A stretch of 45,340 nt of DNA, taken from positions 1 through 45,340 of the forward strand of contig DAHUXD010000006.1 in assembly GCA_027307335.1 (NCBI GenBank). Reading direction: 5' to 3'. A model generated the notes under the pieces. It saw nothing but the letters and a program-made list of their open reading frames with translations. It searched no databases and was not told where the DNA came from. The stretch's first letter is position 1, and every line of letters begins with the position of its first letter. A program made the position numbers and the translations under genes. Below are positions 1-45,340 of this stretch, in pieces. Origin of the DNA: Acidobacteriota bacterium (GTDB taxonomy: Bacteria; Acidobacteriota; Thermoanaerobaculia; UBA5066; Gp7-AA6).

Positions 1-1370
<1,370 letters not shown>

Positions 1371-1421
1371 AAAGTGTTCCTCCGCGCCGCCTTGCGACGA
1401 CACGTCAGATTCGAGTGAAAT

Positions 1422-1455
1422 CCTGAGTTTTCAGGTCTGCTTTTGAGAAAAGCAG
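1422..1455 (-). other. two adjacent hairpins in the rRNA leader
   Basis: Two perfect inverted repeats lie side by side between boxA and mature 16S. One has a 5-bp stem (1422-1426 with 1431-1435). The other has an 8-bp stem, CTGCTTTT with AAAAGCAG (1437-1444 with 1448-1455), and a 3-nt loop. They would fold in the leader transcript and may take part in pre-rRNA processing. The role is inferred. Confidence 0.4.
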
Positions 1456-1480
1456 CAAAACGAATTGACGTCTGGCACGC

Positions 1481-1500
1481 TCTACTCAGTTTTCAAGGAA
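1481..1500 (-). promoter_or_regulatory. boxA-like rRNA antitermination element
   Basis: On the minus strand this reads CCTTGAAAACTGAGTAG, closely matching the boxA-type element (CTTTGAAAACTG) of bacterial rRNA leaders that recruits the NusB/NusE antitermination complex. It lies about 110-130 nt upstream of the 16S 5' end, inside the transcribed leader, which is the expected place. The function is inferred from sequence and position. Confidence 0.6.
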
Positions 1501-1587
1501 CCCCATCCCCGGACCCTTCCGCCCGAAAGACCGCGCCGTACCACCGGCGCGAAACCGAAAGAACATCCGTCTTGCGACGGACCTTCC

Positions 1588-1617
1588 AGTTTAGCGAACC
1601 ATACCGGGCTCTGTCAA
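1588..1617 (-). promoter_or_regulatory. rrn promoter P2 candidate
   Basis: The minus strand shows TTGACA (1617-1612), an 18-bp spacer and TAAACT (1593-1588). The -35 is perfect and the -10 matches 4 of 6 positions. It lies between the stronger upstream promoter and boxA, as expected for the second of two tandem rRNA promoters. Confidence 0.45.
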
Positions 1618-1707
1618 AGCGTTTCCGAGCCTCTCCCGCCTCTGTCGAGGCGGACGGCTCTCGCCGAGAATGAGCCCTTGGAAAGAACCACCCTTGCGGG
1701 GAAGCGG

Positions 1708-1736
1708 AATATAGGTCTCGCTGGCCGGCCTGTCAA
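1708..1736 (-). promoter_or_regulatory. rrn promoter P1
   Basis: The minus strand carries TTGACA (1736-1731), exactly 17 bp, then TATATT (1713-1708). This is a near-consensus sigma70 promoter in otherwise GC-rich DNA, about 330 nt upstream of mature 16S. The rest of 1371-1816 is non-coding leader and spacer; I see no gene in it. Confidence 0.7.
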
Positions 1737-1816
1737 GGGAAATCGAAGAAATCGAGAATCGCCAATGAAACCGGGCGTTTCGTCGCCATCCTCCTGCACA
1801 GGAATCGGTGCAGTTC

Positions 1817-2437
1817 TCAGCGACGAGGAAGGGTCCGAAGGACCTTCTGGATGGCCTCGGGGTACGCCCGGTGCTCCTCCGCGAGGATCCGCGCCGACAG
1901 GGTCTCCTCGGTGTCGCCGGGTAAGACCGGGACCCTCCTCTGGAGGACGACCGGGCCCGTGTCCGTGCCCTCGTCGACGAAGTGGACCGTGCAGCCGGAC
2001 TCCTGCTCCCCCGACTCCAGCGCCCTTCTCTGCACGTGGAGCCCCGGGAACTTGGGCAGAAGGGCCGGGTGGATGTTGAGGATGCGACCCCTCCATCGCG
2101 CGACGAAACCGGCCGAAAGAATCCGCATGTAGCCCGCGAGGCAGACGAGCTCGACGCCGGCCGAGTCGAGGATCTTCTCGACCTGCGCCTCGTGCTCGCT
2201 CCGGGTCAGGCCGCCGCGGGGAATCGGGAATGCCGGCAGTCCGCGCTCGGCCGCGCGGTTCAAGCCCGGCGCGTCGGCGACGTCCGAGATGACGGCGACG
2301 ATCGTGGCATCGGGGATGCGGCCGTCCGCGATCGCGTCACAGATCGCGAGGAAGTTCGATCCGCGGCCGGAGAGGAGAATGCCGAGGCGGTATCGGGAGT
2401 CCCGGCGGTCGGATTCGGCGCCGTCGCCGGCGCTCAT
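1817..2437 (-). CDS. purN: phosphoribosylglycinamide formyltransferase PurN
   Basis: A 206-aa GAR transformylase that moves a formyl group from 10-formyl-THF to GAR in step 3 of de novo IMP synthesis. After a short polar extension come the phosphate-binding LLSGRGSNF (residues 21-29), the catalytic NIHPALLP (Asn121, His123) and DEGTDTGPV with Asp159, matching E. coli Asn106/His108/Asp144. The length is normal for the family. The ATG overlaps the purM stop as ATGA, so the start is set by translational coupling; the same frame stays open upstream through purM, but that part has no PurN homology. It is cytosolic and co-transcribed with purM. Confidence 0.95.
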   Translation of the reverse strand: MSAGDGAESDRRDSRYRLGILLSGRGSNFLAICDAIADGRIPDATIVAVISDVADAPGLNRAAERGLPAFPIPRGGLTRSEHEAQVEKILDSAGVELVCLAGYMRILSAGFVARWRGRILNIHPALLPKFPGLHVQRRALESGEQESGCTVHFVDEGTDTGPVVLQRRVPVLPGDTEETLSARILAEEHRAYPEAIQKVLRTLPRR

Positions 2438-3489
2438 CGCCCGGCCGGTTCGGGCTCGACCACGACGCGGCGCGATCCGCCGCTCTTCACGTTCCCGATC
2501 GCGAACCAGCGCTGCCCGGCGTCCTTCCAGGTCTGAACGACGCGGGCGAGGTCCGCCGGCGCGACGAAGACGACCATGCCGATCCCCATGTTGAAGACCC
2601 GGTGCATCTCCTCGAAGGAGACCGCGCCCTCGCGGGCGATGACCTCGAAGACGGGAGGCACGGTCCACGCGCCCGACCGGATCGTCACATCCAGATTCTC
2701 CGGAAGCACGCGCGGGATGTTGTCGTAAAAGCCGCCGCCCGTCAGGTGGGCCATGCCGTGCACGAGGTCGGCGTCGAGGAGCGGCTCCATCGCGCGCAGG
2801 TACGAGAGATGGGGATCGAGAAGCACGTCGCCGACGCTGCGGTCGTTGAGCTCCTTCAGGCGGTCCCCCGGCGTCTTCCCCATCGTGTCGAAGAAGACCT
2901 TGCGGGCGAGCGTGTAGCCGTTGGTCTGGAGCCCGACCGACGGGAGGCCGAGCGCGACGTCGCCGGCGGCGATGCGCGACCCATCCAGGATCTTCGCGCG
3001 GTCCACGACGCCCACGATCGTGCCGGCCACGTCGTATTCGCCGGAGGCGTAGAAGCCCGGCATCTCCGCCGTCTCGCCGCCGAGAAGCGCCGTGCCGTTC
3101 TCGCGACAGGCGCGGGCGATTCCCGCGATCACACCCTCGACCACGCCGGGTTCGACCTTGCCGGTCGCGATGTAGTCGAGAAAGAAGAGCGGCCGCGCGC
3201 CCTGGACGAGGATGTCGTTGACGCAGTGATTGACGAGATCGGCGCCGCACGTATCGTGGCGGCCCATCGTGATCGCGATCTTCAGCTTGGTGCCGACGCC
3301 GTCGGTCGAGCCGACCAGGACGGGTTCGCGATACGCGGAGAAGTCCGGCCGGAAGAGCCCGCCGAAGCCGCCGACGTCGCCGAGGACCCCGGGCGTGAAG
3401 GTCGAGCGGATCGCCGCCTTCGCGCGCGCGAGTGCCGCGGCTTTGGCGTCGATGTCGACGCCGGCGTCGGCGTAACGGGACTTTTCCAA
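2434..3489 (-). CDS. purM: phosphoribosylformylglycinamidine cyclo-ligase PurM
   Basis: AIR synthetase (351 aa), which closes FGAM to AIR with ATP in purine synthesis. It has the PurM/PurL fold signatures: GSTDGVGTKLKIA near residue 60, an NDI segment (HCVNDILVQGA), and GGETAEMPGFY. The start is a TTG at 3489; no ATG or GTG gives the conserved MEKSRYADAGVDID beginning. A TAGACT box ends 8 nt upstream of this TTG, so the mRNA may be nearly leaderless. It leads a two-gene operon with purN (4-bp overlap) and is divergent from the methyltransferase gene at 3584. Confidence 0.96.
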   Translation of the reverse strand: MEKSRYADAGVDIDAKAAALARAKAAIRSTFTPGVLGDVGGFGGLFRPDFSAYREPVLVGSTDGVGTKLKIAITMGRHDTCGADLVNHCVNDILVQGARPLFFLDYIATGKVEPGVVEGVIAGIARACRENGTALLGGETAEMPGFYASGEYDVAGTIVGVVDRAKILDGSRIAAGDVALGLPSVGLQTNGYTLARKVFFDTMGKTPGDRLKELNDRSVGDVLLDPHLSYLRAMEPLLDADLVHGMAHLTGGGFYDNIPRVLPENLDVTIRSGAWTVPPVFEVIAREGAVSFEEMHRVFNMGIGMVVFVAPADLARVVQTWKDAGQRWFAIGNVKSGGSRRVVVEPEPAGR

Positions 3490-3497
3490 CGCGACGC

Positions 3498-3503
3498 AGT
3501 CTA
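3498..3503 (-). promoter_or_regulatory. TAGACT -10-like box before purM
   Basis: TAGACT on the minus strand ends 8 nt before the TTG of purM, with no Shine-Dalgarno in between. The same hexamer sits at a similar distance before two other genes (3571-3576 and 19288-19293). I read it as a -10 element giving a leaderless or nearly leaderless transcript. No good -35 is visible. Confidence 0.4.
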
Positions 3504-3570
3504 CCTCGGCGCTCTCCCGGCGAACGACGCGCGGGAGCCGGATCCGCGGCGGTCACGATCCGACCGTGTG

Positions 3571-3576
3571 TAGACT
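3571..3576 (+). promoter_or_regulatory. TAGACT -10-like box before methyltransferase
   Basis: TGTAGACT ends 7 nt before the ATG at 3584. At normal -10 to start-site spacing, transcription would begin at or next to the start codon. It is divergent from the matching box of purM. Confidence 0.4.
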
Positions 3577-3583
3577 GGGGAGA

Positions 3584-4375
3584 ATGCTGCGTTCAGCCGC
3601 CGGCTGGATCAGGCGGCGCCTCGAGCTGCCCGAGGTGCGCGGCATCGATCACGACTCTCCGGAACTCATCGGCATCCATCGGCGGGTGATCCAGCGGAAA
3701 CCTTTCCTGAGAGCCATCTACCGAGAGCACTATCGAGAGCTGGCGGCGTGCCTTCGAGGAGTTCCCGACGGGCCGATCGTCGAGCTGGGGTCCGGCGGCG
3801 GATTTCTCAAGGAGTTTCTTCCCGGGGCGATCACGACGGACGTCGAGCCGGCGGACCACATCGACAGGGTCATGACGGCCGAGCGGCTCGATTTTCCGGA
3901 CGGCTCCGTCGCGGCCGTGGTGATGCTCAACGTCTTCCACCATCTGCCCGACCCGCGCCGCTTCCTGCGCGAAGCCTCCCGCGTCTTGCGGCCCGGCGGG
4001 CGCATCGCCCTCATCGAGCCCGCTCACACATGGCTCTGGAAGCGGCTCTACGTGCTCTTCTCCTCCGAGCCGTACGACGAGAACGCTCCGGACTGGGGGT
4101 TCCAGCCCCTCGGCCGCTTCTCGGGAGCCAACGTCCCCCAGGCCTGGATCGTCTTCGAACGGGACCGAGCCCGGTTCGAGCGGGAGTTCCCCGACCTGCC
4201 CGTCCGGAAGGTCAGGCATCACTCGGCCTTCCTCTACGCTCTCTCCGGCGGGATCTGGTTCCGGGGGATCGTCCCGTCCTGGTCCTTCCCGCTCTTCCTG
4301 GGGCTCGAGCGCGTCCTGACGCCGGCGATGGGCCTGCTGGCCGGCCAGACGACGATCTGTCTCGAGAAGCGGTGA
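3584..4375 (+). CDS. class I SAM-dependent methyltransferase
   Basis: A 263-aa Methyltransf_11-type enzyme. Motif I is VELGSGGGFL (about residues 67-76), followed by an acidic motif II (TTDVEP), motif III around VVMLNVFHHL and motif IV VLRPGGRIALIEP. The C-terminal part (FSSEPYDENAPDWG onward) is an extra substrate domain. The substrate is unknown; the neighbouring glycosyltransferases suggest a glycan or lipid-linked sugar. ATG 3584 is chosen because it begins the conserved part and follows a TAGACT box and GGGGAGA; a GTG at 3566 is possible. The gene contains almost no TTA, CTA or TCA codons, which leaves the opposite strand open in codon register (see the membrane protein at 3593-6109). 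Confidence 0.88.
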   Translation: MLRSAAGWIRRRLELPEVRGIDHDSPELIGIHRRVIQRKPFLRAIYREHYRELAACLRGVPDGPIVELGSGGGFLKEFLPGAITTDVEPADHIDRVMTAERLDFPDGSVAAVVMLNVFHHLPDPRRFLREASRVLRPGGRIALIEPAHTWLWKRLYVLFSSEPYDENAPDWGFQPLGRFSGANVPQAWIVFERDRARFEREFPDLPVRKVRHHSAFLYALSGGIWFRGIVPSWSFPLFLGLERVLTPAMGLLAGQTTICLEKR

Positions 4376-6109
4376 CCTGCGGCGCAGGACTTTCGCCGAC
4401 GGGGCGACGACGACCGGCTCATAGTTGCGGAGAATCCAATCGGAGAGGCGTCGGCCGAAACCCTGGCCGAAGGGCTTGACGTGAAACTCGTCCGTCGCGC
4501 GCTCGAAGAGAACGACGGCGTCCGGCGGTTCTCGTTCGAATCGGTCGATCAACACGTCCTCCGCGTGAGCGTCGAGCCAGCCGGGCATGTGAATGAGGTA
4601 GGGCGACGCATCGCGGACGCCGAAGAGGACGTCGAGAGCGCTGGTTTCGGGGAGAAACAGCACTCGCTCTCCCGGGCGCAGCTCCCGGCCGATCCGGGCA
4701 TACGAGGCCGCCGCGCGGGGCTGCGCCCAGACCCGGCCTCGCGGCGTCTCGACGGCGACCCGGGCGGCGTCCCCGAGGCTCGATATTCCGCTGGCCGCCC
4801 AGTACCACGCGAGCGGCAGCACGAGCATCCCCCAGGCGAGCCGCGCGCGCGCGGCGGAGAGCGAGCCGCCCGGAAGGAAACCGGGCACGAAGCAGAAAAG
4901 AAAGAAAGCCCACGTCAGCGTCGCAGCGAAATGGGCCACGCCCGTGAAGTGGCTGGCCACGTCCTGGGAAAAGGCCGTGCGGGCTGCGACGAGCCCGGCA
5001 AAGAGACCGAAGCCCAGGAAGAACTCCCGGTGGGGCCGCCGCCGATCGAACAGAGCGATCGCCGCCACGACGAGGGCCACGGTCATGGAGAGCCCGATCG
5101 GCCGAACCTGGGGCAGCGGGCTGCGCCCCGAGATCAGGTCGGCCGCGAACAGGAGAACGAGCAGCCCGACCGATGGCCACCACCGGCCGGACCCTCGGCC
5201 CTTCGCGAGGAGCAGGCCGATGAGCGAGACCAGCACGATCAACTTCAACATCTCGCGCAGGCTCGCGAGGACGCCCTGCGACCAGTCGATGGCCGTCACG
5301 GCGGCGACGTCTCGAAAGAGGGCCAGCCACTCGGCCGGGACGACGCCGACGGGCCAGAGGTGGCTCTCGCGGGCGAGAGAATCGACGGACGCGCCGCTGC
5401 CGATGGCCGCGGCGACGCCCAGGCAACCCACGGCCAGGAAGCCGAGCACACACCGGATGACCCAGCCGGCAGCCCTCCTTGGTCCGGTCAGGATCGGCGC
5501 GCAGAGGCCGGCCAGAGCCGCCACCCCGATCTCCTGCTTGGCGCAGAACGCCAGGCCCGCCAGCGCTCCGGCACCGTACGCGGGCCAGCCGCCGACCGTC
5601 CCCGCCCGCAGCACGAGAAAGGCGGCCACCGAGAAGACGACGGCGTGCACGGCGGCCGGGCAATACGAAAGGACCATGCGGCCCGGTCCGGGGGCAAAGA
5701 TCGACAGGCCGAGGAGAAGGCCGACCAGCCCGAAGCGCTCGAGGACCGTGAGAAAGCCGCGGCTCAGCTCGAGCAGCAGGAGCCCGGCCAGGATCGCCGG
5801 GATCCAGCCAGCGAGCAGATACCACAGCGCGGAGTACCCGAAGGGGCGGCCGGTCCAGGAGAGCAGGTACGGCGACAGAGGTCCGTACTGGAGGTAGGCG
5901 TCGCGGTAGTACCGTTCCCCCTGCGCCAGGCGCCAGCTGAGAGACCACCAGATCCCCGGATCGCCGCTGGGGTCGAGCCAGCGGCCGCGCGCCCAGAGCC
6001 CGGCGGCCGTCGTGACGGCCAGGAAGAGAACCTCCGGGGCTCTGAGCCGGAGCCATGCGGGCGCTGCCTCAGCTGCCTCAGCAGACGGCTCTCTCGTCGC
6101 AGGATTCAC
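3593..6109 (-). CDS. polytopic membrane glycosyltransferase-like protein, no stop at its normal end
   Basis: A multi-spanning membrane protein with about a dozen hydrophobic segments, an early loop motif (GERYYRDAYLQYGPLSPYL) and a C-terminal soluble domain ending WILRNYEPVVVAP...RRR. This matches the tandem proteins at 7938-9668 and 9665-11383 (GRxLYRDVVYWFGP; WIxRxY...RRR) and recalls GT39/ArnT-like GT-C enzymes. The homologous part ends near residue 578 (about base 4376). There the codon is TCA, exactly opposite the TGA of the convergent methyltransferase, and the frame stays open to 3593. As sequenced, the product would be 838 aa with a 260-residue antisense tail. The start is GTG 6109; TTG 6118, overlapping the upstream stop as TTGA, is the alternative. 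It is the last gene of the GT2-methyltransferase operon. Confidence 0.7.
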   Translation of the reverse strand: MNPATREPSAEAAEAAPAWLRLRAPEVLFLAVTTAAGLWARGRWLDPSGDPGIWWSLSWRLAQGERYYRDAYLQYGPLSPYLLSWTGRPFGYSALWYLLAGWIPAILAGLLLLELSRGFLTVLERFGLVGLLLGLSIFAPGPGRMVLSYCPAAVHAVVFSVAAFLVLRAGTVGGWPAYGAGALAGLAFCAKQEIGVAALAGLCAPILTGPRRAAGWVIRCVLGFLAVGCLGVAAAIGSGASVDSLARESHLWPVGVVPAEWLALFRDVAAVTAIDWSQGVLASLREMLKLIVLVSLIGLLLAKGRGSGRWWPSVGLLVLLFAADLISGRSPLPQVRPIGLSMTVALVVAAIALFDRRRPHREFFLGFGLFAGLVAARTAFSQDVASHFTGVAHFAATLTWAFFLFCFVPGFLPGGSLSAARARLAWGMLVLPLAWYWAASGISSLGDAARVAVETPRGRVWAQPRAAASYARIGRELRPGERVLFLPETSALDVLFGVRDASPYLIHMPGWLDAHAEDVLIDRFEREPPDAVVLFERATDEFHVKPFGQGFGRRLSDWILRNYEPVVVAPSAKVLRRRSPLLETDRRLAGQQAHRRRQDALEPQEEREGPGRDDPPEPDPAGESVEEGRVMPDLPDGQVGELPLEPGSVPFEDDPGLGDVGSREAAEGLEPPVRSVLVVRLGGEEHVEPLPEPCVSGLDEGDAPAGPQDAGGFAQEAARVGQMVEDVEHHHGRDGAVRKIEPLGRHDPVDVVRRLDVRRDRPGKKLLEKSAAGPQLDDRPVGNSSKARRQLSIVLSVDGSQERFPLDHPPMDADEFRRVVIDAAHLGQLEAPPDPAGG

Positions 6110-6114
6110 ACCGA

Positions 6115-6840
6115 TCAAGAGCGCGCCCCGGCGACGGCCAGCAGGGAGCAGCCGAAGGGCAGCGACCGGTGGCAGAGGGTCCGCTGCTCGAGCCTCGAAA
6201 GGCGATAGAAGGTCGCGTTGAGCCACGGGGAGGGAATTCGCGGCACTTCCGGCACGACGGGCAGGAACGCCTCCTTGACATGCTGCACGAGCTTCAAGGG
6301 ATACATCCACTGGTAGAAGTAGCGCGCCCGCCGGACTTCTCCGCCGGCTTCCCGCACGAGGGCGCCGAGGCCCTTCCTCGTGTAACGCGTGTAGTGGTGA
6401 TTGAGAACGTCGTGGCTCGTCCAGAGGACCCGGAAGGCCGGGACCGTGATCAGGAGGGTCCCCCCGGGAGAGAGGAGCCGGATCGCCCGTCGGAGCCTGC
6501 TCGCCGGATCCGAAAAATGCTCGAGCACGTCGAGCATCAGGACCAGATCGTACCGCTTGCCCGGCTGGAAACTCTCGTCGAACGGGCCGACCCGGATCCG
6601 ATGCGCCCATCGGCCGTCCGGGGCGAGACTCTCCGCGTCCATTTCGATCCCCTCGACTTCGCCCAGCTGCGAGAGCTTCTCGAAGAAGAGCCCGTCGCCG
6701 CACCCGACATCCAGAATGGCTCCCCAGCCGCCGCCAGGCCGGATCTCTTCCAGCGTCGAGAGAATCAGGTCCTCCCGGGCCCGCCACCACCAGTGCTTCT
6801 CATAGAGCTCGCGGTAGCTCCGCGCGTAGAGCGGATTCAC
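6115..6840 (-). CDS. class I SAM-dependent methyltransferase (glycan-cluster type)
   Basis: A 241-aa methyltransferase of the Methyltransf_23 type. It opens with YRELYEKHWWWRAREDLI, common in methyltransferases of polysaccharide loci. Motif I is ILDVGCGDGLFF (about 42-53), the acidic strand end EGIEMD follows, then LVLMLDVLEHF and LLSPGGTLLITVPAF. The C-terminus has a hydrophobic stretch (LPFGCSLLAVAGA) that may sit at the membrane. GTG 6840 lies 7 bp after the GT2 stop, and its own stop overlaps the next gene's possible start (TTGA), so it is the middle gene of a three-gene operon. The substrate is unknown; lipid-linked sugar or quinone-like acceptors are possible. Confidence 0.88.
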   Translation of the reverse strand: MNPLYARSYRELYEKHWWWRAREDLILSTLEEIRPGGGWGAILDVGCGDGLFFEKLSQLGEVEGIEMDAESLAPDGRWAHRIRVGPFDESFQPGKRYDLVLMLDVLEHFSDPASRLRRAIRLLSPGGTLLITVPAFRVLWTSHDVLNHHYTRYTRKGLGALVREAGGEVRRARYFYQWMYPLKLVQHVKEAFLPVVPEVPRIPSPWLNATFYRLSRLEQRTLCHRSLPFGCSLLAVAGARS

Positions 6841-6847
6841 CGTGGTG

Positions 6848-7795
6848 TTAGTCGGGCTCTTTCGACGTGACGATGCGGCCGATGACGTAGAGAGGCCGAC
6901 CTTTCGTCTCCTCGTAGACCCGTCCGAGGTATTCGCCGATGATGCCGAGGATCAGGAGCTGGACGCCGGACAACAGCGCGATGATCACGATGATCGCCGT
7001 GAATCCGGTGGGGGACTTGCCGAGGATCAGCTTGACGTACACCGAGTAGCCCGCATAGAGAAGGGCGACCACGATCGTGACCAGACCGAGCCAGGAGGCC
7101 GCCCGCAGAGGCGCCATGGAGAACGCAAAGATGCCGTCGAACGCCAGACGGAACAACTTGACGGGCCCGTACTTCGACTCGCCCGCCGCGCGCCCGGATC
7201 GCTCGACGGCGATGCCCGTCTGCCGAAACCCGACCCACGTCCGCAGGCCGCGCAGGTACCGATGGTGCTCCGGGATGGCGCGAAGCTTCTCGACGACCCG
7301 GCGCGAGAGGAGAGCGAAATCTCCCGAGTCGAGCGGGAGGCGCACATTGGAAACCGCGGCGATCAAACGGTAGAAGAGGAAGTAGCAGAGCCGGAGCAGC
7401 CAACCCTCCTTCCGCTTGACCCGCCGCGAATAGACGACGTCGAAGCCCTTGCGCTGCTCCTCCACGAGGCGGGGGATCTCCTCGGGCGGATCCTGGAGAT
7501 CGCCATCCATGACGACGACGAGATCCCCGGACACGTGGTCGAGGGCCGCCGACAGGGCCGCCTGATGGCCGAAGTTCCGGGAAAGGGCGATCGCGACGAT
7601 CCGGGGGTCCTCGCGCGCCGCCTCCGAGAGCAGCTCGAAGGTCCGGTCTGAGCTGCCGTCGTCCACGAAGACGATCTCGTGCGGACCTCCCGGCATCGCG
7701 TCGAGCACGCTCCGGAGCCGGCGCAGTAGCTCCGGAATCCCCCGTTCTTCGTTGAACAGAGGTATGGCGACCGACAGGCGCGGATCCCCGCTCAC
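6848..7795 (-). CDS. GT2 polyprenyl-phosphate glycosyltransferase (DPM1/GtrB-like)
   Basis: A 315-aa family 2 glycosyltransferase. The GT-A domain shows SVAIPLFNEE (8-17), IVFVDDGSSDRTF (about 41-53), LSRNFGHQAAL and DGDLQDPPE (the metal-binding DxD region). Two C-terminal transmembrane helices follow (about 231-255 and 265-290), then a short cytosolic GEYLGRVYEETKGRPLY tail. This is the layout of GtrB/ArnC/dolichol-phosphate-mannose synthase-like enzymes that charge undecaprenyl phosphate with a sugar for GT-C transferases. A GT-C-like partner lies two genes downstream. GTG 7795 has AGGGGAG about 8 nt upstream and overlaps the stop of a gene remnant as TAGTG. Confidence 0.92.
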   Translation of the reverse strand: MSGDPRLSVAIPLFNEERGIPELLRRLRSVLDAMPGGPHEIVFVDDGSSDRTFELLSEAAREDPRIVAIALSRNFGHQAALSAALDHVSGDLVVVMDGDLQDPPEEIPRLVEEQRKGFDVVYSRRVKRKEGWLLRLCYFLFYRLIAAVSNVRLPLDSGDFALLSRRVVEKLRAIPEHHRYLRGLRTWVGFRQTGIAVERSGRAAGESKYGPVKLFRLAFDGIFAFSMAPLRAASWLGLVTIVVALLYAGYSVYVKLILGKSPTGFTAIIVIIALLSGVQLLILGIIGEYLGRVYEETKGRPLYVIGRIVTSKEPD

Positions 7796-7913
7796 TACGA
7801 ACTCCCCTCGAAATACACCATGAACCAGAGGGTCAGCCCGAGAGGGAAAGGCCCACGTCGCCTCCGCCCCCGATGACGCACACGCTTCGCGGGAAGGACG
7901 AACCGGTGCTCAT
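7795..7913 (-). pseudogene. deletion scar: nucleotide-sugar dehydrogenase 5' end joined to membrane-protein 3' end
   Basis: From ATG 7913 a 26-codon frame reads MSTGSSFPRSVCVIGGGG then DVGLSLSG and stops at 7833. The VCVIGGGGxVGL part is the Rossmann GxGxxG start of UDP-sugar dehydrogenases of the WecC family, usually GGHVGLPLA. In another frame, the following bases give PLGLTLWFMVYFEGSS and a TAG that overlaps the GT2 start as TAGTG, like the coupled end of a real upstream membrane-protein gene. The simplest reading is that an internal deletion removed most of two genes and left their outer ends. This fills most of the gap before the GT2 gene. Confidence 0.5.
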
Positions 7914-7937
7914 GCGTTCAGTGTACGGCAAGCGACC

Positions 7938-9668
7938 TCACGGCGCCCCATCGCGCCGCCGATAGAGCGTGAACGGCGCGTGGGCCCGCGCCGCGGGAGG
8001 CGCGCCGATCGGGGAGATGGCGTAGCGCCCGGCGATCCACGCGGCGATCGAGCGGCCGTAGTCCTCGCCGAAGAGACCGTGGCCGTACTCGGCGGTCGGC
8101 CGCCGCCAGACGACGATCGCGGCGGGCCTCGCCCTCTCGAGCTCCGCGAGGACGTCCGACTCGTTCGCCTCCGTCAGGTAGCCCGGCAGGTACAGCTCGT
8201 GGCGGAGCGGGTTCGGGCGGCCGGAGAGGAAGTTTACGACCTCGCCCTCCGGGAACACGACGAGGCCGGAGCCCGGCGGCGTATCGGACGCGACGGCTCC
8301 CGCGACGTCCTCGATGGCGCGCGCGGTCTCGGGCGGCGCGGTGAGCATCCCGGCGGTTCCGCGGATCGGGACGCGCTCCTCGGCCAGGTAGAACGCGATG
8401 CGAGCCGCAAACGCGAGGGCCGCCACGATCCCGAGCGCCGCGCGGTATGCCGCGGCGAGGCGCGGCCTCTCGGCGGCCGCCGCCTCCTCCTCCGCGAGCG
8501 ACGCGGCGAGCCCGGCCGCGGCGACGAACGCGAAGAGGAGCGGCGGCGCCACGTACGGCGCGTCTCCGAGGAAGAAGAAACGACGATGGGAGGCGAGGAG
8601 TCCCATCGCGCCGAACCCCGAGAGCGAGGCCTCGCGGGCGGTGCGGCCCCCGCGCAGGCTCCGGACGAGCGCGACGAGGCAGACCAGGGGCGCGGCGCCG
8701 AGGAGGACGGGGCCCTCGAGCGCGCCGAGCCCGGCGCAGACGGCCGCGACGACGAGGACGATCCCGAGACGCCGCAGGCGGGACCGCATCCGCACGCGGT
8801 CCGAGCGCAGCGTCACCAGTTCGAGCGCGAGCCACGCTCCGTACCAGACGCACGCGGAGTAGACGAGGTTCGGAAGCCCCTCCCGCCACGGCCGGAGGCC
8901 GGCGAGACTCGAGCCGGCCGGGATCTCCTTCGGAATGTGGAGGAGGAAGACCGGCTGCTCGACAAGCAGGGCCCGCGCGCCCGCTCTGGCGAGGAAGAAG
9001 GCCCACACGGCGCCCGACACCGCGGCGAACGCCGCGAGGAGCGCGAGCAGGCGGACGGGCTCCCCCGGCCGCCGGCGGCGGACGAGGACGAGCGCGCAGG
9101 CGGCGAGCGCCGCGAGGCCCCACTCGACGCGGCACAGCCCCGCCAGCGCGGAGGCGACGCCGGCCCAGCCGGACCGCGCGCCGCGCGGGCCGTCGGCGCC
9201 CGCGAAGAGGAGCGCGAGGAGCGACAACGCCGCCGCGTGCCAGATGCGGTAGCCCATGCCGACGATCGCGCCGCCGGAGTTCGGCATGAAGACGAGCGCC
9301 GGGATCGCGAGCGCGGTCCAGAGCGCCGCCGAGGCGCGGTCCGCCACGCGGACGACGGCCGCGAAGAGCGCCGCGAGCGTCGCGGCGGCGGCGAGCGCGC
9401 CCGCGAGCGCGAGGGTCCCGAATCCCGAGCCGAAGACGCGGAACAACGCGGCGTGGAAGTACGGCGTCAGGGGACCGAACCAGTAGACGACGTCGCGGTA
9501 GAGGAGGCGCCCGCGCGCGAGCGCGTCGGGAACGATCCACTCGCGCCCCGAGTCGATCAGGGGATCGGACCACTTGCCGAGCGAGACGAGCGCGAGGACG
9601 ACCGTGGCCGCGAGCGCGAGCGCCGCGAGGAGGACGACGCCGCCGCGGCGGGCCGTTGCCGCGCTCAC
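7938..9668 (-). CDS. polytopic membrane protein, glycosyltransferase-39-like (tandem copy 2)
   Basis: 576 aa with repeated hydrophobic helices across the first 400 residues and a soluble C-terminal domain (GSGLVVFPEGEVVNFL...ERARPAAIVVWRR...EYGHGLFGEDYG...IAAWIAGRYAI). The loop after helix 1 holds WSDPLIDSGREW and GRLLYRDVVYWFGPLTPYF, placed like the acidic catalytic loop of GT-C transferases. It is a clear paralogue of the gene directly upstream and a distant relative of the 3593-6109 protein. GTG 9668 overlaps the upstream stop as GTGA, fixing the start and the operon. The activity is unproven; sugar transfer from a polyprenyl carrier is an inference. Confidence 0.85.
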   Translation of the reverse strand: MSAATARRGGVVLLAALALAATVVLALVSLGKWSDPLIDSGREWIVPDALARGRLLYRDVVYWFGPLTPYFHAALFRVFGSGFGTLALAGALAAAATLAALFAAVVRVADRASAALWTALAIPALVFMPNSGGAIVGMGYRIWHAAALSLLALLFAGADGPRGARSGWAGVASALAGLCRVEWGLAALAACALVLVRRRRPGEPVRLLALLAAFAAVSGAVWAFFLARAGARALLVEQPVFLLHIPKEIPAGSSLAGLRPWREGLPNLVYSACVWYGAWLALELVTLRSDRVRMRSRLRRLGIVLVVAAVCAGLGALEGPVLLGAAPLVCLVALVRSLRGGRTAREASLSGFGAMGLLASHRRFFFLGDAPYVAPPLLFAFVAAAGLAASLAEEEAAAAERPRLAAAYRAALGIVAALAFAARIAFYLAEERVPIRGTAGMLTAPPETARAIEDVAGAVASDTPPGSGLVVFPEGEVVNFLSGRPNPLRHELYLPGYLTEANESDVLAELERARPAAIVVWRRPTAEYGHGLFGEDYGRSIAAWIAGRYAISPIGAPPAARAHAPFTLYRRRDGAP

Positions 9669-11383
9669 GCGCCGCTCCCCGGCGCCCCGCGCCGCACGTA
9701 CAGGCGCGCCGCGCCCCGGCGCGACGGAGCGATCGGGCCGTCGTAGTTCCGCTCGATCCACTCGAGGATCCGCCGTCCGTAATCGTCGCCGAATCGCGCG
9801 GGGCCGTACTCGTCGGTCGGGCGCGGCCACACCAGGATCATTCGGGGCAACTGGCGCTCGAGCTCGGCGAGAACCTCCGGCTCGTTGTCCCCGGTGAGGT
9901 AACCCGGAATCAGGAGCTCGTGGCGCAGCGGATCGGGCAGGCCCGTCAGCGCGTTGAAGAGCTGGCCCTCGGGGAGAACGACCAGTTCGTCGGCGGGGCG
10001 CGCCCGCTCCCGGATCGCTCGGACGGCGTCCGCGATCTCGCCCGCCCGCGTGGGCGACGCGGACAGCATCCCTCGGGTTCCGGCGACCGGCACGCGCTCG
10101 TCGCCGAGGTACTGCGTCATCCGCCACCCGAACGCGGCCGCGATCAGGACGGCGAGGCCGGCCGAGTTCGCGACGGCGAGGCGGCGGCGGTCGGCGCCGC
10201 GGCCCGCCGACGCCGACGCGAGGTGCAGCAGGCCCACGCCGCCGACGAGCGCGAACAGGAGCGGCGGCCCGACGTAGGCGCCGTCCACGATGTGAAAGGG
10301 CCGCCGATGAAAGGCGAGGAGCCCGACGAGTCCGCACGCGGCGAGCGCCGCTCCCGAGGGCCTCCCGCGTCGCAGGAATCCGGCGACGATCGCCGCGAGG
10401 CAGGCGACGGGCGCCGCTCCGAACGCGACGCCGCCGCCCGCGCCCCCGGCCGCCGCCGAGAGGCCGAGGAGCGCCAGCACCGCCGCGGCGACGCCGAGCG
10501 AGACCCCGCGCCGCGCGCCGCTCTTCGGCAGCACGACCCAGCGCACCGCGAGCGCCACGCCCGCCCAGAGCGCGGCGGAATAGACGAGCTCCGCGAGCCC
10601 CCGGGGCCAGCGTCGGATGCCCGAGTACGAGACGAGGAAGCGGCGCGTCTCGGGCGACACGCCGAGGAGGAGCACGTGCCCGTCCCCGAGCACCGCGCGC
10701 CACCCGGCGCGCAGGACGGCGACACCGAGACCCGCGGCGAAGACGAGGAGCGCCGCGACGGCGGCCGTCGCCGCGCGCCCCGGTCGCGGGCGGCGAGCGA
10801 GGAGGACAGCGGTCACGACGCCGGCGACCGCCATGATCCCCCACTCGGCGCGGCAGAGGCCGGCGAGCCCGGCGCAGGCGCCGGCGAGCGCCGCGCGTCC
10901 GGCAGGCGACCGGCCCGCCGGCGCGCTCGCGAGCGCGATCGCCAGGAGCGTGAAGGCGGCGGGGTGCCAGATCCGGTACCCCATCCCGATGATCGCGCCG
11001 CCGGAGTTCGGCATGAACAGAAGCGCGGGGATCGCGAGCGCGGCGCCGAGCAGAGCATCCCGCGGCGAGGCGACGCGCCTCAGGCACGCCCAGAGCGCGG
11101 CGAGGATGCCGAGCGAGGCGGCGGCACCGGCGATCGCCAGGCTCCGGAAGCTCGAGCCGAAGACGCGGAAGAACGCCGCCTGGAAGTGGGGCGTGAACGG
11201 GCCGAACCAGTACACGACGTCCCGGTAGAGAACGCGGCCGCGCGCGAGAGCGTCCGCGTAGGCCCACTCGATGCCCGAGTCGACGATCGCGTCGGACCAC
11301 TTTCCCTTCGAGACGAAGTAGAGGGCGGCCGTCGCGACGGCGACGCCCAGGGCCGCGAGGGCCGCGCGCGGACGCGCCGTCAC
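9665..11383 (-). CDS. polytopic membrane protein, glycosyltransferase-39-like (tandem copy 1)
   Basis: 572 aa, same architecture as its downstream paralogue: an N-terminal helix, WSDAIVDSGIEW, GRVLYRDVVYWFGPFTPHF, a MPNSGGAIIGMGYRIWH segment shared almost exactly by both copies, many Ala/Leu-rich helices, then a soluble domain ending with EWIERNYDGPIAP and RLYVRRG. The two copies are plainly a tandem duplication with conserved loops and drifted helices. GTG 11383 begins 7 bp after the amidohydrolase stop. It probably belongs to the leftward purF-amidohydrolase transcript. The role is unknown; a GT-C glycosyltransferase is the best guess. Confidence 0.85.
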   Translation of the reverse strand: MTARPRAALAALGVAVATAALYFVSKGKWSDAIVDSGIEWAYADALARGRVLYRDVVYWFGPFTPHFQAAFFRVFGSSFRSLAIAGAAASLGILAALWACLRRVASPRDALLGAALAIPALLFMPNSGGAIIGMGYRIWHPAAFTLLAIALASAPAGRSPAGRAALAGACAGLAGLCRAEWGIMAVAGVVTAVLLARRPRPGRAATAAVAALLVFAAGLGVAVLRAGWRAVLGDGHVLLLGVSPETRRFLVSYSGIRRWPRGLAELVYSAALWAGVALAVRWVVLPKSGARRGVSLGVAAAVLALLGLSAAAGGAGGGVAFGAAPVACLAAIVAGFLRRGRPSGAALAACGLVGLLAFHRRPFHIVDGAYVGPPLLFALVGGVGLLHLASASAGRGADRRRLAVANSAGLAVLIAAAFGWRMTQYLGDERVPVAGTRGMLSASPTRAGEIADAVRAIRERARPADELVVLPEGQLFNALTGLPDPLRHELLIPGYLTGDNEPEVLAELERQLPRMILVWPRPTDEYGPARFGDDYGRRILEWIERNYDGPIAPSRRGAARLYVRRGAPGSGA

Positions 11384-11390
11384 TCCCGAC

Positions 11391-12707
11391 TCAAGGTCCG
11401 CGCCTCGTCTGCATCGGCGCGACGCGCACGCCGGCCTTCCAGACGCCGTCGATGTCCCTCGGCGCGGGGGGGTCCGAGAGGAGGACGAGGAAGTCGGCGC
11501 GCTTGCCCGCCTCGAGCGTCCCGCGGTCGCCGTCGATCGCGAGCGAGCGCGCCGCCGTTCGGGTGGCCGAGCGCAGCGCCTCGACGCGCGTGAGGCCCGC
11601 GGCGACGTACAGCTGCATCTCGATCCAGATGGCGGCGCCCGGCAGCGCCCACATGTCGGTGCCGAGCGCGACGGGAACGCCCGCGGCGTGGAGCCTCCGC
11701 AGGTTCTCGCGGAGCGCCGGCAGGCGCCGCTTCACGTTCTCGAAGTTGGGAAAGCGCTCGCGGTAGAGCGCGGCGTACGCGTCGGACCGGAGGCGTTCCA
11801 GGGTGTCGGGAAGGAGCCAGTCGTCGAAACCCGGAGGGGAAACGACCGTCCCGTCCGCGGCGACGAGCGGACGGCGCGGGTCGCCGAGCGTTCGCCACAC
11901 GAAGCCGTGCGTGTCCGCCAGGAACTCGAAGATGTCCATCGTCGGCACGTAGAAGACCGGGCGCGCCTTCATCACGGCCATCGTCGCGTCGTCGATCGGC
12001 TCGAGGACCCCGTGTGCGAGCGATGTGGCGCCGCCAGCGATCGCGGCTTTGGCGTCCTCGAGGTTCGGCGCGTGCACGATCGACCGCATTCCCTGAGCCT
12101 CCGCCTCGGCGAGGAGCGCCCGGAGGACCGCGGGCGAGGTCTTCGGCAGCGCGGGGAGCGGCGCGCGGCACCACGCCATGTCGTCGAGCATGATCTTGAT
12201 CTCGCGAGAGCCGAGCTCCTTCGCCTTTCGCACGGACGCGCGCGCCTCGTCCGGCGTCGACGCAAAGCGGTTCAGGTTCGCGTCCGGCGGCTCGTCCCGT
12301 CCCCACCAGCCGCCGCGGACCGTGAAGATGGGCGCCGCGGGAAAGATCTCCGGGATGTCCGCCCGGGTGCGCGATGCCGCCGCGAGCCTCTGCGACGCCG
12401 CGACGTCCTCGGCCATGAGGCGGACCGACGTGATGCCCCAGTTCAGCATCGCTTTCAGGTCCGCGTCCGACTCCGCGTGGACGTGCGCGTCGATCAGGCC
12501 GGGGACGATCCACTTGCCGTCCTCCCCGATGACCTGCGCGGCCGCCGGCAGCTTCGCCAACGCGTCCGGCGTCGCGGCGCCGACGGAAACGATCCGGCCG
12601 TTCTCGACGACGAGGAGGGAGTTCGGGATCGGCGGCGCGCCGGTGCCGTCGACGAGCGTCGCGCCCCGGAGTGCGATCACGGCGGCCAGGAGGCTCGGTC
12701 CGTGCAA
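11391..12707 (-). CDS. amidohydrolase family metal-dependent hydrolase
   Basis: About 438 aa, an imidazolonepropionase/prolidase-like amidohydrolase. A small beta domain at each end (VDGTGAPPIPNSLLVVENGRI; GTLEAGKRADFLVLL) flanks a TIM barrel. The metal ligands are visible: GLIDAHVHAE (HxH), the candidate carboxylated Lys in REIKIMLDD, VHAPN, LAHGVLEP and the final Asp in ALGTDMW. The substrate cannot be read from the sequence. No Sec signal is obvious. The start is uncertain: TTG 12707 gives MHGPSLLAAVIAL, and an in-frame GTG at 12680 begins right at the conserved beta strand. It lies 30 bp after purF with no terminator seen. Confidence 0.88.
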   Translation of the reverse strand: MHGPSLLAAVIALRGATLVDGTGAPPIPNSLLVVENGRIVSVGAATPDALAKLPAAAQVIGEDGKWIVPGLIDAHVHAESDADLKAMLNWGITSVRLMAEDVAASQRLAAASRTRADIPEIFPAAPIFTVRGGWWGRDEPPDANLNRFASTPDEARASVRKAKELGSREIKIMLDDMAWCRAPLPALPKTSPAVLRALLAEAEAQGMRSIVHAPNLEDAKAAIAGGATSLAHGVLEPIDDATMAVMKARPVFYVPTMDIFEFLADTHGFVWRTLGDPRRPLVAADGTVVSPPGFDDWLLPDTLERLRSDAYAALYRERFPNFENVKRRLPALRENLRRLHAAGVPVALGTDMWALPGAAIWIEMQLYVAAGLTRVEALRSATRTAARSLAIDGDRGTLEAGKRADFLVLLSDPPAPRDIDGVWKAGVRVAPMQTRRGP

Positions 12708-12737
12708 GGCGAAGGACGGCAGGTCGGCGGCGGCCGC

Positions 12738-14144
12738 CTACTTCGCGTCGAGCGCGTGCTCCTTCTCGCGCTCCTCTTCCTCGACCTCGACGGGGTAGAT
12801 GCCGGTGAAGCAGGCCGTGCACGTCGCCTGCTGGGGCCGCCCGAACGCGTCGAGCATTCCCTCGACCGAGAGGTAGCCCAGGCTGTCCGCGTCGATGAAG
12901 CGGCGGATCTCCTCGTTCGACTGGTTGGCGGCGATGAGCTCGCCCCGCGTCGGCGTGTCGATCCCGTAGTGGCAGCTGTTCATCGTCGGCGGCGACGAGA
13001 TCCGGACGTGGACCTCCTTCGCGCCGGCCTCGCGGATCATCTGGACGATCTTGCGCGACGTCGTCCCGCGGACGATCGAGTCGTCGACGAGCACGACGCG
13101 CTTGCCGCCGACGACCTCGCGCACGGGGTTCAGCTTGACCTTGACGCCGAAGTGCCGGATCGCCTGCTTCGGCTCGATGAACGTGCGGCCGACGTAGTGG
13201 TTGCGCACGAGGCCCATCGCGAACGGGATGCCGGACTCCTCGGCGAAGCCGAGCGCCGCGTACATGCCCGAGTCGGGCACGGGCACGACGACGTCGGCCT
13301 CCGCCGGGTGCTCGCGGGCGAGACGGCGGCCGAAGGCCTGGCGCGACGCCGCGACGCTGCGGCCGAAGACCTTCGAGTCCGGCCGCGCGAAATAGACGTG
13401 CTCGAAGACGCAGGGCGTCGAGATCGGGAAGGCGAACCGGTGCGAGGCGACGCCGTCCCGCGAGAGGTGCACGATCTCCCCCGGCTCGATGTCCCGCTCG
13501 TAGCGCGCCCCGATCAGGTCGAAGGCGCACGTCTCCGAGGCCACGACCGGCGAGCCCTCGCGCACCCCGAGCGACAGAGGGCGGATCCCGTTCGGGTCCC
13601 GCACCGCGAAGATGCCCTCGCGCGACAGGATGACGAGCGAGTAGGCGCCGCGGACTTCCGAGAGGGCGTCGGCGATCGCGCCCGCGAGCGTCGGCGCCGA
13701 GGACCGCGCGATCAGGTGGAGGATGACCTCCGAGTCCGACGTGGTCGTGAACAGGGCGCCCTTGCTCTCGAGCGAGGCCCGGATCTCGCGCGCGTTGACG
13801 AGGTTGCCGTTGTGGGCGAGGCCGAGGGGGCCGCGGCCCGTGGCGAACACGATCGGCTGGGCGTTCGCGAGCAGCGAGGCCCCGGAGGTCGAGTAGCGCA
13901 CGTGGCCGATGGCGGTCCGGCCCGGCAGGCGCGAGATCCGCACCTCGTCGAAGACGTCGGCGACGTAGCCCATCTCGCGCTCGACGTGGATCGCGCCGGC
14001 GTCGTCGAGCGTGGCGATGCCCGCCGACTCCTGGCCCCGATGCTGCAGCGCGTAGAGGCCGAGGTACGCCAGGTTGGCGGCATCGTCCGAATCGCAGACC
14101 CCGAAGACGCCGCACTCGTCCGAGAACCCGCCCCGGTAGGCCAT
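12738..14144 (-). CDS. purF: amidophosphoribosyltransferase PurF (Bacillus-type)
   Basis: 468 aa; the first committed step of purine synthesis, PRPP + glutamine to phosphoribosylamine. Cys11 in DECGVFGV becomes the N-terminal nucleophile after removal of a 10-residue propeptide, as in B. subtilis PurF. The glutaminase domain shows LYALQHRGQESAG and GHVRYST, and the PRPP loop is VVLVDDSIVRGTT. Three sites (STPCVFEH, MNSCHYGID, ATCTACFTG) supply the four cysteines of a [4Fe-4S] cluster, marking the cluster-containing class. ATG 14144 gives the family's usual N-terminus. It is divergent from the DUF1800 gene and distant from the other purine genes. Confidence 0.97.
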   Translation of the reverse strand: MAYRGGFSDECGVFGVCDSDDAANLAYLGLYALQHRGQESAGIATLDDAGAIHVEREMGYVADVFDEVRISRLPGRTAIGHVRYSTSGASLLANAQPIVFATGRGPLGLAHNGNLVNAREIRASLESKGALFTTTSDSEVILHLIARSSAPTLAGAIADALSEVRGAYSLVILSREGIFAVRDPNGIRPLSLGVREGSPVVASETCAFDLIGARYERDIEPGEIVHLSRDGVASHRFAFPISTPCVFEHVYFARPDSKVFGRSVAASRQAFGRRLAREHPAEADVVVPVPDSGMYAALGFAEESGIPFAMGLVRNHYVGRTFIEPKQAIRHFGVKVKLNPVREVVGGKRVVLVDDSIVRGTTSRKIVQMIREAGAKEVHVRISSPPTMNSCHYGIDTPTRGELIAANQSNEEIRRFIDADSLGYLSVEGMLDAFGRPQQATCTACFTGIYPVEVEEEEREKEHALDAK

Positions 14145-14235
14145 TGGAGAAGCATCTTAACATTGACGCCGTTCGACTTAATCCCGCCTCCCGCTCCGTA
14201 ATCCGCGCGTCGCGCGCGCTCGTCCAACGGGACGG

Positions 14236-15908
<1,673 letters not shown>

Positions 15909-15912
<4 letters not shown>

Positions 15913-17162
15913 GCGGCTGCGACCGGCGCCTCTTCCTGAAGTCGACGGGGATCGCCCTCGTCGCCGGCGGCTTCCTGCCGAAGGTCTTCGTCCGCATGGC
16001 TTCGGCGGCCGAGACCCGGACGTCGCGACGCGTGCTCGTCGTGATCTTCCAGCGCGGCGCGGTCGACGGCCTGAACGTCCTCGTGCCGTACGGCGAGAGC
16101 GACTACTACGCCGCGCGGCCCACGATCGCGGTGCCTCGGCCGGGCTCCTCGGGCCGCCCCGCACTCGACCTCGACGGCTTCTTCGGGCTGCACCCCTCGC
16201 TCGCGGCGCTGGTCCCGTATTTCCACGACGGCTCCGCGGCGTTCGTCCATGCGGTCGGAAGCCCGGACGCGACGCGCTCCCACTTCGACGCCCAGGACTT
16301 CATGGAGTCGGGGACCCCGGGAACCCGGACGACGCGCGACGGGTTCCTCGCGCGCGCGCTCGCGGCGACGCCGGAGGCGAAGCCCTCGCCCCTGCGCGCC
16401 GTCGCGATCTCGCCGGCGATGCCGCGGATCCTGGCCGGCTCCTCGGGCGCGGTCGCGATGCGCACCCTCGAGGGCTTCGGACTGCGCGGCGGCGGCGACC
16501 GCGAGGGAACGGCCGGGACGTTCGAGGCCATGTACGACGACGCGGTCGCGGGGACGTTGCGCGCCACCGCGCGCGAATCGTTCGACGCCCTGCGCGTCCT
16601 GAAGAGCTCGGATCCGTCGGGCCTTCCTCCGGAGAACGGCGCCGTCTATCCGCGCGGGCCGCTCGGCGCGGCGCTCCGCCAGATCGCGCAGCTCATCCGC
16701 GCCGGCGTCGGCCTCGAGGTGGCCTTCACGGACGTCGGCGGCTGGGACACGCACGCGGGAGAGGGCGGCAGCGACGGCCAGCTCGCGAACCGCCTGCGCG
16801 ACTTCGGCGACGCGATCGCGGCCTTCGCCCGCGATCTCGGATCGAGGATGGCCGACGTGACCCTCGTGACGCTATCGGAATTCGGGCGGACGGCGCGGGA
16901 GAACGGGAACCGCGGCACCGACCACGGCCACGCGAACGTGATGCTCCTTCTCGGCGGTGGCGTCCGGGGCGGCCGCGTCTACGGGCGATGGCCCGGCCTC
17001 GCGCCCGACCGGCTCTACGAGGGGCGGGACCTCGCGGTCACGACCGACTTCCGCGACGTCTTCGCCGAGGTCCTCGCGAGCCGCATGGGCGTCGCGGATC
17101 TGTCCGCGGTCTTCCCGGGCTACCCGTGCGACCCGCGGAGGCGCCCGGGCATCCTCGTCTGA
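15909..17162 (+). CDS. DUF1501 family Tat-exported protein
   Basis: 417 aa. The N-terminus CDRRLFLKSTGIALVAGG is a twin-arginine signal, followed by the DUF1501 (sulfatase/alkaline-phosphatase-like fold) domain with VVIFQRGAVDGLN, HPSLAALVPYF, SRSHFDAQDFMESG-like and DVGGWDTHAGEGG segments, and the C-terminal FGRTARENGNRGTDHGHANVMLLLGGGV. The start overlaps the DUF1800 stop (ATGA), so the two are translationally coupled and probably act together outside the inner membrane. The substrate is unknown. It ends at 17162; 17163-17338 is a decayed spacer. Confidence 0.94.
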
Positions 17163-17338
17163 AGGGACCGCTCGCGATCACGGCGATGGTCATCGAGCGC
17201 TGTGTCGCTAGGTCTCGTTTCTCAACACGTTGTTCCCAGGTAAGGTCTGTTGCCCATCTGGGCCCAGATCGGTGAGGCTGGTGGGTAGGCGCGAAACCGG
17301 GGTCCATGTCGAGAACCCTTTCCAGATGATCGGCAGGC
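17163..17338 (-). pseudogene. spacer with remnant of a TPR-like coding end
   Basis: No intact gene. Directly after the truncated regulator's stop, a shifted minus-strand frame reads DEPADHLERVLDMDPGFAPTHQ (about 17275-17340), which resembles the end of a TPR repeat (LERVLxMDPGFxPxH). It is likely the leftover C-terminal part of the broken regulator gene beside it. The segment also contains the 14-bp perfect palindrome at 17256-17269. Confidence 0.35.
17256..17269. repeat. perfect 14-bp palindrome
   Basis: ATCTGGGCCCAGAT is self-complementary over its full length with no loop. It is in the non-coding spacer between the DUF1501 stop and the decayed regulator. A dimeric protein site or chance are both possible; there is no T-tract for a terminator. 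Confidence 0.4.
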
Positions 17339-17593
17339 TCATCGCGGTTCGTGGGCGTCGTCGCCGATCGCGTCGCGAATCTCGGCGATGAGGCTCGTCA
17401 GGGCCCCGTCCGATACGAAGGATCCCGGCCAGAGCCTCTCGTGAATCTCGCTTTTCGAGACGGCCTTGGGGCGGTTCTGCAAGAGGAGCTCCAGGACCTG
17501 GAAGGCCTTGGGTTGGAGGCGCACCACCTTGCCTCCGGTTAGGAGCTGTCGCGTGTCGGAGTCGAGCACGCAATTCCCGAACGACCCTCGCAC
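17339..17593 (-). pseudogene. truncated OmpR-type winged-helix regulator
   Basis: 84 codons comprising almost only a Trans_reg_C winged helix (FGNCVLDSDTRQLL..., LQPKAFQVLELLL, EIHERLWPGSFVSDGALTSLIAEIRDAIGDDAHEPR), then TGA. About two thirds of these residues match the intact winged-helix/FHA gene at 31290-31949, which continues FVRTVHRVGYAF, so the last wing and any effector domain are missing here. GTG 17593 aligns with the ATG of the intact paralogue, and the upstream sequence (GCCGG...TTTTTTCCGG hairpin) is conserved too. A TPR-like fragment follows in another frame. It may still make a short DNA-binding peptide, but decay is more likely. Confidence 0.7.
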
Positions 17594-17710
17594 ATTCGCT
17601 CCCGGAAAAAAGCCGGAAGTTCCCCAGACCTTCCCGACGACTCCGACTCCGTCGCCGAGACACCGTGAATATGGCGCCGGTCTCACAACCGGGATGGCCG
17701 GCGCAGAGAA

Positions 17711-17717
17711 AAGGAGG
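17711..17717 (+). promoter_or_regulatory. strong Shine-Dalgarno AAGGAGG
   Basis: AAGGAGG lies 6 nt before the ATG at 17724 and decides that start over the longer open frame beginning upstream. A near-identical arrangement (AAGGAGGT, 5 nt, ATG) is found at 32063-32075, divergent from the paralogous regulator. Confidence 0.75.
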
Positions 17718-17723
17718 CCGGTC

Positions 17724-19139
17724 ATGAGGAGATCGCAGTCAGAGCTCCTGCAGCGGTCGATCGTCGCAACGGCCGATGGTCGGGTCGCGGGAAAGGACGT
17801 AAAGAGCCAGCCTCTCTTCTCCCGGTCAGTGTGGGTGCGCTGGACGAGGCGCTCAAGCATCCTTCTCCTCGCGTTTGGAATCGGTGCCTTCCTCCTCCGC
17901 TCGACCGCTCACGCCGGAGATGCCGGCCGGGCGCCGAGCCCCGCTGTGTCCAGCGGCGCGTGCGTCGCCACGGCGACGACGCTTTGTCTGAACGAAAGCC
18001 GCTTCTCCGTGGCGGTGTCCTGGCGGGTCCCGGATCAAGGACGCAGCGGAGAAGGTACGTCCGTGCCCCTGAGCGGGGACACGGGACTGTTCTGGTTCTT
18101 CGACGACTCCAATATCGAGCTCGTGGTGAAGGTCCTGGACGGCACCGGGTTGAACGGAAGCTATTGGGTCTTCTATGCCGGACTCTCGGAGGTCGAGTAC
18201 ACGCTCACCGTCACCGACGTGGAGACGGGCCGCGTCAAGACTTACGACAACCAGAGCGGGTCGTTCGCCTCGGTCGCCGACACGTCCGCATTCACGAACG
18301 AACCGGGCACGATAGCGGCACCGGCCGATGCCAGCGTGAAGGCGCTCGAGACGCGGTCGAGGCGTGAGCTGTACGCGCTCTTCGAGGGTCTGTCGCAGAC
18401 GGCGCGGGTCGACCCGAAGACAACCGCCCCGTGCGCGCCAGGAGGCGCGACGCTGTGCCTGGCCAGTTCGCGCTTCCAGCTGACGGTCGATTGGGCGATC
18501 CCGAGCCAGGGCCTTGGCGGTCACGGCTCGGCCGTCCCGATCTCGGCGGATACGGGTTACTTCTGGTTCTTCGACGACGCGAACGTCGAACTGGCCGTCA
18601 AGGTTCTCGACGGACGGCTGATCAACGGTCATTTCTGGGTTTTCGCCGCCGCGCTTTCAAACGTGGAGTACACGTTGACAGTCACCGACACTCAGACGGG
18701 CCGGACGATGGCCTGGGACAACCCGGACGGACAACTCGCCAGTTGGGCAGATACCACAGATTTCTCCGACTCCGCTCCTCCTCCGCCGGCCCCTCTGAGC
18801 GGTGATTGGTTCGGAACGATCACGTTCCTCCAGGAGCGACACATACCCTTTGGCTTCGACACCTGTATGGGCAACGCGCCAGTCGCGGTCACGCTCGCTG
18901 AGTCCAGCGGTAACCTCACGGGACGATTCGAGACCCCCTGCGGCGCCTTCGTGCTTCTCGGCCTGATCCGGAACGGAGCCATCACCGGTTCGTTCGACAG
19001 CCCTAACGGGCCCGGGAGAATTACCGCAGGACTGGTATTCCCCCAGCAGATTCAGTTTCAGGCAACAGTGGACGTCAACTATGACGGGAATGGGGACGGC
19101 GACGATGTCATGGGGATCAGAGTCAACCTGACTCGGTAG
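17724..19139 (+). CDS. exported protein with two FWFFD/VEYT modules and a C-terminal beta domain
   Basis: 471 aa. After a long basic N-region comes one hydrophobic segment (about 44-60, ILLLAFGIGAFLL) ending AHA, a signal peptide or anchor. Two copies of a module follow (about 80-190 and 237-347), each with an early Cys, TLCL, RFxxxVxW, DTGxFWFFDDxNxELxVKVLDG, NGxxWVF and LSxVEYTLTVTDxxTG. The modules end in ADTxxF. A Pro-rich linker leads to a beta-rich domain (358-471) with two Cys residues, resembling small secreted calycin-like folds. I know such modules from uncharacterised Acidobacteriota surface proteins; the function is unknown. The start is fixed by AAGGAGG 6 nt upstream. It is divergent from the decayed winged-helix gene. 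Confidence 0.8.
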   Translation: MRRSQSELLQRSIVATADGRVAGKDVKSQPLFSRSVWVRWTRRSSILLLAFGIGAFLLRSTAHAGDAGRAPSPAVSSGACVATATTLCLNESRFSVAVSWRVPDQGRSGEGTSVPLSGDTGLFWFFDDSNIELVVKVLDGTGLNGSYWVFYAGLSEVEYTLTVTDVETGRVKTYDNQSGSFASVADTSAFTNEPGTIAAPADASVKALETRSRRELYALFEGLSQTARVDPKTTAPCAPGGATLCLASSRFQLTVDWAIPSQGLGGHGSAVPISADTGYFWFFDDANVELAVKVLDGRLINGHFWVFAAALSNVEYTLTVTDTQTGRTMAWDNPDGQLASWADTTDFSDSAPPPPAPLSGDWFGTITFLQERHIPFGFDTCMGNAPVAVTLAESSGNLTGRFETPCGAFVLLGLIRNGAITGSFDSPNGPGRITAGLVFPQQIQFQATVDVNYDGNGDGDDVMGIRVNLTR

Positions 19140-19159
19140 CGCAGCGGAAGAGGAAGAGA

Positions 19160-19181
19160 CTCGTCGTGCCGATGCGACGAG
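19160..19181 (+). other. stem-loop after the FWFFD gene
   Basis: CTCGTCG and CGACGAG form a perfect 7-bp stem around an 8-nt loop, 20 nt past the stop codon. No T-tract follows, so this is at most a weak or Rho-assisted terminator, or an mRNA end-protecting hairpin. The rest of 19140-19299 shows nothing else but the truA box. Confidence 0.3.
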
Positions 19182-19287
19182 CCGATCCATGCCCGCGTGA
19201 GAGGCAAGTTGGGCGCAACAGGAGGCGCCGGGCGGCGGAGTCGAGTGCGCTCTCGATAGGCCCACTTCCGGCCCCGCGCCCTCCCTG

Positions 19288-19293
19288 TAGACT
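19288..19293 (+). promoter_or_regulatory. TAGACT -10-like box before truA
   Basis: TGTAGACT ends 6 nt before the GTG of truA, the same word and spacing as before the genes at 3489 and 3584. It is consistent with a leaderless transcript. Confidence 0.4.
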
Positions 19294-19299
19294 GCGCGC

Positions 19300-20031
19300 G
19301 TGCCGACCTGGAAGGTGACGCTCGAATACGACGGCACGCGCTACCGCGGCTGGCAGACGCAGAAGAACACGGAGCGGACGGTCCAGGGCGTGCTCCTCCG
19401 CGCCGCGCGGGAGGTCCTCGGCGAGGACGCCTCGATCGGCGGCGCCGGCCGAACCGACGCGGGCGTGCACGCGATCGCGCAGGTGGCTCACCTGAGGGCG
19501 CGAAAGGACCTTCGCGAGGGCGAGATCGCGTGGCAGCTGAATTCCAAGCTGCCGCCCGACGTCAATGTTCTCGCGGTCGAGAAGGCGGCGCCCCGCTTCC
19601 ACGCTCGGCACGACGCGAAGAGCCGCACGTATCTCTACCGCTTCTCGCGCCGCCGCACCGCGTTCGGCAAGCCCTACGTCTGGTGGGTCAAGGATCGCCT
19701 CGACAGGGCCGCGATGGGGCGGGCCGCGAAGCTCTTCGAGGGGCGGCACGACTTCGTCTCGTTCTGCGAGAACCCGGAGGGACAGGAGTCCACGATCGTC
19801 GTCGTCGAGAAGTGCGAGGTGCGCGAGGAGAGCGAGGAGCTTCAGTTCCGCATCACGGCCTCGCACTTCCTCTGGAAAATGGTGCGCAGGCTCGCGGGAA
19901 CGCTCGTCGAGGTCGGCCGCGGCAAGCTGGATGCCGCCGGCGTCGAGAAGCTCCTGAGCCAGAAGTCGGACGCGCCCGCGAAGTGGACGGCGCCGCCGTC
20001 CGGGCTCTTCCTCGAGAACGTCCGCTACTGA
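19300..20031 (+). CDS. truA: tRNA pseudouridine(38-40) synthase TruA
   Basis: 243 aa; isomerises uridines 38-40 in the anticodon stem-loop of many tRNAs. It has LEYDGTRYRGWQ (8-19), the catalytic Asp53 in GAGRTDAGVHA, YLYRFSRR, and the C-terminal HFLWKMVRRLAGTLVEVGRG. Length and layout are typical. The start is GTG 19300; no Shine-Dalgarno precedes it, but a TAGACT box lies 6 nt upstream. Its 3' end overlaps the convergent GWxTD gene by 7 bp. Confidence 0.95.
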   Translation: MPTWKVTLEYDGTRYRGWQTQKNTERTVQGVLLRAAREVLGEDASIGGAGRTDAGVHAIAQVAHLRARKDLREGEIAWQLNSKLPPDVNVLAVEKAAPRFHARHDAKSRTYLYRFSRRRTAFGKPYVWWVKDRLDRAAMGRAAKLFEGRHDFVSFCENPEGQESTIVVVEKCEVREESEELQFRITASHFLWKMVRRLAGTLVEVGRGKLDAAGVEKLLSQKSDAPAKWTAPPSGLFLENVRY

Positions 20032-21134
20032 GGCGGGGCCGCGGCCGTGCGACCGCCGCCGGCGCCCGCGGCGATCTCGAGCGTCGTCAGCGCGGCCGCC
20101 TCGCGCTGCAGGACCGCCGTGCCGTACCCGTCCTTCGTGAGGAACTCGAAGAGGACCTCGTTCGAGGCGACGGACGCCGGGAGGCGATCCCGGCGGTAAT
20201 GCCAGACCTCCCGGCTTCCCTGGATCTTCTCGGCGGTCATCGGCTGGGGCGTCACGGTCAGCGTGGCCACTCGTCCGCTCGGCCCCATGATCACTTCCGT
20301 GCGCGGCGCCGACCGCGCGGCCTGGATCGGGTCGTCCTCGATGCGCAACAAACGAGAGGCGACATAGCTCGGCGGCCCCATCAGGACGAACACCATTCCG
20401 CGGTCGGTCAGGCTGCCCTTCTTCTCCCCCTGCGCGAACTGCACGTCGGCGAAGCCGATCCGCCGCTCGATCTCGTCGCGGTACTCGTTCCCCGGCGTCT
20501 CCGGCCTGCGGTCCCGGCGCTGCCAGAAGGCCGCGACGAACTCGGCGCGCGCCGTGGAGTCCGTCAGGCGCGACCACTCCGCCTTCTCCTCCTTCGTCAT
20601 CAGGAACCGGACGGCGCCGTCGCCCCAGGTCTCGTCGGCCGACGCGGCGGGCGCGGGCGCGGCGCGGAAGGCCGCGTACGCCTCCGCGAGGCCGACCGAC
20701 GCGCCGGACGGGGCGGCGCTCCCGGGCGGAGCGAGCTCCGCGCGCGCGGCCTCGAACGCGTCGAGGACGCTCTTCGGATACATCGAGGGATCGAGCCTCG
20801 TGGCCGGAGCGCTCTCGAGATAGACGCGAAACTCCCGGCGGGCCTCCTCGCCGCGGCCGAGCGCCGCGAGGTCGGCGCCGCGATAGAACGCCATCGCCGC
20901 CGACGTCTTCTCCCTCGCCGCCGCGAGGTCGGGTGCGCCCAGCGCCGCGTCGAGCTTCTGAAGAGTGGCGAGCGACTCGGTGTAGGCGCCGCCCCGAAAC
21001 TGCGCCTTCGCCTTCGCGAAGAGGTCCGTCAGCTCGGCGATCCGCGGATCCTGGGCACTCCCGCGCGCGGCGAGGAGCAGCGACACGAGCGCCCCGGAGA
21101 GGAACGGGCGCATCCGCGATCGAAGAACGGCCAT
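20025..21134 (-). CDS. exported GWxTD-domain-like protein
   Basis: 369 aa. A signal peptide (PFLSGALVSLLLAARGSA) is followed by a helical, TPR-like N-terminal region (AKAKAQFRGGAYTESLATLQ...) and then a GWxTD-type domain with LMTKEEKAEWSRLTDSTARAEFVAAFWQRRD, NEYRDEIERRIGFADVQF, and DRGMVFVLMGPP. The eponymous GWxTD motif is not kept; its place has WGDGAVRFLMT. Such proteins are characteristic of Acidobacteriota and have no firm function. The start is ATG 21134; a TTG one codon earlier is possible. It is divergent from tam and convergent with truA. Confidence 0.82.
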   Translation of the reverse strand: MAVLRSRMRPFLSGALVSLLLAARGSAQDPRIAELTDLFAKAKAQFRGGAYTESLATLQKLDAALGAPDLAAAREKTSAAMAFYRGADLAALGRGEEARREFRVYLESAPATRLDPSMYPKSVLDAFEAARAELAPPGSAAPSGASVGLAEAYAAFRAAPAPAASADETWGDGAVRFLMTKEEKAEWSRLTDSTARAEFVAAFWQRRDRRPETPGNEYRDEIERRIGFADVQFAQGEKKGSLTDRGMVFVLMGPPSYVASRLLRIEDDPIQAARSAPRTEVIMGPSGRVATLTVTPQPMTAEKIQGSREVWHYRRDRLPASVASNEVLFEFLTKDGYGTAVLQREAAALTTLEIAAGAGGGRTAAAPPQ

Positions 21135-21190
21135 CAAAGAGCCCCGTGAAATCGTACCGCGGAACGCCGGGCTAGAATCCGACGGCCGCG

Positions 21191-21958
21191 ATGGACACCT
21201 GGCAGCCCGACGTGTACGCGCGCTTCGCCGCGGAGCGCCGCCAGCCCTTCCTCGATCTCGCCGACCTCGTGGCGACGATCCCGGGCGGCCGGGCCATCGA
21301 CCTCGGCTGCGGAACGGGAGAGCTCACCCGCGAGCTCCACGTCCGGACCGGCGCCGCGGAGACGCTCGGTCTGGACTCGTCGGAAGCGATGCTCGCGAAG
21401 GCCGCGCCCCTCGCGGGAGACGGGCTCGAGTTCGAGCGCGCCGACATCGCGGCGTTCGCCCCGCGAGCGGAATGGGATCTCGTCTTCTCGAACGCCGCGC
21501 TCCACTGGGTGCCCGACCACCGGGCGCTCCTCGGGCGGCTCGCCGCGGCGCTCCGCACGGGCGGCCAGCTCGCGTTCCAGGTGCCGGACAACTTCGATCA
21601 CCCATCGCACCGCGCCGCCGATCGAACGGCCGCGGAGGAGCCGTTTCGTTCCGCGCTGAGAGGCAGCGCGCATCCGCGCCACGTGCTCGCGCCGGAAGCC
21701 TACGCCGCGATCCTGTTCCGGCTCGGCTTCCACGCGCCGCGCGTGGAGCTCCGGGTCTACGGACACCGGCTCGACTCGCGCGAGGACGTCGTCCGCTGGG
21801 TCGAGGGGTCGCTGCTGTCCGAGTACCGGCGGGCGCTCCCGCCCGAGCTCTACGCGCGCTTCGTCGAGCGCTACCGGGAGGTGCTCTTCACGATGATTCC
21901 CGACGAGCGCCCGTACTTCTTCACGTTCCGGCGCATCCTCGCGTACGGGCGCCGCTGA
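21191..21958 (+). CDS. tam: trans-aconitate 2-methyltransferase
   Basis: 255 aa. The start WQPDVYARFAAERRQPFLDL is typical of Tam, which methylates trans-aconitate, a damaged citrate-cycle intermediate. SAM motif I is AIDLGCGTGELT (about 36-47), with LGLDSSEAML, the FSNAALHWVPDH post-motif and the C-terminal LDSREDVVRWVEGSLL and PYFFTFRRI segments also matching the family. A TAGAAT box 12 nt before the ATG may be its -10. It is a monocistronic gene, divergent from the GWxTD gene. Confidence 0.85.
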   Translation: MDTWQPDVYARFAAERRQPFLDLADLVATIPGGRAIDLGCGTGELTRELHVRTGAAETLGLDSSEAMLAKAAPLAGDGLEFERADIAAFAPRAEWDLVFSNAALHWVPDHRALLGRLAAALRTGGQLAFQVPDNFDHPSHRAADRTAAEEPFRSALRGSAHPRHVLAPEAYAAILFRLGFHAPRVELRVYGHRLDSREDVVRWVEGSLLSEYRRALPPELYARFVERYREVLFTMIPDERPYFFTFRRILAYGRR

Positions 21959-21967
21959 GAAAGCGCC

Positions 21968-22939
21968 TCAGCGCGCGAGCTCGAGAACGGCGCGCCGGAC
22001 TCCGGCGACGACCTCCCCCATGCGTGCGTAGTCCAGCGTCTCGGGCGTGTCGTGCTCGGTGTGGTACCGCGGGTTCCGGTAGAAGGCGGTGTCGGTGATC
22101 ATGACGGCCGGCAGCCCGCGCCGCCAGAAGCTCGAGTGGTCGGACAGGTCGACGCCGGGCACGACTCCCGGCGCGTTGATCGACTCGACGGGCAGGTCGC
22201 TCGCCTCGCGCATCGCGCGCTTGACGCGGCGCACGATGCCGGCGCCCGGCAGGTTTCCCACGACGGCGATGAAGTTGCCGGTCGATGGATAGAGGAGCCG
22301 CAGCACGCCGAACGGCAGCTTCTGGCTCCCGGGCGCGTCCGAGAAACAGCCGAGCATCTCGAGACAGATCATTCCGCGGACCCGGCGGTTCGCCGAGACC
22401 AGGGACCGCGCGTACACGTCGCTCCCCATCCCGGACGTCGCGAAGTAAGGCGCCTCCTCGTTCGCGAACGCGACGAGCTCGACGCGCCGGGCGAGGGGCG
22501 CGTCGCGGAGGACGTCGGCCAGCTCGAGCAGCCCGCCGACCCCGCTCGCGTTGTCGTCGGCCCCGGGCATCCCCCCCGCGACGTCGTAGTGCGCGCCGAC
22601 CACGACCAGATCGCGGGTCTCCGGCCCGAACGCAGCGACAACGTTGACGTACTCCGCTCCGACAGCGGGGAACCGCTGCTCCGACACGGCGGCACCCGCG
22701 CCTTTCAGCTCCCCCGCGATCCAGATGGCCGCCCGCCGCATGTTCTCCGGGTGCCCACCGTCGCGCGGATGGAATCGCTCGACGAGCTCGCGCACCCGCC
22801 GCTCGATCCGCGCGGGATCGGGAGGTGGCCCCTCGGGGATCGCGCGAGTCCGCGCGATCAGGGGCTGGGTCAGCCATGCCGCGGCCGCCAGTACCGAGGC
22901 GACCGCCGCCAGGGTCCACATCAGAGTCGCGCCCCTCAC
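21968..22939 (-). CDS. M28 family zinc aminopeptidase
   Basis: About 323 aa. An N-terminal hydrophobic segment (WTLAAVASVLAAAAWL) serves as signal peptide or anchor, then a peptidase M28 domain. Metal and catalytic residues are in VVGAHYDVAGGMPGADDNASG (His, bridging Asp), FANEEAPYF (two Glu), ICLEMLG and the final His in YHTEHDTPETLDY. It should remove N-terminal residues from peptides outside the inner membrane. GTG 22939 overlaps the kinase stop (GTGA) and is preferred; ATG 22921 also leaves the signal intact. It is the last gene of the three-kinase operon, so kinase signalling and this peptidase are probably co-expressed. Confidence 0.85.
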   Translation of the reverse strand: MRGATLMWTLAAVASVLAAAAWLTQPLIARTRAIPEGPPPDPARIERRVRELVERFHPRDGGHPENMRRAAIWIAGELKGAGAAVSEQRFPAVGAEYVNVVAAFGPETRDLVVVGAHYDVAGGMPGADDNASGVGGLLELADVLRDAPLARRVELVAFANEEAPYFATSGMGSDVYARSLVSANRRVRGMICLEMLGCFSDAPGSQKLPFGVLRLLYPSTGNFIAVVGNLPGAGIVRRVKRAMREASDLPVESINAPGVVPGVDLSDHSSFWRRGLPAVMITDTAFYRNPRYHTEHDTPETLDYARMGEVVAGVRRAVLELAR

Positions 22940-25197
22940 GCGCGGAGGCCGACCCGCCGCAGGACATCCTCGAAACGGGAATCCGCGCGCAGCGGATCCG
23001 CGCGGGGATCGACGTCGAGCATGATCAGATTCCAGTCCCGTTCCCGGACCGCTCGATCCAGCGCCTGAAAGGCCCGCTCCGCATCCCCGAGCCACGCATG
23101 AACGAAGCACACGTGCACCTGCGAAACGTAGCTCTGCCGGGAGATCTCCTCGAGCTCACGCAGGACGGCATCGGCGTCCGTACGTCGACCCGCGGCCGCG
23201 CACGCGACGCCGAACGTCGCCAGGAAGTTGGTTCCGCGTCCCGATATCGTTCTTCCTTCCTCGAGGGCACGAGCGTGGTCGCCCTTGGAGAGGTAAGCCC
23301 ACGTCAGCACGTTGCGGACCGGAACGAAGCTCGGGTCCATCTCGATCGCCGCTTCGAGCCTCTCGACGGCTTCGTCGAAACGGCGGGAAAGGAGGCGCGT
23401 CCAGCTGGCCGTCGTCTTGATCGGAAGCGATAAAGGATCGAGCTCCTCGGCGCGCCCCACTTCGGCGAACGACTCGTCGAAGCGGCTCACCGCCGCCAGA
23501 AGGACCGCGTGGTACTGGCGCGCGTTGGCGTACGAAGGGCCCGCGGCGATCGCCTTGAGGTAGTCCGCTTCGGCCCCCGGCACGTCCCAGTCGTAGTAGA
23601 AGCGCGCGACCCCGCGAGCGGCGTATGCCTCAGGGATCGTCGCGTCGAGCTCGAGAGCCCGGTTCGCTGCGGCCTTGGCCTTCGGGAAGGATTCGTTCGG
23701 CGATCGGTAGCCATAGAAGCCTTGAAAGTCGTAGCACTCGGCGATTCCGGCGTAGGCGAGCGCGTACTCGGGATCCTCCTCGATGGCCTGCTGGAAGTGC
23801 TCGATCGCCTTCCGGAGGCTCTCCGCCGACCTCTTCTCGAGGAAGAATCGGCCCCGCAGGTAGAGGCGATGCGCGGCGGGACTCTCGGTCGATCGGCGCG
23901 CCAGCCGATCGACCTCCTCCCCCGTGATCTTCAGCCTCAGCTTCTCGGAGATCTCACGCGAGATGTCCGCTTCGAGGGCGAGCAGGTCCTCCAGCCGTCG
24001 GTTGTAGGTCTCGCCCCAGATCTGCGACCCGTCCCGGGCATCGACGAGCTCGGCCTTGACCACCAGGCTCTCCCCGCGATGCAGCACCCGTCCCGTCAGG
24101 ACGGCGCCCACCCGGAGCTCCGTCCCGACCAGGCGGGGATCCACGTCCACGCCCCGATAACGCGACAGAGTGCTGCGCGCCATGACGCGAAGATTCGGAA
24201 GCCGGGACAGGGTCTGAATGATGGTGTCCGCGATCCCGTCGGACAGGTACTCCGCGTCGGCATCGCCGCTCGCGTTGGCAAACGGCAGCACCGCCAGCGA
24301 CTCGAGCGGACGCCGATGCGAACCGGAGGAGAGCGGCATCTCGCCGCTCGGCGTCCTCAAGAGCTCCTTGAGGGCGAACGCCAGGTCGTGCGCCGACTGG
24401 AACCGCGTCTGCGGGTTCTTCTCCAGGCTCCTCAGGATCAGGTGCCGAAGTCCCAACGGCAGATTCTGGACCGGAGCCTCCGCCGGGCCCTCGTTCAACA
24501 CGGCAGCCATCGTGTCGGCGGCCGTGCGCCGATGAAAGGCACGCTGTCCCGAAGCCATCTCGTAGAGGAGGCAGCCGAATGCAAAGAGATCCGTCCGCGC
24601 GTCCGTGGGCTCTCCCCGGACCTGCTCGGGTGACATGTAGCCGACCGTTCCCAGGACCGTGCCCGGCATCGTTCCCGTCTGCGTCGGCGCCGCCGTCGCG
24701 TCATCCGCGGAGATGGGCTGATCGCGTCGTGCCAGTCCGAAGTCGAGGATCTTGACGCGATCGTCGGTTGTCAGGAAGAGATTCTGAGGCTTCAGATCCC
24801 GGTGAATGATTCCCTTCACGTGAGCGGCCGAGAGGCCTTCGGCGACCGCGATCGAGATCTCGGCGGCGCGGCGCCACGGGAGCGGGCCCTGGAGCAGGCG
24901 GTCCGCGACGGTCTCACCTTCAAGCAGCTCGGTCACCGCGTAGGCAACGGGGCCCTCCCTTCCGAAGTCGTGGATGGCGAGAATGTTCGGGTGTGATAGC
25001 GAAGCGACGACCTTCGCCTCGCGCTCGAAGCGCGCCAGGGCTCCCGCATCCTGTGCCAGACGCTCCGGAAGGACCTTGATCGCCACTTCCCGATCGAGTC
25101 GGGTGTCCCGCGCCCGATACACCTCCCCCATTCCGCCCGCCCCGAGCTTCGCGAGGACCTCGTAGGGACCGAGGCGGGTGCCGGCGGAAAGCGTCAA
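22936..25197 (-). CDS. Ser/Thr protein kinase with TolB/FlgO-like and TPR domains (copy 3)
   Basis: 753 aa. A Hanks-type kinase: GAGGMGEVYRARD loop, Lys41 (AIKVLPE), HRDLKPQN, DFGLARRD, and GYMSPEQV as the activation segment end. A serine-rich linker (SSGSHRRP) leads to a TolB/FlgO-like domain (SLAVLPFANASGDADAEYLSDGIAD) that also occurs in adenylate-cyclase-type regulators, then TPRs to the end. There is no transmembrane helix between kinase and sensor part, unlike the first copy. The start is TTG 25197, overlapping the preceding kinase stop as TTGA and giving MTLSAGTRLGPY as in the paralogues; the frame stays open upstream, but that is not homologous. Probable autophosphorylating cytosolic kinase; targets unknown. 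Confidence 0.9.
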   Translation of the reverse strand: MTLSAGTRLGPYEVLAKLGAGGMGEVYRARDTRLDREVAIKVLPERLAQDAGALARFEREAKVVASLSHPNILAIHDFGREGPVAYAVTELLEGETVADRLLQGPLPWRRAAEISIAVAEGLSAAHVKGIIHRDLKPQNLFLTTDDRVKILDFGLARRDQPISADDATAAPTQTGTMPGTVLGTVGYMSPEQVRGEPTDARTDLFAFGCLLYEMASGQRAFHRRTAADTMAAVLNEGPAEAPVQNLPLGLRHLILRSLEKNPQTRFQSAHDLAFALKELLRTPSGEMPLSSGSHRRPLESLAVLPFANASGDADAEYLSDGIADTIIQTLSRLPNLRVMARSTLSRYRGVDVDPRLVGTELRVGAVLTGRVLHRGESLVVKAELVDARDGSQIWGETYNRRLEDLLALEADISREISEKLRLKITGEEVDRLARRSTESPAAHRLYLRGRFFLEKRSAESLRKAIEHFQQAIEEDPEYALAYAGIAECYDFQGFYGYRSPNESFPKAKAAANRALELDATIPEAYAARGVARFYYDWDVPGAEADYLKAIAAGPSYANARQYHAVLLAAVSRFDESFAEVGRAEELDPLSLPIKTTASWTRLLSRRFDEAVERLEAAIEMDPSFVPVRNVLTWAYLSKGDHARALEEGRTISGRGTNFLATFGVACAAAGRRTDADAVLRELEEISRQSYVSQVHVCFVHAWLGDAERAFQALDRAVRERDWNLIMLDVDPRADPLRADSRFEDVLRRVGLRA

Positions 25198-27467
25198 AGG
25201 CCCACCCTGCGCAGAAGGTCCTTGAACCTCGGATCTCCACGGAGGGGATCGAACTGCGGCTCCCACGGAAGGAACGCCACTTCGTGGGCGCGGATGGCGA
25301 CCGCCTTCTCCAGAGCGTCGAAAGCGGCGTCATGCTCGCCAAGCGCGGTGTGGAGGAGTGCGAAGGAGTAGGGGGAAACGAATCGCTCCTTCGTCTCGCG
25401 GAGCACCGTCAGGATCGTCTCGGCCTCGGATCGGCGGCCTGAGGTAACGTACGCGCAACCGAGCTCGGCATTGACCAGAGGGTTGCCTTCGGTACGTCGC
25501 AGGAGGTCGCTGAACTCCTCGACGGCCTTGGAGTGCTCGCCAGTCTGAAGGTACACGTACCCCAAGAAGAGGTGAGCCGGCAGGAAGCCCGGATCCATCT
25601 CGAGCGTCTTTTGAAGCTGACTCTGCGCCTCATCGTAGCGCCCGGCCATGTGGTTCCCGTAGCCCAGCGAGGCGCTGATAATCAGCGAGAGAGGGTCGAG
25701 ATCCAGGGCGAGACGCAATTCCGCAATGGCCTCATCGAAGCGACGCGGCGGCAACAACGCGTTCGCAAGGTACTGGTGAGCCGTCGGGTAGTTCGGGTCG
25801 AGCTCGATGGCGCGACGGAACTCCCGCTCCGCGCCATCCCAGTCCCAGTCGTAGTACAGAAGGGCATAGCCCAACGCCGTGCGGGCGACCGCCAGGTCAC
25901 CGTCGAGCTCCAGGGCTCTGCGCGCCGCGGCCTTGGCCTTGGGGAATGACTCGGCCGGAGCCTCGTAGTTGTAGAAGCCGAGGTTGTTGTAGCAGTCGGC
26001 CATGCCGGCGTACGCGAGCGCGTACTCGGGATCCTCTTCGATGGCCAGGCGGAAGCACTCGATTCCCTTGCGAAGAGCATCGGGCGAGCGCTTGTTCCAG
26101 AAAAAGCGCCCCTTCAGGAAGAGGCGATGGGCCTCGGTGCTCTCGGTCTCGCGCTTCGAACGCCGGTGCTCCTCCTCGCTCGACAGCTTCAACCGGAGCG
26201 TCTCCGAGATCTCGCGCGAGATCTCCTCTTCGATCGCAAGGATATCGGACAGCTTTCGGCTGTAGTTCTCTCCCCAGAGCTGGGAACCGTCGCGGCCGTC
26301 CACGAGCTCGGTCTTGACGATCAACGTCTCTCCGCGATGGAACACCCGGCCGGTCAGGACGGCGCGCACACCGAGCTCCCGGCCGACGTGCTGCGGGTCG
26401 GCGTCGCGGCCCTTGTAGCGCGAGATCGTGCTCCGCGCCATGACGCGCAGGCCGGGCAGCTTCGAAAGGCTGTGGATGATGCTCTCGGCGATCCCGTCCG
26501 ACAGGTACTCCGCGTCCGGATCGCCGCCCGCGTTGGCGAACGGCAGCACGGCCATGGACTCGATCGGGCGCCGGTGCGACCCCGAGGAGGCCGGGGGCGC
26601 GATCGTCGCGCCTCGCAAGACCTCTTTCAACGCGAATTCAAAGTCGCGCGCCGACTGAAACCGCAGCTCGGGATTCTTCTCGAGGCACCGTCCGATGATC
26701 GTCGAAAGACCCGGTGGCGGACCGGACTCCGCGCCGACGTCCGTCAGGGCAGGCGGCTCCTCGTTGAGGATCGCCGCCATCGTCTCCGCCGGCGTGCGCC
26801 GCCGGAATGCTCGGTTGCCGGTCAACATCTCGTGCAGAACGCAGCCCAGCGAGAAGAGGTCCGTTCTCCAGTCGGCCGGGTCCCCGAGAACCTGCTCGGG
26901 CGACATGTAGCCGATGGTGCCAAGAATCGTTCCCGGGCTCGTTCCCTCTTCGGTCATCGCCTGGGTGACGCTCTCGCCCGACGAGGTTTGCTCGCGGCGC
27001 GCCAGACCGAAGTCGAGAATCTTGACGCGGTCTTCGCGCGTCAGGAACAGGTTCTGCGGTTTCAAGTCTCGATGGACGATCCCTTTCGCATGCGCGGCGG
27101 ACAGTCCGTCGGCGATCGCGATCGCGATCTCGGCGGCGTGGCGCCACGGGATCGGCCCGCGCAGCAGACGCTCGCTCATCGATTCTCCTTCGAGGAGCTC
27201 GAGGACGACGTAGGACGTGTCTCCGTGTCGGTTGAAGTCGTGGATCGCGAGGATGTTCGGATGCGACAAGGCGGCGACCGCCTTGGCCTCGCGCTCGAAA
27301 CGCGATAGCGCCACCGGATCCGCAGCCAGACGCTCCGGCAGCACCTTGATCGCGATTTCGCGGTCCAGCCGCGTGTCCCTGGCCCGATACACCTCCCCCA
27401 TCCCGCCCGCACCCAGCGGAGCGAGGATCTCGTAGGGGCCGAGGCGCGATCCGCCCGAAAGCGGCAT
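25194..27467 (-). CDS. Ser/Thr protein kinase with TolB/FlgO-like and TPR domains (copy 2)
   Basis: 757 aa, same domain order as the next gene and very similar to it. Kinase motifs: GAGGMGEVYRARD (19-31), Lys41, HRDLKPQN, DFGLARRE, GYMSPEQV. The linker again has SSGSHRRP and no membrane helix. The sensor-like domain begins MAVLPFANAGGDPDAEYLSDGIAE. The TPR region (YALAYAGMADCYNNLGF, AEREFRRAIELDPNYPTAHQYL, KTLEMDPGFLPAHLFLG) is the best preserved of the three. Its ATG overlaps the upstream stop (TAATG), and its TGA overlaps the next start (TTGA). Shared hinge and sequence mark copies 2 and 3 as the most recent duplication. Confidence 0.92.
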   Translation of the reverse strand: MPLSGGSRLGPYEILAPLGAGGMGEVYRARDTRLDREIAIKVLPERLAADPVALSRFEREAKAVAALSHPNILAIHDFNRHGDTSYVVLELLEGESMSERLLRGPIPWRHAAEIAIAIADGLSAAHAKGIVHRDLKPQNLFLTREDRVKILDFGLARREQTSSGESVTQAMTEEGTSPGTILGTIGYMSPEQVLGDPADWRTDLFSLGCVLHEMLTGNRAFRRRTPAETMAAILNEEPPALTDVGAESGPPPGLSTIIGRCLEKNPELRFQSARDFEFALKEVLRGATIAPPASSGSHRRPIESMAVLPFANAGGDPDAEYLSDGIAESIIHSLSKLPGLRVMARSTISRYKGRDADPQHVGRELGVRAVLTGRVFHRGETLIVKTELVDGRDGSQLWGENYSRKLSDILAIEEEISREISETLRLKLSSEEEHRRSKRETESTEAHRLFLKGRFFWNKRSPDALRKGIECFRLAIEEDPEYALAYAGMADCYNNLGFYNYEAPAESFPKAKAAARRALELDGDLAVARTALGYALLYYDWDWDGAEREFRRAIELDPNYPTAHQYLANALLPPRRFDEAIAELRLALDLDPLSLIISASLGYGNHMAGRYDEAQSQLQKTLEMDPGFLPAHLFLGYVYLQTGEHSKAVEEFSDLLRRTEGNPLVNAELGCAYVTSGRRSEAETILTVLRETKERFVSPYSFALLHTALGEHDAAFDALEKAVAIRAHEVAFLPWEPQFDPLRGDPRFKDLLRRVGL

Positions 27468-29884
27468 TACGCTTGAGGTCCGGTCGCCGGCAGACCGACT
27501 TTGCGCACGATCTCCCGGAACCTCGGCTCCTTTCTCACGAGGTCGAGCCGCGGATCGTTGTTGAGCCAGAGAAGCCAGTGCGAGCGCTCCTCATACGCCT
27601 TGTCGAGCTCGTCGAGAGTCCGCGCCTTATCCCCGAGACCGGCATAGACGAGGGCGATCGCGTAGCTCGATGCGAATTTTCCCTGGCTCGCTCGCGCCGC
27701 AAATTCCTGCAAGATCGCGTCGGCCTTCTCCGGCTTGCCCCACTGTCCGTACAAGAACCCGATCGCTGCCAGCATGGGCGTCCACGGCCGCAAGGCGGGG
27801 ACCTTTTCGAATTCAGCTTCGGCCTGATCGAACTTTTTCTGAGACGTATAGATTCGGCCGAGCCAGAAGTGGCCGGCCGGGAAGTTTGGATCCATTTCCA
27901 GGGCCGTTTCGATGGCCCGCAGGGCGGCGTCGGTCTGGCTGCTGTAGTACAGCATGTACCCCTGATCCGTCTGGATCGCCACCGAGAGCGGGTCGAGTCG
28001 CTGAGCGACCGCGACTTCCGCCAGCGAGTCCTTCGGCCGCCCGGTCGCCATCAGGAGGTAGGCGTACCACTGGTGCCCGACCGCGTAACTCGGATTGAGC
28101 TCGATTGCGCGGCGGTACTCCTTTTCGGCCAGCGGAAAATTCCAGTCGTAGTACATGACGACGTATCCGAGCGAAGCGTGGGCCTCGGCCAGGCGGGGAT
28201 CGAGCTCCAGGGCCTTCTGCGCGGCGGCCTTCGCCCGGGGAAACGAGTCCGCCGGCGAAAGATAGTTGTTGTAGCCCAGCTGCGAGTAGCAATCCGACAT
28301 GCCCGCGTAGGCCGGCGCGTACGTCGGGTCGGCATCGATCGACTCCTGGAAGAGACGGATCGCCTCGCGCAGATTCGCTTCTTTGCGCTTGCCGTATTCG
28401 TTCCGGCCGCGCACATAAGCGTCGTATGCGGCGGGCAGCACTGGACGCGTCGCGGCGGCGCGGCCCGCCTTCCCCTCCGGCGTCAACTTCGCGCCGACCT
28501 CGCGCGCGATCGCCCGCGCGATCTCGTCCTGCAAGGCCAGGATGTCTTGCGCTTCGCGCTGGAACGAGTTGGCCCAGACGTGCTTGTCCGAGGCGGCGTC
28601 GATCAACTGCGCCGTGATCTTGACGTGCTGGCTGTCGCGCACGACTGACCCTTCCACCACGTACTCCACGCCCAGCGTCTTCGCGACTTCGGGAATCGTC
28701 TTGCCCTTGAGGGGCATGACGGATGTCCGGGACGTCACGCGCAGGTTCGCGATCTTCGCGAGATCGGTCGTGATCTCTTCCGTCATCGCGTCGACGAAAT
28801 AGTCCTGCCCCGGATCACCGGTCATGTTCGCGAGGGGAAGGACGGCGAGCGTCCGCGCCGATGGCGCTCCGCCCGAACGGAACAGACGGTCGCGAAGGCC
28901 GCCCGGGTCGACGATCAGCAGGAGCACCAGGGCCGCAGCGGCCGCAGCCGCAGGCGGCCACCATCGGCGCCCGCGGGCCGAAGGAGTCGGCACCGCGGTG
29001 GGCGCCGGGGGCGAAACGGCAGAAACCGATGCGGACGCTCCCGAGATCTCCTTCAAGGCAAAGGCGAGGTCCCGCGCAGTCTGGAATCTCTCGTCCCGGT
29101 TCTTCTCGAGACACCGTGCGACGACCCGGTCGAGCCCCGCGGGAAGCGGCGCGGCCGAACCGGCGATTTCGGGAGGCTGGTCCCGCAGAATCGCGGCCAT
29201 CGTCTGCCCCGGGGTGCCGCCACCGAAGGCGCGCCGCCCGGCCAGCATCTCGTAGAGAACGCATCCGAGCGAGAAGATGTCGCTGCGCGCGTCGGCGACT
29301 TCTCCGCTGACCTGCTCGGGCGACATGTATCCGACGGTTCCCAGGACGGTCCCGGCCTCGGTCTGAACCGCCGCCGTCGGCGCGGAGGTGGCGTCCTCAG
29401 GCGGCACGTCGGTGCGAGCCAGGCCGAAGTCCAGGATCTTGACGAGCCCGCCCGAGGTCAGAAAGACATTTTCGGGCTTGAGGTCTCGATGCACGATTCC
29501 CCTGGCGTGCGCCGCGGCCAGACCGTCGGCGATGGCGATACCGATGTCGACGGCCTTGCGCCAGGGCAGGCGCTCGCGCGAGATCCGCTCCCGTAATGTT
29601 TCGCCGTCCAGGAGCTCGGTGACCGTGTACCGCACGCCGCCCTGCTCGCCGAGATCGTGGATCGCGAGGATATTCGGGTGCGAGAGAGCCGCCACCGCCT
29701 TCGCCTCCCGCTCGAACCGCGCGAGAGCCCTGGGGTCCGCAGCGAGTCGCTCGGGAAGCACCTTGATCGCTACCTCCCGATCCAGCCGCGTGTCCTTCGC
29801 TCGATACACCTCTCCCATTCCGCCCGCGCCCAGCGGCGTGAGAACCTCATAGGGACCGAGGCGGGCCCCCGCCAAAAGGGACAT
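27467..29884 (-). CDS. transmembrane Ser/Thr protein kinase with TolB/FlgO-like and TPR domains (copy 1)
   Basis: 805 aa. The kinase domain is about 10-275 with GAGGMGEVYRAKD, Lys41, catalytic Asp134 in HRDLKPEN, Asp152 in DFG and GYMSPEQV. A Pro/Ala linker and one membrane helix follow (about 307-325, WWPPAAAAAAALVLLLIV). Beyond the membrane lie the TolB/FlgO-like domain (LAVLPLANMTGDPGQDYFVDAMTEEITTDL) and several TPRs. This is the classic bacterial receptor-kinase layout: cytosolic kinase, external sensor. The start is ATG 29884. It is first of three coupled kinase genes and lies 41 bp after the barrel gene. The FHA regulator upstream is a candidate phosphorylation target. Confidence 0.92.
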   Translation of the reverse strand: MSLLAGARLGPYEVLTPLGAGGMGEVYRAKDTRLDREVAIKVLPERLAADPRALARFEREAKAVAALSHPNILAIHDLGEQGGVRYTVTELLDGETLRERISRERLPWRKAVDIGIAIADGLAAAHARGIVHRDLKPENVFLTSGGLVKILDFGLARTDVPPEDATSAPTAAVQTEAGTVLGTVGYMSPEQVSGEVADARSDIFSLGCVLYEMLAGRRAFGGGTPGQTMAAILRDQPPEIAGSAAPLPAGLDRVVARCLEKNRDERFQTARDLAFALKEISGASASVSAVSPPAPTAVPTPSARGRRWWPPAAAAAAALVLLLIVDPGGLRDRLFRSGGAPSARTLAVLPLANMTGDPGQDYFVDAMTEEITTDLAKIANLRVTSRTSVMPLKGKTIPEVAKTLGVEYVVEGSVVRDSQHVKITAQLIDAASDKHVWANSFQREAQDILALQDEIARAIAREVGAKLTPEGKAGRAAATRPVLPAAYDAYVRGRNEYGKRKEANLREAIRLFQESIDADPTYAPAYAGMSDCYSQLGYNNYLSPADSFPRAKAAAQKALELDPRLAEAHASLGYVVMYYDWNFPLAEKEYRRAIELNPSYAVGHQWYAYLLMATGRPKDSLAEVAVAQRLDPLSVAIQTDQGYMLYYSSQTDAALRAIETALEMDPNFPAGHFWLGRIYTSQKKFDQAEAEFEKVPALRPWTPMLAAIGFLYGQWGKPEKADAILQEFAARASQGKFASSYAIALVYAGLGDKARTLDELDKAYEERSHWLLWLNNDPRLDLVRKEPRFREIVRKVGLPATGPQA

Positions 29885-29925
29885 GAATCTGGCGAGATAC
29901 TATCGCCAGCACTCAGCCGGGACAG

Positions 29926-31041
29926 CTAGAAGCGTCGACCGAAGCTCGCGATGACGAGAAAGGGCACGAAGTCCGAACCGACGTGCCGGTGGAGAGACTC
30001 GTCGAGGGTGCTGTCCAGCTTCTTCGCATAGACCCGAACGGGAACGCTCACGGACGCGGTGTTGCGGCCGAACGTGTACGACAGCCCCGGCTCGAAGAAG
30101 ATCTCGTAGCCAGGCCGCCGCCAGTACAGGTCGGTCCCACCGATGATGTCCTTCACCATGACGCCGTTGATCAGGCCGCCGGCGGTCAGGACAAGGTCGT
30201 GGTGCACCGGCAGGAGATAACCCGCTCCCAGCCGAGCCGAATAGGTGTCGGGGACCGCCCGCAGCGGACCGGGCGATCCGTTCGGCGTGGGCTGATGCAC
30301 CCCGCTGGTGCCCGTCAGGCTCATGCCGTAGTAGCCGGAACCGTACGCCATGAACGGGCCGCTGCCGAGGGCCGCCGTGCCCTGCGCCTGGAAGAGCAGC
30401 TCCCATCCGCCGTTGCCGAGCTGCGCCCCTTCGTCGATCGGCGCAGTGGCCCCACCGACGAAGGTACCGGTGACGTCGTCTTTCCCCGTCGGCGCCTTGA
30501 TTCCAAGGCCGACGGAGCCGGAAACTGCGGACGGCAGGGTCGGGTCGTTCAGCCAGTACTCCGCCTGGAGCGAAACGTCGCCGATACCCCCGGCGCCGTA
30601 GTGGTAGAGCTGGTGGTCGGCCTGCGTCCCGTAGACGACGTCCAGGGAGCCCGTCAGAAACGGAACCGTCAGATCCATCTGTAGACGATTCGTCACACCG
30701 TAAAGAACGTCGACATCGAAGATATTCACTGTCCTTACTGGCGGCGTCCCGAACAGCGCTCCGAGCGCGGCCGGGGGCGGCGCCGGAATCGTTCCCGACG
30801 GCGGATGGTCGACGCGTTGGCTGCCGAAAAACCACTGGTCGGTGTGCGCGTACTGGTAGGAAATCTGCGCCTGCCAGATCCCCTTGCCCAGGAACGGCTG
30901 ATTCTGCAGGCCCAGACTGGGCTCTGTGAATCGGATCGGCTGTCAGCCCTGGCCGGATGCGTGACGAGTTGCGGAGAACAGGATCGCCAGGGACGCGAGC
31001 AAGACCCACCGGGAGGAGCGAGAACGCGGGCATCCGTTCAC
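29926..31041 (-). pseudogene. outer-membrane beta-barrel protein gene interrupted by in-frame TGA
   Basis: A GTG at 31041 with AGGAGGT 5 nt upstream starts a typical signal peptide (RWVLLASLAILFSA...ASGQG) that stops after 32 codons at a TGA (30943-30945). The same frame continues without further stops for 338 codons: QPIRFTEPSLGLQNQPFLGKG, QISYQYAHTDQWFFGSQRVDHP, VNIFDVDVLYGVTNRLQMDLTVPF, then alternating amphipathic strands ending VPFLVIASFGRRF. The C-terminal Phe and strand pattern indicate an outer-membrane barrel of the putative-transporter kind. An internal GTG (30729) would give a protein with no signal peptide. So this is a recent nonsense mutation, a sequencing error or recoding. It lies upstream of and likely co-transcribed with the three kinases. 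Confidence 0.8.
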
Positions 31042-31046
31042 CACAC

Positions 31047-31053
31047 ACCTCCT
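31047..31053 (-). promoter_or_regulatory. strong Shine-Dalgarno of the interrupted barrel gene
   Basis: AGGAGGT on the minus strand is 5 nt before GTG 31041. It supports that GTG as the original start and shows that the signal-peptide part before the TGA is still set up for translation. Confidence 0.7.
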
Positions 31054-31239
31054 CACCAGAGACTGTCAGGTCTTCTTCACACAGTCGCAGCGAAATCCCG
31101 GGGAATCTCCGGCTTTTCTGGACGGTGACGCAGTCCTGGTCCCTCGGGCCGCGGGACGGCGGCTCTCGAGTTGCCAGGCACCAGGACAATTCGCATCGCC
31201 GATATGGGGTCTCGTGGAGACGGAGCCCCTATGGGATCG

Positions 31240-31269
31240 ATTCGACACCCACGCGGGTCGGGTTGTCAA
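31240..31269 (-). promoter_or_regulatory. promoter candidate for the barrel-kinase operon
   Basis: Minus strand TTGACA (31269-31264), an 18-bp spacer and TCGAAT (31245-31240). The -35 is perfect and the -10 matches 4 of 6. It lies about 200 nt before the barrel GTG and just after the FHA regulator's stop, so it could drive the kinase operon separately. Confidence 0.3.
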
Positions 31270-31289
31270 ACGTGTCCAGCACTTCCGAA

Positions 31290-31949
31290 TCAGTCCGGCT
31301 CGACGCTCGTGACCGTCGACTGTGGCGTTTCGAACAGGCGCACGAGCAACGGCACGGATCCGATCCTGACCGTGTCGCCATCGGAAAGCGGCATCGGCGC
31401 GTGGACCCCCGCTTCGCCGAGGAAGGTGCCGTTCTTGCTGCCGAGGTCCTCGACCGTCGCACCCGTGTCCCCCACGATGATCCGCGCGTGCCGGCGGGAG
31501 ACGCTCGGGTCGTCGAGATGAACGGCCGCTCCCGGATCCCGGCCGATGATCGTCTCGCCCGGCTCGAGAGCGATCCGGGTCTTGCCTCGGAGCAGCCAGA
31601 CGGCCAGACCGCTGCGGCCGACGCCGACCACACGGTCACGCTCCTCGGCCGCCTCCCCCGAGAACGCGTAGCCGACGCGGTGCACCGTGCGCACGAAGCG
31701 GGACTGGTGCGCTTCGTCGCCGATGGCACCGCGGACCTCCGCGAGCACGCTCGTCAGCGTACCGTCGGAGACGAAAATGCCCGGCCAGAGTTTCTCGTGG
31801 ATCTCGGCCTTCGGGACCACGCGGGGCCGGTTGTGGATCAGGAGCTCCAGAAACTGAAATGCCTTCGGCTGGAGGTGCACTTCGGCGCCGCGGACGACGA
31901 GCTGCCGCGTCTCCGAATCGAGCACGCATTCCCCGAACCGAAGTCGCAT
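31290..31949 (-). CDS. winged-helix DNA-binding protein with FHA domain
   Basis: 219 aa. The N-terminal half (1-95) is an OmpR-type Trans_reg_C winged helix: FGECVLDSETRQL, LQPKAFQFLELL, EIHEKLWPGIFVSDGTLTSVLAEVRGAIGD, FVRTVHRVGYAF. The C-terminal half (about 125-210) is an FHA domain with IIGRDPGAAVHLDDPSVSRRHARI and LGSKNGTFLG, holding the Arg, Ser, His and Asn-Gly residues that bind phosphothreonine. There is no receiver domain. The layout recalls mycobacterial EmbR, which is controlled by the kinase PknH, and three Ser/Thr kinases lie directly downstream. I infer a kinase-controlled transcription factor. The start is ATG 31949; the 5' leader has a CCCGG...CCGGG hairpin shared with the decayed paralogue at 17339-17593. 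Confidence 0.92.
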   Translation of the reverse strand: MRLRFGECVLDSETRQLVVRGAEVHLQPKAFQFLELLIHNRPRVVPKAEIHEKLWPGIFVSDGTLTSVLAEVRGAIGDEAHQSRFVRTVHRVGYAFSGEAAEERDRVVGVGRSGLAVWLLRGKTRIALEPGETIIGRDPGAAVHLDDPSVSRRHARIIVGDTGATVEDLGSKNGTFLGEAGVHAPMPLSDGDTVRIGSVPLLVRLFETPQSTVTSVEPD

Positions 31950-32074
31950 CGCCGCCCCCGGGAAAGAAGCCGGGAATTCACCGCGCCTCGGCGAGGACTC
32001 AGCGCCGCGCGCGTCGGTAAGGCGATTATCGCGCAGGCCGGTTGCACCGGCACGGCGCGGCGAAGGAGGTGGCC

Positions 32075-32191
32075 ATGTTCGACAGAACGCCGCAGAGCGC
32101 TGGTGGTCCTCGTCGGAAAGCTCTCCTGACTCGATGCTCCAGCGGGGAACGAGGTCACGGGTCTCGGTGGGGGCGGCGGGAGACCTGGTGA
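32075..32191 (+). CDS. small ORF with strong ribosome-binding site, unknown
   Basis: 38 codons (MFDRTPQSAGGPRRKALL...) starting 5 nt after AAGGAGGT. It is divergent from the FHA regulator, with nearly the same spacing (126 bp between starts) as the FWFFD-module gene has from the decayed paralogous regulator (131 bp). The N-terminus is basic but no hydrophobic signal follows, and the frame runs into the antisense of the haloperoxidase remnant. It may be a small protein or the stump of a lost divergent partner. Confidence 0.35.
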   Translation: MFDRTPQSAGGPRRKALLTRCSSGERGHGSRWGRRETW

Positions 32192-32649
32192 CCCGCCGGC
32201 GCCGACCGTGGCACGAAACCGTCGGTGCTTCGCCACGCCCAGATCGCGTCGGCCACGGTCTGCCCCCATGCGATTCCCCGCTCGATGGACTGGCCGTTGT
32301 CGGCTCCCGGACCGCTGGAGATCCCGGAGAGTGAGGCTGTCCGCTCGGCGTCGAGTGTGCTCGTCTGCGCCGGATAGAGGTTCACGAGCACCGCGTAGGC
32401 CGCCTGCACCGCGGCGGCTCGCCGCGAGGCTCCCCGATCCGCGGCTGGTTCCACGTGGATGGACGTATAGCGCCGCTCGATCCCGTTCACCGCGTCGAAG
32501 ACCGAGGCCGCGACGGTCGCCCCGACCCGGCTCATGGCGAGGGGCGACGTCGACGCCGCGAGAGCCGACTGCAGCATGATCTGGTTCCAGTCGGTCACCT
32601 CGTCTGCCCGGGCGAGGCCGGCGGCGCCTCCCAGGGCGAGCATGCCCAC
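32155..32649 (-). pseudogene. truncated vanadium-dependent haloperoxidase-like protein
   Basis: About 164 codons. A signal peptide (MLALGGAAGLARA) is followed by the N-terminal helical part of the vanadium chloroperoxidase/PAP2-like family: DEVTDWNQIMLQSALAASTSPLAMSR, VFDAVNGIERRYTSIHV, RRAAAVQAAYAVLVNLYPAQ, SIERGIAWGQTVADAIWAWRSTDGF. Family members normally continue with a Pro-rich PPPPP segment and then the vanadate-binding core. Here the frame breaks after STDGF and ends within 18 codons; a GLPPPPP stretch survives in another frame. All catalytic Lys/Arg/His residues are missing, so the gene is dead. It follows purL by 57 bp, which probably has no functional meaning. Confidence 0.75.
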
Positions 32650-32705
32650 CGCGAGGGCGGCCGGGACTTTTCCGAGCGATCCCGGGAAAGGAGGCTGAGG
32701 GTCGC

Positions 32706-34919
32706 CTAGAGAACGTCCGCGGACTCGAGCGCGCGGGCGAAGGCGGTGCGCCAGAGTTCGGTGAGCGTGGCGACGGGCTCGTCGATGACGGCACGGCTGC
32801 CGGCCGAGATCGTCAGCCGGTCGCCGCCCACCCAGCCCGCGGCGGCGAACGGGACGCCCTTTTCTTTCGCGAGAGCCCGTGCGGCGGCCTCGTGCTCCGG
32901 CGCGAACGACACGACCGCGCGGCCGGTCGTCTCGCCGAACAGAAACGCCGACATCCGCACACCCGGTTCGAGCGAGAGAGTGGCCCCGAGGCCGCCCTGC
33001 ATCGCGCACTCCGCGAGCGCCACGGCAAGCCCGCCGTCGGAGACGTCGTGCATCGACGCGACGATCCCGCGCTCCGCGAGCGTCGCGAGAAGGTCGACCA
33101 GCCGCTTCTCCGCGTCGAGGTCCACCTCGGGACACGGGCCCTCGTCGCGCCCGCGCACGGTCCGCAGGAACTCCGAGGCGCCGAGCTCGTCGCGCGTGTC
33201 GCCGAGGACCGCGACGAGGTCGCCCGCCCGGCGGAACGCGACGCGCACGTGCTTGCCGACGTCCTCCATCAGCCCGACCATGCCGACGGTGGGCGTCGGA
33301 GGGATCGCGCGGCCGTCGGTCTCGTTGTAGAGCGAGACGTTGCCGGAGACGACCGGCACCTCGAGCGCGCGGCAGGCGTCGGCGATGCCGCGCACCGCCG
33401 CCTCGAACTGCGCCATGACCTCGGGCTTCTCGGGATTTCCGAAGTTCAGGCAGTCGGTGATCGCGACCGGCCGCGCGCCGGTCGCGGCGATCGAGCGCGC
33501 CGCCTCGGCGACCGCGATCGCGCCGCCGCGGTAGGGATCGAACGCGCAGAAGAACGGGTTGACGTCGCTCTTCATCGCGATCCCCTTCGTCGTGCCCTTC
33601 ACGCGCATGACCGCCGCGTCGCCGCCGGGCCTCTGCACCGTGTTCGACTGGACCATGTGGTCGTACTGCGTCCAGATCCACGACTTCTCCGCCACGTTCG
33701 GCGAGGCGAGGATCTGCTTCAGGCACGCGGCGTAGTCGGGGGGCTCGGGCTCCTCCCTCCAGCGAAAGGGACCGGCGCCCGGCGCGAGCGGCGTGCGCGG
33801 GCGGTCGTAGACGGGCGCGCGGTCGGACAGCGGCGCGGCGGGCAGGTCCGCGACGATCCGGCCCTCGAAGAAGAGGACGACGCGCCCGGAGTCCGTGACG
33901 CGGCCGATCTCGACGGCGTCGAGCTCCCACTTGTGGAAGATCGCGAGGACCTCGTCGAGCCGGTCGCGCCGCGCGACGAGGAGCATGCGCTCCTGCGACT
34001 CCGACAGCATGATCTCGTAGGGCGTCATGCCGGTCTCGCGCACCGGCACCTTCGAGAGGTCGATCTCGACGCCCGAGCCCGCGCGCCCCGCCATCTCGAA
34101 CGACGACGAGGTCAGGCCCGCGGCGCCCATGTCCTGGATGCCGACGACGGCGTCGGTCCGGAACAGCTCGAGGCACGCCTCCATCAGGAGCTTCTCGGTG
34201 AACGGATCGCCGACCTGCACGGTCGGGCGCTTCTGGCTCGCCTCGTCGGCCGCGAACTCCTCGGAGGCCATCGTCGCGCCGTGGATGCCGTCGCGGCCCG
34301 TCTTCGAGCCGACGTAGACGACGGGATTGCCCGCGCCCTCGGCGCGCCCGAGGAAGATGCGGTCGCTCGGCACGATCCCGACGTTCATCACGTTGACGAG
34401 GATGTTGCCGTCGTAGCCCTTGTGGAACGTCGTCTCGCCGCCGAGCGTCGGGATGCCGATGCAGTTGCCGTAACCCGCGATGCCGCGGACGACGCCGTCG
34501 ACGAGGTGCTTCATGCGCGGCGCGTCGAGGCGGCCGAACCGCAGCGAGTTCAGCGACGCCATCGGCCGCGCGCCCATCGTGAAGACGTCGCGCAGGATCC
34601 CGCCGACGCCGGTCGCCGCTCCCTGGTACGGCTCGATGAACGACGGGTGGTTGTGGGACTCCATCTTGAACGCGACCGCGAGGCCGCCGCCGATGTCGAC
34701 GACGCCCGCGTTCTCGCCCGGCCCCTGGATGACGCGCGGCCCCGTCGTGGGGAACTTCTTCAGGTGGATGCGCGACGACTTGTACGAGCAGTGCTCGCTC
34801 CACATCGCGGAGAAGATGCCGAGCTCGACGAGGTTCGGCTCGCGGCCGAGGATCTCCTGGATGCGGGCGTACTCCTCGTCCGAGAGGTTGTGCTCCCGGA
34901 TCACTTCTTCGGTGATCAC
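32706..34919 (-). CDS. purL: phosphoribosylformylglycinamidine synthase subunit PurL
   Basis: 737 aa, the small-PurL class that works with PurS and PurQ to convert FGAR to FGAM using ATP and glutamine-derived ammonia. Motifs: [14 protein letters not shown] (about 37-50), [57 protein letters not shown], and in the second half [14 protein letters not shown] and [12 protein letters not shown]. There is no fused glutaminase, consistent with separate purQ. The start is ATG 34919. A REP-like double hairpin fills the 91-bp gap to purQ, which could uncouple its expression from the upstream genes. Confidence 0.96.
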
Positions 34920-34934
34920 GCTTCCTCGCGGCGC

Positions 34935-34994
34935 GGGCGGGGACGAGCCCCGCCCCTACGATGTCCTCTGCAGGGGCGGCTCTTGCGGCCGCCC
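34935..34994. repeat. REP-like inverted hairpin pair (REPIN type) between purQ and purL
   Basis: Two GC-rich hairpins stand in opposite orientation: GGGCGGGG/CCCCGCCC with loop ACGAG (34935-34955) and GGGCGGC/GCCGCCC with a 7-nt loop (34974-34994). The inner flanks CGCCCCT and AGGGGCG are also complementary. This is the build of a REPIN, two REP units as an inverted pair. It fills nearly the whole purQ-purL gap and could fold in the mRNA. Confidence 0.6.
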
Positions 34995-35010
34995 GCCCCG
35001 GTGATCGCGG

Positions 35011-35706
35011 TCATCGCGCGGCCATCGCCGCCACGGCGGACGCGAACATCTTCACGCCCGCGTCGTTGCCGAGGAGCGCCTCGGCGCAGCGGTCGGGGTG
35101 CGGCATCAGGCCGACGACGTTGCCCTCGCGGTTGCAGATGCCGGCGATGTTTCGGGCGGCGCCGTTCGGGTTCGCCGCGTCGGTCGGACGCCCCTCCCGA
35201 TCGCAGTAGCGGAAGACCACTCGCCCGTCGCGCTCGAGCAGGTCGAGCGTCTCGGGAGGCGCGGTGTAGTTGCCCTCCATGTGCCCGATCGGCATCGTGA
35301 CGAGGCTTCCCTTCGAATACAGCGACGTGAACGGCGTCGCGTCGTTCTCGACTCGCATCGTGACGTCGCGGCAGACGTAGCGGAGCCCCCGGTTGATCTG
35401 CATCGCGCCCGGAAGGAGCCCCGCCTCGAGCAGGACCTGGAAGCCGTTGCAGATGCCGAGCACCGGTCCGCCTTTCTTCGCGAACGCGGCGACGCTCTCC
35501 ATGACCGGCGAGAAGCGCGCGAGCGCGCCCGCGCGCAGATAGTCGCCGTAGGCGAAGCCTCCCGGCAGGATGACGGCGTCCGCGCCCTTCAGGTCCGTGT
35601 CGTGGTGCCAGATGTAGTCGGCTTCGCAGCCGAGGAGGTCCTTCGCGACGTGGTGGCAGTCCTCGTCGCAGTTCGAGCCGGGGAACACGACGATGCCGAA
35701 GCGCAT
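35011..35706 (-). CDS. purQ: phosphoribosylformylglycinamidine synthase glutaminase subunit PurQ
   Basis: 231 aa, class I glutamine amidotransferase that feeds ammonia to PurL. The nucleophile Cys86 lies in [11 protein letters not shown], the oxyanion region is [15 protein letters not shown], and the His of the triad lies in [24 protein letters not shown] at the N-terminus is typical. Start ATG 35706 is unambiguous. It is 27 bp after purS in the same leftward operon. Confidence 0.96.
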
Positions 35707-35733
35707 GTCAGGAAACCATCCTCTCGCGCGTCT

Positions 35734-35976
35734 TCACGACACGACCTTGACGTCGAAGCCCTCGATCACCGTGTTGGCGAGGAGCTCCTCGGCCATCCGC
35801 CGCGCATCCGCCTCCGCCGCCTTCGCGTCCGCGCCGGCGACGTCGATGAAGAAGACCTTGCCGGCGCGCACGTCGCGCACCGCCTGGTGCCCGAGGCGGC
35901 CGAGGGCCGCGGCGATCGCCTTGCCCTGCGGGTCGAGCACGCCCTCCTTGGGGTACACCCGGACCTCCACCTTCAT
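35734..35976 (-). CDS. purS: phosphoribosylformylglycinamidine synthase subunit PurS
   Basis: 80 aa, the normal PurS size. It has VRVYPKEGVLDPQGKAIAAALGRLGH (7-30), VRAGKVFFIDV and the ending ANTVIEGFDVKV. PurS dimers bridge PurQ and PurL in the FGAM synthase complex. ATG 35976 overlaps the stop of the metallo-beta-lactamase gene as ATGA, so the two are coupled; a longer open frame upstream is not PurS. Confidence 0.93.
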   Translation of the reverse strand: MKVEVRVYPKEGVLDPQGKAIAAALGRLGHQAVRDVRAGKVFFIDVAGADAKAAEADARRMAEELLANTVIEGFDVKVVS

Positions 35977-36743
35977 GCTTCGAATGCCTCCAGTCCCGCG
36001 ATCTGGTCCGCGATCGAGAACGGCACGTTCGAGCCCGAGCGCTCGACGAGCCGCGTCAGCATCGCGTGCACGATCGCCGGCGTGTTGTTGGTGCGCGAGA
36101 GGTGCGTCGCGACGATGCGGCGCAGTCGCGGCCCGAGGGCCCGGAACATCGCGCCGGCCGACTGCGCGTTCGAGAGATGCCCGAAGCCGCCCGAGATGCG
36201 CTTCTTCAAGGGCCAAGTATATGGCCCGTCGCGGAGCATGTCCTCGTCGTGGTTCATCTCGACCATCAGCGTCGTGGCGTGCCGCAGGAAATCCACGAAG
36301 GCCTCCTCGGCGCGGCCGAGGTCCGACGCGATCACGAGACGCGCGTCGTCCGACTCGAAGGCGTACGCGACGGACTCGGCCGCGTCGTGCGGCGTCGCGA
36401 ACGCGCGGAAGCCGAGGGCGCCCACCCGCGCGTCGCGCGAGGGATGGACGCGGACGTACGGCGTGAAGAGGTCGCCCTCGAGGCCGATCGCGGCCGCCGT
36501 GCCCGCGGTCGCGTAGACCGGGCAGTCCCAGCGCCGCACGAAGACGGGCGCACCGCTCGCGTGGTCGTTGTGCTCGTGCGTGATGAAGAGCGCCGCGATC
36601 GAATCGGCGCGGATGCCGCGCGCCTCCATCCGCCGCTCGATCTCCTTCGCCGACAGGCCCGCGTCGACGAGCACCCGCGTCTCCCCCGCCTCGACGACAC
36701 ACGCGTTGCCGCCGGAGCCGGACGCGAGGACCGTGACGCGCAC
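35973..36743 (-). CDS. metallo-beta-lactamase fold hydrolase (YycJ/WalJ-like)
   Basis: 256 aa MBL-fold protein. TVLASGSGGNACVVE (4-18) and LVDAGLSAKEIERRM are typical of the YycJ/WalJ family of putative exonucleases. The metal motif is THEHNDH, with later ligands in FATPHDA, VIASDLG, VEMNHD and a final ATHLSRTNN. Nucleic-acid processing is known for some relatives and is only inferred here. It starts at GTG 36743, with TAATCT 7 nt upstream as a possible -10 for a leaderless mRNA. It lies 24 bp after dut and overlaps purS by 4 bp. Confidence 0.88.
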   Translation of the reverse strand: MRVTVLASGSGGNACVVEAGETRVLVDAGLSAKEIERRMEARGIRADSIAALFITHEHNDHASGAPVFVRRWDCPVYATAGTAAAIGLEGDLFTPYVRVHPSRDARVGALGFRAFATPHDAAESVAYAFESDDARLVIASDLGRAEEAFVDFLRHATTLMVEMNHDEDMLRDGPYTWPLKKRISGGFGHLSNAQSAGAMFRALGPRLRRIVATHLSRTNNTPAIVHAMLTRLVERSGSNVPFSIADQIAGLEAFEA

Positions 36744-36767
36744 GGCGTTTAGATTAGCAAAAGCGAG

Positions 36768-37220
36768 TCAGCCGCGTCCCGTCGAGCCGAAGCCGCCGCC
36801 GCTGCGCTCCGTATTCGGCAGGACGTCCACGCGCTCGAGGCGCGCGCGCGCGACAGGGGCGATCACGAGCTGGGCGATCCGGTCGCCGCGCGAAAGCGTG
36901 ACGGCCTCCGTTCCGAGGTTCGCGAGGATCACGCGGATCTCGCCCCGATAGTCGGAATCGATCGTGCCCGGGCCGTTCAGGAGCGTCAGGCCGTGGCGGA
37001 TCGCGAGGCCGCTCCGCATGCGGACCTGTCCCTCGTGGCCCTCGGGGATCGCGACGGCGATGCCGGTCGGCACGAGCGCGCGCGCGCCCGGCGCGAGCAC
37101 GAGCGGCTCGGCCACCGCGGCGCGCAGGTCGCAGCCCGCGGAGCCCGGCGTCGCGTACGCCGGGAGCTCGAGCCCCTCGCCGTGCGGGAAGACCTGGACG
37201 GGAACGACGACGTCCGTCAT
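36768..37220 (-). CDS. dut: deoxyuridine 5'-triphosphate nucleotidohydrolase
   Basis: 150-aa trimeric dUTPase that splits dUTP to dUMP and pyrophosphate, keeping uracil out of DNA. Conserved motifs in order: [53 protein letters not shown] and the C-terminal [12 protein letters not shown] arm. ATG 37220 starts [10 protein letters not shown]; an ATG six codons earlier is possible but less like the family. It heads the dut-MBL-purSQL run. The REPIN at 37241-37308 lies just upstream. Confidence 0.95.
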
Positions 37221-37234
37221 CGGCGCGTATGCAA

Positions 37235-38395
37235 TCACAATGGGGTCAGGTCTCTCAAAATGTGACTTCCAAAAAATTGGAACTCACACATTCCGAGACC
37301 TGACCCCAGGTAAGGGCGGAGGGTCTCGGCGGCGAGAAGGCGCCGCGCGCCGCGCTCGCTCTCGGCCTCGATGCGGAGGATGCGGTCGGGCGCGACGGCG
37401 GCGGTCGGGAATTCGAAGCTCCACAGGCATCCGGCGCCCCTCTCCGTCCGGCGCGGCGCAATTTCGCTCAGCCGCTCGCCGAAGTAGAGCCGGACGTCGG
37501 GCGGCCGCTCGCCCTGGTCGCCCGACGCCCTTCCGCGCGCGCGGACGATGCCTCCCTCGACGGACCCGAACTCGAGAACGCCCAAGGGGTCGCGCGCCAG
37601 GCGAGGCCCTTCTCCCGTGATCGCGTCCTTCGCCAGCACGTAGAGATCCTGGAAGCCGCAGAGACCGTACGGAAAGGCCCAGATCGGCGCCGCGCCGGCG
37701 ACCCCGGCCGCGGCCCGCCGCACGAACGCCTCGGTCACCCAGGAGGTGCCGTATTCGGACGCCTCGAGCCGCGTCGTTTCGCTCTCGGGCCGGAAGAGCA
37801 GGCCCGACGGCGGGATTGGATCCTGGCCCCTGTAGAGCTCCGCGCCGTGCGTGCTGAAAAGCAGCAGGCCGCCGGGGGCGACCCGCTCGTACAGACGCTC
37901 GAGCCACCTTTCGAAGCGGCCCGCGGGAAGGTGGCTGAAAAACGAGACCGCAAGGACGAGATCGAAGGAATCCTCGAGCATCAGTCCCGCGGGGTCGGGG
38001 CCCGAAACGCATCCGCGGACGCCGAAGGCCTCCTGCTGGAAGCGGACCGCGCCGGCGTCGATGTCGGCGGCGGTGATCGACCGCGCATCGAGCGCGCGCG
38101 CCAGGAAGCGCGTCGTTCGGCCGAAGCCGCTGGCGAAGTCGAGCACCGAGCGGACGTTCGCGAACCCGCCGAAGCGCCAGGACACCAGGCTGGAGACGGT
38201 CCGCCATATGGAGCGCCCCGTCGAGAAGTAGAAGACCGCGGCCGTCTCCGGCGAGCGGCGGGGCTGAGCGAGCTCGAAGCGATACATCTCGTCGGACGGA
38301 TGGAGGCAGGTGTCGAGGCCGAGGGCGATCAGATCCCTCAAACACTCCGCGACCTCGGCCCAGGCGCAGGGGTCGAACGGCGCCTCGCTCGCCAT
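37235..38395 (-). CDS. SAM-dependent methyltransferase with repeat-encoded C-terminus
   Basis: 386 aa. Class I methyltransferase domain (about 75-220): [20 protein letters not shown] as motif [25 protein letters not shown], and [12 protein letters not shown]. It resembles methyltransferases found beside glycosyltransferases; the substrate is unknown. A beta-rich region (about 280-360) follows. The last 23 residues ([14 protein letters not shown]...LRDLTPL) are read from the 68-bp REPIN, whose insertion evidently replaced the native end. ATG 38395 is 5 bp after the M16 peptidase stop, so it is the last gene of that operon. Confidence 0.85.
37241..37308. repeat. 68-bp REPIN-type palindrome, partly coding
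   Basis: TGGGGTCAGGTCTC at 37241-37254 is repeated exactly inverted at 37295-37308. Inner TTCCAA/TTGGAA arms surround AAAA; by eye 27 of 32 arm positions pair. Ends of the TGGGGTCAG type are common in REP elements mobilised by RAYT (Y1) transposases. No transposase gene is in this window. The element supplies the last codons of the methyltransferase to its right. Confidence 0.8.
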
Positions 38396-38400
38396 GGCGG

Positions 38401-39684
38401 CTACGCGATCGCCGCTGCGAGATCCGACGGTTTCAGCCGCAGGCGGCCGACGTTGCCGACGATCGAGACGGAAAGCGATCCGCTCCCGAGCACACGCTCC
38501 GCCTCGGCGTCGATCTCGTCGAGCGTCACCGCTTCCACCCGGCGCATCGTCTCCTCGATCGGCTCGACGCGGTCGAAGTAGAACTGCTGCCGCGCCGCGG
38601 ACGACATCCGCGAGACGGTCGACTCGAGCGAGAGCATCAGGTTGCCCGTCAGATTCTCCTTCGCCCACGCGAGCTCCCGCGCGCGGACTCCCCCGCGGCG
38701 CAGGCGCCGAAGCTCCTTCAGCGTGACCTCGAGAACGCGCTCGAGATGCCGCGGCGCGCACGCCGCGGAGACGGCCTCGTAGCCGCCGTGCCGGTACCCG
38801 GCGAGCGAGGACGCGATCGTGTACACGAGGCCGCGCCTTTCGCGCACCTCCTGGAAGAGGCGCGACGACATGCCGCCGCCCAGGATCGCATCGAGGAGAC
38901 CGGCGGCGTAGCGCCGGGGGCTCGTCAGCGGGCTCCCCGCCATGCCGAAGCAGACGTGCGCCTGCTCGAGACCGGGGCGCGGCCGCACCAGGACGTGCGC
39001 GTGGGCGCGCGGCGCCGTCTCCTCGGGAGCCCGGCGCCGCCGTCCGCCGCGCCGCCGCCGGAACGCGCGCTCGAGCGCCGCGATGGCCGCGACGGGACGG
39101 ATCCGGCCCGCGACGGCCACGATCAGGTTGTCGGGGCGGTACCGCGAGGCGTAGTAGGACTCGAGGTCCTCCTTGCGGATCGCGCCGACGGTCTCCGCCG
39201 TCCCGAGGATCGGCGCGCCGAGCGGATGGTCCTTCCACAGCGCCCGCACGAAGTTCTCGTGGGCGAGGTCCTCGGGATTGTCGTTGGCCTCCCCGATCTC
39301 CTCGAGGATGACGCCGCGCTCGACCTCCACGTCCGACGCCCGGAACGCCGGCGAGAGCACGACGTCGGCGACGAGGTCGAGGGCCCGCTCGAAGCGGGCG
39401 TCGAGCGTCCGGCAGTAGAACCCCGTGTACTCCTTGGTCGTGAAGGCGTCCACGTCGCCGCCGAGCCGGTCGATCTCGGTCGCGATCTCGACCGTCGAAC
39501 GGCGCCGCGTGCGCTTGAAGAGCAGGTGCTCGAGGAAGTGCGACAGGCCCTGCCGCTCCGGCGGCTCGGAGACCGAGCCCGAGCGCACGAAGAAGCCGAG
39601 CGAGACCGACCGGACGTCCTCCATCGGATCGACGACGACGGTGACCCCGGAATCCAGGATCTCCCGAACGACGCCCGGGCTCAC
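38401..39684 (-). CDS. M16 family zinc peptidase (processing peptidase-like)
   Basis: 427 aa. The inverted zinc motif HFLEH (His49, Glu52, His53) lies in GLSHFLEHLLFKRT, and the distal Glu is in ERGVILEEI. The second half-domain has LLDAILGGGMSSRLFQEVRERRGLVYTIASS, the usual R/Y motif region of M16B enzymes. There is no signal peptide, so it is probably cytosolic. GTG 39684 overlaps the third pseudopilin's stop as GTGA; the open frame continues upstream but without homology. Its tie to the secretion operon by overlap is notable, though a role there is unproven. Confidence 0.92.
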   Translation of the reverse strand: MSPGVVREILDSGVTVVVDPMEDVRSVSLGFFVRSGSVSEPPERQGLSHFLEHLLFKRTRRRSTVEIATEIDRLGGDVDAFTTKEYTGFYCRTLDARFERALDLVADVVLSPAFRASDVEVERGVILEEIGEANDNPEDLAHENFVRALWKDHPLGAPILGTAETVGAIRKEDLESYYASRYRPDNLIVAVAGRIRPVAAIAALERAFRRRRGGRRRRAPEETAPRAHAHVLVRPRPGLEQAHVCFGMAGSPLTSPRRYAAGLLDAILGGGMSSRLFQEVRERRGLVYTIASSLAGYRHGGYEAVSAACAPRHLERVLEVTLKELRRLRRGGVRARELAWAKENLTGNLMLSLESTVSRMSSAARQQFYFDRVEPIEETMRRVEAVTLDEIDAEAERVLGSGSLSVSIVGNVGRLRLKPSDLAAAIA

Positions 39685-40406
39685 TGGGCGCCCGGCGACG
39701 GCGTGAAGTTCGGGCCTCGAAGGGTGTTGGGGTCGAACGACTGCTGCGTGTCGTTGTCGGCGTCTCCCGCGATGAAACGCCACTCGTCCGTGTAGTCCCG
39801 CAAGCGCCAGGGCGTGACGCCCTTGCGATGCACCTTCGTGCGCACGCCGACGATCGGACCGACCTTCTTGCCCGGCTGACCGAAGATCGACGTGGGCGTC
39901 GGCGTGCGCGCGACCGAGCCGGGTCCGCCCATGAACGTCGGCGTGACCTGGGACGAGTCGTCGCCGAAGCCGAACCCGAAGGAGGAGCCCGATGGCGTGC
40001 GCGTCACGCGCGGCGTGCCGGCCCCCGGCGTCTGGAGCCCGTTCCCCGTCGGCGGGGGCATCAGGCCCATCGGCTGCGCCTCGGGCGTGCCGGCGATGAT
40101 GATCTCCCAGTCGTCGCACATGCACATCGGGTCCTTCCAGAGCTGGCGGATCGACCGCGGCTTCAGCGCGAAGAGCTCCTTCAGCTCGTTCGGCAGGCGG
40201 CCGTAGCGCTTCTGGAAGATCAGGATCGAGCGGGCGTACTGCTTGCCGCGGAACAGCAGCTCCTGCTCGCGATCGCGCTCGAGGATCATCGAGATCGTCG
40301 GGCCGACCGCCGCGAGCAGGATCGTGATGATGGCGATCCCGACCACGACGCCGACGAGGGTGAAGCCCGAGTCCCGCGGCGATCTGGCGGCGAGAGGACG
40401 CCGCAT
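39681..40406 (-). CDS. pseudopilin-like protein lacking Glu5
   Basis: 241 aa. A type IV pilin-like N-terminus: leader MRRPLAARSPRDSG, then FTLVGVVVGIAIITILLAAVG. The usual Glu at mature position 5 is Gly (GGC), a change known from tip pseudopilins such as GspK. Next come a KQYARSILIFQKRYGRLPNELKELF helix, a pair of Cys (MCMCDD), a Gly/Pro/Thr-rich low-complexity stretch (about 150-200) and an acidic end. ATG 40406 gives a 14-residue leader; ATG 40532, overlapping the upstream stop, would give a 57-residue leader made largely of two copies of a palindromic repeat. It is probably a minor tip component. Confidence 0.75.
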   Translation of the reverse strand: MRRPLAARSPRDSGFTLVGVVVGIAIITILLAAVGPTISMILERDREQELLFRGKQYARSILIFQKRYGRLPNELKELFALKPRSIRQLWKDPMCMCDDWEIIIAGTPEAQPMGLMPPPTGNGLQTPGAGTPRVTRTPSGSSFGFGFGDDSSQVTPTFMGGPGSVARTPTPTSIFGQPGKKVGPIVGVRTKVHRKGVTPWRLRDYTDEWRFIAGDADNDTQQSFDPNTLRGPNFTPSPGAQ

Positions 40407-40444
40407 CGGCGGCCGGGCCGAGAGGATCGAGGGCCGGCGGCCGA
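40406..40444. repeat. 39-bp palindromic repeat, copy C
   Basis: Arms TCGGC... and ...GCCGA surround GGGCCGAGAGGATCGAGGG. It is related to copies at 40464-40502 and 41418-41456. The ATG of the third pseudopilin begins at its edge. Confidence 0.55.
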
Positions 40445-40463
40445 AAGAAGGAAGCGCGCCGCG

Positions 40464-40502
40464 TCGGCAGTCGGGCCGAGCGACGCGAGGGCCAGCTGCC
40501 GA
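40464..40502. repeat. 39-bp palindromic repeat, copy B
   Basis: TCGGCAG/CTGCCGA arms surround GGGCCGAGCGACGCGAGGG. With copy C it forms an imperfect direct duplication of roughly 54 bp (about 78% alike by eye), both units followed on the right by an A-rich stretch (GAAAAAAG / GAAAGAAG). Confidence 0.55.
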
Positions 40503-40531
40503 AAAAAGAAAGCCTCGGCCCCAGCTTCTCA

Positions 40532-40939
40532 TCACCAGTCGCTGTAGTTGGTCCCGTCGAGCGCCTTCTCCTTCGACGCGCTGTGCACGTCGATGATGCC
40601 GGGCACCGCCTGAACGTTCGGGTCGTCCGGCTGCGCCGGGTCCAGCTCCTCCATCGTCAGCTGCCAGTCGGCCGCCTTGGTCATGGGGTCGAGCGGCACC
40701 TTCCGGACGTAGCCCTCCTTGATCATCGTCTGCAGGTCGGGCGGATAATTGCCCTTGTCGCCCTTGTACTGGTCGATCACGCTGCGCAGCGTGAAGAGGT
40801 CGGCGCGCAGCGTCGCCTCGCGCGCGCGCTTCGGAGAGTCCCGCAGCGCGGGCACGGCGATCGCCGCGAGGATGCCGATGATCGTCATCACGACGAGCAG
40901 CTCGAGGAGGGTGAATCCCGAATCCGTCCGCCTCTTCAT
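40532..40939 (-). CDS. major pseudopilin, GspG-like
   Basis: 135 aa. Leader MKRRTDSG, prepilin peptidase site, then FTLLELLVVMTIIGILAAIAVPAL with Glu5. The body matches GspG: AREATLRADLFTLRSVIDQYKGDKGNYPPDLQTMIKEGYVRKVPLDPMT. It ends KALDGTNYSDW. GspG forms the main filament of type II secretion pseudopili. The ATG overlaps the previous stop (TGATG). Strong likeness to the upstream gene, including the ALDGTxYxDW end, shows a duplication. Confidence 0.92.
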   Translation of the reverse strand: MKRRTDSGFTLLELLVVMTIIGILAAIAVPALRDSPKRAREATLRADLFTLRSVIDQYKGDKGNYPPDLQTMIKEGYVRKVPLDPMTKAADWQLTMEELDPAQPDDPNVQAVPGIIDVHSASKEKALDGTNYSDW

Positions 40940-41481
40940 CACCAGTCCTTGTAGTACGTGCCGTCGAGCGCTCGCGCGTCGGACAGCGAGTAGACGTCGT
41001 ACACGTTCTGCCCGCCCCACGAGAACGAGTCGGGCTCGTCCTGATAGGACCGCAGACCCCACTCCGCCTTGTCCGTCATCGGATCGATCGGGACCCGCCG
41101 CAGGAAGCGCTGCTTCTTGTCGAGCTGACCGACGAGCGTCACGCCCTTGACGAGGTCGTCGAGCTCGGGCGGGTAACCTTCCCCCCCGATCTTCGCCGGG
41201 ATCAGGCCCGAGTCCGAGAGCCTCTTGTACTGGTCGATCGCCTCGCGCATCAGGCGGAGCTGGTACCGGAGCTCGAGCTCCTTCTGGCGGCGCAGCGAGT
41301 ATCGCGCGACCGGCACGGCCATCGCCGCGAGGATCGCGATCATCGCCGCGACGACGGCAAGCTCGACCATCGTGAAGCCCGATTCCCGGTGGATCGCCGC
41401 GCGCGTGGTGTCTCTCTTCGGCTCCCTGCCCTCGCTCCGCTCGGCCCGGGAGCCGACGCGGCGTTCCCTCGCCGCGTTCAC
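40939..41481 (-). CDS. pseudopilin, GspG-like, with repeat-extended leader
   Basis: 180 aa. The pilin start FTMVELAVVAAMIAILAAMAVPVARY has Glu5, followed by LRRQKELELRYQLRLMREAIDQYKRL, YPPELDDLVKGV, RRVPIDPMTDKAEWGLRSYQDEPD and the end ALDGTYYKDW. The only start in frame is GTG 41481, overlapping the secretin stop as GTGA. This gives a long basic leader of 35 residues, of which about 13 codons come from a 39-bp palindromic repeat (41418-41456). The leader is much longer than the usual 6-20 residues, which fits an insertion into an originally short leader. Confidence 0.85.
   Translation of the reverse strand: MNAARERRVGSRAERSEGREPKRDTTRAAIHRESGFTMVELAVVAAMIAILAAMAVPVARYSLRRQKELELRYQLRLMREAIDQYKRLSDSGLIPAKIGGEGYPPELDDLVKGVTLVGQLDKKQRFLRRVPIDPMTDKAEWGLRSYQDEPDSFSWGGQNVYDVYSLSDARALDGTYYKDW
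41418..41456. repeat. 39-bp palindromic repeat, copy A, inside a pseudopilin leader
   Basis: TCGGCTCCC/GGGAGCCGA 9-bp arms flank TGCCCTCGCTCCGCTCGGCCC-type sequence. It is the family of copies B and C in the opposite orientation, and is read in frame as part of the first pseudopilin's leader. Confidence 0.6.
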
Positions 41482-43841
41482 TTCACCTCCAGCACGGCCT
41501 GCGACGGCGTCACGGAGACGCCGCCGAGATCGAGCGGCTCGAACGTCAGCGCCGTGCGTCCGGGCATGATCCCGCGCAGCGTGATCTCGGCGAGCGCGCG
41601 CGTGCCGGAGAGCGACTCCGCGCCCGGGAAGGCGATGACGATGCGGCCCTCCTCGACGCGCCCCTCCGACATGCCCGAATCGCTCCCGAGGATCGGCTTG
41701 ACCGACAGCGCCGCGGCGATCCTGGGGTCGTAGCGGATCGCGATCGTGCCTCCCGGCAGCGCGCCGGCTCCCGTGACACGAAGCAGGATCGACTGCTGGC
41801 CGCCGGAGGGCAGGGAGAGATACGCGGGGTCGAAGTCGAGCATCACGGCCTGCGAGGCGTCGAGCTCCGCGGCCTTCGTCGCGACGAGCGGCGCCGCGGC
41901 CGTGCCGTCGGTCGGCGCGAGCGCCGCGCCCTGCGGCGGCACCTGCTGCTGTGGCGAGCCCGGCGGCGCGGGCGGCGGCGCCGGCTTGAAGATGTCGGAC
42001 GGGCCGCTCGAGCCCGGCGAGAGGTTGATCGGCGGCGTCCCGATGGGCGGCTGCGCGCGCGGCGGCGGCGGCTGGGGCTTGCCGCCCGCCGGCTGCCCCT
42101 CGAACGGCCCCTGGTCGCGCGTCGGATTCTCGACGCGCGGGCCGCCCTGGTACGAGATGTTCGCGTCCGTGCCGACGAAGTACGGCGTGATGTCCTCCTC
42201 GGTCACGTCGGGGATCCGGATGATGTGCGGCGTGAGCGTGAGGACGAGATCGGTCGTCTTGTTGTCGGTGTTGTTGTGCGTGAAGAGCAGGCCGATGACC
42301 GGGATGTCGCTGACGAAGGGAATCAGATTCTGGGTGCGGGCCTTGTCCGTCCGGTACAGGCCGGCGAGGAAGTTCGTCTCGCCGTCCTTCAGGCGGATGT
42401 TCGAGGAGATCGTGCGCGTCCCGATGATCGGCTGCGAGACGCCGTTGTTGTTGACGCTGCCGTTGATGTTCGACACCTCGGTCATCAGCTTCAGCGTGAC
42501 CTCCTTGTTGTGGTGCACGCGGGGTTCGACCTCGATCTTGATGCCGACGTCCTGGTACTGGTACGACGTCGCCGGCACGACGTTGCCGCCGCTGATGTTG
42601 GAGGTGGAGAAGCTCGTGACGGGGATCGGCACCTTGTCCCCGATCAGGAGCTGCGCCTTCTGCCCCTCGGCGATGCGGAGCTGGGGCTTGGCGAGCAGCT
42701 CGGCGTCGATGTTGTCCTTGATGAACGTCAGCGTCGCCGACGGAATCGTGAAGCCGAAGGAGTTGATGTTGAGCTGCTTCAGCTGGCTCCAGGAGAACTG
42801 GCCCGCGCCGAGCGCCCCGCCGATGTTCGTCGTGCCGCCCGGCGCCGGGACGGTCGCCGAAATCTGCCGCGGCGTCAGCGTCAGCCCGAGGTCGATCATC
42901 TTGTCGGTGTTGACCTGCAGGAGCTCGACGTCCACGACGACCTCGGCGACCTGCTTGTCGTTCTGCTCGACGATGCGCTCGGCCACGGCGACCTTGTCGG
43001 CCGTGTCCCGCAGCGTCACCGAGTTCTCGGCCTTGTTGACCGAGATGCGGGTGGTCTGGAGGAGCGCCCGCAGCGCGTTCGCGACCTCGGTGACGTCGGC
43101 GTTCGACAGGAAGAACGTCCGGATGACGAGGTCCTCGTACGTCTTTCGGTTCTGCGGCGTGTCGGCCGCGATCAGGATCGTGTGCTCGTCGATGATCTTG
43201 TAGAAGTGGTTCTCCTGGCGGAGCAGCGTCTCGAGCGCCTTCTGGAAATCGATGTTCGACAGGACGATCGAGACGTTGTCGTCCTTCAGCTGCGGGTCGA
43301 AGATGACGTTGATGCCGGCGGCGTCGGCGAGCGCCCGGTAGATCTGCTTGACCGGCTTCGGCTGCGGGAAATTCAGGTTGATGGGCTTGTCGCTCGAGGG
43401 CTCGAGCAGAACCATCGTCGCCCGTGCCCCCTTCATCTTCTTCTTGACTCTTTCGATCTTCGATTCGGAGTTGCGCTCCTCGTCCTCCTTCGCCTTGTCC
43501 TCCCGCGCGTGCTTCAGCTCCGTGGCGGCGTAGTCGTTGGTGGAATCGAGGAGGACCGCCTGCTCGAGCTCGACGACCGCGAGGTCGTAGCGCCCGGAGT
43601 TCCGGTACATCTTGCCCTTCTCGAAGTGGAACTGCGACGCCTTCACGCGCGCGCGGGCGAGGTTCGCCTTGTACTGCGCGCTCGTGGGATCGAGCTCGAG
43701 CGCCTTCGCGTAGTTCATCACCGCGAGGTCGTAGTGGCCGACGGCCTCCTCGTCCTTCGCCTGCTGGTAGACGCGCGCTCCGGCGCATCCGACGGCGGCG
43801 ACCACGAGCGCGAGGGCGGATGACCGCATCCAGAACTTCAT
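41478..43841 (-). CDS. gspD: secretin (GspD/PilQ family) with N-terminal TPR and C-terminal cohesin-like domain
   Basis: 787 aa outer-membrane channel subunit. The signal peptide ends AAVGC-AG, a likely lipoprotein site (Cys19). TPR-like helices follow (about 25-105; DLAVMNYAKALELDPTSAQYKANLARA), then a coiled, charged linker, an N0/STN-like domain (INLNFPQPKPVKQIYRALADAAGINVIFD) and N-domains (VIRTFFLSNADVTEVANALRALL). The secretin core is about 300-560 (VDVELLQVNTDKMIDLGL, GDKVPIPV, YQYQDVGIKIEVEPRVH, VSDIPVIGLLF, TTDLVLTLTPHIIR). A Pro/Gln linker leads to a cohesin-like domain (about 665-787; SGGQQSILLRVTGAGALPGGTIAIRYDP). This fusion is not part of the standard GspD or PilQ. ATG 43841 is 35 bp after the PilP/GspC-like gene. 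Confidence 0.9.
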   Translation of the reverse strand: MKFWMRSSALALVVAAVGCAGARVYQQAKDEEAVGHYDLAVMNYAKALELDPTSAQYKANLARARVKASQFHFEKGKMYRNSGRYDLAVVELEQAVLLDSTNDYAATELKHAREDKAKEDEERNSESKIERVKKKMKGARATMVLLEPSSDKPINLNFPQPKPVKQIYRALADAAGINVIFDPQLKDDNVSIVLSNIDFQKALETLLRQENHFYKIIDEHTILIAADTPQNRKTYEDLVIRTFFLSNADVTEVANALRALLQTTRISVNKAENSVTLRDTADKVAVAERIVEQNDKQVAEVVVDVELLQVNTDKMIDLGLTLTPRQISATVPAPGGTTNIGGALGAGQFSWSQLKQLNINSFGFTIPSATLTFIKDNIDAELLAKPQLRIAEGQKAQLLIGDKVPIPVTSFSTSNISGGNVVPATSYQYQDVGIKIEVEPRVHHNKEVTLKLMTEVSNINGSVNNNGVSQPIIGTRTISSNIRLKDGETNFLAGLYRTDKARTQNLIPFVSDIPVIGLLFTHNNTDNKTTDLVLTLTPHIIRIPDVTEEDITPYFVGTDANISYQGGPRVENPTRDQGPFEGQPAGGKPQPPPPRAQPPIGTPPINLSPGSSGPSDIFKPAPPPAPPGSPQQQVPPQGAALAPTDGTAAAPLVATKAAELDASQAVMLDFDPAYLSLPSGGQQSILLRVTGAGALPGGTIAIRYDPRIAAALSVKPILGSDSGMSEGRVEEGRIVIAFPGAESLSGTRALAEITLRGIMPGRTALTFEPLDLGGVSVTPSQAVLEVK

Positions 43842-43876
43842 CGACGGTGTCCCCTTCTCTCGTTTCGGCGCGGCGC

Positions 43877-44530
43877 TCACGGGGTGATCCCCAGCCGCCG
43901 CGTCTCGGATTCCGGAAATCCCACGAACCCCACGTCGATGGACTCGTAGCCCACCTTCTTCAAAATGAACTTGCCGAACAGCGTGTCGCCGGAGCGGACG
44001 TTGACGACCTGGTCGCCCTGCTGCACGACCGCGATCGGATGCTCCTTCGGCCCGAAGGTCCCGATGAACTTGAAGCTGACGTCGGGCGGCTTCGGCGTCG
44101 GCGTCGGCGGAGGCAGCGGCATCGGCCCGACGAAGCGGACGTCTCCGGGCGCCGGTGGCGGCGGCGTGGCCGTCGGCGGCGGCGGCTTCGTCGGGTCCCG
44201 CAGCTCGAACAGATCCCGCCCGCCGTCCGCGCCGGGACCGGAGGGCGGGGCGAAGTCCGACACCCGCAGCGGCGGCACGTCGTCGGGGTTCACTTCCTTG
44301 ACCGCCGCCTTTCGGCTGCGGAAGGCCGGGGTCCCCTCGTCGCCCGCGGCATCGCCGCCGGCGCGGGCCGCACTCGCCGCCCGTGCCGGGGGCCCCGGCG
44401 CGGCGACCTTGGAGGCCGGCGCGTCCCCGCCGGGCCGCCACAGCACGACGGCGAGCAGCAGCACCACGGCGAGCGCGCCGAGGAGAATCGCCTGGCGGCG
44501 GGAGCCGAGCTTGGCGGCGATGCCCGCCAT
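43877..44530 (-). CDS. PilP/GspC-like inner-membrane pilotin-linker protein
   Basis: 217 aa. A short cytosolic start and one membrane helix (about 13-31, RRQAILLGALAVVLLLAVVLW) precede a long Pro/Ala/Asp-rich periplasmic linker with Thr-Pro repeats. A small C-terminal beta domain (about 150-212; FKFIGTFGPKEHPIAVVQQGDQVVNVRSGDTLFGKFILKKV) resembles the HR domain of GspC and PilP, which contacts the secretin. ATG 44530 overlaps the PilO stop (TGATG). Its position between PilO and the secretin is where pilP lies in pilMNOPQ operons. Confidence 0.8.
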   Translation of the reverse strand: MAGIAAKLGSRRQAILLGALAVVLLLAVVLWRPGGDAPASKVAAPGPPARAASAARAGGDAAGDEGTPAFRSRKAAVKEVNPDDVPPLRVSDFAPPSGPGADGGRDLFELRDPTKPPPPTATPPPPAPGDVRFVGPMPLPPPTPTPKPPDVSFKFIGTFGPKEHPIAVVQQGDQVVNVRSGDTLFGKFILKKVGYESIDVGFVGFPESETRRLGITP

Positions 44531-45243
44531 CAGCCGCTCCTCCGCGGACTTTCTTCCGAAGAACGGTCCGCGCTGCGCGCGCCCCGTCCTTCGGCGGCGG
44601 CGTTCCCTCGCCGCCCCGCCGGCCGCGCCGGCTTCTCCTTCGCGGCGCTCTCCCGGGGCCCGGCTTGGGGCTTCTCCGGCGGTCCGCCCGCCTCGGTGAA
44701 GTACGTCACGAGGCCGAGCTGCACCTGGACCGAGCCCGGCCGCTCGGAGTCGCGCACGATCCCGACGTCGCGGATGGCGAGCCACTTCGGGCTCGTCTCG
44801 AACTCCCGCAGCAGCCGCTTGAAACGCGGGTAGTCGCAGCGCACGGTGAAGACGATGCGCATCATGGACAGCGGCAGTTTCTGCATCGGCGCGGTCGTGT
44901 ACGAGATCTGCGGCGCCGAGACACCAACCTCGTCGAGGATCGCGTGGATCTCGGCGACCACGGGCGCGAGCGTCTCGCGCTCGGAGCCGATGCGGTGGCC
45001 ATAGAACTCGTCGATGGCCGCCGAGACGTCGCCGAGCCGCTCCTTCTGGCCGGTGACCCGCGTGGCCTCCTTCTCCTCCGTCTCGACGTTCTTCTGGAGC
45101 GCGTCGCGCCGGGCCTCGAGCGCCGCGCGCCGCTCGGCGAATCCCGACCGGTACGTCAGGAAGAACGCGACGTTCGCGCCCGCGAACGCGAGCGCGGCGA
45201 GGACGAGCGGCAGCCGCCTGGCCTGGATCGCCGGCGCCTTCAC
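44530..45243 (-). CDS. pilO: PilO-like type IV pilus assembly protein
   Basis: 237 aa. One N-terminal membrane helix (about 10-30), a coiled coil (about 35-75; AERRAALEARRDALQKNVETEEKEATRV) and a ferredoxin-like periplasmic domain (LAPVVAEIHAILDEVGVSAPQISY, MRIVFTVRCDYPRFKRLLREFETSPKWLAIRDVGI). The C-terminal tail of about 45 residues is basic and Pro/Ala-rich, probably disordered. PilO pairs with PilN in the inner membrane ring. GTG 45243 overlaps the preceding stop as GTGA. Confidence 0.85.
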   Translation of the reverse strand: MKAPAIQARRLPLVLAALAFAGANVAFFLTYRSGFAERRAALEARRDALQKNVETEEKEATRVTGQKERLGDVSAAIDEFYGHRIGSERETLAPVVAEIHAILDEVGVSAPQISYTTAPMQKLPLSMMRIVFTVRCDYPRFKRLLREFETSPKWLAIRDVGIVRDSERPGSVQVQLGLVTYFTEAGGPPEKPQAGPRESAAKEKPARPAGRRGNAAAEGRGARSADRSSEESPRRSG

Positions 45244-45340
45244 TCGCGCCCCTCCGCCGGGGGCCGCGCGCGCGGCGGCGGCGCCGGGTTGAGCCGCCCG
45301 CGGGGCGCCGGCTGGCGCGAGGTCGGCACGCGCGCGGCGA
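45240..45340 (-). CDS. 3' end of upstream gene, PilN-like by position (partial)
   Basis: Only the last 33 codons are in the window, ending PRGRLNPAPPPRARPPAEGRE. The tail is Pro/Arg-rich and carries no diagnostic motif. The GTGA overlap with pilO and the operon order (pilM-N-O-P-secretin) suggest PilN or a GspL-like protein. The call rests on context. Confidence 0.4.
   Translation of the reverse strand, partial: AARVPTSRQPAPRGRLNPAPPPRARPPAEGRE

Follow-up and report, generated by a model that had tools for sequence, protein, structure and literature searches.

The outer-membrane channels that most resemble the protein described in this study are those of COG4313, represented by Pput2725 of Pseudomonas putida (PDB accession number 4rl8; Pfam PF13557, Phenol_MetA_deg), which is likewise a 12-stranded barrel with a segment ahead of strand 1. 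In the 4rl8 structure, the lumen is occluded by the N-terminal ~14 residues, which fold into it (PMC4493636). The amyloid-secretion channel FapF (PDB accession number 5o65) has the same barrel fold, and the profile of the family studied here matches it with E = 3e-12. In FadL-type channels, substrate binding and gating involve an N-terminal segment that lies within the barrel, and mutants of residue 3 of Escherichia coli FadL are among the structures listed.

Bacterial selenocysteine (Sec) is inserted by SelB, which is bound to a SECIS hairpin and delivers Sec-tRNA to UGA, and the classic sign of Sec is an invariant column in which some sequences have TGA and the others Cys. A 2026 review lists 119 prokaryotic selenoprotein families and subfamilies; for the outer membrane, it names the GSU2204/MtrB-PioB barrel and a TonB-dependent receptor, and the family described below is not in its table (PMC13188914). 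Judged by name, this family is not one of the nine newly reported in the deep-Sep paper either (PMC12013277), no description of it was found in the openly licensed papers searched, and NCBIfam release 20 (June 2026) contains no model for it.

Organization of the gene

The window, i.e., the whole 45,340-nucleotide stretch of Acidobacteriota DNA that was analyzed, carries the gene on its minus strand, and its features are listed in Table 1. As shown there, a Shine-Dalgarno sequence precedes the GTG at 31041, from which 32 codons (VNGCPRSRSSRWVLLASLAILFSATRHASGQG) lead to the TGA at 30945..30943 (minus strand); thereafter 338 residues follow in frame to the TAG at 29928..29926, with zero further stops. 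The family profile match spans the whole gene with one TGA inside. This is the arrangement given in the original prediction: the ribosome-binding site, start, signal peptide and 32 codons up to TGA were confirmed in the sequence, and the 338-residue frame without another stop was confirmed by translation. The TGA is very probably a Sec codon, as judged by sequence comparison, because it recurs at the same codon and is swapped only with Cys, is followed by a hairpin, and is accompanied by sel genes, by co-occurrence with SelB and by repeated exchanges on the tree. The gene looks broken, or would be started downstream without its signal peptide by a standard gene caller; read with Sec, it would be an intact selenoprotein gene.

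Table 1. Features of the predicted selenoprotein gene and its neighbors in the window
Feature	Coordinates	Strand	Remarks
Predicted selenoprotein gene	29926..31041	-	371-residue precursor including Sec33; stop TAG; translated with TGA = U
Alternative in-frame start GTG	31044	-	
Shine-Dalgarno GAGGAGG	31048..31054	-	6 nt upstream of GTG start 31041
Predicted Sec codon UGA	30943..30945	-	precursor residue 33, predicted mature residue 3; Sec/Cys invariant, 85 homologues
Signal peptide	30952..31041	-	from sequence; predicted signal peptidase I cleavage after ..HASG
12-stranded COG4313/FapF-like outer-membrane barrel	29929..30876	-	AlphaFold2 and structural alignment
Bacterial-type SECIS hairpin	30900..30932	-	arms 30918-30926 and 30906-30914, loop 30915-30917; family-conserved
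Ser/Thr kinase with TPR repeats	27467..29884	-	starts 42 bp past barrel stop codon; Pfam PF00069 and TPR; neighbor conservation
Second Ser/Thr kinase-TPR protein	25194..27467	-	
Third Ser/Thr kinase-TPR protein	22936..25266	-	
Upstream winged-helix (Trans_reg_C)-FHA regulator	31290..31949	-	

Barrel, N-terminal tail and export

AlphaFold2 predicts a β-barrel, with a pLDDT of 82.5 in the window protein and 90.1 in the mature homologue from genome G073; residues 56-67 of the window protein form the first strand. The best structural match is the COG4313 channel 4rl8 (Z-score = 24.3 over 260 residues; 24.1 in a second comparison), followed by FapF (Z-score = 21-23) and, more weakly, by FadL-type channels (Z-score of about 13). 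The barrel is thus the outer-membrane barrel that had been predicted (Z-scores of 24.3 with 4rl8 and 22.9 with FapF), and its 12 strands are those of the 4rl8 type that characterizes COG4313. Three homologues exceed the PF13557 cut-off of 22 (P0003, 28.5; L022, 24.4; L053, 23.8), and the search with this model gave no match for the window protein and most of the other members tested. A flexible tail of ~20 residues lies ahead of the barrel in the models; it is placed with low confidence, so the position of Sec in a plug is proposed by analogy.

At the signal-peptide junction, A, G or S at position -3 and Q or H at position -2 are found in 85 of 85 members read. It is conceivable that the Sec/Cys residue is lipidated and anchors the channel as an outer-membrane lipoprotein, as the residue lies just past the signal peptide, with G or S before it, and some outer-membrane channels carry an N-terminal lipid. 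We regard lipidation as improbable: the -3 position is never the L/V/I of a lipobox in any of the 85 members, the Q or H at -2 is a further point against it, a signal peptidase I site of the form A-x-A|Q-G fits better, and we know of no lipidated Sec.

Besides the residue at this site, 17 of the 24 Sec forms in the first set contain no other Cys after it, which favors a lone selenolate, as ligand or nucleophile, in those proteins. A second Cys occurs within 40 residues in 43/61 Cys forms, usually 8-9 residues on, and many Cys forms possibly have a Cys pair, as far as can be judged from sequence.

Family members and the Sec/Cys site

Searching 101 genomes (that of the window and 100 relatives) yielded three homologues outside the window's genome. 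The homologue in G073 is 34% identical and has TGA at the identical codon (..AAGQG*VLIRQTAP..), and Cys stands at the TGA position in G022 (..ASGQSCILTRIDSP..) and G095 (..SAQSCILTRIDSP..). A profile of four members, applied to the whole class, found genes with TGA inside in G000, G073, G141 (two copies) and G142; weak matches from this search (L028-L039 and L042) were taken as other barrels and left out. The same profile retrieved 80 loci from GTDB contigs, from phyla that include Acidobacteriota, Gemmatimonadota, Verrucomicrobiota, Planctomycetota, Bacteroidota and Pseudomonadota. A single-protein search over the GTDB contigs gave no match, and it was the four-row alignment that revealed the family; plasmid searches for the family gave no match either, nor did two other genomes of the window's own taxonomic family.

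In this first set, from which three fragments without the site were excluded, the site could be read in 24 distinct TGA genes and 61 Cys genes, and no other residue occurred there. Another 18 loci with a readable TGA came from a phylum search; L130 and L131 duplicate L115 and L083, and the 16 remaining loci bring the total to at least 40 distinct TGA genes. Comparison of the codon among relatives, as proposed in the original prediction, gave TGA or Cys in every homologue with a readable site, which is more than chance would produce, and, as expected of a bacterial selenoprotein, the in-frame UGA stands where homologues encode Cys. TGA homologues come from Acidobacteriota, Gemmatimonadota, Verrucomicrobiota and one Planctomycetota metagenome-assembled genome (MAG), and the Cys homologues (~60) mainly from Bacteroidota and Verrucomicrobiota, with some from Acidobacteriota. 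The motif around the site is [AGS]-[QH]-[GS]-[C/U]-x3-R, with R in 81/85; an Acidobacteriota group initially missed by the motif has QGC..AH, i.e., again Cys, in its readable members.

On a tree of 82 rows, at least five exchanges between Sec and Cys are required, three of which are forced by well-supported branches; the window copy lies on an unusually long branch (2.5 changes per column) and may have been acquired by transfer, or the gene may have been lost in other lineages. Two Sec copies are present in G141 (L025 and L040), and one copy with TGA and one without it are found in each of G214, G313 and G156 (L053 and L078), i.e., the two forms can coexist. Three records (L059, L074 and L093) are titled Akkermansia muciniphila; their genomes range from 2.7 to 7.3 Mb and differ in sequence, and these MAG names look doubtful.

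SECIS hairpin

Each of the 24 TGA genes in the first set has a hairpin 3' of the TGA in the same register (a pairing sum of 52, counted from the base after TGA); the other registers tested do not stand out. The apical loop is ~26 nt past the TGA codon and reads GUU, GUC or GUG in most genes. A hairpin directly 3' of UGA with G/U in its apical loop is what a bacterial SECIS element looks like. The mean number of in-register pairs over nine positions is 7.42 in TGA genes vs 3.52 in Cys homologues. When the same peptides were recoded synonymously at each gene's own codon usage, 140 ± 5 pairs were obtained (maximum 157 in 2000 trials) against 178 observed in the TGA genes, and the Cys genes fit their synonymous null. 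The phylum-search set exceeds its null more modestly (137 vs 123.5 ± 3.8). Both sides have changed in seven of the nine pairs, and none of 500 shuffles reached the covariation score.

A covariance model built from the 24 genes detected each of the 18 TGA loci from the phylum search (E <= 2.1e-5), 16 of which are outside the training set, and none of 10 Cys loci. It matches the window hairpin with E = 1.5e-8, a value that is not independent because the window gene is in the training set; across the whole window genome, the family model gave no second match beyond the barrel gene. Folding of the window hairpin is moderately more stable than that of shuffled sequences (z = -1.2 over 66 nt and -2.35 over 48 nt); since local folding energy by itself is weak evidence, we rely on the register, the covariation and the synonymous null. 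Remnants of the hairpin in Cys genes nested within Sec clades (3-5 of nine pairs) are not convincing.

These results bear on the three explanations offered in the original prediction, i.e., a nonsense mutation, a base-call error or readthrough. A recent nonsense mutation, which would leave a fresh pseudogene or no exported barrel, accounts for a lone in-frame TGA in an otherwise open frame; it is very improbable, given that the hairpin is under selection and that four phyla contain at least 40 distinct homologues with the same TGA, among them open barrels that share little identity with one another. Readthrough was the right kind of explanation, in the form of programmed Sec insertion rather than leaky termination.

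Selenocysteine machinery

The genome of the window encodes SelA (458 bits), SelD (373 bits) and SelB (324 bits), all above the NCBIfam cut-offs, and a tRNA-Sec with a UCA anticodon, so that the complete set of SelA, SelB, SelD and tRNA-Sec expected of a host of bacterial selenoproteins is present. SelB above the cut-off is found in 17/18 Sec-form vs 8/30 Cys-only genomes (p = 4e-6) and, in Acidobacteriota, in 20/23 Sec-form vs 3/16 Cys-only genomes (p = 3e-5), the two genome sets having at least two genomes in common. The three Sec-form Acidobacteriota without a SelB hit are fragmented or incomplete assemblies (G141, 1250 contigs; G413, 950 contigs; G452, 75% complete).

An open frame downstream would also result if UGA were read as an ordinary amino acid, by Trp recoding or by leaky near-cognate decoding. 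In the window, TGA is the normal stop of PurQ, two kinases and the FHA regulator, which shows that UGA is not Trp in this genome; moreover, the homologues carry Cys and never Trp, and both the SECIS element and the sel genes are present. We therefore consider decoding as an ordinary amino acid very unlikely as well. A base-call or assembly error at a single base can practically be dismissed, because TGA stands at this codon in independent assemblies from many projects, in at least 40 homologues of four phyla and next to a conserved hairpin. Equally negligible is a true start farther downstream (e.g., the GTG at 30729, where an ORF finder gives 29926..30729) with a signal-peptide frame that arose by chance: such a protein would lose the signal peptide, the first strand and the N-terminal motif that every member shares. 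Orthologues starting at 30729 were named in the original prediction as a finding that would refute it; the orthologues instead begin upstream, at a signal peptide, and retain [AGS]-[QH]-[GS]-[C/U].

Neighboring genes

Three kinase-TPR genes lie in tandem in the window (22936-29884). Kinases downstream of the barrel gene had been noted in the original prediction; this was correct and proved relevant. A regulator with a TPR region is found next to or close to the barrel gene in 16/21 Sec loci vs 1/57 Cys loci (p = 2e-11, a value that treats loci as independent and ignores kinship and the per-genome frequency of TPR regulator genes), often <60 bp from the Sec gene and in varying orientation; the single Cys locus, L055, groups with the Sec clade. 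The output domain is a nucleotide cyclase in L050, L053, L069 and L081, a winged-helix Trans_reg_C in L043, L044 and L073, a BTAD domain in L046, L047 and L048, and a Ser/Thr kinase in the window and, by its sequence, in L089. L100 is also among the loci with a TPR protein beside the Sec barrel. A description of these neighbors as kinases was too narrow: the TPR region is the common part, and the N-terminal output domain varies. In the second Sec clade, neighboring regulators are absent or were not seen in most members. Many clusters in the neighbor screen were antisense artifacts of the barrel gene and were discarded. None of the conserved neighbors found is a fap gene.

Two genes often follow the Cys gene in Bacteroidota, one encoding a second barrel-like protein that lacks a Pfam match and the other a PAP2-superfamily enzyme of ~510 amino acids (L051, L052, L057, L064, L067, L085, L092, L099 and L119). 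In G095, the Cys-form barrel is followed by a thioredoxin-like gene of the TlpA/ResA type with a WCLPC motif (L004, 850-1488, minus strand), a possible redox partner. Purine-synthesis genes are also present in the window, namely, PurQ (35011-35706), a formyl-transferase domain (1820-3556) and a probable PurL (32706-34919), the last of which, having a related fold, is also hit by the profile of SelD.

Proposed mechanism and function

In the mechanism that we propose, SelB on the SECIS hairpin would deliver Sec-tRNA to the UGA of the barrel gene, and the protein would be exported and cleaved by signal peptidase I after ..ASG. The mature protein would then begin with Gln-Gly-Sec, followed by the flexible tail of ~20 residues and the 12-stranded barrel of the COG4313/FapF type. 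The earlier view that the barrel would lack export does not hold, since Sec connects the signal peptide and the barrel within a single protein. If the COG4313 crystal structure is taken as a guide, the tail may reach the lumen from the periplasm and fold upwards inside it, and the selenol would then lie at or near a channel-blocking plug.

As the most likely function, although at somewhat less than even odds, we tentatively suggest that a lone selenolate on the plug of an uptake channel might serve as a substrate site or a chemically gated hatch by binding a soft metal, a metalloid, or a small molecule that is electrophilic or oxidized. A redox gate of the disulfide type, for which the second Cys 8-9 residues on in many Cys homologues can be cited, is the next best function and a somewhat doubtful one. 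Within one clade, genetic linkage connects the channel with TPR regulators whose output domains change, so the state of the channel or its substrate may, about as likely as not, act on a signalling response. A selenium-based envelope sensor, in which the lone selenolate at the tip of the plug gates or loads the channel and, in that clade, reports to an output-swapped TPR regulator, would combine these elements and is, as a whole, rather unlikely. Cys forms occur in cultured Belliella, Algoriphagus, Flectobacillus and Thiorhodococcus, so the role of a reactive chalcogen on a channel plug is directly testable, and the annotation of at least 40 genes from phyla of soil, sediment and freshwater can now be put right.

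Comparison with known channels and selenoproteins

The family is almost certainly, on the sequence comparisons made here, a selenoprotein family absent from the lists checked, and its Sec form spans four phyla. The proteins covered by the NCBIfam models NF041027 (the GSU2204 MtrB/PioB-type barrel) and NF049945 (the FCYXU TonB-dependent receptor) likewise have Sec in a predicted outer-membrane β-barrel, whereas the present family differs from both in size and in Sec context; neither model matched at E <= 1 in 10 family members. With the NCBIfam model of FapF (NF058560), the score is 12.1 bits, far from the cut-off of 700. In contrast to 4rl8, for which no such residue has been described, the family has an invariant Cys/Sec at the predicted mature residue 3, and the Sec would be encoded by UGA. 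E. coli FadL has 14 strands and Phe at residue 3, whereas the family has 12 strands and Sec/Cys at the predicted residue 3. The family would thus add to the selenoproteins one outside the usual thioredoxin-like fold, in which Sec is predicted to be the third residue of a mature outer-membrane channel.
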